Source: Janthinobacterium sp. | Lineage (GTDB): Bacteria; Pseudomonadota; Gammaproteobacteria; Burkholderiales; Burkholderiaceae_D | DNA: 64,000 nucleotides | Direction: 5' to 3' | NCBI RefSeq assembly: GCF_009923995.1 | Contig: NZ_RFSK01000004.1 | Location: forward strand, 1 to 64,000 | Shown here: one piece after another, positions 1-64,000 of the stretch | Numbering within the stretch: the first letter of the stretch is position 1 | Layout: the number at the start of each line of letters is the position of its first letter | Translations under genes and position numbers: made by a program | The notes under the pieces: model-generated | The model's database searches: none | Seen by the model: the letters and a program-made list of their open reading frames with translations, nothing else | What the model was told of the DNA's origin: nothing

Positions 1-1
1 C

Positions 2-160
2 CGCCTGCGGGAATGGCTGCGGCCGTTTCACGGGGTGGCCACGCGCTACCTGCCGAACTACCTGGGATGGCGCTGGATACTCGACGCCGGGCGCATCCGC
101 TCGCCAGAAACCTTATTGAAGGCAACGTTGGGAGCGTTCCCACACTTGATGGTGACATAG
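2..160 (+). pseudogene. 3' end of an IS transposase (cut by window edge)
   Basis: The frame starting at base 2 reads without a stop for 52 codons to TAG at 158-160. The peptide contains REWLRPFHGVATRYLPNYLG and ends FPHLMVT. The FHGVAT-YLPNYLGWR block is typical of the C-terminus of IS1595-like (ISXO2-type DDE) transposases. Only the C-terminal tail lies in the window, so whether the element is intact cannot be judged; it is listed as pseudogene only because it is partial here. No convincing terminal inverted repeat was found between the stop and the following terminator. Family assignment is from memory of the motif. Confidence 0.6.
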
Positions 161-163
161 CCG

Positions 164-195
164 AAAAAAAACCCGCCGCTGCGCGGCAGGGCGGG
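164..195 (-). terminator. Rho-independent terminator of the sialidase operon
   Basis: On the minus strand a GC-rich hairpin (GCCGC pairing with GCGGC around a 3-nt loop, extended by CCC/GGG) is followed by eight T residues. It lies 55 bp beyond the sialidase stop codon and closes the porin-nanM-nagA-lipoprotein-sialidase operon. Confidence 0.8.
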
Positions 196-249
196 AAAGA
201 GGGGGGTAACAGGAAACAACAGGGAACAACAGCGAAGGACGGGGACGGC

Positions 250-1428
250 TCAGGGTGCCGTGATCACGGTACTGAGCGGTATCTTCATGAAGCGGATGCC
301 GTTGCTGCCGTTTTCGTACAGGATGCCGAGGTTGCCGGCATCCACTTGCGTCAGGTCGCTGTAGGCGGAGGCGCCCGCCGTGATCAGCAGGGAAAACGGC
401 CAGCTCTGGCCATCGTCCTTGCTGGCGCGCACGGTGAGGTTGTTGCGGCTGCTGGTGGAGGCGGGATTGGCGTGGAACAGGTATTGCTTGCCATTCCAGC
501 CCAGGTTCAGCAGGCTGCCTTCGCACACGGGATCGATCAGGGTGGCGTTGGCGAAGCCGGCGCTGAAATTGGCGCCGCCGTCGGAACTGACGGAGACGAT
601 GCGTTTTTTCGTCAGCCCGCTCTGATCGCGGCTGTTGATCATCAGCTGGCTCGTGCTCAGTTCGGCCGCCGTCGACTCGTTGGCCGACGGGTAGCCCGTG
701 TCATTGCCGATCTGGTAAGTGGCGCCATGGTCGTCCGAATAGAATACATAGGCGCGGCCATCCGCATAGCCCGTCTGCGGCGGCCCCGCCGTGAAATTGC
801 CCGGCACGACGAGGCGCCCGGAGCGCATCTGCACGCCGTGGCCCGGACCCATGGCCAGGGTGCGCCAGCCGGCCCCGTTGTTGTACGGTGCCGCGCCGAT
901 CTTCGCCGTCTGCGCCGTGATGTTCGACGGGCTGCCCCACGTCGCGCCGCCATCCGTCGACGTCACCACCCACTGCTCGCGCACGCCGGCGCCGCCGTTG
1001 CGGATGGTGCTTTCGCTGGCATTGCCCGTGTTATAGAACAGGAACAGGCGGCCGCCCGGATACGCGGGGTCCATGGTGTCGAGCACGGGCACCGGGTTGC
1101 CCGCCTGCAGGGTGCCATTCGATGCCACCACGGACAGGGCCGACCACGTCGCGCCCCCATCGAGGCTTTTCTTCATGACCACCTGGATATTGCCGAAGTC
1201 GGCGCAGCCCGACGGCCGGCCTTCCGCGAAGACGAGGATGGTGCCGTTCTGCAATGTCACGACGGCGGGGATGCGGTAGCAGCCATAGCTGGCATCGGAT
1301 GCGGGAAACGGCGTGCTGGCGGAAATGGCCGCCTGGGCCACGGGCGCGGCGCCCAGGCCAAGACCGAGGCCAAGGACGCAGGCGGCGGCCAGGCGGTGCA
1401 GTGATTGAATCGGCAAGACAGTTGACAT
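250..1428 (-). CDS. Exported exo-alpha-sialidase (neuraminidase, GH33-like)
   Basis: The 392-residue protein would hydrolyse terminal sialic acid from glycoconjugates outside the cytoplasm. The N-terminal 34 residues form a signal peptide (hydrophobic LGLGLGLGAAP core, cleavage near AQA-A). The sialidase YRIP motif is at residues 51-54. Several Asp-boxes follow (SLDGGATWS, STDGGATWG, SSDGGANFS, SKDDGQSWP), as expected for a six-bladed propeller. The ATG at 1428 was preferred over an in-frame start 45 nt upstream because AAAGGA lies about 9 nt before it and it begins the signal peptide. It is the last gene of the operon and is followed by a strong terminator. The locus of NanA, NanE, NanK and NagA genes supports sialic acid as the product. 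Confidence 0.93.
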   Translation of the reverse strand: MSTVLPIQSLHRLAAACVLGLGLGLGAAPVAQAAISASTPFPASDASYGCYRIPAVVTLQNGTILVFAEGRPSGCADFGNIQVVMKKSLDGGATWSALSVVASNGTLQAGNPVPVLDTMDPAYPGGRLFLFYNTGNASESTIRNGGAGVREQWVVTSTDGGATWGSPSNITAQTAKIGAAPYNNGAGWRTLAMGPGHGVQMRSGRLVVPGNFTAGPPQTGYADGRAYVFYSDDHGATYQIGNDTGYPSANESTAAELSTSQLMINSRDQSGLTKKRIVSVSSDGGANFSAGFANATLIDPVCEGSLLNLGWNGKQYLFHANPASTSSRNNLTVRASKDDGQSWPFSLLITAGASAYSDLTQVDAGNLGILYENGSNGIRFMKIPLSTVITAP

Positions 1429-1542
1429 TGCGGTGATTCCTTTCCCGGGACCGGGCGTGTCGCGCGGTCCCAAACCATCCCGTACTGGGGAAGTCCCGCG
1501 CGCCTGACGGGTGGCAGGCGCGCGTCCCGTGTCCTTGCCTGC

Positions 1543-2007
1543 CTAGTCGGCCAGCGGCAGCGCGCGCGGCGCACTGGCCTCGTGGCCGTCGGCGACGGCG
1601 CGCCAGCTGGCGCCGCGGATGGCCCAGGCGGCGGGGATGGTCGCGCTCCAGTGGCGGCTGCCGTAGTGCGCGCCCGTCGCCGCGGGGCGGGCCAGGGCCA
1701 CGCGCCCCAGGGTCCTGCCCGCCGCCTGCACCTCCAGCGCGGGATGCTTCACGTCCGCCTGCTCCAGTTCCAGCACGACGGGCACGGCCGCGTAGGCATG
1801 CAAGCCGTCGGCGGCCGGGTATTCCACATAGCCGATGCTCAAGGGGCTGCGCACCGCCCTGGCCGCTTCGGCGGTGACGACCGCTGCCGCCACGGGCGGA
1901 CGCACGGCGGCGCGCGGCGCGGCGGCAGGCGGGACGGCGTCGCCGCCGCAGGCGGCCAGGACCAGGGCCAGCGCCGGCGCGGCGCCCCTACGCGTGGGCC
2001 AGTTCAA
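1543..2007 (-). CDS. Small lipoprotein of unknown function in the sialidase operon
   Basis: With the TTG start at 2007 the product is 154 residues and begins with a compact lipoprotein signal (MNWPTRRG then LALVLAAC, lipobox LAAC with cysteine at residue 20). GGGAGAA lies about 6 nt before this TTG, and the start overlaps the end of nagA by 20 bp, which suggests translational coupling. An in-frame ATG at 2052 would give an unlikely non-hydrophobic N-terminus. After the lipid anchor comes an Ala/Pro linker and then about 110 residues with alternating beta-like stretches. I do not recognise the domain. Its position between nagA and the sialidase gene suggests a surface or periplasmic accessory role in sialoglycan use, which is inference. 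Confidence 0.65.
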   Translation of the reverse strand: MNWPTRRGAAPALALVLAACGGDAVPPAAAPRAAVRPPVAAAVVTAEAARAVRSPLSIGYVEYPAADGLHAYAAVPVVLELEQADVKHPALEVQAAGRTLGRVALARPAATGAHYGSRHWSATIPAAWAIRGASWRAVADGHEASAPRALPLAD

Positions 2008-3115
2008 TGCGTTCTCCCTCGGCCACCACGCCGCGCAGGGCCAGTTGCTCATCGAAAATGGCGATGTCGGCCCAGGCGCCCGCCCGCAGGCGGCCCCGAT
2101 CCGTCACGCCCAGGTAATCGGCCGGATAGGCGGACAGGCGGCGCGAGGCGTCGGCCAGGTCCAGCCCCACGGAGACGAGGTTGCGCAAGGCCTGGTCCAT
2201 GGTCAGACAGGAACCGGCCAGGGTGCCGTCGGCCAGGCGCACGCCGCCCTGGCATTTATGCACCGTGTGGGAGCCGAGGCGGTAATCGCCGTCCGCCATG
2301 CCGGTGGCGGAGGTGGAATCGGTGACGCAGTACAGGTGGGGAATGGCGCGCAGGGCCGCCAGCAGGGCGCCCGGGTGCACGTGCAGCAGGTCGGGGATGA
2401 TTTCCGCGTAGCGCGCATGGGCCAGGGCGGCGCCGACGATGCCGGGCTGGCGGTGGTGCAAGCCCGTCATGGCGTTGAACAGGTGGGCGAAGCTGGTGGC
2501 GCCGTGGCGCAGGCCCGCCACGCCATCGTCGTAGCTGCCGCTCGTGTGGCCGATCTGCATGCGCACGCCGTCGGCGCTCAGTTCGCGGATGATGGCCAGG
2601 TGGCCGGCGATTTCCGGCGCGATGGTGATGACGCGGATGGGCGCCAGGCTGCGCAGGCGGCGCAGGCTGTCGATCACGGCCACGCAGGCATGGTCGGGCT
2701 GGGCGCCCAGCTTTTCCTGGTTGATGAAAGGGCCTTCCAGGTGCACGCCCAGCACGCGGGCGGCGCCCGGCCGGCGCGCGCCGCAGGCCTGCCCCAGTCC
2801 CGCCAGCACGGCTTCCAGTTCGGCCATGGGCGCCGTCATGGTGGTGGCCAGCAGCGAGGTCGTGCCGTGGCGCACGTGGGCGGCGGCGATGCGGGCGGCC
2901 GCGTCGCCGCCCTGCATGATGTCGGCGCCGCCGCCGCCATGCACGTGCAGGTCGATGAAGCCCGGCAGCAGGGTGGCGGCGGGGCCAGGGCCGGGCGCGC
3001 CGGCGCGCTCCTCGATGGCGGCGATGCGCCCGTCCGGCGCCACCGTCAGGGTGCCGTCCAGCCAGTGCGCATCGCACAGGATGCGGCCGTGATGTTGCCG
3101 GTAAGCTTCAGTCAT
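1988..3115 (-). CDS. nagA: N-acetylglucosamine-6-phosphate deacetylase
   Basis: The 375-residue amidohydrolase converts GlcNAc-6-P to glucosamine-6-P and acetate, the step after NanE in sialic acid catabolism. Metal and substrate motifs are visible: DLHVHGGGG, HLEGPFIN, the HLFNAMTGLHHR block, and TDSTSATGM with the catalytic Asp. Length fits the family (about 380). The ATG at 3115 is chosen because it begins MTEAYRQHHGRILCD, the normal NagA N-terminus; the longer in-frame extension reads into the upstream intergenic hairpin. No glucosamine-6-P deaminase (NagB) gene is in the window, so that step must be encoded elsewhere. Confidence 0.93.
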   Translation of the reverse strand: MTEAYRQHHGRILCDAHWLDGTLTVAPDGRIAAIEERAGAPGPGPAATLLPGFIDLHVHGGGGADIMQGGDAAARIAAAHVRHGTTSLLATTMTAPMAELEAVLAGLGQACGARRPGAARVLGVHLEGPFINQEKLGAQPDHACVAVIDSLRRLRSLAPIRVITIAPEIAGHLAIIRELSADGVRMQIGHTSGSYDDGVAGLRHGATSFAHLFNAMTGLHHRQPGIVGAALAHARYAEIIPDLLHVHPGALLAALRAIPHLYCVTDSTSATGMADGDYRLGSHTVHKCQGGVRLADGTLAGSCLTMDQALRNLVSVGLDLADASRRLSAYPADYLGVTDRGRLRAGAWADIAIFDEQLALRGVVAEGERIELAHA

Positions 3116-3142
3116 GATTTTTCTCAATGAATACGGGGAAAC

Positions 3143-3179
3143 GCGCCTGGCGCAGGCCTTGCGGCCCGGGCCAGGCGCC
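3143..3179 (-). other. Intergenic hairpin between nanM and nagA
   Basis: The 74-bp gap between nanM and nagA holds a long inverted repeat whose arms read GCGCCTGGC and GCCAGGCGC. There is no following T tract on the minus strand, so it is not a classical terminator. It could be an mRNA-stabilising or processing element that adjusts nagA expression relative to nanM. Confidence 0.45.
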
Positions 3180-3189
3180 ACGGGCAATG

Positions 3190-4338
3190 TCAGTGCAGGA
3201 TCTGCACGGCCTTGCCATCCCATTGCAGCAGGAACACGTCCTTGCTGGCGGCGCCACCGTCGAGCTCGCCGCCGATGACCAGCACGCCGTCATCCAGCTG
3301 GATGCCCGTACCGTAGCCCAGGCCCGCCGGCAGCTTGCCCGCGTGCGACCATTTGCCGTCGCGGCGCGCATAGATGTCATCGCGCCAGGTCTTCTTCAAG
3401 CCCTTGTGCGCATAGTTCTGGCCCCCGTCGAACTGCTGCCAGGCGCCGGGAAAGTTGGCGCCGCCCGCCACCAGCAGCACCTTGCCGCTGTAGCCGGCGA
3501 ACGCACCCGCCACGCCTTCCTGGCGCGCGGCGCCCGGCGGCGCGGGCAGCTTGCCGCCTTGCTTCCACGTCAGCTTGTCGCCGTCGATGGCGACTTCCTT
3601 GACCTGCGGCGAACGCAGGCCCGGCTTGATCTCGCCATTCACCATGGTGAGCACGTTGCCGTGCACGGCAACGCCCGCGCCCACGGTGGGCAGCTGCGGG
3701 TCCGTGCCTAGGTTGCGCCACTGGTTCGTCTGCGGGTTGTAGCTCATCACTTGCGCCGTCCACAGATAGTCCTGCGGGCGCTGGTCGAAGTAGTGGCCGG
3801 CGACGGCGGCCTGGCGTTCCTTGTTGTCGGCCGCGCCCACGGCGTAGTCCTGGAAATAGCCGTCGAAGATGGCCTTGTTGACGCCGCCGAAGAAGACAAT
3901 GTTGCGCTGGTCGACGGAAACTACGCTGGCCGTGAAGATGCCCAGCGGCGCCCGCGTGGGCAGCTGGCGCCAGCTGTTGGCGGCCGGATCGTACACATAG
4001 GCCGTGTCGAAGACCGTCAGGGCCTTGTCCTCGGGCGCGTTCTTGCCCGAGCCGCCGAACAGGTAGACCAGGCCGTTGATGGCGACGGCATTGGCTGCGT
4101 CGCGGGCCGCGTCGGGAAACGGCGCCAGCGCCACCCAGGATGCGCCCGGCGTACCCGTGTCGAGCGCATACCAGGCCTTGCCGGCCGAACCGAGGCCCGC
4201 GTAGACGGTGGCGCCGATGCGCGCGCCGGCGCCATTCTTGATGGGGGCGGGGAAGTCGGGCCAGCGGGGGGCGGCGTCAGCGGCCTGGACGGAGGAAAAC
4301 GCGCAGCACAGCAGCAATGCACAGCTCAGTTTTTTCAT
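3190..4338 (-). CDS. nanM: Periplasmic N-acetylneuraminate epimerase (mutarotase), Kelch-type
   Basis: The 382-residue protein has a signal peptide (MKKLSCALLLCCAFSSVQA) and a Kelch beta-propeller with repeated VYLFGG, IVFFGG and VLVIGG blades. NanM speeds conversion of alpha- to beta-sialic acid released by sialidases. The NGEIKPGLR motif holds the Glu and Arg known to matter in E. coli NanM. The start is set at 4338 by the signal peptide; no good Shine-Dalgarno sequence is visible upstream. It lies 38 bp after the porin gene in the same operon. A second paralogue without signal peptide lies at 14652-15773. Confidence 0.92.
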   Translation of the reverse strand: MKKLSCALLLCCAFSSVQAADAAPRWPDFPAPIKNGAGARIGATVYAGLGSAGKAWYALDTGTPGASWVALAPFPDAARDAANAVAINGLVYLFGGSGKNAPEDKALTVFDTAYVYDPAANSWRQLPTRAPLGIFTASVVSVDQRNIVFFGGVNKAIFDGYFQDYAVGAADNKERQAAVAGHYFDQRPQDYLWTAQVMSYNPQTNQWRNLGTDPQLPTVGAGVAVHGNVLTMVNGEIKPGLRSPQVKEVAIDGDKLTWKQGGKLPAPPGAARQEGVAGAFAGYSGKVLLVAGGANFPGAWQQFDGGQNYAHKGLKKTWRDDIYARRDGKWSHAGKLPAGLGYGTGIQLDDGVLVIGGELDGGAASKDVFLLQWDGKAVQILH

Positions 4339-4376
4339 GATGGAGAGTAGGTAAGGTGGAGGAAAGTGGCCAGCGC

Positions 4377-5516
4377 TTAGAAATTCGTCGTGAAGCCGGC
4401 GCGCAGTTCCGTGAATTTGTTGCCGCTCGTATCCCACTTGCGGTAGGTGGGGCGGAACCAGAACGAGGTCGAGCCGCGCGCCAGGCCCAGGTTCATCTTG
4501 TAGGCCAGCTCCACGCGCAACTGCTTGTAGTCGTTGGCGTCGTTCGGCACCGTGTCGACCTTGTGGATCATGAACACGGGGCGCAGGTGGAAGTTCGGCG
4601 TGACGCTGTACTGGCCGCCCAGGATCAGCTCATTATCCTTGATGCTGCTGCCGTTCGGGCGCTGGGTCTTGTCCTGCACCAGCAGCGCGCGCACGGAGTG
4701 CGTGCCGATGGGCAACATGCCGCCCACCATGATCTGCTTTGTGTCGTACACGCCGTCGGCCAGGGGGCTGTTGTCGCTGGTGGCCAGGGCGTTCTTCAGG
4801 TTCTGCTTCTGCGAGCCGTAGTTCAGGTCGATGCGCGCGGCCGGGTAGTCGAGGCGCGCGCCCAGGATGTAGCCGTTGGCCGCCGTGGTGTTGGGGGCGA
4901 TGTTGGGCGCAGTGGCCGACACCAGCTTGTCATCCGTGAAACTGCTGCCATTCCAGTAGAACTGCGCGCGCAGGGTCGCCACGCCGGCCACTTTCGGGCT
5001 CGTGTAGGTAAGCGAATTGTCGGCCCAGATGGCGTTCGAGATGCGCGTCAGGCCGGCCGGATAGCCCTTGCCGGCGCCCGTGCCCAGTTCGCTCATCTCG
5101 CCGATGTTGCCGCCCGATGCATACGGGTCGAGCACGTTGATATAGCTGTCGAGCCATTGGCGGCCGAAGCGCACGGCGCCGTAGGGGCTGTTGATGCCGC
5201 CCCACGCTTCGCGGTTGCCGAAGGAATTCGTCCACGCGGGTGTCGCATCGCCCGTGACCAGCTTGGTCGAGACGAACAGTTCGGCGCTGAGGCCCGAATT
5301 ATCCAGCGGCAACACGCTGCCGAAGGCCAGCAGCACGCCGGGATGGCTGCGCTGGCGGTGCTCGTTGTCGCCTTGCTCCGTCAAACCCTGGCGATCGCTG
5401 ATCGAATACTCGAACTGACCACTGATGTTAATGGGCGGCAGTGTCACCTGCGCCGAGGCGGAAATGGTGCAGGCCGCCAGTGGGACAGCGATGAGCAGGG
5501 TGCGCTTAACTTTCAT
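4377..5516 (-). CDS. Outer-membrane porin (burkholderial Gram-negative porin family)
   Basis: The 379-residue protein begins with a signal peptide (MKVKRTLLIAVPLAACTISASA) and ends with the terminal Phe (GFTTNF) typical of outer-membrane beta-barrels. The GVRFGRQ-like AVRFGRQ segment and the alternating polar/hydrophobic strands fit the 16-stranded general porin type. GGAGAAG precedes the ATG at 5516. It is the first gene of the second sialic acid operon, directly after the shared operator-like site, so it probably serves the role that NanC plays in E. coli: uptake of sialic acid or sialo-oligosaccharides across the outer membrane. That substrate link is inferred from context. Confidence 0.88.
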   Translation of the reverse strand: MKVKRTLLIAVPLAACTISASAQVTLPPINISGQFEYSISDRQGLTEQGDNEHRQRSHPGVLLAFGSVLPLDNSGLSAELFVSTKLVTGDATPAWTNSFGNREAWGGINSPYGAVRFGRQWLDSYINVLDPYASGGNIGEMSELGTGAGKGYPAGLTRISNAIWADNSLTYTSPKVAGVATLRAQFYWNGSSFTDDKLVSATAPNIAPNTTAANGYILGARLDYPAARIDLNYGSQKQNLKNALATSDNSPLADGVYDTKQIMVGGMLPIGTHSVRALLVQDKTQRPNGSSIKDNELILGGQYSVTPNFHLRPVFMIHKVDTVPNDANDYKQLRVELAYKMNLGLARGSTSFWFRPTYRKWDTSGNKFTELRAGFTTNF

Positions 5517-5605
5517 TGACTTCTCCAGTTGTTTGTTACTTGTTTTTGTTGGAAAGAATTTCAATACATGAGCATTTGGGTGGGGTGCTGCTTGGCTCGA
5601 AAATC

Positions 5606-5642
5606 AGTGTAAAGATATATGATATCTAATGTCAAACAACTT
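5606..5642 (-). promoter_or_regulatory. Putative promoter/operator of the porin-nanM-nagA-sialidase operon
   Basis: On the minus strand TTGACA (bases 5630-5635) forms a perfect -35 box, with TACACT about 18 bp downstream as the best -10. The plus-strand block 5621-5642, containing ATGTCAAACAACTT, is repeated with only two mismatches at 15844-15865 ahead of the other sialic acid operon. TTGTTTGACA resembles the TNGTNNNACNA half-type operators of FadR-family regulators, one of which is encoded at 13945-14637. Confidence 0.6.
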
Positions 5643-5741
5643 ATAAGCTTGTTGCTTTTTTGTTCGATCAGGGTGTTTACGGGGCAGGGACGAACGGCTG
5701 CAGCCCGCATGGCGCGGGCCTTTGCAGCCTGGCGGACGGGG

Positions 5742-6617
5742 TCAGGCGGGGCAGGCGGCCGCACCCAGCAAGCCCGCATCCGCGCCGAGCCGGGCCGCCC
5801 CCAGCGATGGCGGGCAGGGCAGGGACAGCCCCGCCAGGGCGCTGGCGATGCGTCCCAGCATGCCCGCCGCCAGCCCCACGCTGCCGCCGATGACGACGGC
5901 GTCGAGGTCCACGCTCATGTGCAGGCCGGCGATGGCTTCGGCCACGCCCAGGGCTGCGTGGTCGAGGATGGCGGCCGCGCGCGGTTCCGTCGCCGCCAGG
6001 GCGAACAGGGCCGCGCTGTCCAGCGGCCGTCCGAAGACGGCGCTGGCCTGGCGCGCCAGGGCCGTGCCCGACGCCAGCATTTCCAGGCAACCCGGCCGGC
6101 CGCAGCCGCACAGGCTGACACCGTCGGCGGGCGCCAGCCGGCTGGGCGCGTGGCCCACGTGGCCGGCTAGGCCGTGCGGCCCCGCGCGCAGGCGGTGGTC
6201 CAGTACGAGGCCGCCGCCCACCCCCGTCGACAGGGTGATGAACAGCAGGTTGGCGGGGTAGCCTGCCTCGCCCATGTCGCGCCGGGCGCAGTATTCTCCC
6301 CACGCGGCCGCCTGGGCGTCGTTGAACAGGGTCACGGGACAGGCGAAGCGTGCGCGCAACAGTTGTTCCAATGGAAAACCATTCCAGAAAGAAATGATGC
6401 TGCGGTTCACGGGATACACCTTGCCGCCATCGACGTAGCCGGTGGTGGCCACGCTGATGCGCTCCGGCGCGGGCCAGCCCTCCACCAGCGCGTCGATGGC
6501 GGCGGCAAATCCTGCCGCGTCCACGGCCATGGGCACTTGCCGCCGCGCGCTTATCGCGCCCTCGCGCACGAGGGCGGCGGCCAGCTTGGTGCCGCCGATA
6601 TCGATCGCCAGCAGCAT
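5742..6617 (-). CDS. nanK: N-acetylmannosamine kinase (ROK family)
   Basis: The 291-residue ROK kinase phosphorylates ManNAc to ManNAc-6-P in the cytoplasm. The ATP-binding DIGGTK motif is at residues 6-11, the ROK zinc-binding motif appears as CGCGRPGCLE, and GHVGH precedes it. The chosen ATG at 6617 lies one base after the nanE stop; an in-frame extension upstream would overlap nanE and lacks sense. The ROK family also includes glucokinases, but the immediate nanE and nanA neighbours fix the substrate with good confidence. After the stop a short GCCCGC/GCGGGC hairpin is present before the next operon's promoter. Confidence 0.92.
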   Translation of the reverse strand: MLLAIDIGGTKLAAALVREGAISARRQVPMAVDAAGFAAAIDALVEGWPAPERISVATTGYVDGGKVYPVNRSIISFWNGFPLEQLLRARFACPVTLFNDAQAAAWGEYCARRDMGEAGYPANLLFITLSTGVGGGLVLDHRLRAGPHGLAGHVGHAPSRLAPADGVSLCGCGRPGCLEMLASGTALARQASAVFGRPLDSAALFALAATEPRAAAILDHAALGVAEAIAGLHMSVDLDAVVIGGSVGLAAGMLGRIASALAGLSLPCPPSLGAARLGADAGLLGAAACPA

Positions 6618-6618
6618 C

Positions 6619-7332
6619 TCAGGCCTCGCCCGCCGGCGGCGCGCCATGCAAGGCGGCGGCGAACCACTGCGTGATGTGCTCGATGCGCGTGATGGCGGAA
6701 CCCACCGTGACGCAGCAGGCGCCCGCGCGCAGGCAGTCGGCGGCGTCCTGCGGCGTGCGGATGCGCCCTTCGGCCATCACGCGCACGCCGCGCGCCGCCA
6801 GCTGGCCGATCAGCACCGTGTTGGGCCGGTCTTCCGGCAGGTAGGCCGTGTCCTGCGTGTAGCCGGACAGGGTCGTGCCCACCAGGTCGCAGTCCAGCGC
6901 ATGACAGGCCAGGCCGTCTTCCAGCGTGGAACAGTCGGCCATGGCCGCCTTGCCGGCCGCGCGCACGGCCGCCAGCAGGGTGGCGACCCGCACGGGGCGG
7001 GGGCGGTCCGTGCCGTCGAAGGCGATGATGGCGGCACCCGCGTCGGCCAGGGCATGCACGTCCTCGATGTAGGGCGTGATGCGCACGGGGCTGTCGGCCA
7101 GGTCGCGCTTGACGATGCCGATGAGTATGGCGTGCGGCAAGGCTTGCGCCACGGCGCGCACGTGGTCCGCGCCTTCGATGCGCAGGGCCGTGGCGCCGCC
7201 GTCCATGGCGGCGCGCGCCATGGCAACGATGATGGCGGGGCTGTCCATGGGGCTGTCGTCGAGCGGCTGGCACGATACGACGAGGCCGCCTTGCAGGCGG
7301 GTCAATAGAGAGGTGGGATGCAGATCGGTCAT
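6619..7332 (-). CDS. nanE: N-acetylmannosamine-6-phosphate 2-epimerase
   Basis: The 237-residue TIM-barrel protein converts ManNAc-6-P to GlcNAc-6-P. The family signature is clear: GIVKRDL with catalytic Lys75, the ITPYIEDV segment, DCSTLEDG, and MAEGRI with the catalytic Glu. Length matches the family. It starts 12 bp after the upstream ATPase gene and nearly abuts nanK, so the three are co-transcribed. No clear Shine-Dalgarno sequence is seen, consistent with coupling to upstream translation. Confidence 0.93.
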
Positions 7333-7344
7333 GGGTCGGTTCGT

Positions 7345-8332
7345 TCAAGCGTGGACAGGGGACGGCGCCAGCAGCAGGCAGGCGGCGTCGTGGTTGGGTT
7401 CGATCGTGCGCAGGGCCGGCACCTGCTGCCGGCAAGCCGGCTGGGCCTGCGGGCAGCGCGTGTGGAAGACGCAGCCCGGCGGCGGCGCCAGCGGGCTGGG
7501 AATCTCTCCGCCCAGCACGTCCTCGGGCGCCATGCGGCGGGCCGGGTCGGCGGCGGGCGAGCTTTTCCACAGGGCCCGCGTGTACGGATGCGCGCCGCCC
7601 GTGGCGATGGCCGCGCGCGGCGCCGCTTCCATCAGGCGGCCCAGGTACAGCACCAGCACGCGGTCGCACATGGCTTGCACCATGGGCAGGTCGTGCGAAA
7701 TGAAAATGATGGACAGGCCAAACTGTTGCTGTAAGTCCAGCAGCAGATTGATGATCTGCGCCTTGACGGAAGCGTCCAGCGCGGCCACGGCTTCGTCGGC
7801 GATCAACACCTTCGGCTGCAGGGCCAGGGCGCGGGCGATCACCACGCGCTGCTTCTGGCCGCCCGACAGTTCATGCGGATAGCGGCGCAGGGCCGTCGCG
7901 GGCAAGCCCACCACGCCCAGCAGGCGGGTGATTTCGGCCAGCTGCTCGTCCTTGCTGCCGCGCCGGTGCAAGATGAACGGTTCGCGCAGGCACTGTTCGA
8001 TGGTCAGGCGGGGGTTCAGGCTGGCGTTCGGGTCCTGGAACACCATCTGCACTTCGCCGCGCAGGCGCCGCAGCGCCTCGCCCCGGTAGCTGGCCAGCGG
8101 CTGGCCTTCGTAGCGGATCTCGCCGCTGTCCGGGCGCAGCAGCTGCATGGCCAGCTTGGCCAGGGTCGACTTGCCGCTGCCCGATTCACCCACGATGCCC
8201 AGCACTTCGCCGCGCCGCAGGCCGAAGCTGACCTCCTGCACGGCCTTCACGGACTGGCGCTTGCCCAGCAGTCCCGCGCGGCTGTGGAAGGCTACGCCCA
8301 CGTGCTCGAAGGACAGAATCTCCTTGCCTACT

Positions 8333-8352
<20 letters not shown>
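7345..8352 (-). CDS. ABC transporter ATP-binding protein (DppF/OppF-like), sialic acid uptake
   Basis: The 335-residue ATPase has Walker [10 protein letters not shown], signature LSGGQKQR and Walker [13 protein letters not shown], followed by the C-terminal oligopeptide-transporter domain with a [14 protein letters not shown] cysteine cluster typical of DppD/DppF subunits. The ATG at 8352 has GGGAG six bases upstream and overlaps the previous ATPase gene by 20 bp. With the paired ATPase, two permeases and binding protein it forms a peptide/opine/nickel-type importer. Sialic acid as substrate is inferred from the surrounding nan genes and from the precedent of SatABCD in Haemophilus ducreyi. 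Confidence 0.88.
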
Positions 8353-9349
<997 letters not shown>

Positions 9350-9372
9350 CACATCTCCTTGCTATATTGGAA

Positions 9373-10293
9373 TCAGAGCAGGCCGGCGGCGGCCACGATG
9401 GTGCGCACGCGCTCGACGGCCGCGTCCGGCAACAAACGGTTCGGCTTGCTCATCAAACGGTGGTCGATGATGCCCATCAGCTGCATGGCTGTCTTGAAGC
9501 CGCCCACGCCGGAGGCGTTGGGGCTGGTGTAGGGCACGCCGTGGAAGACGATGTCGAACAGGGCGATCAGGCGTTCCTGCTCGGCGCGCGCGCCTTCCCA
9601 GTCGCCGGCGCGGGCCAGCTCGTACAGGCGCACGTAGCCGGCCGGGTCGACGTTGCCCAGGCCGGGTACGCAGCCGTGGGCGCCGCCCAGCAGGGCGTAG
9701 TCGACCGTCGTTTCGGACCCCGTGAGGATGGCGAAGTCGGGCGCGTCGGCAAAGTCGCGCATCAGCATGCGCATGTTGCCGTCGTCGCCGCTGCTGTCCT
9801 TGACGGCGCAGATCAAGCCTTCGTCGTACATGGCGCGCAAGGTCTCGCGGCTCAGTTTGCTGTGCACGCAGACGGGAATGTCATAGGCGATGATGGGCAG
9901 GTCGACGGCTTGCTGGATGTAGCGGAAATGGTCGATGGTTTCCGCCGGGCTGGTGCGCGTGTAGAACGGCGCCGTGACGACCAGGCCTTGCACGCCCAGT
10001 TCCTTGGCCTGCTTCGCGTGTTCGATGCAGCGCTCGGTGGTGGGGTCGATCACGCCGGCCACGAGGGGCACGGCGCCGGCCGCTTCATCGACGGCGATGC
10101 GGATGGCTTCGGCGCGCTCGGCGCCATTGAGGAAAATCACTTCGCTCGTCGAACCCATCAGGAACAGGCCGTGCACGCCGCCATCGATCAGGTGGCGGAT
10201 CACGCGCCGCAGCGACGCTTCGTCGATCTTGCCCTGTTGGTCCAGCGGCGTGACGACGGGAGGGATGATGCCGTGTAATTTCAATGCTGCCAT
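9373..10293 (-). CDS. nanA: N-acetylneuraminate lyase (DapA/NanA family)
   Basis: The 306-residue aldolase cleaves N-acetylneuraminate to ManNAc and pyruvate. Schiff-base Lys165 lies in CAVKDSSG, catalytic Tyr137 in AYDIP, and the carboxylate-binding GTTGE-type motif appears as GSTSE at 47-51. Sequence alone cannot exclude another DapA-family reaction, since the GSTSE variant is not the commonest NanA form, but the flanking transporter, NanE and NanK genes make NanA the natural reading. AAGGAATAATC precedes the ATG, and the gene starts two bases after the permease stop. Confidence 0.88.
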   Translation of the reverse strand: MAALKLHGIIPPVVTPLDQQGKIDEASLRRVIRHLIDGGVHGLFLMGSTSEVIFLNGAERAEAIRIAVDEAAGAVPLVAGVIDPTTERCIEHAKQAKELGVQGLVVTAPFYTRTSPAETIDHFRYIQQAVDLPIIAYDIPVCVHSKLSRETLRAMYDEGLICAVKDSSGDDGNMRMLMRDFADAPDFAILTGSETTVDYALLGGAHGCVPGLGNVDPAGYVRLYELARAGDWEGARAEQERLIALFDIVFHGVPYTSPNASGVGGFKTAMQLMGIIDHRLMSKPNRLLPDAAVERVRTIVAAAGLL

Positions 10294-10295
10294 GA

Positions 10296-11153
10296 TTATT
10301 CCTTGCTATGTTTAGGGTCAAAGGCCTGGCGCAAGCCATCGCCGATAAAGTTGGCGGCCAGGGCGGTAACAACGATCAGCACGCCAGAGGGGAGCCAGAT
10401 CCACGGGTATTGCTTGAGGACGGAAGCCTCCCGCGCAATACTGATCAGGCTGCCCCAGCTGGCGTCCGGCAATTGCACGCCCAGGCCGAGAAAACTCAGT
10501 CCCGCTTCGGCCATGATGGCCGAGACGAAACCAAGGGAAGCGAACACCGCCAGCACATCGATCGTGTTGGGCAGGCAGTGCTTGAAAATCAGGTAGGCGT
10601 GGCCGGCGCCCAGGGTGCGCGCGGCAGCGACGAATTCCATTTCGCGGATGCTCATGATGCGGGCCCGCACCAGGCGGCAGGCCAGCGGCCACGACAGCAG
10701 GCCGATGACGATCACCGTCTTGCCCGTGCCGGAACCGAGCACGGCGGCCAGGGTCATCAGCACGATGACGGGCGGGAAGGTCATCACCATGTCGACGAAG
10801 CGCATGGTCAGATTGTCGATCCAGCCGCCGAAGTAGCCGGCCATGGCGCCCAGGAAGGTGCCGATGACGAGGGCCAGCGCCACGCTGGACACGCCCACGG
10901 CCAGCGAGATACGGCCGGCCGCCAGGGTGCGGGCCAGCATGTCGCGCCCCGTCTGGTCCGTGCCCAACCAGTGCTGGCGCGACGGCGCCTGCAGGGCGGC
11001 GCCCAGGTCGATGGCGTTCGGGTCGTAGGAAAACAGCAGGCCGGAGGCGGCGCACAGCACGGCGATCAGCACGAACAGGCACAGGCCGGCAAAGGCCACC
11101 TTGCTGGAGCGAAATTGCTTCCAGCGCGAGGGCGGGAGGGGAGCTTGCGTCAT
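10296..11153 (-). CDS. ABC transporter permease (DppC-like), sialic acid uptake
   Basis: The 285-residue inner-membrane protein has five to six hydrophobic segments and the binding-protein-dependent permease EAA loop (EFVAAARTLGAGHAYLIFKH). The N-terminal QHWLGTDQTGRDML stretch is the hallmark of DppC/OppC permeases. GAGGA lies nine bases before the ATG. The 114-bp gap upstream contains an imperfect GC-rich hairpin without a T tract. Confidence 0.9.
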   Translation of the reverse strand: MTQAPLPPSRWKQFRSSKVAFAGLCLFVLIAVLCAASGLLFSYDPNAIDLGAALQAPSRQHWLGTDQTGRDMLARTLAAGRISLAVGVSSVALALVIGTFLGAMAGYFGGWIDNLTMRFVDMVMTFPPVIVLMTLAAVLGSGTGKTVIVIGLLSWPLACRLVRARIMSIREMEFVAAARTLGAGHAYLIFKHCLPNTIDVLAVFASLGFVSAIMAEAGLSFLGLGVQLPDASWGSLISIAREASVLKQYPWIWLPSGVLIVVTALAANFIGDGLRQAFDPKHSKE

Positions 11154-11267
11154 AAATATCCTCTTGGTTATCTCTTGTTTTTTTATAACTTTCCTGGCGC
11201 GGCGGGACGCACGGGTCCCGGCCCCGCCTGTCGCCAGGGGGCAATGCCTGTCAAATGTGCTATGCGG

Positions 11268-12221
11268 CTACTTCAGGGTGATGCGCGGGTCGATCCAGGA
11301 ATACACGAGGTCCGTCAGCATGTTGACGGCGAGAATGGCCAGCGAGACGAACAGGGCGATGCCCATGATCAGCGGATAGTCGCGGCTTTCGATGGCGTCG
11401 AGGAACAGCATGCCCATGCCGGGCCAGGAAAACACCGTCTCGACGAACACGGCGCCGCCGATCAGGCCGCCAAAGCTGGCGCCGATCACGGTGACGATGG
11501 GCACCAGGGTGTTGGGCAGCGCATGGCGCAGCATGACGCGGTTCGGGCTGACGCCCTTGGCGATGGCCGTGCGGATGTAGTCCTGGTTCAGGGTGTCGAG
11601 CAGGCCGGCCCGCGTGTAGCGCATGGTGATGGCGATGAACTGCACCGACAGCACGGCCGCCGGCAAGGCCAGGTGATACAGGATGTCGCCCATGCCCTCC
11701 TTGCCCGGCGTGCTGTAGCCGCCGCTGGGAAACCAGCCCAGCTGCAGCGAAAACACATACATGCCGACGATGCCCACCAAAAAGGCGGGGCTGCTGATGG
11801 CCACATAGGCGAACAGCGACAGCACGTGGTCCAGCTTGCCATTCGCCCGGCGCGCCGAGATCACGCCGAAAATAATGCCCAGCACGGAACCGAGCGCCAG
11901 GCCGGACAGAGCCAGCAGCAAGGTAGGCGCCACCCGGCTGGCGATTTCATCGATGACGCGGGCGCCGTCCTTGTAGCGGTAGCCCAGGTCGCCGCTGGCC
12001 GTCTGCTTGAGCCACAGCACGAAGCGCACGGGCACGGAACGGTCCAGGCCCAGGGTGTGGCGCAGTTGCTCCTTCTGCACGTCCGTCAGGGCCTGGCTGG
12101 GCGGCACGAAGGCGTCGACGGGGTCGCCGGGCGCCATGTTGACCAGCACGAAGACGGTGGCCAGGATGGCCAGCAGGGTGGGGATGTTGACCAGCAGGCG
12201 ATTCACGAGGTACTTGAACAT
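11268..12221 (-). CDS. ABC transporter permease (DppB-like), sialic acid uptake
   Basis: The 317-residue permease begins MFKYLVNRLLVNIPTLLAI, the typical DppB N-terminal membrane segment, carries the GDLGYRYKDG motif, and has the EAA loop (DYIRTAIAKGVSPNRVMLRH). The ATG at 12221 has GGAAG at good distance; an in-frame start 18 nt upstream is less likely. It forms the channel with the DppC-like subunit. Expression is probably lower than that of the binding protein because of the terminator-like hairpin just upstream. Confidence 0.9.
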   Translation of the reverse strand: MFKYLVNRLLVNIPTLLAILATVFVLVNMAPGDPVDAFVPPSQALTDVQKEQLRHTLGLDRSVPVRFVLWLKQTASGDLGYRYKDGARVIDEIASRVAPTLLLALSGLALGSVLGIIFGVISARRANGKLDHVLSLFAYVAISSPAFLVGIVGMYVFSLQLGWFPSGGYSTPGKEGMGDILYHLALPAAVLSVQFIAITMRYTRAGLLDTLNQDYIRTAIAKGVSPNRVMLRHALPNTLVPIVTVIGASFGGLIGGAVFVETVFSWPGMGMLFLDAIESRDYPLIMGIALFVSLAILAVNMLTDLVYSWIDPRITLK

Positions 12222-12263
12222 GTTTCTTCCAGGCGGCATGGCCCCCTGCCTTCTCAGCTATGC

Positions 12264-12288
12264 AAAAACCGGCGGGCCGTGGCCCGCC
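12264..12288 (-). terminator. Attenuating terminator between binding-protein and permease genes
   Basis: A perfect inverted repeat, GGCGGGCC-AC-GGCCCGCC on the minus strand (12271-12288), is followed by GG and five T residues. It lies inside the operon between the solute-binding protein and the first permease. Such partial terminators commonly let binding proteins be made in excess over membrane subunits. Confidence 0.7.
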
Positions 12289-12324
12289 AACGGGATGACG
12301 TGTGACGGTGAGGGGGGACGCCGC

Positions 12325-13890
12325 TCAGCGCAGCTGCCACAGCTCCGGCTTGTCCTGGTAGCGTCCGCCGGCCGGGGCCGGGGTCCAGATCATGTTCTCG
12401 ACATTCCTGGCGAAGCCGCCGAAGCGGTTGGCGCTCCACAGGGGGATCCAGGGCAGCTGCGCATTCGTGATGCCGCAGGCGTCGCGGTACAGGGCCGTGC
12501 GCTTGGCGTCGTCCGTTTCCAGCTGGCCCGCGTCGAGCAGGCCATCGAGCTGCGGTAGCTTGACGCGCATGCGGTTGACGCCCTTGGGCGGCGCATACGC
12601 CGAGTGCAGCATGGGCGTCAGGGCGCTGGGATCGGGACCCACGCCGCCGCCCGCGAAGACCATGCTGAAGCGGTTGGCATCGACCAGCTGGCCATACGTG
12701 GGGCTGTCGACGAAGCGGGGCTTGAGGTTGACGCCCACCTGCGCCAGCATCGACTGCAGGCTGGCGATGACGTCCTTCGATACCTGGTCGTTGTAATACG
12801 TGAGCAGTTCCACGGGCTGGCCCTTGCTCAGCTGTTCCCAGTTGGCGGCCGCCAGCAGGGTTTTCGCCTTGGCGACATTCGTTTCATACTTGTCCAGCTT
12901 GGCAGGCTGGAACTTCGGCAGGGTCAGCGCGCAGTGGGCGAGGGTGGCGCTGTTGTTGTAGATGCTCTTGACGATGGCGGGCCGGTCGATGGCGTACAGG
13001 ATCGCCTGGCGCACGCGCACGTCCTGGAAGCGCGGGTCCGTGTGGTTCACGCCCAGGTAGTTGAGCACGTGGGACGGGCCGGAAATCACGTTGAACGCCT
13101 TGCTGGCCTGGTTTTCCTTGACCTGGTCCATGGTCAGGTAGGTAAACTGGATTTCATTCGAGGCCAGGGCCAGGGCGGCCGCGCTGGCATCCTTGAAGTA
13201 GCGGTTGATCAGCTTGTCCAGTTTCGGCTTGCCACGGTAGTAATCGGCATTCGCCGTCAGCTCCACATACTGGTCGGGCAGGTATTTGCTCCATTTGAAC
13301 GGGCCCGTGCCCACGGGCGTCTTCCACCAGGCGGCGTTGCGCAATTCCGTGATGGGCACGCTCATCAGCAGATGCCGGGGCACGATCATGATGCTGGTGA
13401 AGGCGTCGGGCAGGGTCACGTCGGGGCGCGCCAGTTCGATGACGACGGTGCTGGCGTCCGGCGTCCTGACGGCGCTGACGTCCGCCAGGCGCGGGGCGAA
13501 CACGCTGGCCAGCTCGGGGCTGCGGATCAGCTCCAGGGTGAACTTCACGTCGGCCGATGTGAACGGCTTGCCGTCGTGCCACTTGACGTCCTTGCGCAGC
13601 TTCAGGGTCAGCGTCTTGCCATCCTTGGCATAGGTCCAGCCTTCGGCCAGGTCGCCCGAGATCTTTTGCAGGCTGACGTCGTACAGCGTGAGGGTGGAGA
13701 AATACTTGTTGTAGAAGCTGAAGCCCGCGGCCGCCGTCAGCGGATTGAATTTCTGCGCATTGCCGGACGGACCCACGTCGAAGGCGCCGACGAAGACCTG
13801 GTCGGCCGCCTGGGCGGCTCCCGACAGGCAGGCAAGGGCGGCGAAGGCCGCGGGGAGCAGAAATTTGACGGAGGGACGGGACGCAAACAT
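12325..13890 (-). CDS. Periplasmic solute-binding protein, family 5 (SatA-like), sialic acid uptake
   Basis: The 521-residue protein has a signal peptide (KFLLPAAFAALACLSGAAQA) and a family 5 extracellular solute-binding domain with the diagnostic block DVKWHDGKPFTSADVKFTLE and VRQAILYAIDRPAI. Family 5 proteins usually bind peptides, opines or nickel; a sialic acid-binding member (SatA) is known. Substrate is therefore inferred from the operon. GAGG precedes the ATG. The gene lies 54 bp after the regulator gene. Confidence 0.88.
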   Translation of the reverse strand: MFASRPSVKFLLPAAFAALACLSGAAQAADQVFVGAFDVGPSGNAQKFNPLTAAAGFSFYNKYFSTLTLYDVSLQKISGDLAEGWTYAKDGKTLTLKLRKDVKWHDGKPFTSADVKFTLELIRSPELASVFAPRLADVSAVRTPDASTVVIELARPDVTLPDAFTSIMIVPRHLLMSVPITELRNAAWWKTPVGTGPFKWSKYLPDQYVELTANADYYRGKPKLDKLINRYFKDASAAALALASNEIQFTYLTMDQVKENQASKAFNVISGPSHVLNYLGVNHTDPRFQDVRVRQAILYAIDRPAIVKSIYNNSATLAHCALTLPKFQPAKLDKYETNVAKAKTLLAAANWEQLSKGQPVELLTYYNDQVSKDVIASLQSMLAQVGVNLKPRFVDSPTYGQLVDANRFSMVFAGGGVGPDPSALTPMLHSAYAPPKGVNRMRVKLPQLDGLLDAGQLETDDAKRTALYRDACGITNAQLPWIPLWSANRFGGFARNVENMIWTPAPAGGRYQDKPELWQLR

Positions 13891-13944
13891 GGATTTCTAA
13901 CCTCTATGTGATGAACAAAAAAAGGTGACGCCGCGTGTTGCTGG

Positions 13945-14637
13945 CTAGGCGGTGTCTTTCGGGTAACGCTTGAAGATGGAATCGAAATGCTCGGTGTAGG
14001 CCCGCATCAGGCCCGCTTCATCCTTGTTTTCCAGCATTTCCACGATGGCGATATGGTCGCGCGCCGTCGCTTCCATGGCCCAGGGGTCGAGCTGGGCGGC
14101 CGTGGACGCCTTGTGCATATTGTTGAAGACGTTCCAGAACAGGTCGATCAAGGCCAGCAGGAAGCGGTTGTTCAGGCACGAGTACATTTCGGCATGGAAA
14201 GCGCGGTCTTCGGCGGGGAAGGTTTCCTGCCGCAGCGCCTTTTCCAGCATCGTGTCGGCCAGGTCGCGCAGCACGGCGATGTGCTTCGGCGTGATGTTTT
14301 TCACCACGGAAGGAATCGCGCCGATTTCCAGGTAGGTGCGCACGTACAGCAGGTCCGTGATCTGGTCGTCGTTGGCGACCATGGAATACGGCAGGTTGTC
14401 GAGGATGGAATCGAAGGAAAAGGCTTTCACGAAGATGCCTTCGCCGTGGCGCGACTCGATCACGCCCAGCGATTCGAGGGCCTTGACGGCTTCGCGCAGG
14501 CTGGGGCGGCTCATGTTGAGCTCCTCGGCCATGCGCGCCTCGGGCGGCAGGGCATCGTTCGCCTTCAGGTTGTTCTGCTCGATGAATTCCTTGATTTTGA
14601 CTTGCGCGTGGCGGTAAGCCGGTATCTTTGTGACCAT
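13945..14637 (-). CDS. FadR-subfamily GntR transcriptional regulator (NanR-like)
   Basis: The 230-residue regulator has an N-terminal winged helix-turn-helix (LPPEARMAEELNMSRPSLRE and the GVIESRHGEGIFV wing) and a C-terminal FCD ligand domain with its metal/ligand histidines (FHAEM, H at the DHIAIVE helix). It sits inside the long sialic acid operon between a NanM paralogue and the binding-protein gene, so it probably controls both sialic acid operons and its own synthesis. The duplicated 22-bp element at 5621-5642 and 15844-15865 is the best candidate binding site. Repressor relieved by a sialic acid pathway intermediate is inference by analogy to E. coli NanR. Confidence 0.85.
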   Translation of the reverse strand: MVTKIPAYRHAQVKIKEFIEQNNLKANDALPPEARMAEELNMSRPSLREAVKALESLGVIESRHGEGIFVKAFSFDSILDNLPYSMVANDDQITDLLYVRTYLEIGAIPSVVKNITPKHIAVLRDLADTMLEKALRQETFPAEDRAFHAEMYSCLNNRFLLALIDLFWNVFNNMHKASTAAQLDPWAMEATARDHIAIVEMLENKDEAGLMRAYTEHFDSIFKRYPKDTA

Positions 14638-14651
14638 TGTTTTCTCACTAA

Positions 14652-15773
14652 TTAAGCAGGGTACGACACGGTATCATGGCCGGGGCCATTCGATAACGTT
14701 ATTGCCAAGGTTTCCAGGGTGGCAGCGCCCCCATCGGTATCGCCGCCCACCAGCAGCAGGCTGTTGCCCACCTGGAAGGACAGGCCATGCGCGCGGGGCG
14801 CCGGCAGCAAGCCCAGCAGGCGCCATTGCCCGCCGGCAAAGCCGTACAGCTCGCGGCGCCAGGACTTGGCCAGGCCCGCATGGGCGTGCAGTTGCTGCTG
14901 TGCATAGTTGGCGCTGGCGCCGATGAAGTGCGTGCCGCCGGCGAGGACGGGCATGCCGCCGCACAGGCCGCCAAACGCGGCCGCCACGCCTTCCTGCGGC
15001 ACGCCGGGTGCCGTGTCCGGCAAGGCGCGCCGCTCCCAGCCGCCGGCGTCTGGCCGCGCATGCCAGGCCAGCGGCGTGCGCAGGCCCGGCTTGATTTCGC
15101 CGCTGGACACGATGGGACCGTCTGCGGCAGCGATGGCGACGGCGCCGCAGGTGCCGGCAAACGGCAGCACGCCGTCATCCTGCAGGGTGGCAGTGCGCGG
15201 GGCGAAGCGCCATTGATGGCGGTTCCATTCGAAGGCGGCGACGGGGCGGGCCATGTAGGCGCGCAGGATGGCGGGCCGCTCAAGCTCGCCGGCGGCCGCA
15301 TGGGCCGTGCAAAAGTCGTCGAACTGGGCGCGGTGGTAGCCGCCGAAGAGCACGATGCTGCCATCCGCCTGGGCCAGGGCCGAGGCGCCCAGCAAGCCCA
15401 GCGGCAGTTGCAGGTCCAGTTGCTGCCAGGCATCAAGCGTGGTGTCGTAGCGCCAGACGGCGTCGGACTGGCGGGCGCTGTGGCCCGCAGGCGTGATGGC
15501 GCCGCCGAACACATAGAGGAACTGGCCGCTGGCGGCGCAGGCGGCGCCAGCCGGAGCCGTGCCTGGAAAGTCCGCCATGCGCTGCCAGCCGTGAGCGCGC
15601 CGGGCCGTGTCGAGACGGTACCAGGCGACACCCGCGCTGCCCAGGCCCGCATACAGCTGGCCGTCCAGCGCGGCGCCGGCCGCGTCGCGCAGGGCCACGG
15701 GGAAGGCGGGCCAGCTGGTGTCGAACTGCAGGTCGAACGGCGCGGTCATCGTTGTAGCGTCTGGCTGAAGCAT
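14652..15773 (-). CDS. NanM-like Kelch protein lacking a signal peptide
   Basis: The 373-residue protein is a paralogue of the periplasmic NanM at 3190-4338: both share LYAGLGSAG near the N-terminus, Kelch blades such as LYVFGGAI and IVLFGG, and the active-site motif GEIKPGLR. Unlike that copy, it begins MLQPDATTMTAPFDL with no hydrophobic signal, so it is likely cytoplasmic. It could act on sialic acid anomers after import, or on a related sugar acid. GAGAA lies nine bases before the ATG. It is the first gene of the ten-gene sialic acid operon, 14 bp ahead of the regulator gene. Confidence 0.8.
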   Translation of the reverse strand: MLQPDATTMTAPFDLQFDTSWPAFPVALRDAAGAALDGQLYAGLGSAGVAWYRLDTARRAHGWQRMADFPGTAPAGAACAASGQFLYVFGGAITPAGHSARQSDAVWRYDTTLDAWQQLDLQLPLGLLGASALAQADGSIVLFGGYHRAQFDDFCTAHAAAGELERPAILRAYMARPVAAFEWNRHQWRFAPRTATLQDDGVLPFAGTCGAVAIAAADGPIVSSGEIKPGLRTPLAWHARPDAGGWERRALPDTAPGVPQEGVAAAFGGLCGGMPVLAGGTHFIGASANYAQQQLHAHAGLAKSWRRELYGFAGGQWRLLGLLPAPRAHGLSFQVGNSLLLVGGDTDGGAATLETLAITLSNGPGHDTVSYPA

Positions 15774-15828
15774 CGTGAATGTTCTCGGCTGGGCTGTTGC
15801 GGTTCCGAATGACTGAACCGATGAAGCA

Positions 15829-15866
15829 AGTATTGCAGAGTAAGATATCAGATGTCAAACAACTTG
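15829..15866 (-). promoter_or_regulatory. Putative promoter/operator of the ten-gene sialic acid operon
   Basis: On the minus strand TTGACA (bases 15853-15858) is a perfect -35 box with a weak -10 (CAATAC or AATACT) 17-18 bp downstream. The block 15844-15865, containing ATGTCAAACAACTT, matches 20 of 22 bases with the site at 5621-5642. The rest of the interval to 16020 holds no gene that I can see. Confidence 0.6.
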
Positions 15867-16020
15867 TTTGGCTAAATGAAAAAAGTTGCGAAAAAGTTGC
15901 AGCGCGGTGAAAAGGGCCAGGGTGAGGGCGGCGGGCGCGCTGGGCAAAGCGGAGGATAAGCAGGCGCAGGCAGGAGCTGCAGGGGGGAAGAAAGACAGGG
16001 AAAGCGGGGCGGGAAACGCC

Positions 16021-16044
16021 GGCCAGGGCGCAGGGCGCCTGGCC
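16021..16044 (-). terminator. Possible terminator after the DUF3297 gene
   Basis: The arms GGCCAGG and CCTGGCC form a stable hairpin 14 bp past the DUF3297 stop codon. No T tract follows, so termination is only a suggestion. Confidence 0.35.
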
Positions 16045-16057
16045 AGGACGGCACGTC

Positions 16058-16306
16058 TTAGCGGTAGAACGCTTCGACCTTGCCTTTCAATTTGATTTGC
16101 AATGGACGGCCGCGGCGGTCGAGGGACTTGGTGGATGCGACCTTGATCCAGCGTTCGCTGATGCAATATTCTTCCACGTCAAGGCGTTCCTTGTCGTTGA
16201 AGCGGATGCCGACGTCGTTCTCGAACACGGCGGCAACGTGGTAAGGGCTGCTCGGGTCGATCGACAGGCGATCGGGCAATGGGGGTAAGGTGGTGGTATC
16301 GTTCAT
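16058..16306 (-). CDS. DUF3297 family protein
   Basis: The 82-residue protein matches the short DUF3297 family well: LPPLPDRLSIDPSSPYH near the start, GIRFNDKERLDVEEYC in the middle and the C-terminal LDRRGRPLQIKLKGKVEAFY block. The start at 16306 gives the normal family length; an upstream in-frame extension is not conserved in this family. Function is unknown. It stands alone upstream of the sialic acid locus and is probably unrelated to it. Confidence 0.85.
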   Translation of the reverse strand: MNDTTTLPPLPDRLSIDPSSPYHVAAVFENDVGIRFNDKERLDVEEYCISERWIKVASTKSLDRRGRPLQIKLKGKVEAFYR

Positions 16307-16473
16307 GGGCGTAATTATCGCCCAGAATGCCGATCCAGACAACGGGGTATGCCGGCTAATTGCACGGCCCGGCATGCAGGCGTCTTGGCCGGGGGCAAGG
16401 CGGCAGGCGAGGCTGGCGTGCCGGCCCGCCTTGCCGCGTTGCTCCGGCCCCGGGCCGTCACACGGCGTGGGGC

Positions 16474-16797
16474 TCAGGATTTGTCGTCATTCTTGTGGCT
16501 TTGACGGCCCGCTTCCCCGCGCTGCTCAGGCGTGCCGCCCCGCATGCCTGTGCCCGACTGCTGGCTGCCGGCGCCGCCCTTGCCCTGGCCCGATTGCTGG
16601 CCGGACTGTTGCGAGCCAGATTGCTTGTCGGCATCATTCTTGTGGCTCTGGCGGCCCGCTTCCACGTGCTGCTCGTGCGTGCCGCCCTGGGTGCCGCCGG
16701 ACGACTGGCGGCTGCCGGACTGCTTGTCCGACTGCTGGCTGCCCGATGGCTGCCTGCCCGACTGGCCGCCGGTTTTGTCATTGCTGTTCGAAGTCAT
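16474..16797 (-). CDS. KGG-repeat stress-induced protein
   Basis: The 107-residue, highly hydrophilic protein is rich in Gln, Ser and Gly and contains two copies of the KGG-type motif (GGTHEQHVEAGRQSHKND and GGTPEQRGEAGRQSHKND). Such proteins resemble the E. coli YciG family induced under stress and are expected to be disordered. ATG at 16797 has a good GAGGAAA Shine-Dalgarno sequence and starts MTSNSNDK; the longer in-frame start at 16836 has none. Between the two motifs lies a Q/S/G linker with short repeats of QQSGQ type. Confidence 0.8.
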   Translation of the reverse strand: MTSNSNDKTGGQSGRQPSGSQQSDKQSGSRQSSGGTQGGTHEQHVEAGRQSHKNDADKQSGSQQSGQQSGQGKGGAGSQQSGTGMRGGTPEQRGEAGRQSHKNDDKS

Positions 16798-16993
16798 GGT
16801 GGTTTCCTCTGTGGTTGATACGGTAGGGAAGCGCATGCCGTCGCGGATGGAATGCGCCTGCCTGGCATACGGCGCTCGCTTGCACCGCCGAGGCCATTCT
16901 CCCTGCCCGAAGGGGGCCTCACCATAGGGACACTACTTGTCGCCACGTAGGAAAACTCCGTGGTGACTGGCAACCATTTCTACTCCGCACTAT

Positions 16994-17395
16994 TTACAGA
17001 TGCCGCGTCTCCTGCGGCGGCGCGTCCCATATGTCATGCCGGCCGTTGACAAATGTGACGGGCATGTGCGCCAGTTGCGCGGCGGCGGCATCGTCGAGGC
17101 AGTTGACGCTGATGCCGACAAACGGGCCGCTGCGGGGCGAGTCGCCGCGGCCGAACGGGCGCACGCCGCAGTGGCGGCAAAAATAATGGGTCTCGCGGCC
17201 CGCGCCGAAGCGGTATTCGCTCAAGTCCGCCTCGCCGGCCAGCAGGCGGAAGGCGTCGGGCGGCACCAGGCTGGCCCAGCAGCGGACCTTGAGGCAGAAC
17301 GAACAGTTGCAGCGCAGGCTGGGGGCCGCCAGGTCGATCTCGGCCGCAAAGCGCACGGCGCCGCAGTGGCAGCTGCCATGGTAGGTAGTTTTCAT
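16994..17395 (-). CDS. GFA (glutathione-dependent formaldehyde-activating-like) family zinc protein
   Basis: The 133-residue protein shows the GFA/CENP-V zinc-binding pattern: GSCHCGAVRF, CNCSFC and the THYFCRHCGVRPFGRG segment. Proteins of this family are usually small zinc proteins of uncertain substrate, so a formaldehyde role should not be assumed. It begins 11 bp after the stop of the ABC exporter gene on the same strand and may be read through from the peptide-maturation operon, but a functional tie is not shown. Confidence 0.85.
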   Translation of the reverse strand: MKTTYHGSCHCGAVRFAAEIDLAAPSLRCNCSFCLKVRCWASLVPPDAFRLLAGEADLSEYRFGAGRETHYFCRHCGVRPFGRGDSPRSGPFVGISVNCLDDAAAAQLAHMPVTFVNGRHDIWDAPPQETRHL

Positions 17396-17406
17396 CGTGG
17401 CCTGCT

Positions 17407-19170
17407 CTACACGGTGGCCGCACTGTCATGCAACTGCTGGAACTGCGCCAGCTGCTGCTGCATCAGCCGCGCATACTGGCCGCCCGCGCGCAGCAGCTCG
17501 GCATGCGTGCCTTGCTGGCAGATGCGGCCATCTTCCATGACGATGATGCGGTCCGCCTTGACGATGGTGGAAAAGCGGTGGGCGATGATGATGGTGGTGC
17601 GGCCTTGCATCAGGGTATCGAGCGCTTGCTGCACCAGCTGTTCGCTGGCGGCGTCCAGGGCGCTGGTGGCTTCGTCGAGGATGAGGATCTTCGGCGCGCG
17701 CAGGATGGCGCGGGCGATGGCGATGCGCTGCTTCTGTCCGCCCGACAGTTGCACGCCCCGTTCGCCCACGAGGGTGTCGTAGCCGTCCGGGAAGGCCGTG
17801 ATGAAATCATGGGCGTGCGCCAGGCGCGCGGCCGCCTGCATTTCCCCGCGCCCCACCTCGCGCCCGGGCACGGCGAAGGCGATATTGTCCGCGATGCTGC
17901 CGGAAAACAGGGCCGGCTCCTGCTCCACCACGGCCATCTGGCGCCGCAGCTGCGCCACGCCGAAGAGGCGCGCGTCGATGCCGTCGAACTGCAGGCTGCC
18001 CGCGCCGGGCTGGTAATGCCCCAGCACGAGGCTGGCGATGGTGGACTTGCCCGCGCCCGAGGCGCCCACGAGGGCGATCTTTTCGCCCGCCCGGATGGTC
18101 AGGCTGACGCCGTCGAGGGCCGTCGCCTGCGTGCGCTCCGGATAGGAAAAGCGCACCTCGCGCAGCGCGACATGCCCGGCCAGCGGCGGCTGCGGCGCGG
18201 CGGCGGGCACGGGGCGGTGGCTGCGCAGGATCTCGAAGATGCGGTCGGTCGAGCCCATGGTGCGCATCCACGTGTTCCAGAACTCGCTGATGGAACCGGC
18301 CGTGTCCGTCACCATGCTGGCATAGATGACGAAGGCCGTCAGCTCGCCCACCGTCAGCCGGCCCTGGCCGATCAGGTGGGCGCCGAAGCACAGCGTCGTC
18401 AGCAGGGCCACGAAGGCGACCATGCCCTGCGCGCCCTGGAACACGGCCAGCAGGCGCGTGCCGGCCAGCGACACGCCCAGCAGCTGCCGCATGGCTTGCG
18501 CGTAGCGGTCCATGGCGCCGCCCTGCTGGTTGAACGCCTGCACCAGGCGGGCATGGGCAAAATACTCCTGCGCCACCTTGCCGCTGGCGGCCAGGCTGGC
18601 GGCAATGGCGCGCGAACGCTGGCGGTAATTGCTTCCTGTTATTTTTCCGAAATACAGGCTGATGGGGATGAACAGGGCCAGGGGCAGGCTCAGCATGGGC
18701 GACAGCTGCAGCAGCATGGCGATGCCGCCGACGAACACGCACAGCGAGCGCAGGGCATTGGCCGCGCCGATGGTCAGGCTTTCATGCAGGGCCGACACGT
18801 CCGACGTCAAGCGGCTGTTGAGTTCTCCCCCGTGGTGCTTGTCGAAGAAGGCGATGGGCTGGTTGATCACCACGTCGAACAGGCGGCGCCGCACATCCAT
18901 GACGATCATGTGGCCGCTCGACTGCAGCAGATAGAAGCGGGCGGTGGAGGCCAGCGCGTACAGCACGCTGAAGACGAACATGGCGGCCACCATGGCGGGC
19001 GTCACGCCGCGCGCCGTCAGTTCGGCCACGTGGTCGATGAAGTAGGCGATGGCTTGCGGAAAGCCCAGCTGCGCCGCCACCGTCAGGACCATGCACAGCA
19101 GGCCGGCGGCGATGCGCCAGCGCACGGGGTACAGCAGGCGCAGGCGCTCCAGGTGGGGATGGACATTCAT
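17407..19170 (-). CDS. ABC exporter (fused membrane and ATPase domains), last gene of the peptide-maturation operon
   Basis: The 587-residue half-transporter has six predicted membrane helices in residues 15-300 and a nucleotide-binding domain with Walker A GASGAGKST (about 368-376), signature [14 protein letters not shown] and Walker B ILILDEATSALD. It lacks an N-terminal C39 peptidase domain, so it resembles MsbA-type exporters and not leader-cleaving bacteriocin transporters. The ATG at 19170 overlaps the redoxin stop (ATGA), fixing the start and showing translational coupling. Context suggests it exports the mature product of the four small precursor genes. Confidence 0.85.
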   Translation of the reverse strand: MNVHPHLERLRLLYPVRWRIAAGLLCMVLTVAAQLGFPQAIAYFIDHVAELTARGVTPAMVAAMFVFSVLYALASTARFYLLQSSGHMIVMDVRRRLFDVVINQPIAFFDKHHGGELNSRLTSDVSALHESLTIGAANALRSLCVFVGGIAMLLQLSPMLSLPLALFIPISLYFGKITGSNYRQRSRAIAASLAASGKVAQEYFAHARLVQAFNQQGGAMDRYAQAMRQLLGVSLAGTRLLAVFQGAQGMVAFVALLTTLCFGAHLIGQGRLTVGELTAFVIYASMVTDTAGSISEFWNTWMRTMGSTDRIFEILRSHRPVPAAAPQPPLAGHVALREVRFSYPERTQATALDGVSLTIRAGEKIALVGASGAGKSTIASLVLGHYQPGAGSLQFDGIDARLFGVAQLRRQMAVVEQEPALFSGSIADNIAFAVPGREVGRGEMQAAARLAHAHDFITAFPDGYDTLVGERGVQLSGGQKQRIAIARAILRAPKILILDEATSALDAASEQLVQQALDTLMQGRTTIIIAHRFSTIVKADRIIVMEDGRICQQGTHAELLRAGGQYARLMQQQLAQFQQLHDSAATV

Positions 19171-19721
19171 GCGGCGCGCTCCTCGGCAATGTCGCAGTTC
19201 AGTTGGTCGACGAGGGCCAGCCAGTCGTCGTCGCCGACGAGGCCCGCGGCCTCGACGGTTCCAGCATGGCTGACGAAGACATAGGATGGCGAACTCATCA
19301 ATGGATTCAGGCGGCGGTAGTCGCGCAGGCGCAGGCGCGCCGCCGCCGCCCGCAAGGTGTTGCTCGGCAGAAAGGCGCGCAGGCGGCGGACCGGTTCCTC
19401 GCTGAGCAGCCAAACGGCCAGGCCTGCCGCGCGGGCCTGCGGCAGCAAGCCGTCGATGCCGGCCAGCTTGTCGCGGCATTTCGGGCAGCGGCTGGCGAGG
19501 AACAGCAGCACCGTGGCTTGCCCCGGGGCGCCGGGCTGGAAGCGGGCGCCGCCAGCCATCGGGCGGGCGTGGACGGCGGGCAGGGGCTCGCCCGCCACGA
19601 GGGCGGCCGCCGGCTGCCGTTCGCGGCGGCTGGCGCGCAGCACGGCTAGGCTCAGCCATATATTGCCCGCGATGGCGAACGCCAGCGCCGCCAGCACCAG
19701 TTGCAGGGTCGTGTCATCCAT
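19167..19721 (-). CDS. Membrane-anchored thioredoxin-like protein (MauD-like redoxin)
   Basis: The 184-residue protein has one N-terminal membrane helix (LVLAALAFAIAGNIWLSLAVL) and a thioredoxin-fold domain with redox motif C79-P-K-C82 after the FLAS strand and a plausible cis-Pro in SSPSYVFV. The layout matches MauD, which works with MauE in forming disulfides of methylamine dehydrogenase. Here the preceding gene encodes a MauE-like protein and the two genes touch (stop and start share bases), but no methylamine dehydrogenase gene is nearby. The likely client is the Cys-pair peptides encoded upstream. Confidence 0.78.
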   Translation of the reverse strand: MDDTTLQLVLAALAFAIAGNIWLSLAVLRASRRERQPAAALVAGEPLPAVHARPMAGGARFQPGAPGQATVLLFLASRCPKCRDKLAGIDGLLPQARAAGLAVWLLSEEPVRRLRAFLPSNTLRAAAARLRLRDYRRLNPLMSSPSYVFVSHAGTVEAAGLVGDDDWLALVDQLNCDIAEERAA

Positions 19722-20230
19722 CAGTCCGCCTTTGCCAGGGTGGCGATGTCATGCAGGGAAATGGCGGCCACGCAGACGATGGATGCCAGGCCGGCGGCCA
19801 GCACGGCGGACGCCGCGGGCAGGGTCGCCTCCCGGGCCAGGGCGAAGTAGGCGGCATTGATGCCGACGAACAGCCCGTTGCGCAGCAGGTCGTAGTGCGA
19901 GACGGGGCGCGCCGCTTCGCCGAAGCAGCTGCAGCGCACGACGCTGTGCGTGAAGTAGCGGTAGGCGAGGATGGCCGTGAGCGTGCCGAGCAGCAATAAG
20001 GCCAGCAACATGGGCAGGCGCGTGCCGCCGCCCAGTATCCACGCGGCCAGCAGCAGTTCCGCCGCCACGAGGCCGGGCGCGGCCCAGGCGGCGATGGCGG
20101 GCGCCAGGCCGAACGAGGCGGACAGGTTGTCGCGGAAGGCACCATAGCCGCGCAGCTTGCCCACGCTGGCCGCCAGCAGCAGCAGGGCGATGCAGCAGCG
20201 GGCCGTATCGGCCAGCAGCAGCGTCAGCAT
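19721..20230 (-). CDS. MauE/DoxX-like redox-associated membrane protein
   Basis: The 169-residue integral membrane protein has four predicted helices and the characteristic CSCFGEA motif (C100 and C102), as in the MauE family. MauE proteins are thought to act with MauD-type redoxins in periplasmic disulfide formation. The ATG at 20230 overlaps the upstream protease gene by seven bases; an in-frame extension to 20329 would overlap the protease coding region by over 100 bp and has no hydrophobic character. Placed within the peptide-maturation operon, it probably supplies oxidising equivalents for the two-cysteine peptides. Confidence 0.78.
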   Translation of the reverse strand: MLTLLLADTARCCIALLLLAASVGKLRGYGAFRDNLSASFGLAPAIAAWAAPGLVAAELLLAAWILGGGTRLPMLLALLLLGTLTAILAYRYFTHSVVRCSCFGEAARPVSHYDLLRNGLFVGINAAYFALAREATLPAASAVLAAGLASIVCVAAISLHDIATLAKAD

Positions 20231-21102
20231 GTTGGCTGCGCTTCCGCGCTCCACAGGGGCGCGAAGCCGCCCGGACGCTGGCGCCGCAGCTGCACCCCGT
20301 CGCGCGAGGCCAGCAGCGCATCCGTCCACGGCTCGTCGGGCGTGCTGCGCAGGGCGCCCCCTATGCTCGCTTGCAGCTGGACCGAGATGTCCCAGCCCAG
20401 GCGCTCGGCATGCGCATCGCGCGCCATGTTCAGGCCCAGGCGGGCCAGCTCTTCCCGTGTCAGCGCATAGTTATGGGAGTGATAGCCGCCAGCCAGCTGC
20501 GCGACGATGGCGCGGCGCGCTTCCGGCGTGGCATCGGGCAATTGCCATGCCAGCAACTCTTCGCCGATCTGCGCCACTTCCATGGTGGTGCGGTAAAACG
20601 CCGTCAGGGAAGGGGGGAAGATGTTGCCGCACAGCAGGGACAGGGCTTGCTGGCGGGCCGCGTGCTCGTCGACGCCGAACCATTGCCGGGCCATGTCGCC
20701 AAACAGCTTGATGTCCAGGCTGGACAGGGAACCGCCTTCGGCGCCGTCGAGCTGCGGGTCGATGGGCGAGAACAGGGCCAGGTCGCCCGCGATGATCTCG
20801 TCGGCGCCCAGGGCCAGCAGGGTGGCGGCCGACTGGCAGTGGAAGGGCACGATAAAGCTCAGGTGGCGCGCATGCTGGCGCAGCACGAGGGCGATGCGGC
20901 GCGCCGCGTTGACGATGCCGCCGCGGCCGTGCAGCACCACGTCGAGGCGCGCCACGGGGCCCGTCTGGCGGCACAGTTCGTAGACGGCGGGCAGCAGTTC
21001 CATGTCCAGGTGCGACGCGGCCAGCACGATGGTGCGGCTGTCGCGCACCTGTTCCAGTTCGCGCAGCTGGCGGGGAAGCAGGTTCAGGTCTGGCTGTGGC
21101 AT
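20224..21102 (-). CDS. SDH-type (ClpP-fold) serine protease
   Basis: The 292-residue protein matches the serine dehydrogenase proteinase (SDH) family, relatives of SppA and ClpP. Visible landmarks are LDVVLHGRGGIVNAA (residues 53-67, oxyanion region), the nucleophile Ser91 in HCQSAATLLALGADEI, and FSPIDPQL at 111-118. There is no signal peptide, so it is cytoplasmic. AAGGAG precedes the ATG by five bases and the gene overlaps the ATP-grasp gene by 19 bp. In this operon it is the only protease and is the best candidate for removing the leader of the small peptides; that role is inference. Confidence 0.78.
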   Translation of the reverse strand: MPQPDLNLLPRQLRELEQVRDSRTIVLAASHLDMELLPAVYELCRQTGPVARLDVVLHGRGGIVNAARRIALVLRQHARHLSFIVPFHCQSAATLLALGADEIIAGDLALFSPIDPQLDGAEGGSLSSLDIKLFGDMARQWFGVDEHAARQQALSLLCGNIFPPSLTAFYRTTMEVAQIGEELLAWQLPDATPEARRAIVAQLAGGYHSHNYALTREELARLGLNMARDAHAERLGWDISVQLQASIGGALRSTPDEPWTDALLASRDGVQLRRQRPGGFAPLWSAEAQPTC

Positions 21103-22097
21103 ACAGCTCCTTCGATCAGCGCGTCCGCCATGGTTTCCAGCAATGGCAGGGTAGGCACCAGTTGCTGTACGTACAAAAATTGGCCGACAGGATTGTTTTC
21201 CAGGAAAACGTACTCGCCCTCGGGCGTGACGATCAGGTCCAGCGCGCCGTATTCCAGGCCATAGCTGTGCACGAAGGCGAGGCAGCGCTGGCGCACCTCG
21301 TCCGGCAAGGTCGCCGCCTCGTAGCGGATGGGGGCCGACATGTCGCGCGAATCGATGGCCGTGCGGGCATCGTCCTGGGAATACAGGCGGGCGGCAAACA
21401 GTTGCTTGCCGATCACGGTGACCCGCAGTTCATATTGTTTGGCGATATATTCCTGGAACTGGCAGCTCAGTTCGCTGACGGCATCCAGGCTGTCCAGCAT
21501 GGCGTCGTCGAGCACGGTGGTGCCGATGCCGTGGCTGACGCGGTCGGCGCCGTCCACCGCGTCGGCGGCCAGGGTGGGCGTGGACATCGCCTTGAAAATG
21601 ATGGGGCCGCCAACGGCGGCGCGCAGGGCGCGCACGTCGTCGGGCACGTTGGTGATCACGGTGGCGGGCACGCGAAAGCCCATGCGTGCCGCCCGCGCCA
21701 GCTGTTCGCCCTTCCATTTGGCGCCGCGCAGCGCCAGCGGATGACTGATCCAGTAGCAATCGAGCGCGTGCAGCACGCTGAAAATGGCTTGTTCCGTTTC
21801 CAGCTTGGCATAGGCGCGCTCCTGCGGCGCCAGGTCGGCGCTGGCATAGGCGTACTCGGCAGGCTTGCGCAGCCACACGGCGCCCACGTGCCGCAGATCC
21901 AGCCACTCGCCATCGGGCAGCAGGCGCAGGCGCGCGCCGGCATGGCCATCGTGCAGGCGCTGGCACAGCTGGTAGTCGCGGGGAAAGGCGTCGAGATTGA
22001 TGCGGAAGGGGGCGTGGCCGCGTTCGGCCAGGATGGCGGCGACCAGGTCGGCATGCAGATCGCCGCCATGGCTGATGATCAAAACCTTTTTATGCAT
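21084..22097 (-). CDS. MvdD-like ATP-grasp ribosomal peptide maturase
   Basis: The 337-residue protein looks like ATP-grasp ligases that form ester or amide crosslinks in graspetides (MvdC/MvdD type). It starts KKVLIISHGGDLHADLV, has a central ATP-binding lysine region (PIIFKAMSTPT), and the C-terminal metal/ATP motif LENNPVGQFLYVQQ around residue 298, which corresponds to the ENPSGQW-type motif of these enzymes. It is the first enzyme gene after four small precursor-like genes and is separated from them by a terminator hairpin. RimK-type or glutathione synthetase-like ligases share the fold, but the NPxGQ motif and the precursor genes favour peptide modification. Confidence 0.82.
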   Translation of the reverse strand: MHKKVLIISHGGDLHADLVAAILAERGHAPFRINLDAFPRDYQLCQRLHDGHAGARLRLLPDGEWLDLRHVGAVWLRKPAEYAYASADLAPQERAYAKLETEQAIFSVLHALDCYWISHPLALRGAKWKGEQLARAARMGFRVPATVITNVPDDVRALRAAVGGPIIFKAMSTPTLAADAVDGADRVSHGIGTTVLDDAMLDSLDAVSELSCQFQEYIAKQYELRVTVIGKQLFAARLYSQDDARTAIDSRDMSAPIRYEAATLPDEVRQRCLAFVHSYGLEYGALDLIVTPEGEYVFLENNPVGQFLYVQQLVPTLPLLETMADALIEGAVCHSQT

Positions 22098-22123
22098 GCA
22101 GGTCCCAGTGACAAAAGACAGTG

Positions 22124-22149
22124 AAAAAGCCTTGCCGTGGCAAGGCTTT
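22124..22149 (-). terminator. Strong terminator between precursor A and the ATP-grasp gene
   Basis: The minus strand carries an 11-bp perfect stem (arms AAAGCCTTGCC and GGCAAGGCTTT, two-base loop) followed by a T tract. It would end most transcripts after the precursor and let a fraction read into the maturation genes, a common arrangement in RiPP loci. Confidence 0.85.
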
Positions 22150-22163
22150 CCGCGGGCGGTGTA

Positions 22164-22355
22164 TCAGCAAAACTCTCCGCCGTCACTCGAGCCAACGCGC
22201 GAATAGCGGTATTGCTCCTCGCTGTCGACGGCCGTGCAGCCGGCCACGGCGACGCCGTCGCGTACCTTCCAGGGGGCAGGAAGGGCCGGTTTTTTCTCGT
22301 CCTTTTTCTCCGCCAGTTTAAATGCGAACAATTTTGTCTGATTCTGCTTTTGCAT
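22164..22355 (-). CDS. Precursor-like peptide A (63 aa, graspetide-like family)
   Basis: This is one of four paralogues. Residues 1-17 form the conserved leader (TKLFAFKLAEK at 7-17), followed by a charged/Pro linker (KKDEKKPALPA), the conserved block PWKVRDGVAVAGC (28-40) and a variable segment ending SDGGEFC, with Cys63 as the last residue. LFAFKLAE resembles the PFFARYLE leader motif of microviridins, which binds the ATP-grasp ligase. GAGGA lies 11 bases before the ATG at 22355, and the paralogue alignment supports that start over the upstream in-frame one. The gene is bracketed by terminators on both sides. Confidence 0.8.
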   Translation of the reverse strand: MQKQNQTKLFAFKLAEKKDEKKPALPAPWKVRDGVAVAGCTAVDSEEQYRYSRVGSSDGGEFC

Positions 22356-22462
22356 GTTTTGGGTTCCTCTGATGGTCAATATCCCGCATATTCATTTCCC
22401 GCGGATGGAAAAGCCCTGCCGCGATTGGCGCCGGTATGCGCATGAATAGGTGGAAGTGTCTG

Positions 22463-22481
22463 AAAACCGCGCGCGGCGCGG
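22463..22481 (-). terminator. Terminator after precursor B
   Basis: On the minus strand CCGCGC and GCGCGG pair around a three-base loop and are followed by four T residues. It lies about 20 bp after the stop of precursor B. Confidence 0.55.
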
Positions 22482-22501
22482 GATTGATGGTGCGGCGGAG
22501 A

Positions 22502-22690
22502 TCAGCAATAGATGCCGGTATCGTTCGGATTCAGGCGCGAGTTGTCGCGCAGATTGTAATCGTCAGGATTGCCGTAATACGTGCAGCCTGCCGTGGCGAC
22601 GCCGTCGCGCACCTGCCATGGCTGCTGGACTTCTTTTTTCTCTTCTTTTTCAGCCAGTTTGAAAGCGAATAATTTGGTTTGATTTTGCAT
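22502..22690 (-). CDS. Precursor-like peptide B (62 aa, graspetide-like family)
   Basis: The peptide begins MQNQTKLFAFKLAEK, followed by EEKKEVQQ, the conserved PWQVRDGVATAGC (24-36) and a Tyr/Asn/Asp-rich segment ending NDTGIYC, Cys62 being the last residue. Its two cysteines (36 and 62) match those of the other three paralogues. AGAGGATA lies ahead of the ATG at 22690. The 31 bp directly upstream of the start are nearly identical to those of precursor D. An AT-rich interval (22722-22860) between this gene and the terminator of precursor C probably contains its own promoter. Confidence 0.8.
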   Translation of the reverse strand: MQNQTKLFAFKLAEKEEKKEVQQPWQVRDGVATAGCTYYGNPDDYNLRDNSRLNPNDTGIYC

Positions 22691-22721
22691 TGTACTATCC
22701 TCTTGTAATGGTTAAGTACTG
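22691..22721 (-). repeat. 31-bp upstream leader shared by precursors B and D (copy 1)
   Basis: This block, which contains the Shine-Dalgarno sequence and ends at the start codon, matches 23525-23555 with two mismatches. It begins AGTACTTAACCA and ends GGATAGTACA on the minus strand, so the GTACT/AGTAC ends could pair and enclose the ribosome-binding site. Confidence 0.75.
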
Positions 22722-22881
22722 ATTTGCCCGTTTGCCGTGATTCGGCATTTAAATATTAAGTTCAAAAAAATATTCAGTCAATCAATGAATGATATATATT
22801 TAAAATGACCTGGTATTAATATGTCGGGCAGGAATAATCCGCACGGCTGCCGGTGCACGGTATTCATATTGCAGTATAAAT

Positions 22882-22901
22882 AAAACCCCGCTAGGGCGAG
22901 G
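22882..22901 (-). terminator. Terminator after precursor C
   Basis: CCTCGC and GCGGGG pair (one G-T wobble) around CCTA and are followed by TTTTATTTAT on the minus strand, about 20 bp after the precursor C stop codon. Confidence 0.7.
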
Positions 22902-22919
22902 TGTATGGCTATGCCGCGT

Positions 22920-23117
22920 TCAGCAGAATTGCCCGGTGTCGCGGGAATTGACCGTGGAGGTATAGCGATACTGGAAACGCTCGACCTCGCTGCAACCGGC
23001 CACGGCGACGCCGTCGCGTACTTTCCATGCGACAGACGCTTGAGACGGGGTTGTTGCCTGGGGCGATTCCTGTTTCTCTGCAAGCTTGAAAGCGAATGAT
23101 TTTGCCTGGTTCTGCAT
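22920..23117 (-). CDS. Precursor-like peptide C (65 aa, graspetide-like family)
   Basis: The peptide has the leader SFAFKLAEK (residues 7-15), a Gln/Ser/Thr/Pro linker, the conserved WKVRDGVAVAGC (31-42) and a variable end RDTGQFC with Cys65 terminal. Cysteines are at 42 and 65, 22 residues apart as in precursor A. ACGAGGATCACACC precedes the ATG at 23117. The leader is slightly diverged (AKS in place of TKL/SKL), while the block before the first Cys is unchanged, suggesting selection on both parts. Confidence 0.8.
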   Translation of the reverse strand: MQNQAKSFAFKLAEKQESPQATTPSQASVAWKVRDGVAVAGCSEVERFQYRYTSTVNSRDTGQFC

Positions 23118-23314
23118 GGTGTGATCCTCGTGTGGTGGGGCCGTGCCGCAAGTGTCAGGTCCGGGACAGGGAAATTGCGTACGGCCCGGATGGAATGCCG
23201 CTGCATTTTGCGCAGGCGGAAATGGCCTGCACGCCAGGCAGATGGATTCAAAAGGGAATCAAAACGGAATGGAATGAACGCCGCCGGCGGCGCGTTGATG
23301 CCGCGCTGCCGTGA

Positions 23315-23524
23315 TCAGCAATACTGGCCGCTGTCATTCGGCTGGAGGCGCGATTCGTAGCGATAATTTCCGCTGCCGGCGATGAATTCGCTGCAGCCGG
23401 CAACGGCTATGCCGCTGCGTACCTTCCAGGGCCGGGGCGGGACCGCCGGGCTTGCTGTCTGGGTGTTTACCTGTTTTTCAGCCAGTTTGAACGCGAACAA
23501 TTTGCTTTGCTTGAGTCTTTGCAT
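23315..23524 (-). CDS. Precursor-like peptide D (69 aa, graspetide-like family)
   Basis: The longest of the four, with leader SKLFAFKLAEK (7-17), a Thr/Ala/Pro-rich linker, RPWKVRSGIAVAGC (31-44) and a segment ending NDSGQYC with Cys69 terminal. It is the first of the set in transcription order. AGAGGATA precedes the ATG at 23524 and the 31-bp upstream block is shared with precursor B. After its stop there is only a GC-rich palindrome (near 23278-23292) without a T tract. Confidence 0.8.
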   Translation of the reverse strand: MQRLKQSKLFAFKLAEKQVNTQTASPAVPPRPWKVRSGIAVAGCSEFIAGSGNYRYESRLQPNDSGQYC

Positions 23525-23555
23525 TGTACTATCCTCTTGTGGTGGTTAAGTACTG
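23525..23555 (-). repeat. 31-bp upstream leader shared by precursors B and D (copy 2)
   Basis: It is the partner of 22691-22721, differing at two positions. It is likely part of the 5' untranslated region of precursor D. Confidence 0.75.
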
Positions 23556-23858
23556 CCTGTGCTGTATGCCATGGTGTATGGCCATTCGATATTAGCGCCG
23601 GATTAAATATGCGTCAACGTGTAATTGATTCGTGCGCGGCGGAATATAATTCAGAGATACTCACCAAATATCACGCGGCAATACCTTATTATTGTCTTTC
23701 AATAAATTATCGTTGCTTGATTTAAATGTCGATATTGGTGCAATATTATTGCACTGCACTATCGTGGTGAGATGGCGATGCTTATCCAGGCAAATGCGTG
23801 GCGCGCCGGCGCGGCGGCGCACTATAATGGCGCTTGCTGAAACTTAAGGAATTACCAT
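23556..23858. promoter_or_regulatory. AT-rich divergent promoter region between precursor D and the plus-strand pair
   Basis: This 300-bp interval is clearly poorer in GC than its surroundings (notably 23600-23760) and holds no convincing gene. It must carry the minus-strand promoter for precursor D. A perfect TATAAT at 23823-23828, 30 bp before the next gene, is the likely plus-strand -10; the -35 partner is unclear because the sequence upstream of it is GC-rich. Confidence 0.5.
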
Positions 23859-24239
23859 ATGGACATGGCGGTCACGGACAGGCAGCGGCGGCAAGCGTAT
23901 GCGCTGGCGGACGCATTCGTGCGCACGCTCGACGAGCGCGATCCTGTTGCGCTGCAACGCGACTGGGCCGTGGCCCCCGCGCTGGCCGACGAGATCGTCG
24001 ACATGCTGGACGGTTATTTTGCCCCGCAGCAGCGCCTGGCGCTGGCGCCGCTGGCCCTTGCCTTCGCGCCGGGCAAGGGCGGGCGGCCTGCCGTCGATGT
24101 GTACGCCACCGACGCCGGCCCGCTGGGCATGGAATGCCAGTTGCTGGCGGACGGCAAGCCGGGCGAAGCGATCCTGCACCTGGAAGTCGCCGGCCACGAT
24201 GACGCCATGCGGCTGTCCTACCGCTACCTTGCATCTTGA
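23859..24239 (+). CDS. Hypothetical protein, 126 aa
   Basis: I do not recognise this protein. It is acidic, has no signal peptide or membrane helix, and looks like a single small alpha/beta domain with an N-terminal helical half (ALADAFVRTLDERDP) and a C-terminal strand-rich half ending RLSYRYLAS. The ATG at 23859 has AAGGAATTACC upstream and a TATAAT box 30 bp before it. The following Imm33-like gene begins 7 bp after its stop, so the two form one unit. A relation to small immunity-like families such as DUF7668 is possible but unproven. Confidence 0.7.
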   Translation: MDMAVTDRQRRQAYALADAFVRTLDERDPVALQRDWAVAPALADEIVDMLDGYFAPQQRLALAPLALAFAPGKGGRPAVDVYATDAGPLGMECQLLADGKPGEAILHLEVAGHDDAMRLSYRYLAS

Positions 24240-24246
24240 CAAGCCG

Positions 24247-24756
24247 ATGAACGAGCCGATGAACGAACAGGACAAGGAAGTACTCAACGCACAGCGCAAG
24301 GAACAGGACAAGGAAATGATCGACGCACAGAGCAAGGAACAGGACAAGGAAGTGATCGACGCACAGAGCAAGGACCAGAGCAAGGAATTGATCAACGAAC
24401 AGAGCAAGGACCAGAGCAAGGACCAGAGCAGTGCGCAGATCCACGAAAACCAGCGCCGCATCTGCGACAAATACGGCTTGCCCGCGCAGGCGCCCGAGGA
24501 CATGGTGGCCCTGGCCATCGGCAGCCTGGACCAGTCACCCATCTATGGCACGCGCATCGACCTGCCCGAGAACGGCACCATCAGCTGGTTCATCCATTGC
24601 GGCGCGCACAGCGACGCGTCCGATTTTTACCAGCCCCTGCATGCGGCCCACCTGACCGAACTGCTGCCGCAGGTGCTCGCCTACCTGGCCTTGCCCAGCG
24701 GGACCAAATTCATCCTCGACCGCGCCGGCTACGAAGATGTGTGGCGCGAAGGCTAG
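24247..24756 (+). CDS. Imm33-like domain protein with N-terminal 12-residue repeats
   Basis: The 169-residue product has two parts. Residues 7-62 are four copies of a charged 12-residue unit (EQDKEVIDAQSK type) plus two half-units, predicted to form a long helix or coiled coil. Residues 63-169 resemble the Imm33-like immunity domain: a region near ISWFIHCGAHSDASDFYQPL, then AYLALPSGTKFILDRAGYED near the end. Imm33-like proteins are often found near polymorphic toxins, but no toxin gene is adjacent. The ATG at 24247 is the first after the upstream stop; another ATG at 24259 is possible. Confidence 0.65.
   Translation: MNEPMNEQDKEVLNAQRKEQDKEMIDAQSKEQDKEVIDAQSKDQSKELINEQSKDQSKDQSSAQIHENQRRICDKYGLPAQAPEDMVALAIGSLDQSPIYGTRIDLPENGTISWFIHCGAHSDASDFYQPLHAAHLTELLPQVLAYLALPSGTKFILDRAGYEDVWREG
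24265..24432 (+). repeat. 36-bp in-frame tandem repeat in the Imm33-like gene
   Basis: Four 36-bp units start at 24265, 24301, 24337 and 24373 and are followed by two 12-bp partial units. Each encodes (E/D)Q(D/S)KE..(D/N).Q(S/R)K. The repeat keeps the reading frame, so copy number could change without frameshift. Confidence 0.85.
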
Positions 24757-24786
24757 GCGCGCCGCGCCATGCCGGCTTGCTGCGGC

Positions 24787-25968
24787 TCATGACAGGGTAT
24801 TGGGCAGGTAGGCCTTCTGCCGCAGGTCGAAGCGGAAATAGTCGAGCAAATGGCTGCCCTTGCTGAACGGCTCCTGCGGCCGGGGCACTTCGTAGTATTT
24901 GCCCTGCATGACGCCGTCGGACAGTTCGACGCGCAGGTAGCCGTGGTGGTCGTCCGAGTAGTTTTCCAGCGTGACGGCGTCTCCCGCATCGTCGTGGAAG
25001 ACGGCGGGCGGTATCAGGCGCTGGCCGTTGACCTTCATGATCTGGTGCAGGTTATGGTAGCCGCCCGCGCCCGTGACGAGGAACAGGGTCTTGCCGCCGT
25101 CTCCATTGTCGCGCGTCAGGCGCTGGTAGTTGTGGACGTGGCCGGCAAGGATGGCGTCCGGGTGGCGTCCCGCCGCGGCGGATGCCTCGGCGACGAGGTC
25201 CTTCATGTAGGTGCTGCCGGAATGGTGGTCGTCCGCCGAGTAGATCGGATGGTGCAGCGCCAGCAGCAGAGGCAGGTCGCGGGGCAGGGTGGCCAGTTCC
25301 GACGCCAGCCATTCCTTCTGGGGCGTGCGGACCTCGCCGCCGGCGGGCACATTGCTGTACAGCCCGATGATGCTGGCCTGCGGCGTGAGCAGGGTCCAGT
25401 ACACGTTCGGCTGCACCATGGCCGTGCGGTGGGAATCGCCCGATTCCGGCATCTTGACGGGCTGGGGCGCGCAAAAATTGCGCACGAAGCCATCCAGGGT
25501 CTCGTCGTCCGGCAGGTTTTCGCCATCGTGGTTGCCCGGCACGGCGAACACGGGGGCCAGGTAGAATTCATACGGCTGGTAGAACTGCTTGTAGTATTCG
25601 CTGACCTGGCCGTTGAAATACACGCAGTCGCCCGTGATGTACAGAAAGGCCGGCAGCGCGCTGGCATCGGCCTGGAAATCGTCTTCCATGCCCTTCGCCA
25701 CCAGCTCCTGCGGCACGGCGTACTGGATGCCGCCCATGTCGCCATTGAGGTGGAAGACGAGCTTCCTGTTCCGGACGATGGCGTCATACACGGCCGGCGC
25801 CACGATGTCGCGCAAGTCGAGGCGGAACGGCGCGCTGCCCGTCGGCGGTGGCAGGTCGCGGAATGCCGTATTGCGGGGCGGCGCCTGGTGCAGCGACGCC
25901 TGCCCCGTTGCATGGGGCCGCGCCAGGCCAAAGACATGGGCATTGTTGCCAGAAACCAGATCGGCCAT
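24787..25968 (-). CDS. Calcineurin-like metallophosphoesterase
   Basis: The 393-residue protein has the dinuclear-metal phosphoesterase motifs in order: an N-terminal HLNGD, ITGDCVYF, VPGNHDGE (GNHD), LHHPIYS and AGHVHNYQR. No signal peptide is seen. The ATG at 25968 has GGGAGAA upstream. The substrate is unknown; the purple acid phosphatase-like H-x-H-N-Y-QR ending hints at a phosphomonoester or nucleotide. It is convergent with the Imm33-like gene, with 30 bp between them. Confidence 0.85.
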   Translation of the reverse strand: MADLVSGNNAHVFGLARPHATGQASLHQAPPRNTAFRDLPPPTGSAPFRLDLRDIVAPAVYDAIVRNRKLVFHLNGDMGGIQYAVPQELVAKGMEDDFQADASALPAFLYITGDCVYFNGQVSEYYKQFYQPYEFYLAPVFAVPGNHDGENLPDDETLDGFVRNFCAPQPVKMPESGDSHRTAMVQPNVYWTLLTPQASIIGLYSNVPAGGEVRTPQKEWLASELATLPRDLPLLLALHHPIYSADDHHSGSTYMKDLVAEASAAAGRHPDAILAGHVHNYQRLTRDNGDGGKTLFLVTGAGGYHNLHQIMKVNGQRLIPPAVFHDDAGDAVTLENYSDDHHGYLRVELSDGVMQGKYYEVPRPQEPFSKGSHLLDYFRFDLRQKAYLPNTLS

Positions 25969-26203
25969 GATGTGTTCTCCCGCCGCCACTGTGCGCCACT
26001 CTGCGCGCCAGCCAGGATTTCAGTGTAGCCGCCCGCGCCCCGGATGCGCGCGCGCGCGTGCCGGGATTCGATCTGGATCAACATGCCGGGGGACCGTCGC
26101 CACGCCAGCGTCGCCAGGCGGCGGGCGGCCGGCGAGGAAAATGCATTGCGGCAACGCGCGTATAGGGTAAGCTTGCTTTTTGCACATGAAAAGGAGCTTT
26201 GCC

Positions 26204-27688
26204 ATGCCATTCCGCACGCCGCCGGTCCTGCGCGTTTTCTTGCTTGCCGCAGTGCTGGCCGGGCCAGCCGCGGCGGCACAGCCCGCCGCCAGCGCCACGC
26301 CGGCCGGCCTTGCCGCCGAGGCCAGCCAGCAGCTTGTCGACTTCCTGCAGGACGAGATGCGCGAGCGGCAGATACCGGGCATGCAGGTGGCGGTGATCCG
26401 GCAGGGCAAGGTCGTGTTGGCGCGCAATTTCGGCGTGGCCAGCCTGCAATATGGCGTGCCCGTGACGCAGGCCAGCCTGTTTTCCATCAATTCGGCCACC
26501 AAGGCGTTTACGGGCGTGGCCGTGATGCAGTTGGTGCAACAGGGCAAGGTGGACCTGGGGGCGCCGATCGGCCAGTACCTGACGGGCTTGCCGCCGGCCT
26601 GGCAAGCCGTGACGGTGACGCAGCTGCTCAGCCATACTTCCGGCCTGCCCGACGTGCTGGACCAGCGCAGCGGCAAGCTGGTGGGGCCGCAGCCGGACGA
26701 CCCCGTGGCCGCCTGGCAAGCCGTGCAGGCCCTGCCCGTGGAAGCGCCGCCCGGCCAGCGCTACCGCTATAACCAGAGCAATTACGTCCTGCTGGCGCAA
26801 CTGATCGAGCGCCAGAGCGGCCAGTCCTACGTCGACTTCATCCAGCGGGGGCAGTTCGATGCGGCCGGCATGGCGCACAGCGGCTTTGGCGATGCGAAGG
26901 ACGTGGTCATCAACAAGGCCAGTTCCTACGTGCTGGGCGCCGGCGGCAAGGGCTACCGCAACGTCATCGAGGACTTTCCCCTCTTCATGCGGGCCGGGGC
27001 CGGCATCAACAGCAATGCGGGCGAGCTGGCCGGCTGGCTCGTCGCGCTGCAATCGGGGCGCCTGCTGGCCCCCGCCAGCGTGCAGCGGCTATGGCAGGCC
27101 AGCAGCCTGAACAATGGCAAGCCGGCGCCGTGGGCGCTGGGCTGGCCCGCCATCGGCCGCGCCGCCCACCGCGCCGTGGCCGGCATCGGCGGCGGACGTT
27201 CCGCCTTCTACGTGTATCCCGACGATGACCTGGCCGTCATTATCCTCAGCAACCTGGCCGGCGGCCAGCCGGAACAGCTGATCGACACGGTCGCCAGCTT
27301 CTACCTGCCAGCCCTGCGCCAGCAGCGGGGCGGGGCCTACGCCATGCAATTGCTGCGGCAGGAACTGGCCAGCACGGGCTACGAGGGACTGGACGCCAAG
27401 CTGGCCGCCATCCGGCAGCGGCACGGGTTGCCCGGCCCGGACGAAGGCGACCTGAATGCCTGGGGCTACCGCCTGCTGGCGCAGCAGCGGACGAAACAGG
27501 CCGTCGCCGTGCTGCAGCTGGCCGTGCAGCTGGCGCCCGGCAGCGCGAATGGCCACGACAGCCTGGCCGAAGCGCATGAGGCGGACGGCGCCACGGCGCT
27601 GGCCGTCGCCCACTACCGCCGTTCGCTGGAGCTGGACCCGGGCAATACGCACGCGGCGGAGCGCCTGCGCAGCCTGGCCGCCCGTTAA
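26204..27688 (+). CDS. Exported serine hydrolase (beta-lactamase/class C-like) with TPR tail
   Basis: The 494-residue protein has a signal peptide (VLRVFLLAAVLAGPAAAAQ), a beta-lactamase/D-Ala carboxypeptidase-like domain with SxxK motif SATK in SINSATKAF, a second motif YNQSNY and the LLSHTSGLPD block, and a C-terminal region with tetratricopeptide-like helices (QAVAVLQLAVQLAPGSANGH and a LDPGN motif). The ATG at 26204 has AAGGAG seven bases upstream, whereas the upstream in-frame starts lack one. Such proteins are usually esterases or peptidases and not antibiotic resistance enzymes. The stop is 5 bp from the convergent S41 gene. Confidence 0.85.
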   Translation: MPFRTPPVLRVFLLAAVLAGPAAAAQPAASATPAGLAAEASQQLVDFLQDEMRERQIPGMQVAVIRQGKVVLARNFGVASLQYGVPVTQASLFSINSATKAFTGVAVMQLVQQGKVDLGAPIGQYLTGLPPAWQAVTVTQLLSHTSGLPDVLDQRSGKLVGPQPDDPVAAWQAVQALPVEAPPGQRYRYNQSNYVLLAQLIERQSGQSYVDFIQRGQFDAAGMAHSGFGDAKDVVINKASSYVLGAGGKGYRNVIEDFPLFMRAGAGINSNAGELAGWLVALQSGRLLAPASVQRLWQASSLNNGKPAPWALGWPAIGRAAHRAVAGIGGGRSAFYVYPDDDLAVIILSNLAGGQPEQLIDTVASFYLPALRQQRGGAYAMQLLRQELASTGYEGLDAKLAAIRQRHGLPGPDEGDLNAWGYRLLAQQRTKQAVAVLQLAVQLAPGSANGHDSLAEAHEADGATALAVAHYRRSLELDPGNTHAAERLRSLAAR

Positions 27689-27693
27689 GCTCG

Positions 27694-29034
27694 TCAGTTG
27701 TCCAGCTTCAGCACGGCATCGACCAGCACGCGCGCATCGTAGGGGTTGTCCGGCAGCACGATGTCGGGCTGCAGCAGCACGGGCGTGGCCGCGCCCGACG
27801 GGCGCTGGAACAGGAGGCGGGGCACGCCCAGCACCAGGCCGCTGTTGGGCAGCACGAAATTCTGCGTGCCGCCGCTCTGGCGCGTGCGCGCCTGGCCCGC
27901 CGCGCCCACCACCTTGCCAAAGCCGAAGTCCTGCATGACATTGCTCAACAGGATGGAGGAGGAATACGTGCGCCCGCCCACCAGCAGATAGGTGGTGCCC
28001 GAAAAATGCAGGGGATCGTCCAGCCGCGGCTGCTGCCAGGAGGTGATCTCACCATCGATGACGTCGCCCAGCTTTTCGCGCGCGCTGTCGCGTCCCCGTA
28101 TCACCTTCTTGCGGTAGGTCGAGGCCCAGCGGTAGGGCTTGTCCGCGATATAGCGCAGCACGCCATCGATCCACATGTCATCGTTGCCGCCGCCGTTCGC
28201 CCGCACGTCGATGAGCAGGGTGCGTACATCCGCCGCGCGCATCTGGCGGAAAGCCTCGGCCGTGAACGCCGTGAATTGCGCCTTGTCAGGCCAGGCAAAG
28301 GTGTCCAGGGTCAGCAGGGCCGCCTTGCCGGGCAGCAGTTCGAAGCGGAATTGCTGCGCGAAGCTGCCATCGCCGGCCAGATAGGCGGGCAGGGCGGCGG
28401 CGCCGGGCACCGTCAATTCCCGGCCGTCGTCCAGCTGCAAGACATGGCTGGCCGGCGCGCCCAGCACCTTCCAGTACAGGAAGGGCCAGCGCAGCGACAG
28501 CAGGCTGGCGCGAAACGCGGCCGTGTCGCCGTGGCAGCGGGCCAGCAGGTCGGCGACGATGGCGCTGGCCGGCACGCCGTTGATGCGCGTGATGCGCGCG
28601 CCTTGCAGCGGCGTCGGCGCGCCGCCCAGCAGGGCACGGATGTACAGGCCGCCATCGCCATCGAGCGTCACTTCATAGGGGAAAAAACGCCCGCCCCCGT
28701 CGAGGAAGGCCTGGCTTTGCGCCTGCGGCGCGGCCGGCGTGATGGCCAGGTGGCCATCGGCATACAGGGGATTGAGGGTGGCCAGCACGCGCCAGGCCTG
28801 GTCGGACGACATCGGCGCCTGCAGCTGTTCCCCGATGGCGGCGTAGGCGTGGTCCACGGCGGCGGGATCGGCGGAAAAGCCCGGCTCCGGGTGCGTGGCA
28901 GCGATCGTCTCCTGGATAAAACGCAAGTCGGCGCGCAGCTGTTCCGGCGTCAGCAGGGGCATGGCCTGGGCCAGCGCCACGGGTGCGCAGCATGCCAGGA
29001 TCAGGCAGGCTGACAGGTATTTCAGGTGTTTCAT
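27694..29034 (-). CDS. Exported S41 family peptidase
   Basis: The 446-residue protein has a signal peptide (LSACLILACCAPVALA) and the C-terminal S41 protease domain: LIDVRANGGGNDDMW and the nucleophile region GGRTYSSSILLSNVMQDF. A central region with RITRINGVPASAIV resembles a PDZ-like segment. AAAGGA precedes the ATG at 29034. The tandem cysteines in the signal peptide raise the possibility of a lipoprotein, but the lipobox is imperfect. Substrates are unknown. Confidence 0.85.
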   Translation of the reverse strand: MKHLKYLSACLILACCAPVALAQAMPLLTPEQLRADLRFIQETIAATHPEPGFSADPAAVDHAYAAIGEQLQAPMSSDQAWRVLATLNPLYADGHLAITPAAPQAQSQAFLDGGGRFFPYEVTLDGDGGLYIRALLGGAPTPLQGARITRINGVPASAIVADLLARCHGDTAAFRASLLSLRWPFLYWKVLGAPASHVLQLDDGRELTVPGAAALPAYLAGDGSFAQQFRFELLPGKAALLTLDTFAWPDKAQFTAFTAEAFRQMRAADVRTLLIDVRANGGGNDDMWIDGVLRYIADKPYRWASTYRKKVIRGRDSAREKLGDVIDGEITSWQQPRLDDPLHFSGTTYLLVGGRTYSSSILLSNVMQDFGFGKVVGAAGQARTRQSGGTQNFVLPNSGLVLGVPRLLFQRPSGAATPVLLQPDIVLPDNPYDARVLVDAVLKLDN

Positions 29035-29138
29035 GGCATCCTTTCCGGGTCGCGGTGAAGGATGCACTTTAATTAAGTGCGGCGCGCGGCGCCAGTCATC
29101 TGCGACGCGCCGTCGAAATTGGCCGCCAGAAAGCAGAA

Positions 29139-29729
29139 TCAGGCGACCAGGGGCGCCCGGCTTGCCTGTCCATGTTCTGCCCCGTGCATGGCCAGGTAGC
29201 TGGCCAGGTTGTCATCGTCGATGCCCAGGCTGCGCAGGACTTCCCGCGTGAAGCTGACGGGGGCCGTGCCCGGCGCCGTGACGATGCCGTCGTCGGCCAC
29301 GGCCCACGGCACGTCCTGGTACAGGGCGGCGCCCGCGTAGCCCGTTTCCCGCAGGTTCGCGGCGCCATTCGACGTGTGGCGCACCTTGTCGAGCACGCCG
29401 GCCTGGGCCAGCACGCGGGTGCCGTCGCAGATGCCGGCCAGCACCACGCCCTGGTCCCGCGCGGCGCGCAGCAGGGCGCCCGGGTCGGGGGCTTTGCCGC
29501 TTTGCCAGATGCTGCCGCCGCACACCATCAGCAGGTCCAGTTCATCGAGCGAAATGTCTTCCAGCGCCAGCTGCGGCGTGACGAGCATGCCGCCGGACGA
29601 GGTCACGGGCAGGCCGCCCGGCGTGGCAAACTGCGTGTAGAAGCCGTAGTACAGGCGCGCCGTGGAATTGAACAGGGCGGTTTCCCAGTCGGCAAAGTTT
29701 TCGGTAAGGATGGTGATGGCGCGTGTCAT
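29139..29729 (-). CDS. DJ-1/PfpI family protein
   Basis: The 196-residue protein has the DJ-1/PfpI glutamine-amidotransferase-like fold: an N-terminal AITILTENFADWE with the conserved Glu, LDLLMVCGGSIW, and the nucleophile elbow LAGICDGTRVLAQAG with the reactive Cys. The active-site Asp/His region reads VADDGIVTAPGTAP. ATG at 29729 is favoured by CAGGAC upstream and by normal length. Function could be glyoxalase-like, protease-like or regulatory and cannot be told from sequence. Confidence 0.85.
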   Translation of the reverse strand: MTRAITILTENFADWETALFNSTARLYYGFYTQFATPGGLPVTSSGGMLVTPQLALEDISLDELDLLMVCGGSIWQSGKAPDPGALLRAARDQGVVLAGICDGTRVLAQAGVLDKVRHTSNGAANLRETGYAGAALYQDVPWAVADDGIVTAPGTAPVSFTREVLRSLGIDDDNLASYLAMHGAEHGQASRAPLVA

Positions 29730-29963
29730 GGCAAGGTCCTGTGGTGATGGGAGGGTAGGGGCGGAGTTGCTGTTCCGCAATGGCGACAGCATAAGCGGCG
29801 GCACTGACAGTTTCTGTCAGGAGCGTGCCTGGCCTTTCCTACTTCATGTCGTGCAAAAATGGTGATACCGGTTGCAAGGGACTGCGCTACAATCGCTGGC
29901 CCGTCGACACGGGCAGGGCCACGCAGTTCCATTCAACGCCGATTCTGACTGTTTATTGTTTTC

Positions 29964-31601
29964 ATGCTGATACTGTTTTGCCGCGTCCTGTTAAGCATTG
30001 CCGGCCTGCTCCTTTTCTTTCTCTTCGACCAGTTAAGTGCCAACGAATGCCTGAAATTGGGCGTCTTGCTGGCGGCGTTCTTGCTGGGCATCGGCGGCGT
30101 GCTGCACGCCTGGCGCTGCCGCCCGGCCGCCATCACCGTGCTGGTGCGCATCGTCGTGCCCGTGTTTTACCTCGATGCCGCCGTCAAGGGCTTCCTGCGT
30201 GGCTATTTTGGCATGCGGCCCAATCCGAATGCCGTTTTACAGGCCATGTTTGCGACGGATCAAGCGGAAACGGCCGAGTTTTTCGCTCACAACGGCGTGG
30301 CCCTGGCGCAGGCGGCCGGCTGGTTCGTGCTGGTGACGGCGGCCGTGCTGCTGGCCGACCGCCGGCTGCAGCGCTGGCAGCCGGCCCGCGCCGCCGCGCC
30401 GGGCCTGGCGCAGAAAGGCCTGGCCGCCTGCCTGGCCGTATTTCTCGTGATGTTGCACCTCAACACCACCATGCGGCGCGAAAATCCGGCCCTGTTCTGG
30501 CCCCTGCGCTACCAGCAGTACAGCGCCCAGCTGGCCGCCATGCAATCGATGCAGCAGGCGCTGGCGACGGCCATGGCGGCGCCGCGCGACTGGAACGTGC
30601 GCTACGCGGGCGAGGATGCCCGCACCGTCATCCTCGTGATCGGCGAGAGCACCAACCGCGCCTCGATGTCGCTGTACGGCTATGCGCGCGCCACCACGCC
30701 CCGGCTCGACGCCATGCGCGCCAAGCTGCTGGTGTTCAACGACGTGATCTCGCCCGCCGCCAGCACGGTGGAATCGATGATGACCATGCTCACGCCGGCC
30801 GACATCGGCAACCCCGATGCGTGGATGGCCAAGCCGAACCTGCTGATGCTGGCCGAGGCGGCCGGCTACAAGACCTTCTGGGTGTCGAACCAGACGCGCA
30901 ACGACGGCTGGATCGGCATGCTGGCGGGCGAGGCCGATGAAAGCGACTTCATCAACTACGGCACGGGACGGGGCGAAAACAATTTCGACGCCAACCTGTT
31001 CGCGCCGTTTGCGCACGCGCTGCGCGACACGGCGCCGAAAAAGCTGATCGTCGTGCACCTGCTGGGCGCCCATCCCAGCTACGACATGCGCTACCCCAGC
31101 CCCTTTGCGCATTTCGACGAGGCCGACGACGCCGTCAGCGCGCAGATGGCCAGCCAGGGCCGGTCCAGCTGGATACGCAACCAGCGCGACGAGTACGACA
31201 ACGCCATCCGCTACGGCGACTATGTGCTGGGCAACCTGATCGCCATGGCGGAGCAGGCCAAGTCCGGCCGTGCCGCCGCGCTGCTGTATGTGTCCGACCA
31301 CGGGCAGGAAGTGGGCTACAGCCGCAACCACGCGGGCCATTCCGCGTCAGACAAGAGCGGCTATGAAATCCCCATGTTGATCTGGGACAACCAGCAGCCG
31401 CGGCCCTCGGCGGCCGCCCGCGCCGCGCTGGAAAGCCGGCCCTACCAGACGGACAAGCTCGACGCGACGGTGCTGGGCCTGCTGAAGATCGAGACGCGCT
31501 ACTACGCGGCCCACGACGATATCCTCAGCAGCGCCTTTACGCCCGTGCAGCGCTTCATGAACGGCTTGCAGTACCAGCGCGGCGCGCCGCTGGCCCGCTG
31601 A
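29964..31601 (+). CDS. Phosphoethanolamine transferase (EptA/CptA-like sulfatase fold)
   Basis: The 545-residue inner-membrane enzyme has five N-terminal hydrophobic helices (within residues 1-165) and a periplasmic sulfatase-type domain. The nucleophile Thr lies in VIGESTNRASMSLYGY, with further metal-site motifs LLGAHPSYDMRYP, YVSDHGQEVG and HAGHS. Such enzymes move phosphoethanolamine onto lipid A or LPS core and can lower susceptibility to cationic peptides; which acceptor is used here is unknown. No good Shine-Dalgarno sequence is seen before the ATG. Confidence 0.88.
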   Translation: MLILFCRVLLSIAGLLLFFLFDQLSANECLKLGVLLAAFLLGIGGVLHAWRCRPAAITVLVRIVVPVFYLDAAVKGFLRGYFGMRPNPNAVLQAMFATDQAETAEFFAHNGVALAQAAGWFVLVTAAVLLADRRLQRWQPARAAAPGLAQKGLAACLAVFLVMLHLNTTMRRENPALFWPLRYQQYSAQLAAMQSMQQALATAMAAPRDWNVRYAGEDARTVILVIGESTNRASMSLYGYARATTPRLDAMRAKLLVFNDVISPAASTVESMMTMLTPADIGNPDAWMAKPNLLMLAEAAGYKTFWVSNQTRNDGWIGMLAGEADESDFINYGTGRGENNFDANLFAPFAHALRDTAPKKLIVVHLLGAHPSYDMRYPSPFAHFDEADDAVSAQMASQGRSSWIRNQRDEYDNAIRYGDYVLGNLIAMAEQAKSGRAAALLYVSDHGQEVGYSRNHAGHSASDKSGYEIPMLIWDNQQPRPSAAARAALESRPYQTDKLDATVLGLLKIETRYYAAHDDILSSAFTPVQRFMNGLQYQRGAPLAR

Positions 31602-31617
31602 ATCCGGCGCGGGCATG

Positions 31618-31659
31618 AAAAAGGCCCGGCGCCGCCGCAGGAAGCGACGGGGCCGGGCC
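31618..31659 (-). terminator. Terminator after the ferredoxin-NADP reductase gene
   Basis: Arms GGCCCGGC and GCCGGGCC form a long hairpin followed by five T residues on the minus strand. It also lies just after the phosphoethanolamine transferase stop and may act on both convergent genes. Confidence 0.75.
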
Positions 31660-31688
31660 CCGGGACAGACTAGGCAATGGCGTGCGGA

Positions 31689-32462
31689 TTACTTCTCGGC
31701 AAACGCGCGCTCGACAACGAAGTCGCCAGGCGTGGAGGTGTTGCCTTCCTTGAAGCCGCGCGCTTCCAGCATTTCCTTCAGGTCGCGCAGCATGTCCGAG
31801 CTGCCGCAGATCATCACGCGGTCTTCGGCCGGGTTCAGTTCCGGCAAGCCCAGGTCTTCGGCCAGCTTGCCGTTCTCGATCAGTGCCGTGATGCGGCCCA
31901 TGTTGCGGAAGTCTTCGCGCGTCACGGTCGGGTAGTAGCGCAGCTTGTCGCTGACCATTTCACCGAGGAATTCGTGCTGCGGCAGGTGCTCTTCCAGCAA
32001 TTCACGGTAGGCCAGCTCGTCGACCTGGCGCACGCCGTGCACGAGGATCAGCTGGTCGAAGCGCTCGTAGATGTCCGGATCGCGCACGATGCTGAGGAAA
32101 GGCGCCAGGCCCGTGCCCGTCGACAGCATGTACAGGCGCTTGCCTGGCAGCAGGTAGTCGGACACCAGCGTACCCGTCGGCTTGCGGCCGACGATGACGG
32201 TGTCGCCCACCTGCAAGTGCTGCAGGCGCGACGTCAATGGACCGCCCGGCACCTTGATGCTGAAAAATTCCAGGTGGTCTTCGTAATTGGCGCTGGCGAT
32301 GCTGTAGGCGCGCAGCAGGGGCTTGCCATCGACGCGCAGGCCGATCATGGTGAAGTGGCCATTCGAGAAACGCAGCGACGGGTCGCGCGTGGTGGTAAAG
32401 GAGAACAGGGTATCCGTCCAGTGGTGCACGCTTAATACGCGCTCTTCATTCATCGAACTCAT
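31689..32462 (-). CDS. fpr: Ferredoxin-NADP reductase
   Basis: The 257-residue flavoprotein transfers electrons between NADPH and ferredoxin or flavodoxin. The FAD motif RAYSIAS, the pyridine nucleotide-binding STGTGLAPFLSIVRD and VMICGSSDMLRDL, and the C-terminal VVERAFAEK are those of the bacterial Fpr family. The start is not sharply fixed: ATGs at 32462 and 32453 both lack a good Shine-Dalgarno sequence; 32462 is given. Confidence 0.92.
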   Translation of the reverse strand: MSSMNEERVLSVHHWTDTLFSFTTTRDPSLRFSNGHFTMIGLRVDGKPLLRAYSIASANYEDHLEFFSIKVPGGPLTSRLQHLQVGDTVIVGRKPTGTLVSDYLLPGKRLYMLSTGTGLAPFLSIVRDPDIYERFDQLILVHGVRQVDELAYRELLEEHLPQHEFLGEMVSDKLRYYPTVTREDFRNMGRITALIENGKLAEDLGLPELNPAEDRVMICGSSDMLRDLKEMLEARGFKEGNTSTPGDFVVERAFAEK

Positions 32463-32688
32463 AGTGTTTGTTGGCTGGTCAAAAAAATGGTTAGTTGCTG
32501 GCAACTGCTGGCAAAAGTGAAACCCTGTGTAGGCCCAGACGCTATTGTACTGGCCTCCACACGAAATTGTTACCGTCTATCGCCGCCATTGCTGCCGCAC
32601 GCGGTGCCGACATTATAGTGCGGCTGGCAGGATCGGGCTGAAAACACGGCATCCGGCGCCCGGCCGGCATGCCATCTCTTGACCTGGC

Positions 32689-33531
32689 TCACTTTTCGGC
32701 GACGCCGCGCGCTTTCAGCTCCGCCGCCAGCATGGCATGCATTTTCTGCAAGAGCGCGCCCAGCGCACCGAGGCCGGGCGCGGCGTCGCCGAAGTGCTGC
32801 GGCAGGCTGGCGGCCAGCGCCTCCAGGCTGTCGCGGCCGGCGGCCAGGTCCGCCAGCATGGCCGCGTGGCTGGCTGCCGGCGTGGCGCGCAGCGCGGCCA
32901 GGAAGGCGGCAGTGGAAGGACCGTCCTGCTCGGCGGGGTGGAGCTGCAGCGTGGCATTGCGCTGCGCCTGTTCCCAGTCAGCCCAGCCGAATTCGCCGCC
33001 GTGCTCGTCGCGGGCCAGGGGCAGCAGGCGCACGTCGCGCAGCAGTTTTTCATTCAGCCAGTGGAATATGTTCGCCCGGGCCTCGGTGTCGCCGGCCGGT
33101 GCTGGCGGATACAGCGTTTCCCAGTATCGGGCGCACAGTTGCTGCAGCAGGCAACAGCCGGGGGCGAGGGCATCGAGTCCCGTGCGCTGCAATTGCGCCT
33201 GCAGCAGCCAGACGGCCAGCTGCAGATCCTTGCTGTGCAGCGCCAGGGCTGACGCCGCCATCGCCGTGACGCGGGACCAGTCCGCTCGCTTGAGCTCGCG
33301 CTCCCAGCTGCCCAGCGGCAAACTGGCGTCTTCCCCGGCGCGCGCTTGCCGTATGCCGGCATAGAAGGGGGAGCCGCGCAAGGACCCGCCTGCGGGCGCG
33401 TCGGCGGCGATGGGCGCGAGGAGCTGATCGAAGGAAAAACCTGTGTGCGCCTGGAAATAGGCATCGGCACGTGCTGTCTGGGCAAGCGTCATGGCGTCGT
33501 GGGAGAGTGGCGGAAACGCATAGTTTGCCAT
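32689..33531 (-). CDS. Orphan ImpA/TssA N-terminal domain protein
   Basis: The 280-residue protein has an ImpA_N-like domain (LLAPIAADAPAGGSLRGSPFYAGIRQAR, then the WLLQAQLQRTGL helix region and LYPPAPAG), as at the N-terminus of type VI secretion TssA proteins. No other T6SS core gene (TssB/C, TssJKLM, ClpV, Hcp) lies nearby, although an eCIS locus begins 3 kb away. It is preceded 17 bp upstream by a CWC gene. Starts at 33531 (MANYAF) and 33492 (MTLAQT) are both possible and lack a clear Shine-Dalgarno sequence. Confidence 0.65.
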   Translation of the reverse strand: MANYAFPPLSHDAMTLAQTARADAYFQAHTGFSFDQLLAPIAADAPAGGSLRGSPFYAGIRQARAGEDASLPLGSWERELKRADWSRVTAMAASALALHSKDLQLAVWLLQAQLQRTGLDALAPGCCLLQQLCARYWETLYPPAPAGDTEARANIFHWLNEKLLRDVRLLPLARDEHGGEFGWADWEQAQRNATLQLHPAEQDGPSTAAFLAALRATPAASHAAMLADLAAGRDSLEALAASLPQHFGDAAPGLGALGALLQKMHAMLAAELKARGVAEK

Positions 33532-33548
33532 TGCCACAAGGAAATGCG

Positions 33549-33770
33549 CTACTCTTTTTCGGCTGCAGGGCTTGCCGTGCCGCAGCGCTGGCAGAGGCAG
33601 GCTTTTCCCCGCAGCGCCGCCGGCACGCGGGCGCGGGCGGCCGCATCGATGGGCTGCACCCGGCACCAGCATGGCGTGGCGAAGCTGCCCGACAGTGCCG
33701 GCGCGCAGCCGTTCGGGCCGCCGCACAGGGGGCAGTGGCGGGCCGGAAGGGGGAGGTTGATCGCAGGCAT
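33549..33770 (-). CDS. Cysteine-rich CWC family protein
   Basis: The 73-residue protein has the spacing of the cysteine-rich CWC family: CPLCGGPNGCA, then PCWCRVQPID, then CLCQRCG, likely a zinc-binding module. Function is unknown. It lies 3 bp after the acyltransferase stop and 17 bp before the TssA-like gene on the same strand, so the three are probably co-transcribed. Confidence 0.85.
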   Translation of the reverse strand: MPAINLPLPARHCPLCGGPNGCAPALSGSFATPCWCRVQPIDAAARARVPAALRGKACLCQRCGTASPAAEKE

Positions 33771-33773
33771 CGC

Positions 33774-34898
33774 CTATTGTACCGGGACGGGCGCTGCCGC
33801 GGCGCGGCGCCGGAAGCGGCGGCGGATCGCGGCGTTGGCCGGCCCGGAGACCCGGCGGGCCACGAGCGCCGCCGCCAGCGCCGTCGCGGCCAGGAAGAGC
33901 GCCAGCCACGGCAGGCGTTCCCCGTAGCCCAGGCCCGCCTTGTCGACCACGTTGCGCATGGCGGCCAGCACGATGATGTGGAACAAATACAGTTCGTAGC
34001 TGTGGCGGCCCAGCCATTGCAGCGGACCGGACCGGCCCTGGCCGGCCGCCGGCGCCGCCGTGGCGCCGACGATGAAGGCGGCGCTGGCCAGGGCGATCCA
34101 CGTAAAGCCGAAGACCTCGTGGCCGCCGATGCCGCGCACGTACAGGCAGGCCAGGGCCAGGCCCGCCGCCCCGCGCAAGCCCTGGCCGGCGCGCGCGCCC
34201 GGCTGCCAATGCCGCGTCAGCAGGGCGGTCAGGCAGCCGATGGCGATGGCGTCGAAGCAGGCAAGGTAGCCGTACATGAAGGCTATCTCGTTGTCCGCGT
34301 GGAGGTTGCGGTAGACGGGCCCGGCCACGATGGCGGCGCCGCACAGCAGCATGAACGCCTGCCGCCGGCGCAGCAGCCGGCACGACAGGGGCAGCAGCAG
34401 ATAGAACATTTCCTCGACGGACAGCGACCAGTACACATTGAGGCAGTAATTGAAATAGCCGGCGCTCTGCATCAGCACGTTGTGCCAGAAGGTCAGCACG
34501 GAAGCGACGGCGATGATGAAATAGCTGGCGGGCAAGTCCTTGCCGCCATCGCCATTGCTAAAGAAGGGCACGTCGAGCACGCCCAGCAGCACGATGATGG
34601 ACAGGGCCAGCAGCAGCGCAGGCAGCAGGCGGGCGATGCGGTAAACATAGAACGCGGCCAGGTCGATGCGCGCCAGGTCGCCCCAGCGCTGCAGCGAGGT
34701 CGACGTGATCAGGTAGCCGGAAATGACGAAAAACATGGTCACGCCGTAATTGCCCTGGTAGGCGGCCCGCAGCAGCCAGGCGGGCAGGACTTCAAGCGGG
34801 CTGTTCTTCAGGCCGTAGGCGAGGGCGAAGTGCAGCAGCAGCACGCCCAGGATGGCGGCGCCACGCAGGGCGTCGATATGGCGGTTCCGGGTATTCAA
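33774..34898 (-). CDS. Acyltransferase 3 family membrane protein (OafA/YrhL-like)
   Basis: The 374-residue integral membrane protein begins HIDALRGAAILGVLLLHF, the signature of acyltransferase 3 proteins with the catalytic His and Arg, and has about ten hydrophobic helices, with the VYWSLSVEEMFYLLLP block diagnostic for the family. These enzymes O-acylate surface polysaccharides or other envelope molecules. TTG at 34898 is chosen because AGGAA lies five bases upstream; another TTG 33 bp further up is possible and no ATG fits. Confidence 0.85.
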   Translation of the reverse strand: MNTRNRHIDALRGAAILGVLLLHFALAYGLKNSPLEVLPAWLLRAAYQGNYGVTMFFVISGYLITSTSLQRWGDLARIDLAAFYVYRIARLLPALLLALSIIVLLGVLDVPFFSNGDGGKDLPASYFIIAVASVLTFWHNVLMQSAGYFNYCLNVYWSLSVEEMFYLLLPLSCRLLRRRQAFMLLCGAAIVAGPVYRNLHADNEIAFMYGYLACFDAIAIGCLTALLTRHWQPGARAGQGLRGAAGLALACLYVRGIGGHEVFGFTWIALASAAFIVGATAAPAAGQGRSGPLQWLGRHSYELYLFHIIVLAAMRNVVDKAGLGYGERLPWLALFLAATALAAALVARRVSGPANAAIRRRFRRRAAAAPVPVQ

Positions 34899-35154
34899 TG
34901 CGATTCCTGATGTTGGCGACTGATGGGGCAATTATGCGACGGATGTCGCGCACAGGTCAATGATTTTGAAGATAAGGGACGCGCGATACCGTAATGGAAC
35001 GGGGGCGGGAAGGCTTGCGTGTATGATATTGCCGAACAGAATTGTTGGGCATCTGTCATCTTGCGGGCCCATTTTGGGGCCTGCCGGCCCCACGGCTCTG
35101 CGTGCACGATTGCGTGTTGTCACGATGCCCGGCCCACAGTGAAAGGTAATGACG

Positions 35155-36660
35155 ATGTATAAGACAGTGCGCGACATGTTCCTGCATTTCAAGGAAGCCG
35201 TCCCCTTCCGGCTCGTGCCGGCCCTCATCTGCACGGTCTTGCTGGTCAGCATGCTCTTGCTGCCCGCGCCGGACGGCCTGACGCCCAAGGCCTGGGGCCT
35301 GGTGGCGATCTTCCTCACCACCATCCTGGCGATCATTTTGAAGGTCATGCCCATCGGCGTGATGGCCATGATGGCCATCGTCATCGTCTCGCTGTCGCAG
35401 GTGACGTCCACCTCGTCCAAGGGCGCCATCACGGATGCGCTCAGCAGTTTTTCGAATCCCCTGATCTGGCTCATCGTCGTGGCCATCCTGATCTCGCGCG
35501 GCCTGAAGAAGACGGGGCTGGGCAGCCGCATCGGCCTGCTGTTCATCTCGCTGCTGGGCAAACGCACCATGGGCATCGGCTACGGCCTGGCCATCTGCGA
35601 ACTGGTGCTGGCGCCATTTACGCCGAGTAACACGGCACGGGGCGGCGGCATCGTCCACCCCGTCATGAAATCCATCGCCAACGCCTTCGATTCGGACCCG
35701 GCCAAGGGCACGGAAGGCAAGGTGGGCACCTATCTGGCCCTCGTCAACTACCATGCCAACCCGATCACCTCGGCCATGTTCCTCACGGCCACGGCGCCCA
35801 ACCCGCTGGTGGTCGACTTCGTGGCCAAGGCCAGCGGCCAGAGTTTCCACCTGACGTGGACCACCTGGGCCCTGTGCATGCTGCTGCCGGGCCTCGTCTG
35901 CCTGCTGGTGATGCCCCTGATTATCTACTGGCTGTCGCCGCCGCAGCTCAAGGCCACGCCGGACGCCGTCACCTACGCCAAGGCGGAGCTGAAAGGCATG
36001 GGCCCGCTGTCGCCGTCGGAAAAAGTCATGCTGGGCACGTTCGCCCTGCTGTTATTGCTGTGGGCCAACGTGCCGGCCATGCTGTTCGGTCCCGCGTTTT
36101 CCCTCGATGCGACGGTGGTCGCCTTCGTCGGCTTGTTCGTGCTGATCATCACCGGCACCATCGACTGGGACGACGTGCTGTCGGAAAAAAGCGCCTGGGA
36201 CACCCTCGTGTGGTTCGGCGCCCTCGTGATGATGGCCGAGCAGCTGAACAAGACGGGCGTGATCGCCTGGTTCTCGGCCGGCATGAAGGGCGCCATCGTC
36301 GCCAGCGGCATGGACTGGCTGCCGATCGCCGGCGTCCTGGTGCTGGTGTTTGTCTTTTCACATTACTTTTTTGCCAGCACGACGGCCCACATCAGCGCCA
36401 TGCTGCTGGCCTTCCTGACCGTCGGCCTGCACCTGATCCCCGCCGCCTACCACGTGCCCTTCATGCTGATGATGACGGCCGGCTCGGCCATCATGATGAC
36501 CCTGACCCATTACGCGACGGGTACCTCGCCCATCATCTTCGGCAGCGGTTTCGTCACCATGGGCAACTGGTGGCGGGTCGGCTTCATCATGTGCGTGGTG
36601 GAACTGCTGATCTTTGCCGTCGTCGGCACGACGTGGTGGAAGGTGCTGGGCTACTGGTAA
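35155..36660 (+). CDS. DASS family dicarboxylate:anion/cation symporter (CitT-like)
   Basis: The 501-residue protein has about 12 hydrophobic segments and the two SNT-type substrate motifs of the divalent anion:sodium symporter family: APFTPSNTARGGG in the first half and the equivalent region ATGTSPIIFGSG in the second. Likely substrates are succinate, malate, citrate or tartrate. ATG at 35155 is preferred over 35149 since AAAGG lies at normal distance from it. It has a 256-bp divergent promoter region shared with the acyltransferase gene. Confidence 0.88.
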   Translation: MYKTVRDMFLHFKEAVPFRLVPALICTVLLVSMLLLPAPDGLTPKAWGLVAIFLTTILAIILKVMPIGVMAMMAIVIVSLSQVTSTSSKGAITDALSSFSNPLIWLIVVAILISRGLKKTGLGSRIGLLFISLLGKRTMGIGYGLAICELVLAPFTPSNTARGGGIVHPVMKSIANAFDSDPAKGTEGKVGTYLALVNYHANPITSAMFLTATAPNPLVVDFVAKASGQSFHLTWTTWALCMLLPGLVCLLVMPLIIYWLSPPQLKATPDAVTYAKAELKGMGPLSPSEKVMLGTFALLLLLWANVPAMLFGPAFSLDATVVAFVGLFVLIITGTIDWDDVLSEKSAWDTLVWFGALVMMAEQLNKTGVIAWFSAGMKGAIVASGMDWLPIAGVLVLVFVFSHYFFASTTAHISAMLLAFLTVGLHLIPAAYHVPFMLMMTAGSAIMMTLTHYATGTSPIIFGSGFVTMGNWWRVGFIMCVVELLIFAVVGTTWWKVLGYW

Positions 36661-36663
36661 GAG

Positions 36664-36706
36664 GGCATGCTGCAGCTGGCCGCCAGGCAGTGCGCCAGCG
36701 CATGCC
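36664..36706. other. Hairpin between convergent DASS and eCIS genes
   Basis: The ends GGCATGC and GCATGCC and inner GCTGGC/GCCAGC arms form a bulged stem in the 50-bp space between the two convergent stops. There is no T tract on either strand; it may still block read-through. Confidence 0.4.
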
Positions 36707-36710
36707 GCTC

Positions 36711-38075
36711 TCAGCGGTGCATATAGTGGCCATCCTTCTGCAGTTCGTGCTTGACCCCCGTCATGATGTCGGCCAGGCCCACGATGGCCGGTTCGCCCCG
36801 CAGCAGGGCGCGCAGGCAGGCGTGGCGCAGGACGTTGATGATGGCGCCGCCCGCCAGCGCATATTGCCCGGCCAGCGCGTGGAAATCCACTTCCGGCGCC
36901 ACGGCCACGCCATGGAACAGCTTTTGCCACAGGCTCAGGCGCGCGCCGGCGTCGGGCATGGGGAACAGCACGGTGCTCTGGAAGCGGCGCGCGAAGGCGT
37001 CGTCCATGTGGCCATGCTGGTTGGTCGACAGGATCACCATGCCGGGAAAGTCTTCCAGGCGCTGCAGCAGGTAGGCGATCTGCTGGTTGGCCGAGCGGTC
37101 GTTCGAGGTATGCGCTTCCGTGCGGCGCCCGAACAGGGCCTCGGCCTCGTCAAAGAAGAGGATCCAGTTCTGGTCCTGCGCCCGGTCGAACAGGCTTGCA
37201 AGGTTCTTTTCCGTCTCGCCTATCCACTTCGAGACGATGCGCGACAGGTCGACCCGGTACACGGGCACGCCGTGGTGCTTGCCCAGCAGGCTGGCCGTCA
37301 GGGTCTTGCCCGTGCCCGGCAAGCCGTGGAACAGGCAGCGGTAGCCGGGCTTGAGGCGCCGCGACAGCCCCCAGTCTTCCAGCAGGGTGCGGCCATGGCA
37401 CATCCAGGCGTTGATCATCTCGATCTGCTCGCGCGTGACGGCGTCGAGCACCAGGTCGTCCCACTCCAGCGGCGTGGCGATGCGCTCGGCGGAAAAATCG
37501 TCGGGCGCCGCGCCGTCGGCGTCGGCACCGTGCAGCAGGATGGCCTGGTATTCCCGCGACAGGCGCAGCGCGGCGGCCGTGGACGGCTCGCCGGCGGGCG
37601 GCGCATCGAATTCCAGCACGCGCGCCGTGCGCAGCGCGTGGCGCGGCCCGAACAGGGCTTGCAGCTCCAGCCGCCGGGCCAGGCTGGTGCCCGCCAGCAG
37701 GAACATGGCCGTTTCCAGCGTCGGCAGGAAGCCCGTGTGCACCTGCGCGGTGACGCCGCCAAATTCGCTGAAGCGCCGCCCCGTCGCCTGGTTCTGCAGC
37801 TGGAAGCTGTCGAGCAGTTCCGGCGCCAGATGCGGCGCCATGGCCAGCATCAGCAGCAGCCGCGCATCGGGATCGAGGCCCAGGCGCCGCAGCAGCCGCG
37901 CGTAGGGGCCGGGCGCATCGGCGACAGGCGGCGGCCGGGGTGCGGCGGCGGGCGCTCCGGGCGCATAGCGCAGGGAGAACTGCCGTTCGATGACTTCGCG
38001 CAGCCAGGCCAGTTCGCGTTCCAGCACGCCCGCGTGGCCGGCCAGGCGGGCGCCGGGGATGGACTTGTCTACCAT
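36711..38075 (-). CDS. eCIS AAA+ ATPase (Afp15/Pvc15-like)
   Basis: The 454-residue protein has a helical N-terminal region with the LLRRLGLDPDARLLLMLAMA segment and a C-terminal AAA+ domain: Walker A HGLPGTGKT (about 249-257), Walker B ILFFDEAEALF (about 303-313), sensor STNQH and arginine finger region FARRFQSTV. In Afp/PVC systems this ATPase helps assembly and cargo loading. The ATG at 38075 overlaps the tape-measure stop by seven bases. It is the last gene of the eCIS operon. Confidence 0.92.
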   Translation of the reverse strand: MVDKSIPGARLAGHAGVLERELAWLREVIERQFSLRYAPGAPAAAPRPPPVADAPGPYARLLRRLGLDPDARLLLMLAMAPHLAPELLDSFQLQNQATGRRFSEFGGVTAQVHTGFLPTLETAMFLLAGTSLARRLELQALFGPRHALRTARVLEFDAPPAGEPSTAAALRLSREYQAILLHGADADGAAPDDFSAERIATPLEWDDLVLDAVTREQIEMINAWMCHGRTLLEDWGLSRRLKPGYRCLFHGLPGTGKTLTASLLGKHHGVPVYRVDLSRIVSKWIGETEKNLASLFDRAQDQNWILFFDEAEALFGRRTEAHTSNDRSANQQIAYLLQRLEDFPGMVILSTNQHGHMDDAFARRFQSTVLFPMPDAGARLSLWQKLFHGVAVAPEVDFHALAGQYALAGGAIINVLRHACLRALLRGEPAIVGLADIMTGVKHELQKDGHYMHR

Positions 38076-41000
38076 GTGACGGCGAGCTCCCTGGGCATCC
38101 ATGGGTGAAAGATGACGGCAAAGCCCCAGGGAATCTGGTCGACCAGCACGTCTACCGTCTTGCGCGAGACCGTCAGGGTCCACTTGCCGTCGCGCCGTTC
38201 GAGGCGTCCGTCGCGCTGCAGGAAGGTTTCGCGCAGGCCCGCCACCGAGGTGTTGCCGATGCTGGACCAGTTGCCCTTGACGGCGGCGAGCAGCTGGTGG
38301 CACTGTTCCAGCTGCTCCGCCTGCGGCACCCAGCCGCGCGCCACCGGCGTGTCCAGCTCCAGCCCGCACAACAGCTTGTTCAGCGCCAGCGCCGGTTCCG
38401 GCGCATCGTAATTGCCCGTGGCCAGGTATTCCAGCAGGTGCACGGCGCACGTGGCGTCGTCCGTGCCGCGGATGCGCGCGGCGCCGTCGCCATCCGTGCT
38501 CAGCAGGCCCAGCAGGCGGAACAGTTGCGGCAGGAAGGGGTGCAGCAGCACCAGGCCGGCATTCGCCACGTAGATGCGCTCGCCATCCTGCGCCCCGGCC
38601 GGCGCGGCGGAACGGGCGGGCGGCCACACCGGTGCCTGGCGCGCGGCGGCGGCAGGCGGGGCGGCCGCTTGCCTGGCTTGCTCCGGCTGCCCGCGCAGGG
38701 CGGCGCCCAGGTGGGCATAGCCGCCCTGGCTGGCCAGCCATTGCGCCTGCTGCCGCAGGCGGCCTTCCTGGCCAGGGGCCGGCGCCAGCCGCTCCAGCAG
38801 GCGCGCCGCGATGGCGCGCTGCGCGGGCGGCGTGCCCTGGGCCAGCGCGTCCAGCATGGCCGTCCACAGTTGCGTCGCGGGATGGCGGGCCGACGCGGGC
38901 GGCGCCGTCTGCCGCCAGGCGGCCAGCAGCACGGTTTTCAGGTCCAGCATGAAGCGCGCCAGCGACGGGGCCAGCCGGTACAGCAGGCGCGCGAGGATTT
39001 CCTCGGGCAGGGCGGCGATCCAGCGCTGCCGCACGGCCGGCCGGGTCAGGCCGGCGAGCAGGGCGGCGCGCAGCGGGGCGCTGTCCTGCGCCAGCAGGCC
39101 GGCCAGGTCGCGCAGGGCGCGCGGGTGCGGCGGCACCGTGTCCGCGGGCGCGGCGCCCGCCAGCCAGGCCAGCAGCGCTTGCGTCGCGTCAGCGCCGGAC
39201 GGGGCCGGCGGCGGCGCCGTGGCGGCCGGGGGCGCCGGCGCGGGGGCAGGCATGGCCAGGCGCGCCAGGTCCAGCGGCGCCCCCAGCATGGCGGCCGCCG
39301 CCGCGCGGATGCGCAGCTCGGCCAGTTCCCCGGCGTCGCATCCCGCGGCCAGGCCCGCCAGCGGGCCGCCGGGCGTCAGCACCCAGGGCGCCAGGCGGCC
39401 CAGCAGCTCCAGCGCGGCATCGGCTTCCAGCTGGTGGTACAGGCGGCGCAGGCGCCACGCGCCCAGCTCCGCCGGCCCATCGCCATGTTCCAGCAGAGCG
39501 TGCAATTCCGCCAGGGGCCAGCTGCGCAAGCCGGCCAGCAGGGTGTCGGCCCGCGTGCCGTCGGCGGCCCACCAGGGCAGCACGCCGTGGTCCAGCCAGT
39601 GCCGCAGCAGGGCGGGCTGGTCCAGGCGCTGCGCGGGCCAGGCGGCGGCCCCGCCGGCGTCCAGCGCCTCGCCGCGCCAGGCGGCGGCCAGCACCTGGCG
39701 CCAGGCCGAGGCCATGCTGGCACCGGGCAATTCGGACAGGGCCTCGGCCCAGCGCGCCGCGTGCGGGGCCTGGCCCGGCAGCAGGCTGTGCACCACTTCT
39801 TCCGGCAGCATCCAGTCGAGCAGGCGCTGGGTCAGGGCATCGGTATCGCCCGATTCGGCCACCAGCAGCCGCCGCAGCAGCGCCGCAAAGCCCTGCGGGT
39901 GGGCGGCGGCCAGCGCGCACAGGCCGGCGCCCCCCTGCTGCGGCTGGCCGCTGCGCAGGTAGCGCTCGGCCAGCGCCAGTGCCGCTTCCGGCGTGACGGC
40001 GGCCGCGCCGGCCGGCAGCGGGGACGGCGCGGCCTCGCCGGCCAGCGTGGCCAGCACCTCGCGCAGGGCGGCATGGGGCGCCGGCGGCGTGACGGCCGCG
40101 CCAGGGCGCAGCAGCTCGCCCAGCCCGGCCAGGGACAGTCTTGTTGCCCCGGCCAGCGCCTGCAGGACGTGCCGCAGCCACAGGCGGCGGTCGTAGGCCT
40201 GCCCGGCCGCATCCAGGGCCAGCAGGGCGTGCAGGGCCAGGGCGGGGATGCGCCCGGCCAGCGCCGCGCCTCCTCCTGCCGCGTCCGTCTGCCAGCCCCG
40301 TGCCAGCTGTACCAGGGCGGCGATGTCGTCCAGCACCGCTGCCGCGTGCCGCGCGTCGATGGCGGCGGCCAGGTCGGCAAGCTGGGCCGGGGTGCAGCAG
40401 CCGATGAGGGCGATGGCCCGGGCGCTGTCGGCGCCGTGGGCGCGCAGGCGCGCCAGCAAGGCGTGCGCCGGCCCGGCGTGCCCGGACGCCTCCGCGCCTG
40501 GCGGCCCCAGCTCGTCGACCAGCTGGGCCAGGCCCTCGGGCAGGGAGCTGGACAGGGGGACGCGGGCGCGCAACTCGTCCAGGGCGGCGGCAAAGCTGTC
40601 GAGCAGGAAGCGGTAGCTGACGCCGGCCGCCTCGGCCAGGCCAAGCATGGTGCGGCGCAGCCAGCTGATGCGGTTGAATTGCGAGCCCGCTTCCAGCAGC
40701 AGGTAGCGCAGCGCCATCAGGCGCACCTGGAGTTCGAAGCCCTCCTGGCTGAGGTTCAGGCGGGGGCGCTGCCGGTGCAGCAGCGCCAGGTGTTCGACGT
40801 GGGCGAGGATCAGCGCCGCGTGCAGGGGCTGCAGCTGCCGCACCACGGCGGCGAAGACGGGCGCCGGCATGGCACCGACGAGCTGCGCCAGGGCGGCGGG
40901 GTCGGCCGCGTGCAGCAGCTGCAGCAGGGGCGCCAGTTCGCCCTGCTGCGCGCGCGACAGGGCATCGCCGGCGGGGCCGGGCGCGGGCGTCCCTGCCGCG

Positions 41001-41902
41001 GGCGGCGCCACGGCGAGCGCGGCCAGCAATTCGTCGAGCGTGCCCAGCAGGGAGCCGGCCAGGGGCTGGCTGGCCCGCGTGCGCTCGGCCGCCGCGTGCA
41101 GCAGGCCTAGCAGGGTAGCGTAGGCGATCCCTTCGGCCCGCGCCACGCCGTCGAGCAGGAAGGCGAGGTAGGTGCGGCGGTTGAACTGGCTGCCGGGATC
41201 GTGCAGCAGGTAGGTCAGCGTCAGCACGGACAGGGCCCGCTCCAGTGCCGGCTGCGCCAGGCGCAGCGCGGGCACCCGCGGCTGCAGCAGGCGCAGCCCG
41301 GCCAGGTAATCGAGGATCAGCGCCGCGTCGGCCGGCGCCAGCGCCCGCAGCAGGGCGGACCAGCCTTGCGCGCCGGCCTGCAGCACCAGCCTTTCCACGA
41401 GGCTGCGTTCGTGACCGCGCCGGCGCAGCATGGCGAGCAGGGCCGCCGGCTGTTCGCGGCACAGCTGCAGCAGGATGCGCGCCGGATCATAGGCGTGGCT
41501 GGCGCCGCGCGCGGGCAGCGTGCCGCCGGCCAGGTACGTCTCGAACTCGTCCAGCCGGGCGGCCGGCAGGGCGAGCGCCCGCGCCTGCGGACCGGGAGCG
41601 TGCATGGCCGCGCCGATGGCTTGCGCGAGGGCGGCGCGCAGCGCGCGCTCCAGGCGCGGCGCAAAATCTTGTTCCAGTGCATGGGCCGCGATGTCGCCCA
41701 GGTCCAGCTCGATGCGCTCGATGCGCAGCTGCACGCCGTCCGGGCACAGGGCATCGAACAGGGGGGCGAGCAGGCCGGGCAGGCGCTGCCAGGCCAGTTC
41801 CTCGGCCCGCGTGCGCAGCTGCAGGGCCGCGTCGAACGAGGCCGTATCGATGTCGAGGCGGATGCGCCCGACGTTGTGGTCGCCCTGTGGCAGCGTGCTC
41901 AT
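38069..41902 (-). CDS. eCIS tape measure protein (CIS_TMP, Afp14-like)
   Basis: The 1277-residue protein has the conserved N-terminal tape-measure region (GRIRLDIDTASFDAALQ and LRIERIELDLGDI) and the C-terminal region from about residue 1105 (IYVANAGLVLLHPFLPQLF, LLEYLATGNYDAPEPAL, and the NWSSIGNTSVAGLRETFL block). The middle is a long Ala/Leu-rich helical stretch with repeated ARLLERLAPAPG-like segments, whose length should set the length of the particle. The start overlaps the Afp12-like stop. Confidence 0.92.
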   Translation of the reverse strand: MSTLPQGDHNVGRIRLDIDTASFDAALQLRTRAEELAWQRLPGLLAPLFDALCPDGVQLRIERIELDLGDIAAHALEQDFAPRLERALRAALAQAIGAAMHAPGPQARALALPAARLDEFETYLAGGTLPARGASHAYDPARILLQLCREQPAALLAMLRRRGHERSLVERLVLQAGAQGWSALLRALAPADAALILDYLAGLRLLQPRVPALRLAQPALERALSVLTLTYLLHDPGSQFNRRTYLAFLLDGVARAEGIAYATLLGLLHAAAERTRASQPLAGSLLGTLDELLAALAVAPPAAGTPAPGPAGDALSRAQQGELAPLLQLLHAADPAALAQLVGAMPAPVFAAVVRQLQPLHAALILAHVEHLALLHRQRPRLNLSQEGFELQVRLMALRYLLLEAGSQFNRISWLRRTMLGLAEAAGVSYRFLLDSFAAALDELRARVPLSSSLPEGLAQLVDELGPPGAEASGHAGPAHALLARLRAHGADSARAIALIGCCTPAQLADLAAAIDARHAAAVLDDIAALVQLARGWQTDAAGGGAALAGRIPALALHALLALDAAGQAYDRRLWLRHVLQALAGATRLSLAGLGELLRPGAAVTPPAPHAALREVLATLAGEAAPSPLPAGAAAVTPEAALALAERYLRSGQPQQGGAGLCALAAAHPQGFAALLRRLLVAESGDTDALTQRLLDWMLPEEVVHSLLPGQAPHAARWAEALSELPGASMASAWRQVLAAAWRGEALDAGGAAAWPAQRLDQPALLRHWLDHGVLPWWAADGTRADTLLAGLRSWPLAELHALLEHGDGPAELGAWRLRRLYHQLEADAALELLGRLAPWVLTPGGPLAGLAAGCDAGELAELRIRAAAAAMLGAPLDLARLAMPAPAPAPPAATAPPPAPSGADATQALLAWLAGAAPADTVPPHPRALRDLAGLLAQDSAPLRAALLAGLTRPAVRQRWIAALPEEILARLLYRLAPSLARFMLDLKTVLLAAWRQTAPPASARHPATQLWTAMLDALAQGTPPAQRAIAARLLERLAPAPGQEGRLRQQAQWLASQGGYAHLGAALRGQPEQARQAAAPPAAAARQAPVWPPARSAAPAGAQDGERIYVANAGLVLLHPFLPQLFRLLGLLSTDGDGAARIRGTDDATCAVHLLEYLATGNYDAPEPALALNKLLCGLELDTPVARGWVPQAEQLEQCHQLLAAVKGNWSSIGNTSVAGLRETFLQRDGRLERRDGKWTLTVSRKTVDVLVDQIPWGFAVIFHPWMPRELAVTW

Positions 41903-44900
41903 GCGGACGGCGCCAGCCAGACGGGCGTATCGCCGTTGCGGTCGGCTTCGATGAATTGCCAGCGGTAGGCGACGCCGTCCTGTGCGCCGGCGCCGTCCGT
42001 GGCCGGCACGAGGCAGGCGCCCGAGCGCGGTCCGCCCCGCAGGCAGCTGCCGCCACCCCAGTATTGCTGGAAGCGCAAGGGCGCATACTCGACCTCGCTG
42101 CCGGGCAAGCCGCCATCGTCCAGCCCCAGCCCGGGCAGGTAGCCGGCCCTGGCCACCGCATCATGCCAGGCGTTGCAGTAGGCCAGCACGCCCTGCGGCG
42201 TGGCCGGCGTGCCGCGCTGCTCCAGGTGCAGCCAGACGCTGACGCCGGACGGAAAACCGATCCAGCGCGCCAGTGCCGCGGCACGCTTGCCGTCGCGCGC
42301 GCCCAGTTCCGCGCCCGCCTCGCCGGGCGGCAGCCACGCTTCGGGCGGCGTGCGCTGCACCGGCATCAGGGCCAGGCCCGCCGCCAGGATATCGTTCGCC
42401 TCGGCAATACTGAAGGCGTCGGCGGGCGCGGGATCGCTCCAGCTCAGGTCGCGCAGCACGAAGGCGTAGCCCTGGCGGGCAAGGGCCGCCGCCGAGGTGC
42501 GGTCGAGCTTGCTATCGGCGTAGGCGCCGCAGGCGCCCGGGCGCGCGCCCGCCGCCAGTCCGGCCAGGTGCTCCGCCACGGGCGCGGCGGACCCGGCCGG
42601 CGCGGGGAGGGCCGCGCCGCGCAGCAGGCGGCGCCACGGCCTGGCGGCAGGCACGGGACCCGGTGGTGGCGGCGCGACAGGCGGGGCGCCGGTGCCGGTG
42701 CCGTCATGCGCGCGCGCCGGCTGCGCCTGCAGCGGCGCTGCGTCCGGCCGGCGCGCCTCGTGCAGGAAATGGGCCATGCGCCGGCACACTTCGCTGCGCC
42801 GCGCCGGCGAACCGTGCCGCAGCACGTGGCGCCATTCGCCGTACAGCCGCAGGAAGCGCCGCATGCGCCGGTGGCCCAGGACCAGGTCGTCGACGACGAT
42901 GTGCGCGGGCGTGTTGTCGCGCAGGATGGCGCGCGCCTGGCTGCGCCAGCCGTCGTCGTCCGTCTCCTCGCCGTCGTTGCCGCGCGGCGCCGGCATGACG
43001 GCGCTGATGCGGAAGTTGAATGGGGCCGCCGCCTGCCCGTCGGCGCCGGACGACCCCGCCAGGGCGTCGCGCAGCAGCACCCATTCGACGATGTACAGCC
43101 GTTCGTGGCCGCCCGCGGCGCGCAGCAGGGCGGCCGTCAGCATCACGGCATGCACGGCGTCGCGGCAGGGCGCCAGCTGCCACCAGTGTCCGTCCATGTC
43201 CTGGCAGGCGAGGATCAGGGGCCCGCCCGCCTGCAGCGCGCCGAGGCGGTAGCGCAAGGGGTCGGCCAGGGCCGCCAGCAGCGCCGGCTCCACGGCGCGG
43301 CCCGCCAGGGGCGCATCCGCCATGGCGTCGCCCGCCAGGTCGTCGTCGCCGCCATGGTCAACGGGCAGGAACGCGGTCTCGACCCGCGCGCCTTCCTCCG
43401 GCGCCAGCTTGCGGCCGAAAGGCGCCGGCGCGCCATCGCCGGCGCCGCCGCGCGCGGGATCGAGCAGTCCCAGCTCGATGCGGCAGCGCACTTCCAGGCC
43501 CGCCATGGGGTGCTGGCGGTCGGCCTGCCGGTAGTCGATGCCGCGGCCCCGGTCGCGCGTCGCTTCCACTATGCGCCTGAGCAACTCCTGCCGGGCCCGC
43601 ACCAGCGCCGCCTGCCGGGCGGCAGCCGCACCGGGCAAGCCGGAGACGGGCGCCGCCGCGTTCAGGGGCGAGGCGTACAGCGACAGCAGGAAGCCCAGCA
43701 CGGCGCCCTGGCGCGCGAGCACGGGGTCGTTGCGCGCAGTCAGTTCGTGCATGCCGCGCTCATAGCCCGCCATCAGCAGCGCGTCGGCGCCCGGCACGCA
43801 GGCGCGCAGCGATTGCCAGGCATAGGTGCGCTCGCCGCCGGCCGTCACGGAAAACAGCTCGCGCACGAAGGCCAGCTGGCTGAAGTAATCGGCCATCAGC
43901 TGGTCGAAGGCCATCAGGTAGCCCTTCAGCTGCCTGGCCTGGGCCTGGCGCGCCGCGCCCGCGCCGGACGGCAGGCCATAGGCGCCGATGCCGTAGACGG
44001 CGGGAAACTGTTCCTGCACCGACGTGTAGCCTGACAGCGGCTGGCCCGTGCCGGCCGGCGGCGGATACAGCGCGTCATATTCGTCCCACAGCGGATAGCG
44101 GCGGCGCTGCAGGGCCCAGGCCCGGTCCAGCAGGCGGCGCACCTTGGCCGGGCTGGGCGTGCAGACGGCGTTATCACACAGCAATATCAGCCCATCGTCG
44201 CGCCAGGCCGTGTCCAGCTGCAGGATGTTGCCATCGCCCGCGTCGATGCAGTCCTCCACGCCATAGCCGCGCGCATGGCCCTGGACGTACACCGTCAGCG
44301 CATCGACGGCCAGCACGCCTGGCACGCTGGCCATGGCTTCCAGCACGGCGCCCACGCGCACGCAGCGGGGCAGCGGCGTGAGCTGGTCGGCGCGGACAAA
44401 GCCCTGCAGCAGCGAGGGACCGTGGAAGATTTCCGCGCTCGTGCGGCCGGCCTGGCGCTGCTCGGCCAGCGAAGTGCGGCGCGGCTCCGGCGCCAGCACC
44501 ATGCCGACGGCGAACAGCAGCTGGGCCAGCACGGCGTCGGGATCGCTGAACTGGTTCAGCAGCACCGTGGCCTGCAGGCGGGTGGCGAGCGGGGCCAGCA
44601 CGACGCAGGCCGCCACGTCTTCGCACAGGGCCCGCTGGCTGGCGTAGTGATCGAGCAGGCGCGCGGGCAAGACAGCCTCGGCCGGCGCATCGCAGCTGCA
44701 GTCGGCGCGGCGCGGCAGCACGTCGAGCCGGTACAGGCCGTCCACGCCGCCCGCGTCGCGCGCCGCCAGCGGCGTCAGCCAGACATTCGCTGCCTCCGGC
44801 ACGCGGTCGAGCAGCAGGCGGCGCAGGTCGTCGGCGGTGACGGCGCTGACGGGCAGGATGTCCCATGCCGCGCGCAGGCCCTGGTGCGGCAGGGCGATGG

Positions 44901-45159
44901 CGCCGCTGCCCGGCGCGCCCAGCAGGTCGGGCACGGGGAAACCGGCGCGGTAGGACAGCTCGGTGAGGGCATAGCACAGCTGCTCGAGGATGGTGACGCC
45001 GGGATCGGAATAGTTAAAATTGGTCCACAGCTCGCCCGACAGCTGCTGCACCAGGCGCGTGCCTTCCTCCACCAGGACCTGGTAGTTCAGGCCCGCGTGC
45101 GCGGGCGGCGCGCGGGCGATGGTGGCGTTGTCCGCCGGCAAGTCGTCCCCTGCGCTCAT
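41899..45159 (-). CDS. eCIS baseplate protein (Afp12-like) with C-terminal DUF1906-like domain
   Basis: The 1086-residue protein starts MSAGDDLPADN and contains the Afp12-type region (LNYQVLVEEGTRLVQQLSGE, TNFNYSDPGVTILEQLCYAL, FPAVYGIGAYGLPSG, KGYLMAFDQLMADYFSQL). After a Pro/Ala-rich linker (about residues 815-870) the last 210 residues resemble the DUF1906/Rv2525c glycoside hydrolase-like domain: ADSKLDRTSAAALARQGYAF, LRDLSW, SIAEANDILAAGLALMPVQR and SGVSVWLHLE. This addition is not part of the Afp/PVC Afp12 that I know. The start overlaps the Afp11-like stop (ATGA). Confidence 0.82.
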   Translation of the reverse strand: MSAGDDLPADNATIARAPPAHAGLNYQVLVEEGTRLVQQLSGELWTNFNYSDPGVTILEQLCYALTELSYRAGFPVPDLLGAPGSGAIALPHQGLRAAWDILPVSAVTADDLRRLLLDRVPEAANVWLTPLAARDAGGVDGLYRLDVLPRRADCSCDAPAEAVLPARLLDHYASQRALCEDVAACVVLAPLATRLQATVLLNQFSDPDAVLAQLLFAVGMVLAPEPRRTSLAEQRQAGRTSAEIFHGPSLLQGFVRADQLTPLPRCVRVGAVLEAMASVPGVLAVDALTVYVQGHARGYGVEDCIDAGDGNILQLDTAWRDDGLILLCDNAVCTPSPAKVRRLLDRAWALQRRRYPLWDEYDALYPPPAGTGQPLSGYTSVQEQFPAVYGIGAYGLPSGAGAARQAQARQLKGYLMAFDQLMADYFSQLAFVRELFSVTAGGERTYAWQSLRACVPGADALLMAGYERGMHELTARNDPVLARQGAVLGFLLSLYASPLNAAAPVSGLPGAAAARQAALVRARQELLRRIVEATRDRGRGIDYRQADRQHPMAGLEVRCRIELGLLDPARGGAGDGAPAPFGRKLAPEEGARVETAFLPVDHGGDDDLAGDAMADAPLAGRAVEPALLAALADPLRYRLGALQAGGPLILACQDMDGHWWQLAPCRDAVHAVMLTAALLRAAGGHERLYIVEWVLLRDALAGSSGADGQAAAPFNFRISAVMPAPRGNDGEETDDDGWRSQARAILRDNTPAHIVVDDLVLGHRRMRRFLRLYGEWRHVLRHGSPARRSEVCRRMAHFLHEARRPDAAPLQAQPARAHDGTGTGAPPVAPPPPGPVPAARPWRRLLRGAALPAPAGSAAPVAEHLAGLAAGARPGACGAYADSKLDRTSAAALARQGYAFVLRDLSWSDPAPADAFSIAEANDILAAGLALMPVQRTPPEAWLPPGEAGAELGARDGKRAAALARWIGFPSGVSVWLHLEQRGTPATPQGVLAYCNAWHDAVARAGYLPGLGLDDGGLPGSEVEYAPLRFQQYWGGGSCLRGGPRSGACLVPATDGAGAQDGVAYRWQFIEADRNGDTPVWLAPSA

Positions 45160-48100
45160 GCGGCCTCCTGCGGCGGCGCGATGGCCGGCTGGCGCAGCAG
45201 TTCGCAGCCGTGCGGGGCGTCGGCCACCAGCGCGTGGGACAGGGCCGAGGTGTAGTAGGCGGGCGGCGCGCCCGCGCGTCCGGGGTCCGGTGACAGCTGC
45301 AGCGCGAGGATGGCCTTGACGTAGGGGCGCTGGCGGATGAAGCGGGCCACTTCCTGCCAGGTGTAGTAGTTGGCGGCGCGCGCTCCCAGCGCGGGCGTGG
45401 GCCATGGCGACAGGTAGGCGACCAGTTCCTCGTTCAGGCGGCGCAGGCAGGCCGTCTTGTCGTCGTCGGCAAAGCGCAGGTTGGCGTGCACGCACAGGCG
45501 CACGTATGGCGGGTTGCTCACGTGCAACTCGATGAAGGGGCTGATGCGCGGCGCCAGGTAGGCGGCGATCTGGCTCAGCGCCTGCGCCGTGCAGCCCGGC
45601 ACGGTGGGGTCGTCGATGGCCGGGGTGGCGGGACCGGGCACGGCCACGAGCCACACCTGGCCCGGCGCGCAGCCGGGGGCGCCATTGCTGGCCGCCACCA
45701 CGCCCGCCTGCCACAGCGAGGGAAAGGCCGCCAGCACCAGGCTGGCGTAGTCCCAGGCCTGGATGCCGTAGTCCTTGTGGCGCAGGCGTTCGGCCAGCCA
45801 CAGGTCGAAGGCGGCACCGCTGGCCCGGGCGCGTCCGCCGAACGACGCTTCCGGCTGCACGATGCTGCCGATCTCCGGCAGCGGTGCCGCGGGCGCGCTG
45901 ATGCTGCCGGCCGGCAGCGGCGTGCCCAGCGTGCCGGCGCCGCCCGGGCCCAGCCAGGTGGCGCTGGCGGCATTGCCCAGCAGGCCAGCCAGCAGGGGAT
46001 AGCGGGCGGCATCGCCCGCGGCGTACGCGGCGCGCAGGCGCAGGGGCGCGCCGACGGGCCAGGGCGCCAGCGCGAAGCGCACGATGCCGGACTGGCGCAG
46101 GCCGTTGGTCGTGTCGCTTTGCGGCGTCAGGGCTTGCCAGGCCGTGCCGTCGCCCTGCTGCCAGTACGGCATCGCCGTGTCCATGGGCCAGCCGCCAGGC
46201 GGCGGCGCCATCTGGAACAGCAGGCTGAGCTCCGTGGCGGGGGCCGACAGGGTGAGGTCCAGCGTGCCGGCGCCGGCCAGGGGCGCCAGCAGGGGCACCG
46301 CCTGGCCGTCCTGCCAGCCGGCCGCCTCGATCCGGTCAAACGGGCACAGATGGAAAAAATGCAGGGCGGTGGCGCCCGCCTGGCCGGCGACGGGCGGCTG
46401 CGCGGCGGCTGCGCCGTAGCTGACCTGGATGCCTTGCGCCATCGGCAGCCATGGCTGGTTGGGAAAGGCGGGCTTGACGGCATCGTGCATGCATTTCCGG
46501 ATGCAGTCCGGGTCCGTGTCGGCGGGCACGGCGCGCAGGCTGTCCTGCAGCTGGCGCATGCTGCCGGCCAGTTCCGGCCGCGCCACGGGCGTCGGGGTGC
46601 CGATGCTGGCTTGCCAGGCGGACAGCAGGGCATCGCCGGCCGCCAGCGCGGCGTGCGCCTGCGCCACCCGTGCCGTGGCGCCGCCCGCCTGCAGGGCCGC
46701 GCCATGTGCGGCCAGCCACTGCCGCAGGCCGGCGTGCACGGCGGGGCCGTCCTGCGCCGGCGCGCGCAGCCGGCGCAGGCGCTGCAGCAGCGATGCGCCC
46801 GCCGCCTGGTGGCGCAGCGCCGCGCGCAGGCCGTCGCGCCATGCCGGCTGTTCCGCGATGGCGACGGCCTGGCCGATGGCGGCGTCGAGCGCGGCCAGCG
46901 CCTGTCCGTCCAGGCTGCCCAGGGATTGCTGAACGGCAACACTGACCCGTGCGGGGAAGCTGGCGTCGTCGCCTTCCTGGCAGGCGCGCAGCACCGGCTC
47001 CAGCGGCGCGTCGCCATCGCCGACGGGCGGCGGCGTGCATAGGCCCGCGCAGGACGCGGCGATGGCCGTCAGCTGCAGCGACGCGGCCATCACGTTGGGC
47101 GCGTACAGCACGTCGCCGAATGCATAGCTGGGGTCTTCCAGGCGCAGGCGCACGGCGCTCAGCTGCGGGTCGTAGTAGCGCTCGGCGGACCTGGCGATGA
47201 CCGGCTCGCGCAGGGCCGTGCGCGGCAGCAGCGGCGCCGGCTCGATCTGTGCCACGCCCAGCTGGAACAGGCGCTGGAACGGCGGGCCGCTGCGCAAGGT
47301 CCAGCTGCCCGGATTGACCACCTCGAGGCCCGCCGTAAAGATGCGGTTGTTGAACAGCAGGCCGGGCGCGCAGGTGTTGCCATCGGCGTCAATCACGTAG
47401 CCTTCGTAATAGCCCTTGAAGCCGGAGCTGGCGACGGGCAGGCCGAACCAGGTGATGGTGACGCTGAAACAGTCCAGCCGCTTGACGAACAGTTCGGGCG
47501 CGCTGATGCTCAGGGCCGCATGCTGCACGGGCGGCGAGCCGAACAGGGCGAACGGCGCGCCCGCGTCCAGCGGGCCGCCCGGGCCGCTGATCTGCAGCTG
47601 TTCCAGGCCGCTGACGGCCACCCGCAGCGCCAGCGCCGACAGGCTCAGCGCGGACAGCGCCGCGTACGGATACGCGCGTGCCTCGCCCGGGGCCGGCGGC
47701 GGCGACTGCAGCAGCCGCGCCGACAGCGTGGGCAGGCCGCCCCACGGCAGCGCCGCCTGAGCCGGGTCCGCCGCCCAGGGCGCGGCATCCGCGTCGAGCT
47801 GGAACGACAGCAGGTAGGGCCCGTCCGGCTGCGTCGGCGGCGCCACGCGGTAGCCGTGGATATCGGCCCAGCCATCCGGCGTCGTATAGCGCAGCGCGAA
47901 GGCGATGCCCAGCAGCCGCGCCAGGTCGGCGGGCGGCAGGCTGGCGGGAGCTTGCGCCGCCGTCGGCTGCAGGTACAGTTCAAGCTTGATCTCGCGCAAG
48001 CCGCCCGCCAGCAGCAGGCAGTCGCTGGCGATGGCAAAGCCGAGGCTGGCTTCCTGGCTGAGCAGGGCGCCATGCAGCCCCGGCTGGTCCGCGCCGAACA

Positions 48101-49166
48101 GGGGAAAGGCCGCAGGGATGGCCGGCGGCGTGTCCGACAGGGCCACCTCGCCGCCCAGCACCAGCCGGCCGGCCGGCGCGGCCGGGTCGCCGCACGGCGC
48201 CAGGGTCACGGTGCGCAGCGCCGTCACGCTGGCGGCACTCACCGTCAGGGCCGCATCGAGTCCGTACAGGATGGGCAGGCCATCGTTGTCAGTGCCGGCA
48301 AGAAAGGGCGTGCCCTTGGCCAGGCTGGTCTGGCTGACGCCGTCGGCGGGGGTGAAGGCGAGGACCAGCTGGTCGGGCGTTTCCGCCCGCGTCCGCTGGC
48401 GCAGCACCTGTTCCTGGTAAAAGTCGAGCAGGCGGCGGGGAAAGCGGTTGACGCTGTGCTGGGCGTGGCGGAACAGCTGGGCAAAGGCATCCCACAGCCC
48501 CGACTGGGGCGCGTGCCGCTTGTCGAGCAGGGAGGCCGGCAGGGCCGCGACGGCGGCATCGCGCTCCTGCTGCAGGGCCAGCAGCAGGCTGGCGAGGAAT
48601 TCTTCCAGCAGTGCCAGCAATTCCTGCAGCCAGCCGCCGCCGTGGGGTTCGCGCTGCAGCCGCGCCTCGGCCGTCTCGCCGCCGAAATGCCGGGCCAGGC
48701 GCGCGGCCGGTTCCAGCAGCGGCCCGGGCGAGCGCCACGCGGGGACCTCGGCCAGCGCCGGCAGCAGTCCCCCATGGGGCACGCCGGCGCGGCGCGCGAT
48801 GGCCAGCAGGCGCGTCGTGCTGCCGCTCAGGTCCTGCCACAGCCGCAGCCGCTGTTCCACGCCGATCACGTGGCGCAGGGCGTCGAGCAGCAGGTCGATC
48901 TGCCGCTCGATGTCGGCCAGGTCGAGCGCGGCCAGCAAGGCCAGGGCGACGCTCTGGTCGCCGCGGAAAAAGGCGGACCAGTCGCCATCGGGCGCGTCGG
49001 CCAGGTCGTAGAACTGGATCAGCTTGCCGTATTCGGCCGCAAAGGCGAGCAGGCTGGCCAGGCTGCGGCCATCCACGGGCGCGTGCCCGGGGTCCGGGGC
49101 ATGGGCCAGCCGGTCGAGCTGGCTCATCGCCTGGTTCAGGGCGCCGGAAGCGGGGGACAGGCTCAT
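45156..49166 (-). CDS. eCIS baseplate protein (Afp11-like, baseplate J-type)
   Basis: The 1336-residue protein begins MSLSPASGALNQAMSQLDRL and ends with a baseplate-J-type C-terminus (LRHKDYGIQAWDYASLVLAA, ISPFIELHVSNPPYVRLCV and AYLSPWPTPALGA). The middle part has a strand-rich region with several LxLxGG blocks. In eCIS this is the gp6-like wedge that builds the baseplate ring with the Afp12-like protein. The ATG at 49166 has GAGAAAG upstream and sits 13 bp after the gp25 gene; the in-frame extension toward 49385 would overlap gp25. Confidence 0.88.
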   Translation of the reverse strand: MSLSPASGALNQAMSQLDRLAHAPDPGHAPVDGRSLASLLAFAAEYGKLIQFYDLADAPDGDWSAFFRGDQSVALALLAALDLADIERQIDLLLDALRHVIGVEQRLRLWQDLSGSTTRLLAIARRAGVPHGGLLPALAEVPAWRSPGPLLEPAARLARHFGGETAEARLQREPHGGGWLQELLALLEEFLASLLLALQQERDAAVAALPASLLDKRHAPQSGLWDAFAQLFRHAQHSVNRFPRRLLDFYQEQVLRQRTRAETPDQLVLAFTPADGVSQTSLAKGTPFLAGTDNDGLPILYGLDAALTVSAASVTALRTVTLAPCGDPAAPAGRLVLGGEVALSDTPPAIPAAFPLFGADQPGLHGALLSQEASLGFAIASDCLLLAGGLREIKLELYLQPTAAQAPASLPPADLARLLGIAFALRYTTPDGWADIHGYRVAPPTQPDGPYLLSFQLDADAAPWAADPAQAALPWGGLPTLSARLLQSPPPAPGEARAYPYAALSALSLSALALRVAVSGLEQLQISGPGGPLDAGAPFALFGSPPVQHAALSISAPELFVKRLDCFSVTITWFGLPVASSGFKGYYEGYVIDADGNTCAPGLLFNNRIFTAGLEVVNPGSWTLRSGPPFQRLFQLGVAQIEPAPLLPRTALREPVIARSAERYYDPQLSAVRLRLEDPSYAFGDVLYAPNVMAASLQLTAIAASCAGLCTPPPVGDGDAPLEPVLRACQEGDDASFPARVSVAVQQSLGSLDGQALAALDAAIGQAVAIAEQPAWRDGLRAALRHQAAGASLLQRLRRLRAPAQDGPAVHAGLRQWLAAHGAALQAGGATARVAQAHAALAAGDALLSAWQASIGTPTPVARPELAGSMRQLQDSLRAVPADTDPDCIRKCMHDAVKPAFPNQPWLPMAQGIQVSYGAAAAQPPVAGQAGATALHFFHLCPFDRIEAAGWQDGQAVPLLAPLAGAGTLDLTLSAPATELSLLFQMAPPPGGWPMDTAMPYWQQGDGTAWQALTPQSDTTNGLRQSGIVRFALAPWPVGAPLRLRAAYAAGDAARYPLLAGLLGNAASATWLGPGGAGTLGTPLPAGSISAPAAPLPEIGSIVQPEASFGGRARASGAAFDLWLAERLRHKDYGIQAWDYASLVLAAFPSLWQAGVVAASNGAPGCAPGQVWLVAVPGPATPAIDDPTVPGCTAQALSQIAAYLAPRISPFIELHVSNPPYVRLCVHANLRFADDDKTACLRRLNEELVAYLSPWPTPALGARAANYYTWQEVARFIRQRPYVKAILALQLSPDPGRAGAPPAYYTSALSHALVADAPHGCELLRQPAIAPPQEAA

Positions 49167-49179
49167 TGCGCAGGCTTTC

Positions 49180-49608
49180 TCATGTCGGCGGCAGGGCCGT
49201 GGTCGCTTCGGACAGATAGTAGGGGTACACGAGGTTGCTGCGCGCATTCGTCTTGCGCACCAGGTAATCGATGCTGATGTCGAGCCGCCCGTCCAGCGGC
49301 GATTGTTGCGTGATGTCGATGCTGATGACGTCGATGCGCGGCTCCCAGTTGAGTATCGCCTTCTGCACGGCCGTGCGGATTTCATTTTCCAGCGTGGCGG
49401 TCAGGGCGTCGAACACGCGCAGGCGCAGATTCGTGCCATACGAGGCGAGCATGAGGCGTTCCGCGATGGCCGTGCCGAACAGCACCCGCAGGCACTGCTG
49501 GATGTTCGCGTCGTCGCTGGACATCTCCACCGACGCCAGGACGCGGCTGAAGGTGGGAGGGAAGGTCCAGCCCGTGCCCAGGAAGCGGGACGCAAGGTCG
49601 TCGGCCAT
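49180..49608 (-). CDS. eCIS baseplate gp25-like protein (Afp9-like)
   Basis: The 142-residue protein has the GPW/gp25 fold features: FLGTGWTFPPTF, EMSSDDANIQQCLRVLFGT, and the conserved GERLM-type segment as AIAERLMLASYGTNL, then TRIDV-like EPRIDVISIDI. It anchors the sheath to the baseplate. It begins 3 bp after the PAAR gene. In the Afp prototype gp25 precedes PAAR; here the order is swapped. Confidence 0.92.
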   Translation of the reverse strand: MADDLASRFLGTGWTFPPTFSRVLASVEMSSDDANIQQCLRVLFGTAIAERLMLASYGTNLRLRVFDALTATLENEIRTAVQKAILNWEPRIDVISIDITQQSPLDGRLDISIDYLVRKTNARSNLVYPYYLSEATTALPPT

Positions 49609-49611
49609 GCC

Positions 49612-49911
49612 TCAGCCTCCGATCAGCACGGTGGGCATGCCGAGGACGATGCTGCCGCCATGGGCCGTGGAGTCGCCCATCCTGGCAGCGGGGCGGCCGC
49701 CGATGGTGACGGTGGCCGAGCCCTTGACGATGGAGTCGGGCGGCCCCACGCAGACGCACATGTCGCCCACGCAGGCGGCCGGCAGGCCGCCGATCAGCAC
49801 CACGGGCACGCCCGGCCCCGTGATGGGGCCGCCCACGTGGGGGATGGGCGGCACGCCGGGCGTGACCATGGGGCACAGGTGCAGGTCGGTCTGTCGGGCG
49901 GCTGGGGGCAT
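49612..49911 (-). CDS. eCIS PAAR-domain spike tip (Afp10-like)
   Basis: The 99-residue protein is a PAAR-repeat cone: MPPAARQTDLHLCPM, PHVGGPITGPGVPVVLIGGL, then repeated strands with IGGRPAARMGD. Cys and His residues at the start suggest a bound metal ion. It caps the VgrG-like spike. ATG at 49911 sits 29 bp after the spike stop. Confidence 0.92.
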   Translation of the reverse strand: MPPAARQTDLHLCPMVTPGVPPIPHVGGPITGPGVPVVLIGGLPAACVGDMCVCVGPPDSIVKGSATVTIGGRPAARMGDSTAHGGSIVLGMPTVLIGG

Positions 49912-49940
49912 GGGCTGGCTCCTGTGGTCGATGGTGGGGA

Positions 49941-51740
49941 TCAGTTGATCTTGACGATGCCGCCCTGGACGGTGACGATGCCGCCCGAGGTCAGCTTGGC
50001 TTCGGCCGAGCCCTGCGCCGCGAAGCTGGTGTCGGCCTTGGCGCTGATGGTGGCACCCGCGATGTCCACCCCGGCCTGGCCCTTGAGCACCAGCTTGCCC
50101 TGCGCGGCCAGGCTGATGTCGCCCTTCGCCGTCAGCGTGATCTTCGCCGCGCTGTCGACGCTGATGCCGCTGTCGGCCAGGACGACGGTGTTGCCGTTGC
50201 TGTCCTTGATCGTCAGCTTGCCATCCTTGTCGTCGAGGCGGATGCTGTGCTTTTTCTTCGTCGAGATCTCGAGCGCCGTCTCCTTGTCGAAGAAATCGAT
50301 GCGCATGCCGGCGCGCGTGACGATGGTCTTCTGGCTGTTTTCCCCGTCGGGCGGCACGGGCGGCGGGTTTTTCTTGCTGTACAGCGCACCGAGGATGACG
50401 GGGAAGCGGGGATCGCCATTCATGAAGGCCACCACCACTTCGTCGCCCGCTTCGGGGTAGAACTCGGCGCCGAAGCCGTTCGAGGCGTAAAAACCGCCCA
50501 GCCTGGCCCACAGCCCCAGGGTGCCCGCCTGCAGCAGCGGCAGCGACACCTGCACGCGGTATTCGCCGTCCGGGTCCTGGTCCGTCTTGAGCACCACGCC
50601 CGTCTGCAGGCTGGCCGCGGCCGGCAGCTGGCCCGAGGCGCCCGGCGCCACCATCTGCGGCGCCGTGGCCGCGAACCAGTCCGGCGACAGGCCGATCGTG
50701 GCGCTCGTGAGCCACAGCCCCTGCGCCACGCGGTGGTGCACGCCGGAGACGTAGGCCGCGCCGTTGAAGCGGTCGCCCAGGCCCGCCAGGGTCACCATGG
50801 CGCCCACCTCGGCCAGGGCGCTGCCCTGGAACTGAACTTCGCCGCGGATCTTCGCCAGGCGCGTCTTGAGCAGTTCGGCCGAGGACCAGGCGGTCAGTTC
50901 GGCCGGCGCCAGGGTGCCTGCCGTCTGCTGCAGGTACTGCTTGACGTCGAAGACGCCGGCCAGCTGTTCCGAGGACAGGTTGCCGGGCGCCTTCACGCTG
51001 GTGCTGGCCTGGCCCGAGACGGCCACCTTCTGCGTGGCCGGATCCCAGGCCTGGCTCTGGATGGCGCTGGCCTTGTACTGCTCGGTGGCATCCATGCCGG
51101 CGCGGAAATCGAGGATGGACTGGCCGTACGTCAGCGTCAGCACGGGCGGGGCGGCCGTGTCGGGCGGCGCCACCTTGACCTTGCCTGCCGACGTCACCAC
51201 CACCATGCCGTTGAGCTGCGCGCGCACCAGCATCAGGTCCCAGTCGGAGCAGTAGAACTGCACCACGGCGGGCAGCACTTCCGTCGTGGCCTTGACGTCC
51301 GCGCCCAGGCCGGCCTGGCTGATGAGTTTTTCGATCACCTTGCTGTCGCTGGTCTTCTCGAAGATGGCGTTCTTGCGCGCCAGCGTCATCACCGCGGCCT
51401 TGTCGGTCGCCTCGACGATCAGCTGCGACGGCCCGTTGCCGCTGATGCTGATGCCCTGCTGGCACACCAGGCCGGAAAATACCGTGTGTTGTCCGCCGTC
51501 GTAGCCCAGCGCGATCTCCAGGCTGGCGCCGGGAATCAGGGCCGTCGTTTCGCTGATGGGAAAGGTGGCCGTGTTCGGGCTGCCGTCGGCGATGACCAGC
51601 CGCGCGCGCGGCAGCTTGTTGACGCCGGTCCAGATATCCACGGCCAGCACCTGGTAGGTGGAGTTCAGGGGCTTGCCGTCGGCCGTGATGGCGACGTTGA
51701 CGATCGAGCCGGCCAGCAGGGCGGGGGAAGGCGCGCTCAT
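49941..51740 (-). CDS. eCIS VgrG-like central spike (Afp8-like)
   Basis: The 599-residue protein has an N-terminal gp27-like hub region (VLAVDIWTGVNKLPRARLVI), an OB-fold gp5-like region (GEYRVQVSLPL, LWARLGGFYASNGFGAEFYP and GDPRFPVILGALYSKKNPPP) and a C-terminal beta-helix with repeats such as ITLTAKGDISLAAQGKLVL. The ATG at 51740 overlaps the LysM gene stop. It forms the needle on which the PAAR tip sits. Confidence 0.93.
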   Translation of the reverse strand: MSAPSPALLAGSIVNVAITADGKPLNSTYQVLAVDIWTGVNKLPRARLVIADGSPNTATFPISETTALIPGASLEIALGYDGGQHTVFSGLVCQQGISISGNGPSQLIVEATDKAAVMTLARKNAIFEKTSDSKVIEKLISQAGLGADVKATTEVLPAVVQFYCSDWDLMLVRAQLNGMVVVTSAGKVKVAPPDTAAPPVLTLTYGQSILDFRAGMDATEQYKASAIQSQAWDPATQKVAVSGQASTSVKAPGNLSSEQLAGVFDVKQYLQQTAGTLAPAELTAWSSAELLKTRLAKIRGEVQFQGSALAEVGAMVTLAGLGDRFNGAAYVSGVHHRVAQGLWLTSATIGLSPDWFAATAPQMVAPGASGQLPAAASLQTGVVLKTDQDPDGEYRVQVSLPLLQAGTLGLWARLGGFYASNGFGAEFYPEAGDEVVVAFMNGDPRFPVILGALYSKKNPPPVPPDGENSQKTIVTRAGMRIDFFDKETALEISTKKKHSIRLDDKDGKLTIKDSNGNTVVLADSGISVDSAAKITLTAKGDISLAAQGKLVLKGQAGVDIAGATISAKADTSFAAQGSAEAKLTSGGIVTVQGGIVKIN

Positions 51741-52429
51741 GCCGCCGCTCCCGACAGGGGCGGAAACACCAGCTGCGCGCCCGGGCGCAGGCGGCGGAAG
51801 TCCGGCAGCCGGTTGAAGGCGGCCACGCCCAGGTAGTACTGGCTGCTGCCATAGATGCGGAAGCACAGGGCGGGCAGGGTGTCGCCGGCCAGCACCGTCA
51901 CCAGGTGCGTCATGTCGGGCGAGTGCAGGTTCGCTTCCTGCGCCAGCTCCACTTCGCTGCTGAACGAAGTGAAGGACACGGCCAGCCTGGCGCGCAGGGG
52001 CGTGCCGTCCGGGCGGAACAGGGTGTAGCTGATGCTCAGCTTGCTCAACACGCAATCGAACTGCAGCTGCGCCCAGATCAGGCGCAGGAAATTGGGCCGG
52101 TGCGTGTCGCTGTTGACCGTCACGGCCAGCTGGCGGAATTCGTCGATCGGCGCCGTCACGCCCTTTTTCGGGATGGGCGTGCCGGGGATGGGCGGCGGCA
52201 CCACGCCGGTGGCGTCGAATACCAGCTCGAAGGCCACCGTTTCCTGGCACACCTTGTTAAATTCGGGCGACGCGCCATTGCTGCCCGGCGCCTGGCGGTC
52301 GCTGTGCGAGATGCCGTACTCGTGCGTATAGGTGGCGGGGTTGATCCACACGGTGAACTGGCCCACCTGCTGGTTGAATTCCTCATCGGCGTAGGCCTGG
52401 ATGATCATGTGTTCGAGGCTGCCCGTCAT
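51737..52429 (-). CDS. eCIS LysM-like hub protein (Afp7-like)
   Basis: The 230-residue protein starts with the family-typical AYADEEFNQQVGQFTVWINP, and its last 50 residues form a LysM-like module (HLVTVLAGDTLPALCFRIYG and AFNRLPDFRRLRPGAQLVFP). In Afp/PVC it links the tube to the spike. The start at 52429 overlaps the next upstream gene's stop by a few bases. Confidence 0.9.
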   Translation of the reverse strand: MTGSLEHMIIQAYADEEFNQQVGQFTVWINPATYTHEYGISHSDRQAPGSNGASPEFNKVCQETVAFELVFDATGVVPPPIPGTPIPKKGVTAPIDEFRQLAVTVNSDTHRPNFLRLIWAQLQFDCVLSKLSISYTLFRPDGTPLRARLAVSFTSFSSEVELAQEANLHSPDMTHLVTVLAGDTLPALCFRIYGSSQYYLGVAAFNRLPDFRRLRPGAQLVFPPLSGAAA

Positions 52430-52430
52430 G

Positions 52431-52619
52431 TCAGCGCGCCTCGTTCATGCGCAGGGTCTGCAGCACCAGGCGCACGCATTCGGCGACGATCTGGTCCTGC
52501 TGCGTGGCGGCCAGCGCCTGGCCACCGCCGCCGCAGCCGCCTGCCGCGGGCGCGGCCGGTTTCTCACTGGGGTCGCGCACTGCCACGCGCACGCCGATTT
52601 CACCTATATGCAGGGGCAT
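52431..52619 (-). CDS. DUF5908 family eCIS small protein (Afp6-like)
   Basis: The 62-residue protein begins MPLHIGEIGVRVAV and ends DQIVAECVRLVLQTLRMNEA, the two conserved parts of DUF5908, with a Gly/Ala-rich middle. It always occurs within eCIS loci between tube and LysM genes; its structural role is not clear. Confidence 0.85.
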   Translation of the reverse strand: MPLHIGEIGVRVAVRDPSEKPAAPAAGGCGGGGQALAATQQDQIVAECVRLVLQTLRMNEAR

Positions 52620-52631
52620 GTCCGTTCTCCT

Positions 52632-53162
52632 CTAGGGGCGTATCAGGGCCGAGACCGCCGGCACCATGGCGGCCGCTTCGGTGAGCGGCATGCGCGTCAC
52701 CGTGGCGTAGGCAAATTCCATGACTTCCGTCAATACTTCGTTTTTCTGCGAATCGAACGGGCCCGTCATCCAGCGCACGGGCCACGCCCGCGCGATGTTC
52801 CACGCCACCAGGGGAATATGGTCGGCGCCCAGCAGCATGACCACCAGCGTCTGCGTCAGGATCGGCTGGGCCAGCGTGGAGCCGACCGTCTGCGCCGCCC
52901 ATTCGGACAGGAAGGATGGCCGCGTCACGTAGCCGCGCCGCAGCACCAGGTTGGGCGACGAGGTGGCGCCAGGCAGCTGGTGGACATAGCGGTTCTCGCC
53001 GCCTTCCTTCAGCGCCTCCGTTTCGATCTTCGCTTCCAGGCCCGACGCCTCCTGGAAGCCGGCGTCGGCCATGCTGCTCAGCTGCAGGGCCGTGCCCGTG
53101 CCCGCCACCATGACGGTAAAGTAGAACGCTGGCGGCGGGCAATAGGGTGCAAACATCGTCAC
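52632..53162 (-). CDS. eCIS inner tube protein 2 (Afp5-like)
   Basis: The 176-residue protein is a T4 gp19-like tube subunit (FYFTVMVAG, FQEASGLEAKIETEALKEGG, LVLRRGYVTRPSFLSEW). The start is GTG at 53162, overlapping the tube 1 stop (GTGA); an ATG at 53156 is also possible. As the second tube gene it probably forms the layer that joins tube and hub. Confidence 0.88.
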   Translation of the reverse strand: MTMFAPYCPPPAFYFTVMVAGTGTALQLSSMADAGFQEASGLEAKIETEALKEGGENRYVHQLPGATSSPNLVLRRGYVTRPSFLSEWAAQTVGSTLAQPILTQTLVVMLLGADHIPLVAWNIARAWPVRWMTGPFDSQKNEVLTEVMEFAYATVTRMPLTEAAAMVPAVSALIRP

Positions 53163-53614
53163 GGCGCCGAGATGACCATCGTCTCGAAGGCGATATCGAC
53201 GCTTTCCACGGCCACTTCATTGCCTTCCGATTTCAGCTCGGTGCCCGTGACCTTGATCGGGAAGGCATTGTTGAGGGTCCACACCATCTTCGGCGTGGCC
53301 GTCTCGTCGAGCAGGCTGACCACCACGGTCAGGCGCGCGATGGTATTGAGCCTGATCTGGTCGAACCACGTCCACAAGGTCGTATCGTTGACGAAAATGC
53401 CCTTGCGCATGGAGACATTGCCCACCTTGCCCAGGCCCGGCATCTTGATCGGGTAAAAACTGGGGCTGTCGCCGTGGCGGTACTCGATCGGTGTCACCTC
53501 GGTGGACAGGCCCGTCACTTCCTGGAAACTGACGGTGCCGGTCGGCAAACCTGTGACGGAAAAATAGAACTTTGGCAACGGCCAAACATTGGGGGATTGA
53601 ATTTCACCAGCCAT
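53159..53614 (-). CDS. eCIS inner tube protein 1 (Afp1-like)
   Basis: The 151-residue subunit shows PLPKFYFSVTGLPTGTVSF, EVTGLSTEVTPIEYRHGD and the C-terminal VESVDIAFETMVI typical of the main eCIS tube. There are two adjacent ATGs (53617 and 53614); AGGAG lies six bases from the second, so 53614 is preferred. Confidence 0.92.
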   Translation of the reverse strand: MAGEIQSPNVWPLPKFYFSVTGLPTGTVSFQEVTGLSTEVTPIEYRHGDSPSFYPIKMPGLGKVGNVSMRKGIFVNDTTLWTWFDQIRLNTIARLTVVVSLLDETATPKMVWTLNNAFPIKVTGTELKSEGNEVAVESVDIAFETMVISAP

Positions 53615-53667
53615 CATGAACTCCTGCTAAAAAGTGATCGGATTGTTATTGAATTATCGAAGATCAA

Positions 53668-55542
53668 TTACACGCCCTGCATGGTCTGCATGAAGGTCAG
53701 CTCGATGAATTCAGCCGGATGAATCAGCTGCACCGTGACGTTGACGATCATGTAGCCATTGAGCACGTCGAGTCCGCTCATGGTGGTGGGCACGCCGCAA
53801 TTGACGGTAAACGCGTCGCTGGCCTTGTCGCCCATCAGGCCGCCGGACTGCCACAGCTGGGTCAGGAAGTTGGAGATGGCGGCCGTCACGGTGGTCCAGG
53901 TGCCACCGTCGTTGGCGGCGAAGACGTATTGCTGCAGCGCCTGCTTGATCGATTGCTCGATATAGTTCAGGGTGCGGCGCACCTGGATATAGCGGTAGTC
54001 GAGGCTGTTGCCATCGAGGGTGCGTGCGCCCCAGACGACGGTGCCGCGGTTGACCATGGAGCGCAGGATGTCGATGGCATTGCCGCTCAGGGGCACGTTG
54101 AAATCGCCCTGTTCCGCGTCGGTCAGGTCGACCATCGGGTAGATGACGTTGTTCAGCGTCATGTTCGCCGGCGCGTTCCACACGCCGCGGTTGTTGTCGT
54201 TCAGCGTCCAGATGCCCGCCAGCGCGCCGCTTGGCGGCACGACATTGAGCTGGGTGGCGAGGATCTGTTCGATTTTGCTCAGCAGGGGAGTGGCATTTTC
54301 CAGGTACTGGTCCAGCGCCACCCTGGCCGCCGGCGTGTCGTTCAGGGCGGGATTCGGCTTGGCCGGCGCCAGCGAGACCAGCTGCTTGGGCGCCGCGGTC
54401 ATGGTGGCGATGATGGACCCCGGGTCGCCAAAGTCCGTCGTCTCCGTCTTGGCCACGGGAAAGGCGGCGGCGATATGTTCCGCCACGTCCTGGAACTTTT
54501 CCGACAGCTTGCCATCCTTGCCGGGCGGGTAGAGCGTGTACGCCTGCGAGGTGAGCAGGCTGTTCATCCACACGGTGCTTTCCGCGCTGCCCGACAGGTT
54601 GTTGTAGAGAATGTCGGCGGACGTCATCAGGGACGATTGCAGCGCCGGGCCATACGCGGCGCCATAGCTGAACGCTTCGGCGGCGGCGCTGATCGCCGTA
54701 TAGAAGATCTTCGCCTGCTTGGCCATGCCCGTGGCGCTCCAGTTCTCCGCGTCGAGGGCGCCGGGCAAGTCGAGGATGGCGACCCGGTCCTGCAGCTTCT
54801 TCGACTGCCTGAGCATCTCCACGGCGATGTCTGAATAGCCGGGATAGCTGTCCGGTTGGCCATCCTTGCCTTCCTCCTTGGGAAACAGGCAGGCGTCCGG
54901 CACCAGCAGCATCGTCGGCCCGCGCGTCACGGCCGACACGTCCAGGCCCTTCTGCAGTTCGGTGGCGCTGATCTTGACGGGATCGGCTTCCGGCGTCGGC
55001 AGCACGCTCTGCTTGCCCCAGTAGTTACTCACGGAAACAACGTAGCAATTGCCGCCGCCATTCTTGAAGAACATCTGCATCGCCGAATACAGGTTGAACT
55101 GGGCGATGGTCTTGATCTTGCTCTTGCCTTCTTCCGCCATTTCCGTCGCCTGTTGCAGCGCCGCATCCGGTGCAAGCGAGGTGCCGATGGAAAAATAGTC
55201 CGTTTGGTCGGCCAGCGCCTTCGGGTCCGTGCCCGACAGGACCTTGACGATCGCCTGGAAATCGTACTTGGCGTCGAAGGTGCTGTTATCGACGAACTCG
55301 ACCACCCCCTTGGCGTCGAAGTCGCCGCCGAAGTAATTGTTGTAGTCGGACAGGGAACTCAGTTGCACGGCCGTCAGGTACATCTGCTGGCCGCTCGACG
55401 GATCGACGGCCGTCTCCGTATAACCGATGAAAATGGGCACCGCCGTCGGCATGCCGACGATGGACGGCGGAAACGAGGGGAACTCGGTGATATAAACGCC
55501 GGGCGTTTTCCGATTCTTCGCTAGGGTTGTACTCGTCGACAT
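53668..55542 (-). CDS. eCIS contractile sheath protein (Afp2-4-like)
   Basis: The 624-residue sheath protein begins KTPGVYITEFPSFPPSIVGM, the standard sheath N-terminal handshake, and ends with the C-terminal tail-sheath fold (LSGNAIDILRSMVNRGTVVW, GARTLDGNSLDYRYIQVRRT and TVQLIHPAEFIELTF). Only one sheath gene is present, whereas Afp and PVC have three. AAGGAA precedes the ATG. Confidence 0.93.
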   Translation of the reverse strand: MSTSTTLAKNRKTPGVYITEFPSFPPSIVGMPTAVPIFIGYTETAVDPSSGQQMYLTAVQLSSLSDYNNYFGGDFDAKGVVEFVDNSTFDAKYDFQAIVKVLSGTDPKALADQTDYFSIGTSLAPDAALQQATEMAEEGKSKIKTIAQFNLYSAMQMFFKNGGGNCYVVSVSNYWGKQSVLPTPEADPVKISATELQKGLDVSAVTRGPTMLLVPDACLFPKEEGKDGQPDSYPGYSDIAVEMLRQSKKLQDRVAILDLPGALDAENWSATGMAKQAKIFYTAISAAAEAFSYGAAYGPALQSSLMTSADILYNNLSGSAESTVWMNSLLTSQAYTLYPPGKDGKLSEKFQDVAEHIAAAFPVAKTETTDFGDPGSIIATMTAAPKQLVSLAPAKPNPALNDTPAARVALDQYLENATPLLSKIEQILATQLNVVPPSGALAGIWTLNDNNRGVWNAPANMTLNNVIYPMVDLTDAEQGDFNVPLSGNAIDILRSMVNRGTVVWGARTLDGNSLDYRYIQVRRTLNYIEQSIKQALQQYVFAANDGGTWTTVTAAISNFLTQLWQSGGLMGDKASDAFTVNCGVPTTMSGLDVLNGYMIVNVTVQLIHPAEFIELTFMQTMQGV

Positions 55543-55592
55543 GGACTTTTTTCCTTGTAGTTAAAGACCTGCAACATGGCAGAATTGCCGGA

Positions 55593-56840
55593 TCAAACAT
55601 ACACATAAATCTCAGAAATCCCGGACTGGAACCGCTGAGTGAGACTCGGCCACACCGGCGTGGCGGCCGCCACCGGTAGCCGGGAAATCCTGATCGCGTT
55701 TTCGTGGCCCTTGGCATCGCTGCGCCGGCCCGTCAGCTGGAAGACTTGCGTGGCGTGCTGGCTCAAGGGCAATGGCTGCTGCGCCATGAACACCGTGGCC
55801 AGGTCCCCGTTCGGCAGCAGCACCGGGTCCGGCTGGCAAACGAAGTCGGCGCCCTGGCCGCTGATCCGCAGGTCCCGCAAGACGCCCCTGGGGCCTTGCG
55901 AGACGATGTAATATTGCCAATAGGTATGCCGTGCATCGAAGGGCAGCACGTACGGCGTGCCGCTGGCGGCCGGTGGCGCGGGCGGCATGCCGAACAGGGG
56001 CGGCAGCGGATACACGCCGGCACTGTCCGGGGTGGGCTGCGTCAGCAGCATGTCCAGCAGCAGCAGGGCATCGGCCTGGGGCTGGCTGTACAGCACGCTC
56101 CACGGATATTTCCCCGTAGTAATATCGTCCCCGTGCGCATCCTGTACGCGCATGGTGTACAGGTCGAACGGCAGCGCGCTCATGTCGATCTGCGCCCAGC
56201 TCCATTGCGGGGCGCCGGCACCGCTGCCGGCGGGAAAGATCGGGATCGGCTCCGTGCCCGGCGGCGGCAGCACCACGCGCCCGGCGATGTCGGTGACGAC
56301 GACGCGCTGCGCGCCGGCGGGCAGGCGCAGTGTGACGTCGCGGCCGACGACGTCGTAAAAGGCGGCCCCGTCCAGGAAGGGGCCGGGAGACAGCAGCGCC
56401 AGGCCGTCTTCCAGGTGCGCCTGGCAATTGCTGGCATATAAATTGCGCTCATTGATCTTGGTGGTCAGCGGCAGCTGGGTGATGTCGATGAAGGCGGGAT
56501 TTTGCAGCTGCATGGAAAAAGTCAGGCGTTCCCAGAATTCCAGCGTGCCGCCGGGGCCGGGCAGGGCCTTGGCGAACAGGTAGGCCTGCAGGTCCTTGAG
56601 CCGGCCCCGCTGGATGAAGATGCTGAAGCCGAAGCGCTCCTGCCTGAGTGCCATGCCGAAATTGCCCATCAGCTCCTCACTCGCAGGCGTGGGGGCGATG
56701 CGCAGGTCCGGGCAAAAGCCCCGCGACAGGCTGTAATAGGTATGCCGCACCGTCACGCTGAACAGTTTCACCAGCAGCGTATCGCCGCCGTCGGGCGAGA
56801 ACGTCATGCCCATCGACAGGTAGTTGCGCTGGAGTCCCAT
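55593..56840 (-). CDS. Unassigned eCIS-locus protein, 415 aa
   Basis: I do not recognise a domain. The protein looks soluble with no signal peptide. It contains an aromatic-rich N-terminal half (HTYYSLSRGFCPDLRI, LRQERFGFSIFIQRGRLKD), a middle region with VVVTDIAGRVVLPPPG and a C-terminal half with VFQLTGRRSDAKGHENAI. It lies between the cap gene (6 bp away) and the sheath gene, so it is a part of the same transcript and may be structural (for example a variant collar or terminator protein). Afp and PVC have no gene of this kind at this position. Confidence 0.75.
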   Translation of the reverse strand: MGLQRNYLSMGMTFSPDGGDTLLVKLFSVTVRHTYYSLSRGFCPDLRIAPTPASEELMGNFGMALRQERFGFSIFIQRGRLKDLQAYLFAKALPGPGGTLEFWERLTFSMQLQNPAFIDITQLPLTTKINERNLYASNCQAHLEDGLALLSPGPFLDGAAFYDVVGRDVTLRLPAGAQRVVVTDIAGRVVLPPPGTEPIPIFPAGSGAGAPQWSWAQIDMSALPFDLYTMRVQDAHGDDITTGKYPWSVLYSQPQADALLLLDMLLTQPTPDSAGVYPLPPLFGMPPAPPAASGTPYVLPFDARHTYWQYYIVSQGPRGVLRDLRISGQGADFVCQPDPVLLPNGDLATVFMAQQPLPLSQHATQVFQLTGRRSDAKGHENAIRISRLPVAAATPVWPSLTQRFQSGISEIYVYV

Positions 56841-56846
56841 GGCGGC

Positions 56847-57431
56847 TCAGGCTTGCGGGGCTTGCGCCGTGCCCAGGCCCATGGCGCCATATGTCCTGGC
56901 CCGCATGGCGTTGGAGTCGAATGGCAAGAGCCGCAGCTTGTAAAAGGCGCTGGGCAGGTACTTGGTGCCCAGGATGCCCATGACGTAGTTGACGTCGACG
57001 GGCGTCAGGTTCTCCATCTCCAGCGTCAGCTTGTCGATGCCCGGCTTGAGCTCCGGCGTGTCGGACGGCGTGAAACAGGGACGCTGCTGGAAAAACGAGA
57101 TCAGGACCGAGATGGCGGCCAGGCCTTCCGCATAGTTTCTCTCGGAAAAATTTGCCATGAACATCAGGTGCAGGTTGATGTAGATGGGCGGACTGACAAT
57201 GGCAAAGGCGTCGCCGCCGGGCCGGGCCGGGGTGTAGGTGCTGATCATGTTTTCGCGCGTGATGTTGTACACGGTCATGACCACCTTGTCCTTGATGAAC
57301 TCATTCACGCGGCCATTGTGGTCGACGATGCTCGACAGCACGACCCAGTCGTCATTGCGACTGTGAATGTTGAGCAAGTACTCGTTGGCTTGCCGGCAAA
57401 TCACTTCCAGCACATTGCGTATGTCCGACAT
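56847..57431 (-). CDS. eCIS cap/tail terminator protein (DUF4255, Afp16-like)
   Basis: The 194-residue DUF4255 protein shows the family's core VLSSIVDHNGRVNEF and YINLHLMFMANFSERNYAEG, and KLTLEMENLTPVDVNYVMG. In Afp16 this protein closes the distal end of the sheath and tube. It is the first gene of the eCIS operon. Its promoter must lie in 57432-57900. Confidence 0.92.
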   Translation of the reverse strand: MSDIRNVLEVICRQANEYLLNIHSRNDDWVVLSSIVDHNGRVNEFIKDKVVMTVYNITRENMISTYTPARPGGDAFAIVSPPIYINLHLMFMANFSERNYAEGLAAISVLISFFQQRPCFTPSDTPELKPGIDKLTLEMENLTPVDVNYVMGILGTKYLPSAFYKLRLLPFDSNAMRARTYGAMGLGTAQAPQA

Positions 57432-57900
57432 GGTTCAGTACCCGGGAAACGGCGCTGCAGCTATGGGACCGCGCGCCGGAAAGCGTGGGCGCGGCGAGGA
57501 AAGGGACGGGGATTTCAGGTAGGACATATGCTGTTCCATGGTAATTGTCGCTGCCTGGAATCATGTAACCGCAGCGATGGTAGCATGCAAAAAAAGTAAT
57601 AAAACTATCCTATTGTCACGATAAATTTATTTGTTCAGGCCGCCATTCGGGGACGCCGCGAGGCCGGATCGCGGCGTGACAATGTGCGTGTTTTTTTACT
57701 ATTCAAGCAAGTACAATCCGAACGCCGAGGCCGAAAACGGGCGGCTCCGGGCAAGATCCGCCTCCGCTTTCCGACGTACCGCTCCCGTACCGCGGCTGGC
57801 GCGCCATGGCCTACGCGGCGGCAGGCGAGCCACGCCGGCCGCACGCGGCCAGCATCCGGTCGTAGCCCTTACAAAGAGTCCTACACAGGAGATCCATCTG
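57432..57900. promoter_or_regulatory. Divergent promoter region of the eCIS locus
   Basis: This 469-bp interval between the minus-strand cap gene and the plus-strand cargo genes contains an AT-rich stretch (57575-57635) that likely holds the promoters. I could not pick a convincing -35/-10 pair on either strand. A Shine-Dalgarno sequence (AGGAG at 57887-57891) lies before the plus-strand gene. No gene is evident in the interval. Confidence 0.5.
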
Positions 57901-60342
57901 ATGCCCGCCGCCGCTTCCGCCTCCAGTCCCGCGACCACCATCGAACTGGTGCTGCGCAACCAGTCCTCGTGCGCGCTGTCATTCACGCCGCAAATCACCT
58001 GCATCACCCCGGCAGGCAATGGCACTGCCACCCTGCACGCCGGGCCGGTGCCCGTGCCCGTTCCCGCCGCCGGCAGCGATGCCAGCGTTACGGTGAGCAT
58101 GGCACCGGCCGCGGGCCTGCCCGTGACCGTCACGCTGGAACTCGATGGCAGCATCGGCGGGACGGCGTTTTCCCTGGTGCAAACTTTCGGCGTGAACGGC
58201 GACAGCATCGTGCCCGTCGGCTATGCCTTGCCGGCCACCTGGCCGCTGTCGGCGGCGCAGCCACCCGCCTTGTCCCGCACGCCGCAAGGGGGGGCCTACC
58301 AGCTCATCCTGACAATCGCGGCCGACTTTGCCCTGCTGCCGGAGAACAGGTTTTCGGTGCAGGGCACGCGCATTTTCCGGAACGGCCAGCCCTTCTTCGC
58401 CCGCGGCGTGAATTACTCGCCCACGCCGGTCGGCGGCGCCACCTTCCTGCCGGGCGTCGGCGACTGGTTCGTGCCGCCATGGTGGACGGGCGCCGGCGGC
58501 GATCTCGGCAGCCGTGACATTCCCTTGCTGAAGGCGGCCGGTGCGAACGCCGTGCGCACGTATTTTTCATGGTACTGGTACAAGAATAGCGACCTGGACT
58601 ACTTGCAGGGCATCACGCAAAGCACGCCGATGTCGGTGTACACGCCTGCGCAGTACCCCTATACCGTGTCGTTCGACCACACGCCTTTCCTCGACGCCTG
58701 CTACGCCAATGGCATCTACGTGGTGCTGGGCATCGCCGTCGAAGGAGGCAACTGCTTCAATTACGCGGTCGCCAGCGTCAGCAGCGCGTATCAGAACTTT
58801 TACCTGCAGACCGCGCAAAAGCTGGCGACGCTGTATGGCAAGCACCCGGCCGTGCTGGGCTTTTGCATGGGTAACGAGCAAAACAATGCCGTGGTGAATA
58901 CCGATTCGCGCACCTGGCTGTACTACCAGTCGATGTACCAGGCGATCAAGGCCGCCGCGCCGGACAAGCTGGCGCTGATCGCCTTCCAGGACGACCAGAC
59001 GCTGTACAACGGCAGCGTGACGGTCACGGACCAGGCGGGGCAGCAGCCGCCAACCGCGTTCAACGGCATGCCCATCGAGAGCGTCATCGGGCAGGTGGTC
59101 GACGTCTGGGGGCTGAATATCTATGCCGGCATCGATGGCGACTTCCCCATTTACCAGGCCAACGTGGTCGAGGCGAACCAGGGCGCCGATGCCCGTCCGC
59201 TGTTCGTGACCGAGTGGGGCACGCCGGCGGGCCAGAATACGCCAGCCGGCATGCCCGGTCCTACCGTCGGCAATGCCAAGGCCCAGGAACTCGATGCCGC
59301 GGGACTGGCGGCGGGCGCGGCCACCATCGGCAGCGCGGTGGCGATGATGCAGAATTACCTCGCTTTCGTGGCGGGCGCCTTTTACTTTGAATTCACCGAT
59401 GAATGGTGGAAAAACGCCTCCTTCGACCCGAAGCACGTCGACAAGGCCAAGTCGCCGCTCGATCCCGCCACGCAGATGTACCGGACGGACGCACAGGGCA
59501 AGGTCGCCATGCTCGGCGGCGGCAGCGTGTATCCGGCCTACCCGTTTACCCACGATGGCGGGCAGGCACCCGCCTGGCCGGAAGAAAGCTGGGGCCTGTA
59601 TGGCATCGCCGTCGCCGAGGGACGCGCGCCGTATGCGCCGTCGCCCACGGAACCCGACATCCTGAGCCCGCGCACGCCCTATGTCCAGGCCCTGCATGCG
59701 GCATATGAAAAAATCGGCGCCGCCTACGAGGCGGCTCAAGCGATTGCCGTGATGGAAGGCGGCGTGGTGCTGCAGGTACTCATCAGCAGTCCTGGCAGCG
59801 GCTACCTGTCGGCGCCCTTGGTCACCATCGGCGCGCCTGGCAATGGCGGCATGACGGCGCAGGCCGTCGCCACGGTCGCGCACGGCGCCGTGACGGCGGT
59901 CACGGTGACCAGCCAGGGCAGCGGAGGTGACGTTCACGCCGCCGGGGAACTGAACCATGCAGGCACACGCCGATACCACGCGCGATACGCGCCAAGGCAA
60001 GGCGGCCGGGCCGCCGGTCCAGGGCCGCACGCTGCAGGCGCAGGGCATGCACGGGCATCCCCGTTTGCGCCAGTTGCAGGCCCAGGCGGAGATGGCCAAT
60101 GGCGCTGCCCTGGCCAGGCTGCCCGTGCAGCGCACGGGCGGCACGGCGGCAGCTGCCCCTTCCACGCCTGGCGGCTTGCCCGCCGGCCTGCAGGCGGGCC
60201 TGCAAGGCCTGTCCGGCTATCGCCTCGACGATGTGACCGTCCATTACAACTCGCCCAGGCCGGCCCAGCTGCACGCGCACGCCTATGCGCAGGGCACGGC
60301 CATCCACCTGGCGCCGGGCCAGGAAAGGCACTTGCCGCATGA
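57901..60342 (+). CDS. GH5/GH72-like glycoside hydrolase in the eCIS locus, C-terminus frameshifted
   Basis: With ATG at 57901 (AGGAG upstream) the literal frame runs 813 codons. Residues 1-150 are a strand-rich N-terminal part, then a TIM-barrel glycosidase domain begins near [20 protein letters not shown]. Candidate catalytic residues are Glu326 in GFCMGNEQN and Glu438 in FVTEWGTPA. Near residue 620 a repeat starts ([18 protein letters not shown], then VTSQGSG). There the frame is disrupted: the expected ending VTFTPPGN and stop occur in another frame at 59927-59953, so residues after about 676 are probably not native and overlap the next gene by 386 bp. It has no signal peptide and may be eCIS-associated. 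Confidence 0.72.
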
Positions 60343-61933
60343 AGCCTGGCATGTGGTGCAGCAGAAACAGGGCCGGGTCAGGCCGACGCTGCAGATGAAA
60401 GGGGGCGTGCCCGTCAATGACGACCGGGCGCTCGAGCAAGAGGCCGACGTGATGGGCAGCCGGGCGGCGCAATGGCACGCTGGCCTGGCCGCGTCCCGCA
60501 GGCAGGCGTCCGCATCGCCCGGGGTGGTGCAGGGCTATTTCAAAATAGGCGGCGCAGGGCGCACCACGGCGATACCGGAGGAGTACCACCGGGGACCGAT
60601 AGCGGACAGGAAACTGAACACCGTCCTGCTTGCCTGGGCGAACGATGGCATTGCCCATACCTATGACACGTGGCAGGCTGCCATCAACGACCTGGTCGAC
60701 ATGCACGATAAAATCGTGGCGATATCGAATAAGTTGCTCGGAAGCAAAATTGAATTTGACAACATACTGGACAACTATCACTCCAGCCGTAGCCGCATTT
60801 CCCCCGACATCCTCGACGGCGTACAGAATCGCCTGACCTTTTTGTTGTCCATGAATAATGATAGGCAGTACCAGCGCCAGTGGGTGGTCACGTTCGGGGA
60901 TCAATATGCGGCGCTGGTGCAAGTGCTTGAAAATGCAGCCCGGCTGCACGAGCTGGGGCCCGTTGAGCAGGCTGAGCGCAAGGAGCCATCCCTGTCCATG
61001 GGGGGCGACGAGGTCTTCGAACCGGTCGAGCATGCAGAGCTCGGCCACCTGCACGGCATTCGGGCCCGCCTGTCTGACGCGAACCTGGACGAGCGGCACA
61101 AGGCCATCGGCGTCATCCGCGGCACGGACAACGAGGAATTCCTGCAGCAGACGGGCAAGACGGCAGAGACATTCGGCCCGTACATCAAGGGGGCGATACT
61201 GGCGCCCTTCATCCGCGACAATCGCCGCGCGCTGCTCGACCTGGTGCATATGCTGGGCGACGCCACGGCGGTCTTCAGCCTGGAACGGGGCGGTTCGCTC
61301 GTCGCCGACCATCTGCTTGCCGTCAGGCACGACCTCCTGAACGTCAAGATCGCGAAAACGGCGAAGCGCACCACGCAGCACAAAAACCTGGCCATGGCCA
61401 TGATGAACCTGGAGGAGGGCCGGATGTTTTCCATGCTGGCGCGCAATCCGCGTCTGCTGCATCGTCCCCCCATGATCACCATCGCCCTGACGGAAACGGC
61501 CATTTCCGGCTCCTCCGTCAATACCTTGCTGAAAACCATCAGCGACTACCATCATTTATTGCCGCAAACGCAGTTCCGCCTGCTGATCGAGCGCCAGACG
61601 ATCAAGGAAAAGCGCCTGTCGGCGGCCAGGACGGGCGGCATCCGCGTGGAAGACCCCGGCATCGACATGGAAAAAAACCTCGTCACCAGCGCCATCCCGA
61701 AAGTGCAGATGTTCATCTCGCACGCGCAGTACATCCTGGGAGAGGACGTGGATTATCAGATTTCCTATGCTGGCGCACACGCAGGCGAGCCCTTGCTGAT
61801 TTTCGACGAGGCCAACAAGCAGATCGTGGCGGTCAAGCTCAGTTCCCCTTCGATGACGCCGCGCGACATCCTCGTGCGCATGATAGGCGGGGCCTACGAC
61901 CGGACGCTGGGCGAACAGTTCAAGGACTTCTAG
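59957..61933 (+). CDS. eCIS core-domain (DUF4157) protein with phosphoribosyltransferase-like C-terminal region
   Basis: The 658-residue protein has an N-terminal low-complexity part and a DUF4157 domain near residues 70-165: [28 protein letters not shown] and the HExxH motif H128-E-A-W-H132 in [14 protein letters not shown]4157 marks cargo loaded by eCIS. Residues 190-658 carry a different domain. It has [18 protein letters not shown] (from about 440) and [16 protein letters not shown] (from about 510), which resemble the substrate strand and PRPP loop of type I phosphoribosyltransferase folds. That similarity is my reading of short motifs only. The start lies 4 bp after the ancestral stop of the previous gene. 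Confidence 0.78.
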
Positions 61934-61993
61934 GCTACCCGCCGGCGGCCTGGGGATTTGGTTGGCAATGCAGGACATCAGGAGGATAGCGCA

Positions 61994-62944
61994 ATGGCCC
62001 ATGTTGAAGCGGCACGCACCGGCGGCACGGCGGCCGGCCAGGCCCACGCCGCAAAGCCGCGGGGTGGGCAGGCAGCCGTCCCCTTGGCGCCAGGCGCCGG
62101 GACCTTGCAGGCGCTGGCGGAAAATAGCCAGCAGGCCCTGCAGTTGAAATCTTGGCAAGCCATGGCGAATCACGGCGCGCAGGCGCAGGCCGTGGTGCAA
62201 TTGCAGGCCGCCCCGCAGGCTGTGATTCAGTTGGGCAAGAAAAAGGAGAAGTGGCGCAACGCTGCCATCGACGGAGAATTGAAAAGCGCCAGCGGACACC
62301 TGACCGTGGGCCATACTGCCGAAACGGCCGATAGCGGCCACCACAAGCTTGCAAAAAGTAAATTGAAGAAACTCTACCCGTCGCTGACGGACGATGACAA
62401 GGCAACGCTGGGCGTCAAAGGCGAGAAAGACTTGCTGAGCCTGCGCTCCAATATCACCCTCGGTCCCAACTCCAGCCTGCGCAGCGAAGACCCGGGCGAC
62501 GGCTTCGATGCCAATTTCGACGCGGGCGGCGCCATGACGCCACGCTCGGCGCACCTGGCGCGCGCGGACCGGGCGCTTGACGGCGGCGAGTTCAAAGACA
62601 CCCATGTACGCGAGGGCGTAGAGTCCGGCGCGCGCTGGGGCGCCGTCGCGGGCGGCCTGGCTGGCCTGGCCAACTGGGCCTTGCCTCCGGTGGCCGCTTT
62701 GCTGGGCATCGCCGCTGCTCCCGTCGTGGCGGGGGCCGGCCTGCTGGCTGCCGGAGCCATGACTGGGGCGCTGGGCGGCTCCCTGGTCGGCTACTACAGG
62801 CAGAGAAAAAATGATCAAAGGAAACAGCGTGCCGTCGATGAAATCGCCAAGGCAGAGAAAGCGCATCCGCCCGGGAATGTGCTGGACGAGGACTTGAGCA
62901 TGTGGCAGCAAGACCACAAGAAAAAATTCTCCAAAAGGAAATAG
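61994..62944 (+). CDS. Second eCIS cargo-like protein with hydrophobic segment
   Basis: The 316-residue protein starts after a strong GGAGG ribosome-binding site. Residues 30-90 have the LQALAENSQQALQLKSWQA type repeats and VVQLQAA/VIQLG endings seen in the N-termini of eCIS cargo proteins. The middle is charged (GHLTVGHTAETADSG), and residues 216-262 are a long hydrophobic Gly/Ala segment (AVAGGLAGLANWALPPVAAL and onward) that could span a membrane. The C-terminus is Lys-rich. No HExxH or catalytic motif is seen. It could be a pore-like or membrane-active effector, or a partner of the preceding protein; function is unknown. Confidence 0.7.
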   Translation: MAHVEAARTGGTAAGQAHAAKPRGGQAAVPLAPGAGTLQALAENSQQALQLKSWQAMANHGAQAQAVVQLQAAPQAVIQLGKKKEKWRNAAIDGELKSASGHLTVGHTAETADSGHHKLAKSKLKKLYPSLTDDDKATLGVKGEKDLLSLRSNITLGPNSSLRSEDPGDGFDANFDAGGAMTPRSAHLARADRALDGGEFKDTHVREGVESGARWGAVAGGLAGLANWALPPVAALLGIAAAPVVAGAGLLAAGAMTGALGGSLVGYYRQRKNDQRKQRAVDEIAKAEKAHPPGNVLDEDLSMWQQDHKKKFSKRK

Positions 62945-63031
62945 GCATGGACGGCGTGCCCGGGCGCCGAAGCGCCGGCCCTGCGGCGCTGGCAAGGGGC
63001 GGCAGGGCCGCAGGAATGCGTGTGGGGGGGA

Positions 63032-63066
63032 GCGCGCCGGCGGGCACAGCGTGCCCGGGCCGGCGC
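63032..63066. other. Long GC-rich hairpin between convergent genes
   Basis: The arms GCGCGCCGG-CGGGCAC and GTGCCCG-GG-CCGGCGCG form a stable stem in the 130-bp gap between the cargo gene and the convergent FTR1 gene. No T tract follows; it probably separates the two transcripts. Confidence 0.45.
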
Positions 63067-63074
63067 GATGCAGA

Positions 63075-64000
63075 TCAGGCCGGCTTGCGCTTGCCGGCCG
63101 AGATGCGGTTCCAGCCGTAGCCGGCAACGATGATGGCCAGGATGGCCGCCTGCGCCAGCAGGGTTTCCGCCGTCGGCAGGATGCCCAGCAGGTCGATGCG
63201 GGCGAAATCGACGGGGGTCACGCCCACCCAGCCCGCTTCCTGCAGCGCGGCCACGCCCTTGCCCATCAGGATCACGGCCAGCACGGCCACGAAGGCGGAC
63301 GTCCACGAGAAGAACTTGCCGATCGGCATGCGAGCGCTGCTGCGCAGCAAGGCCCAGGCGATGACGGCCAGCAGCACGATGGCCACGAGGAAGCCGCCCA
63401 GCAGGGCGCCGCCATTGCCGTCCGCCGCCAGGGCGGAATAGAACAGCACGGTTTCAAACACTTCCCGGTAGACGGCGATGAAGGCCAGGGCGAACAGGCC
63501 CCAGGCCGAGCGCCGCGACATGGCCGCCGTGAGTTTCTCGTGCAGGTATTCCTGCCAGCGCCCGGCGCTGCTCTTCTGGTGCATCCACAGGCCCACGCTG
63601 AGCAGGACCAGGGCCGCGAAGACGGAGCCGAGTCCTTCGCTCACTTCGCGGCTGGCGCCGCTGATGGTCACCAGGTAGGTGGCCGCCACCCACGTCAGGC
63701 CGCCCGCGCCCAGGGCGCTGATCCAGCCCGCATGCACGTAGGGTAATACATCGTGGCGCTTGGCCTTGCGCAGAAAGGCGATGATGCCGATGACGATCAG
63801 CAGCGCTTCCACGCCTTCGCGCAATAAAATCGTCAGCGCGCCGACAAAGGTCGTCATCGGGTCCGCCTGGGCGTCGCCCAGCTCCGCCTCCACGTGGGTA
63901 AACAATTGCTGCAGCTTGTCGCCGGCCGCCTCGGCATCGGCCAGCGTGCCCTTGGCTACGGCCGAACGGTAGGCCAGCATGGCGTTTTCCACGGCCAGCA
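63075..64000 (-). CDS. FTR1 family iron permease (5' end beyond the window)
   Basis: The visible 308 residues continue to the window edge, so the N-terminus is missing. The protein has about seven hydrophobic helices and the two iron-site motifs of the FTR1/EfeU family, LLREGVEALLIV and VYREVFETVLFYSA. The soluble part before it (AYRSAVAKGTLADAE and FTHVEAELGDAQ) suggests a periplasmic extension as in some bacterial FTR1 proteins. It imports iron, commonly with a partner such as an EfeO-type protein. Confidence 0.9.
   Translation of the reverse strand, partial: LAVENAMLAYRSAVAKGTLADAEAAGDKLQQLFTHVEAELGDAQADPMTTFVGALTILLREGVEALLIVIGIIAFLRKAKRHDVLPYVHAGWISALGAGGLTWVAATYLVTISGASREVSEGLGSVFAALVLLSVGLWMHQKSSAGRWQEYLHEKLTAAMSRRSAWGLFALAFIAVYREVFETVLFYSALAADGNGGALLGGFLVAIVLLAVIAWALLRSSARMPIGKFFSWTSAFVAVLAVILMGKGVAALQEAGWVGVTPVDFARIDLLGILPTAETLLAQAAILAIIVAGYGWNRISAGKRKPA

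Follow-up and report, generated by a model that had tools for sequence, protein, structure and literature searches.

Nine genes on the minus strand at positions 17407–23524 of an environmental Janthinobacterium sp. window (the 64,000-nucleotide stretch of DNA analysed here), all with intact ATG-to-stop frames, probably form a self-contained graspetide cassette (probability about 0.6). Its short peptides would be clamped by an ester and a disulfide, with leader removal by an SDH-type protease, oxidation by a MauE/redoxin pair and export by an ABC protein. Several bacterial groups carry related sets. Co-occurrence of the genes, their matched divergence and an empty site all strengthen the cassette reading.

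In the proposed pathway, the N-terminal FAFKLA segment of the precursor would bind the ligase, which would activate the invariant Asp of a D-x-G-x-x-C motif and join it to the Ser or Thr beside the first core cysteine (Cys1), giving one ester macrocycle. The MauE/redoxin pair would oxidize both invariant Cys, and the resulting disulfide would lie immediately outside the ester. The product would be a doubly clamped stem-loop of 17–34 residues with a hypervariable loop of 9–26 residues. The ClpP-fold SDH protease would take off the leader, probably close to the conserved (A/S)-G that precedes Cys1, and export of the product would fall to the ABC protein; the several paralogous precursors of a locus would yield a small family of loops. 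We infer crosslinking, oxidation, cleavage, export, the order of these steps and the biological target from sequence.

Gene layout and the ATP-grasp ligase

The first-pass annotation had proposed four paralogous peptides followed by overlapping genes for a ligase, an SDH protease, MauE, a CxxC redoxin and an ABC protein. Intact frames and Pfam/NCBIfam matches bore out this gene set (Table 1), and the overlaps are present from ligase through SDH, MauE and redoxin to ABC gene (19, 7, 1 and 4 nt, respectively). The last peptide gene ends 66 nt from the ligase gene, and an AGAGGA or CGAGGA stretch lies directly 5' of each of the four peptide genes. The MauE start was picked by comparison with relatives (a longer listed frame begins at 20329); for the ABC gene, where a longer listed frame begins at 19659, we used the frame in Table 1. 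An Imm33-like gene (24247–24753) and a 126-aa gene flank the cassette in six Janthinobacterium loci. Neither was matched in loci of other genera, and the Imm33-like neighbour is not favoured as a component of the system. The 126-aa gene is kept in 15 of 28 cassette-free genomes of the genus, two of these being distant matches.

Table 1 Features of the putative graspetide cassette in the window
Feature	Coordinates	Strand	Length and remarks
Precursor peptide 1	23315..23524	-	69 aa; intact frame; conserved core positions all kept
Precursor peptide 2	22920..23117	-	65 aa; intact frame; conserved core positions all kept
Precursor peptide 3	22502..22690	-	62 aa; intact frame; conserved core positions all kept
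Precursor peptide 4	22164..22355	-	63 aa; intact frame; conserved core positions all kept
Graspetide-type ATP-grasp ligase	21084..22097	-	337 aa; assigned from NCBIfam, PF21068, solved relatives, invariant residues and tree
SDH-type ClpP-fold serine protease	20224..21102	-	292 aa; PF01972; proposed leader peptidase
MauE membrane protein, C-x-C-F-G motif	19721..20230	-	169 aa; PF07291
Membrane-anchored CxxC redoxin	19167..19721	-	184 aa; CxxC kept across relatives
MsbA-like ABC exporter	17407..19170	-	587 aa; Pfam ABC membrane and ATPase domains

Scores against NCBIfam TIGR04187 (the SAV_5884 model; 224.1 bits, 2.4e-66; curated cut-off of 350 not reached), the MvdD model (189.5 bits, 7.9e-56; curated cut-off of 475 not reached) and PF21068 (58.8 bits; cut-off of 27 passed) place the ligase with the MvdC/MvdD-type ATP-grasp enzymes. 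It reached 173.1 bits against the MvdC model, below the curated cut-off of 425. Its six solved relatives include AMdnB, CdnC, and 5ig8 and 5ig9, whose chains are labelled ATP grasp ligase, and residues D287, E300 and N302 are kept in 37/37 aligned rows. RimK-type ATP-grasp ligases join amino acids. The RimK model gave 34.2 bits (1.6e-8; cut-off of 143.4 not reached), and a RimK-type identity was rejected on the scores (34 bits versus 224 for TIGR04187, 190 for MvdD and 173 for MvdC). The ligase does not group firmly with RimK, and the RiPP reading made at first pass survives this comparison.

Co-inheritance of the cassette and the proposed role of the SDH protease

A collection scan recovered 36 related loci, with ligases 42–88% identical. 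Precursors are present in 33 and SDH in 35 of the 36, MauE and redoxin in 31 each, and ABC in 32. The three contigs without precursors begin inside the ligase; a short precursor with a conserved leader lies beside the ligase in 33/33 loci whose contig extends upstream of it. Ten more distant ligase loci contained no SDH, MauE, redoxin or window-type precursors; microviridin precursors occur in five of the ten. Two loci without MauE and redoxin (L012 and L013) belong to genomes that carry a second cluster with both, and a third (L024) lacks them too, a MauE search of its genome bin having found none. Four loci (L021, L023, L032 and L045) gave no ABC match above 100 bits in the stretch covered, and in six (L024, L025 and L027–L030) the ABC gene is less similar and lies on the other strand.

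Within the genus, the ligase and SDH are confined to the same 12 of 40 genomes. Precursors were found in 9 of 61 scanned genomes, all nine within the genus (37 scanned) and among the 12 with ligase and SDH, and ten other genus genomes have an empty site. Pairwise distances between cassette genes correlate (r 0.91–0.95, six pairs), with 0/2,000 permutations as high for each of the six pairs. Ligase class, peptide retention and co-occurrence all support the first-pass view of a RiPP locus; whether it deserves to be called new is uncertain, since a serine proteinase is frequent among the published group 9 graspetides.

The SDH protein passes the PF01972 (SDH_protease) cut-off and has the ClpP fold with an invariant Ser; against the NF047768 Clp_like_SDH equivalog it scored 80.6 bits, short of the cut-off of 250. 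Serine proteases are inhibited by some graspetides. SDH might thus be a copy of the protein targeted by the product, giving self-resistance, with another protease of the cell cutting the leader, in line with the suggestion in the text of Carter et al. that group-specific proteins, including the group 9 serine proteinase, may be duplicated housekeeping genes. We consider this unlikely. SDH is found in all but one of the related loci, its gene overlaps that of the ligase in the window and its divergence tracks the ligase (r 0.94). No close SDH occurs in the 28 cassette-free genomes of the genus, where a single distant match was obtained (G407, E 4.5e-11); SDH therefore does not appear to be a duplicate of a housekeeping gene in the genus. 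Both domains of the ABC protein (membrane and ATPase) pass their Pfam cut-offs, but Pfam finds no C39 peptidase domain in it; a C39 double-glycine export protease was rejected on this result, which also argues for SDH as the leader peptidase.

Precursor cores and the proposed ester and disulfide

The four peptides had no NCBIfam match and one sub-threshold Pfam match (E 0.08). A similarity search found 77 peptides across 33 loci. Written as a regular expression, the full precursor pattern matches 77 of the 8,306 open frames with 40 codons or more in 46 loci; a similar expression had no fit in the ten distant ligase loci, so the family is not a product of chance. All 81 aligned precursors, the window's four among them, carry an F-[A/T]-F leader element. 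No microviridin PFFARFL leader or TxKxPSDxxE-like core was seen by eye among these 81, and equivalence of the leader to PFFARFL was set aside as resemblance only.

Every distinct core (83/83) matches C-[S/T]-(9–26 variable residues)-D-x-G-x-x-C, with Cys, Ser/Thr, Asp, Gly and Cys each kept in all 83, although the search for relatives started from the peptides and ligase of the window and could have missed precursors lacking the pattern. The two invariant cysteines had been noticed at first pass; that annotation had passed over the key feature, the invariant Ser/Thr right after Cys1 together with the Asp that never varies in DxGxxC. This pair suggests a single ester enclosed by the disulfide. 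Each core thus holds a conserved donor (Ser/Thr/Lys) and acceptor (Asp/Glu), as in graspetides. In a tally of eight positions from the start and twelve from the end of the core, the next best acidic position was kept in 29/83 cores and the next best Ser/Thr/Lys position in 34/83. Twelve of the 83 cores have no further Ser/Thr/Lys and one has no further Asp/Glu. Among paralogs, identity is 0.27 in the loop versus 0.63–0.76 in the frame (115 pairs, gaps scored as differences).

MauE passes the PF07291 cut-off of 27 with 70.3 bits, has a predicted model with a pLDDT of 92.5 and keeps both Cys of its CxC motif in 29/29 aligned rows. The redoxin keeps its CxxC in 31/31 rows; its AhpC-TSA match (21.6 bits) is below the Pfam cut-off of 26 and its score against MauD TIGR02661 (12 bits) does not reach 188.6. 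It is quite unlikely that the two core Cys bind metal or form a thioester or thioether in place of a disulfide, with MauE and redoxin acting elsewhere: graspetide synthetases are able to form non-native thioesters (PMC13097080) and 4/83 cores have three Cys, but exactly two stand at fixed places in 79/83, MauE and redoxin, each in 31/36 loci, lie in a single open frame in two of them (L010 and L023), both of their motifs are invariant in aligned rows, and Pfam finds no radical SAM domain in the nine genes.

By the positive-inside pattern, both the redoxin domain and the Cys motif of MauE would face the cytoplasm, the one misfitting redoxin row in 31 (L026) being a tie. The cytoplasmic side is an unusual place for disulfide formation. 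Topology is not discriminating for cytoplasmic oxidation, because 12/12 MauD controls share the N-out pattern (six further rows, probably MauA and carrying CSCC or CTCC motifs, were excluded). We offer only tentatively a fuller reading, in which an ester and a dedicated disulfide make a two-bond clamp beneath a hypervariable loop, the leader peptidase has a ClpP fold, MauE and redoxin face the cytoplasm and the whole is a portable, all-or-nothing unit that presents many loops on a single frame; with the active sites on the cytoplasmic side, oxidation would precede export.

In most cores (77/83) Cys is the very last residue, which raises the alternative that the ligase acts on the C-terminus or adds an amino acid and makes no side-chain ester, and some peptide-related ATP-grasp ligases do join amino acids (PGM1, PMC8939145), but this is very improbable given the single Ala after the Cys in 6/83 cores, the weak RimK similarity and the lack of any obvious reason for the invariant Ser/Thr and Asp.

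Relation to known systems

Group 9 graspetides, a group identified earlier, are possibly the family to which the window's cassette belongs: according to Carter et al. 2026, more than half of these predicted graspetides come with a serine proteinase, as the cassette does. The terms 'disulfide', 'Cys' and 'Mau' do not occur in the main text of that paper. Graspimiditides (fuscimiditide, ThfA/ThfB), as outlined in PMC12291112, are alike in their stem-loop, nested crosslinks and tolerant loop, the fuscimiditide ligase accepting loops of 0–72 aa. They differ in their graspetide crosslinks, of which two or four are nested, and in a methyltransferase-made aspartimide, whereas the window cassette has one predicted ester and one predicted disulfide, and Pfam finds no methyltransferase domain in its nine genes. 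Microviridins (MvdC/MvdD, MdnB/MdnC) resemble the cassette in their ligase, which is related, and in having several short precursors at each locus, but the microviridin control loci (L039–L041, L043 and L044) have two ligases, the PFFARFL leader and a TxKxPSDxxE-like core, and SDH, MauE and redoxin were not found in them.

In the MauE/MauD pair that matures methylamine dehydrogenase, MauE likewise adjoins a membrane-anchored CxxC redoxin, MauD, with the same charge pattern; the window redoxin differs in its low MauD score, and its proposed substrate is a short peptide. The decRiPPter candidate RiPP clusters of Streptomyces treated in PMC7794033 also include MauE, joined in one family by MauD; the substrates proposed there are Cys-rich precursors, but these have at least eight Cys. 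The ATP-grasp candidates named alongside them are described as lacking direct similarity to the graspetide ligases already known. Searches of an open-licence library turned up no account of a cassette that combines ATP-grasp, SDH, MauE and redoxin.

If the reading is true, the cassette would provide a peptide scaffold that mixes ester and disulfide and whose loop varies in nature, and a candidate ClpP-fold leader peptidase for graspetides, for which Makarova et al. (PMC8939145) describe the enzyme that cuts the leader as unknown. It would also be a simple system in which to ask what MauE and redoxin do, and at which face of the membrane they act, and its invariant residues leave each step open to single-substitution tests.

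A nine-gene cassette and its ligase

Nine genes with intact reading frames encode four precursor peptides, an ATP-grasp ligase, an SDH-type ClpP-fold serine protease (SDH; PF01972) proposed as the leader peptidase, a MauE protein, a CxxC redoxin and an ABC exporter. The five enzyme and transport genes overlap by 19, 7, 1 and 4 nt, and the genome contains one ligase match.

Features of the window discussed in the text
Feature	Position	Strand	Remarks
GntR/FCD regulator beside N-acetylneuraminate epimerase-type protein	13948-15773	-	NANM, 287 bits
Nine-gene cassette	17407-23524	-	
ABC gene 3' end with homology at empty sites	17407-17468		
Imm33-like domain protein	24247-24753	+	PF24719, 112 bits; repetitive DKE/DQSK N-terminal tail

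In NCBIfam, the ligase fell short of the curated cut-offs of TIGR04187 (SAV_5884; 224 bits), MvdD (190 bits) and MvdC (173 bits), and its RimK score was 34 bits; its MvdD pre-ATP-grasp domain passed the Pfam cut-off. Six solved relatives include 5ig8, 5ig9, CdnC and AMdnB, and D287, E300 and N302, which we take to be the likely metal ligands of the ATP-grasp fold, are conserved in 37/37 aligned rows. Together, these scores, the domain, the solved relatives and the conserved residues identify the ligase, at sequence level, as a member of the graspetide synthetase class that falls outside the named NCBIfam models.

Conservation and probable loss of the cassette

Scanning genome contigs with the ligase yielded 46 loci, split by best-segment identity to it into 36 close loci (42-88%; L002-L034, L042, L045, L046) and 10 distant ones (30-33%; nine cyanobacterial, one Elusimicrobia). 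The nearest ligases, from Janthinobacterium, are 84-88% identical. Precursors were present in 33 of the 36 close loci, the other three contigs (L021, L032, L045) beginning inside the ligase, and SDH in 35, the exception being L032, a 3.7-kb contig whose genome groups SDH, MauE and redoxin on a different contig. MauE and redoxin each occurred in 31/36 and an ABC protein above 100 bits in 32/36; in six of these 32 (L024, L025, L027-L030) the ABC gene was less similar and on the opposite strand. MauE and redoxin were both missing from L012, L013, L024, L032 and L045. The genomes of L012 and L013 hold a second full cluster (L101, L102), that of L045 has MauE, redoxin and a partial SDH gene on another contig, and MauE was not found in the genome bin of L024. 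None of the 10 distant loci contained SDH, MauE or redoxin, and five (L039-L041, L043, L044) had microviridin precursors. In a ligase tree omitting the fragment L045, 35 of 36 close rows, including the window's, formed one group (support 97/90) spanning Pseudomonadota, Myxococcota and Bacteroidota; L032 (Chloroflexota) fell outside on a long branch.

Strong matches to the ligase (E below 1e-160) and SDH (E below 1e-120) occurred in the same 12 of 40 Janthinobacterium genomes and neither in the other 28, of which G419 and G424 have only distant ligases and G407 a distant SDH-like match. Precursors were found in 9 of 61 genomes searched (37 of the 61 from the genus); all nine are among the 12 ligase/SDH genomes, the other three of which lay outside that search. 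Apart from the genome of the window itself, a 398-genome phylum sample gave a single ligase match (1e-66), which adjoins a second ligase and had no SDH or precursor in the 4 kb covered. Across 392 family genomes, 38 places in 36 genomes matched the ligase (E below 1e-150). Thirty of these loci, taken as 4-kb stretches and including the window's own, each contained SDH plus one or more precursors, and MauE was present in 28; many represent the same species as the 46-locus scan and are not independent of it. Divergence between loci, measured as pairwise distance, is correlated among ligase, SDH, MauE and redoxin (r 0.91-0.95; 21-28 loci, near-copies thinned; reached in 0/2000 permutations), and common ancestry of adjacent genes suffices to produce this. 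Oxalobacteraceae-type genomes (G419, G424, G588, G598, G775, G778, G785 and others) carry a second set of graspetide-type ligases that match only distantly (E ~1e-37 to 1e-56).

Eleven of the 12 genomes with the cassette have it between a GFA-domain gene and a gene for a 126-aa protein, with gaps of 5.6-6.5 kb; the twelfth gave no GFA match. These two genes lie 94-124 bp apart in 10 of the 28 cassette-free genomes of the genus, and in the other 18 a match to one or both was missing or the two were held apart. At the three empty sites examined (L107-L109), the stretch homologous to the window includes 34-62 bp of the 3' end of the ABC gene. This remnant suggests that the entire cassette was deleted, with a possible scar at the exporter 3' end, and the boundaries of the empty sites make it likely that the genes from peptides to ABC are a unit. 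The 126-aa gene, which has no Pfam match, adjoins the Imm33-like gene; in six Janthinobacterium loci the two are found together beside the cassette. Judging from its annotations, the regulator/epimerase-type region is perhaps a sialic acid locus.

Precursor cores and proposed crosslinks

We aligned 81 precursors, of which the window supplied four and 33 loci the remaining 77. The search relied on similarity to the window's peptides, which favours the pattern. Near the N-terminus, F-[A/T]-F was present in 81/81, W in 77/81 and R in 80/81, and all 81 contained (A/S)-G-C-(S/T) ... D-x-G-x-x-C. With family-wide loci and two second clusters added, all 83 distinct cores (from the first Cys on) read C-(S/T)-loop-D-x-G-x-x-C, with a loop of 9-26 residues. 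The tally covered the first 8 and last 12 core positions; within it, the runner-up acidic position reached 29/83 and the runner-up Ser/Thr/Lys position 34/83; 12 cores have no other Ser/Thr/Lys and one has no other Asp/Glu. Ala follows the last Cys in six cores, and four have a third Cys. Identity between paralogs (115 pairs, gaps counted as differences) was 0.27 in the loop versus 0.63-0.76 in leader and frame. Nine tandem paralogs with very different loops precede one ligase in L105 (also L007, L008).

If the ligase forms an ester, as is usual for its class, Ser/Thr(+2) with Asp(-6) is the one pair that every core can offer. Because the two cysteines lie directly outside this pair, a disulfide between them would clamp the same stem. 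We infer this combination of ester and disulfide from the core pattern. Fuscimiditide offers a model for nested bonds under a loop: the accessible part of its description reports nested crosslinks there and a ligase that modifies precursors with the loop swapped for 0-72 aa (PMC12291112).

C-x-C-F-G was present in 29/29 aligned MauE rows and C-x-x-C in 31/31 redoxin rows, and L010 and L023 carry both proteins within one open frame. Redoxin charge was more positive after the anchor than before it in 30 of 31 rows, the remaining one being a tie; in MauE, loop 1 and the CxC loop have the highest Lys/Arg content, with almost as much Asp/Glu in the CxC loop. The positive-inside rule would place both active sites on the cytoplasmic side. 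The same redoxin pattern occurred in 12/12 MauD controls and is therefore shared with MauD, not special to the cassette. In these twelve MauD-type proteins (L083-L094) the charge pattern is N-out; five or six of the loci also encode a CSCC/CTCC protein, probably MauA, whose start contains a twin-arginine-like stretch. Twin-arginine stretches are associated with Tat export, and such a start would fit disulfide formation before it.

Relation to described graspetides

Makarova et al. (2022) listed 174 graspetide families with their common neighbours; in the portion available, SDH, MauE and redoxins are absent from Table 1 (PMC8939145). The accessible text of Carter et al. (2026) places a serine proteinase, in wording close to Pfam's for PF01972, with over half of group 9 graspetides (PMC13097080). 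Group 9 may be the same family as this cassette's, which has possibly been binned there already. decRiPPter, in the sections available, describes MauE/MauD in Streptomyces candidates whose precursors have at least 8 Cys (PMC7794033). Parts of the cassette idea are thus in print; our searches of the open-licence literature found no description of the full cassette, the nested ester/disulfide pair or the empty-site evidence. With its chemistry proposed from sequence, the graspetide-type cassette is real, common to many loci, and distinctive and testable in its architecture.
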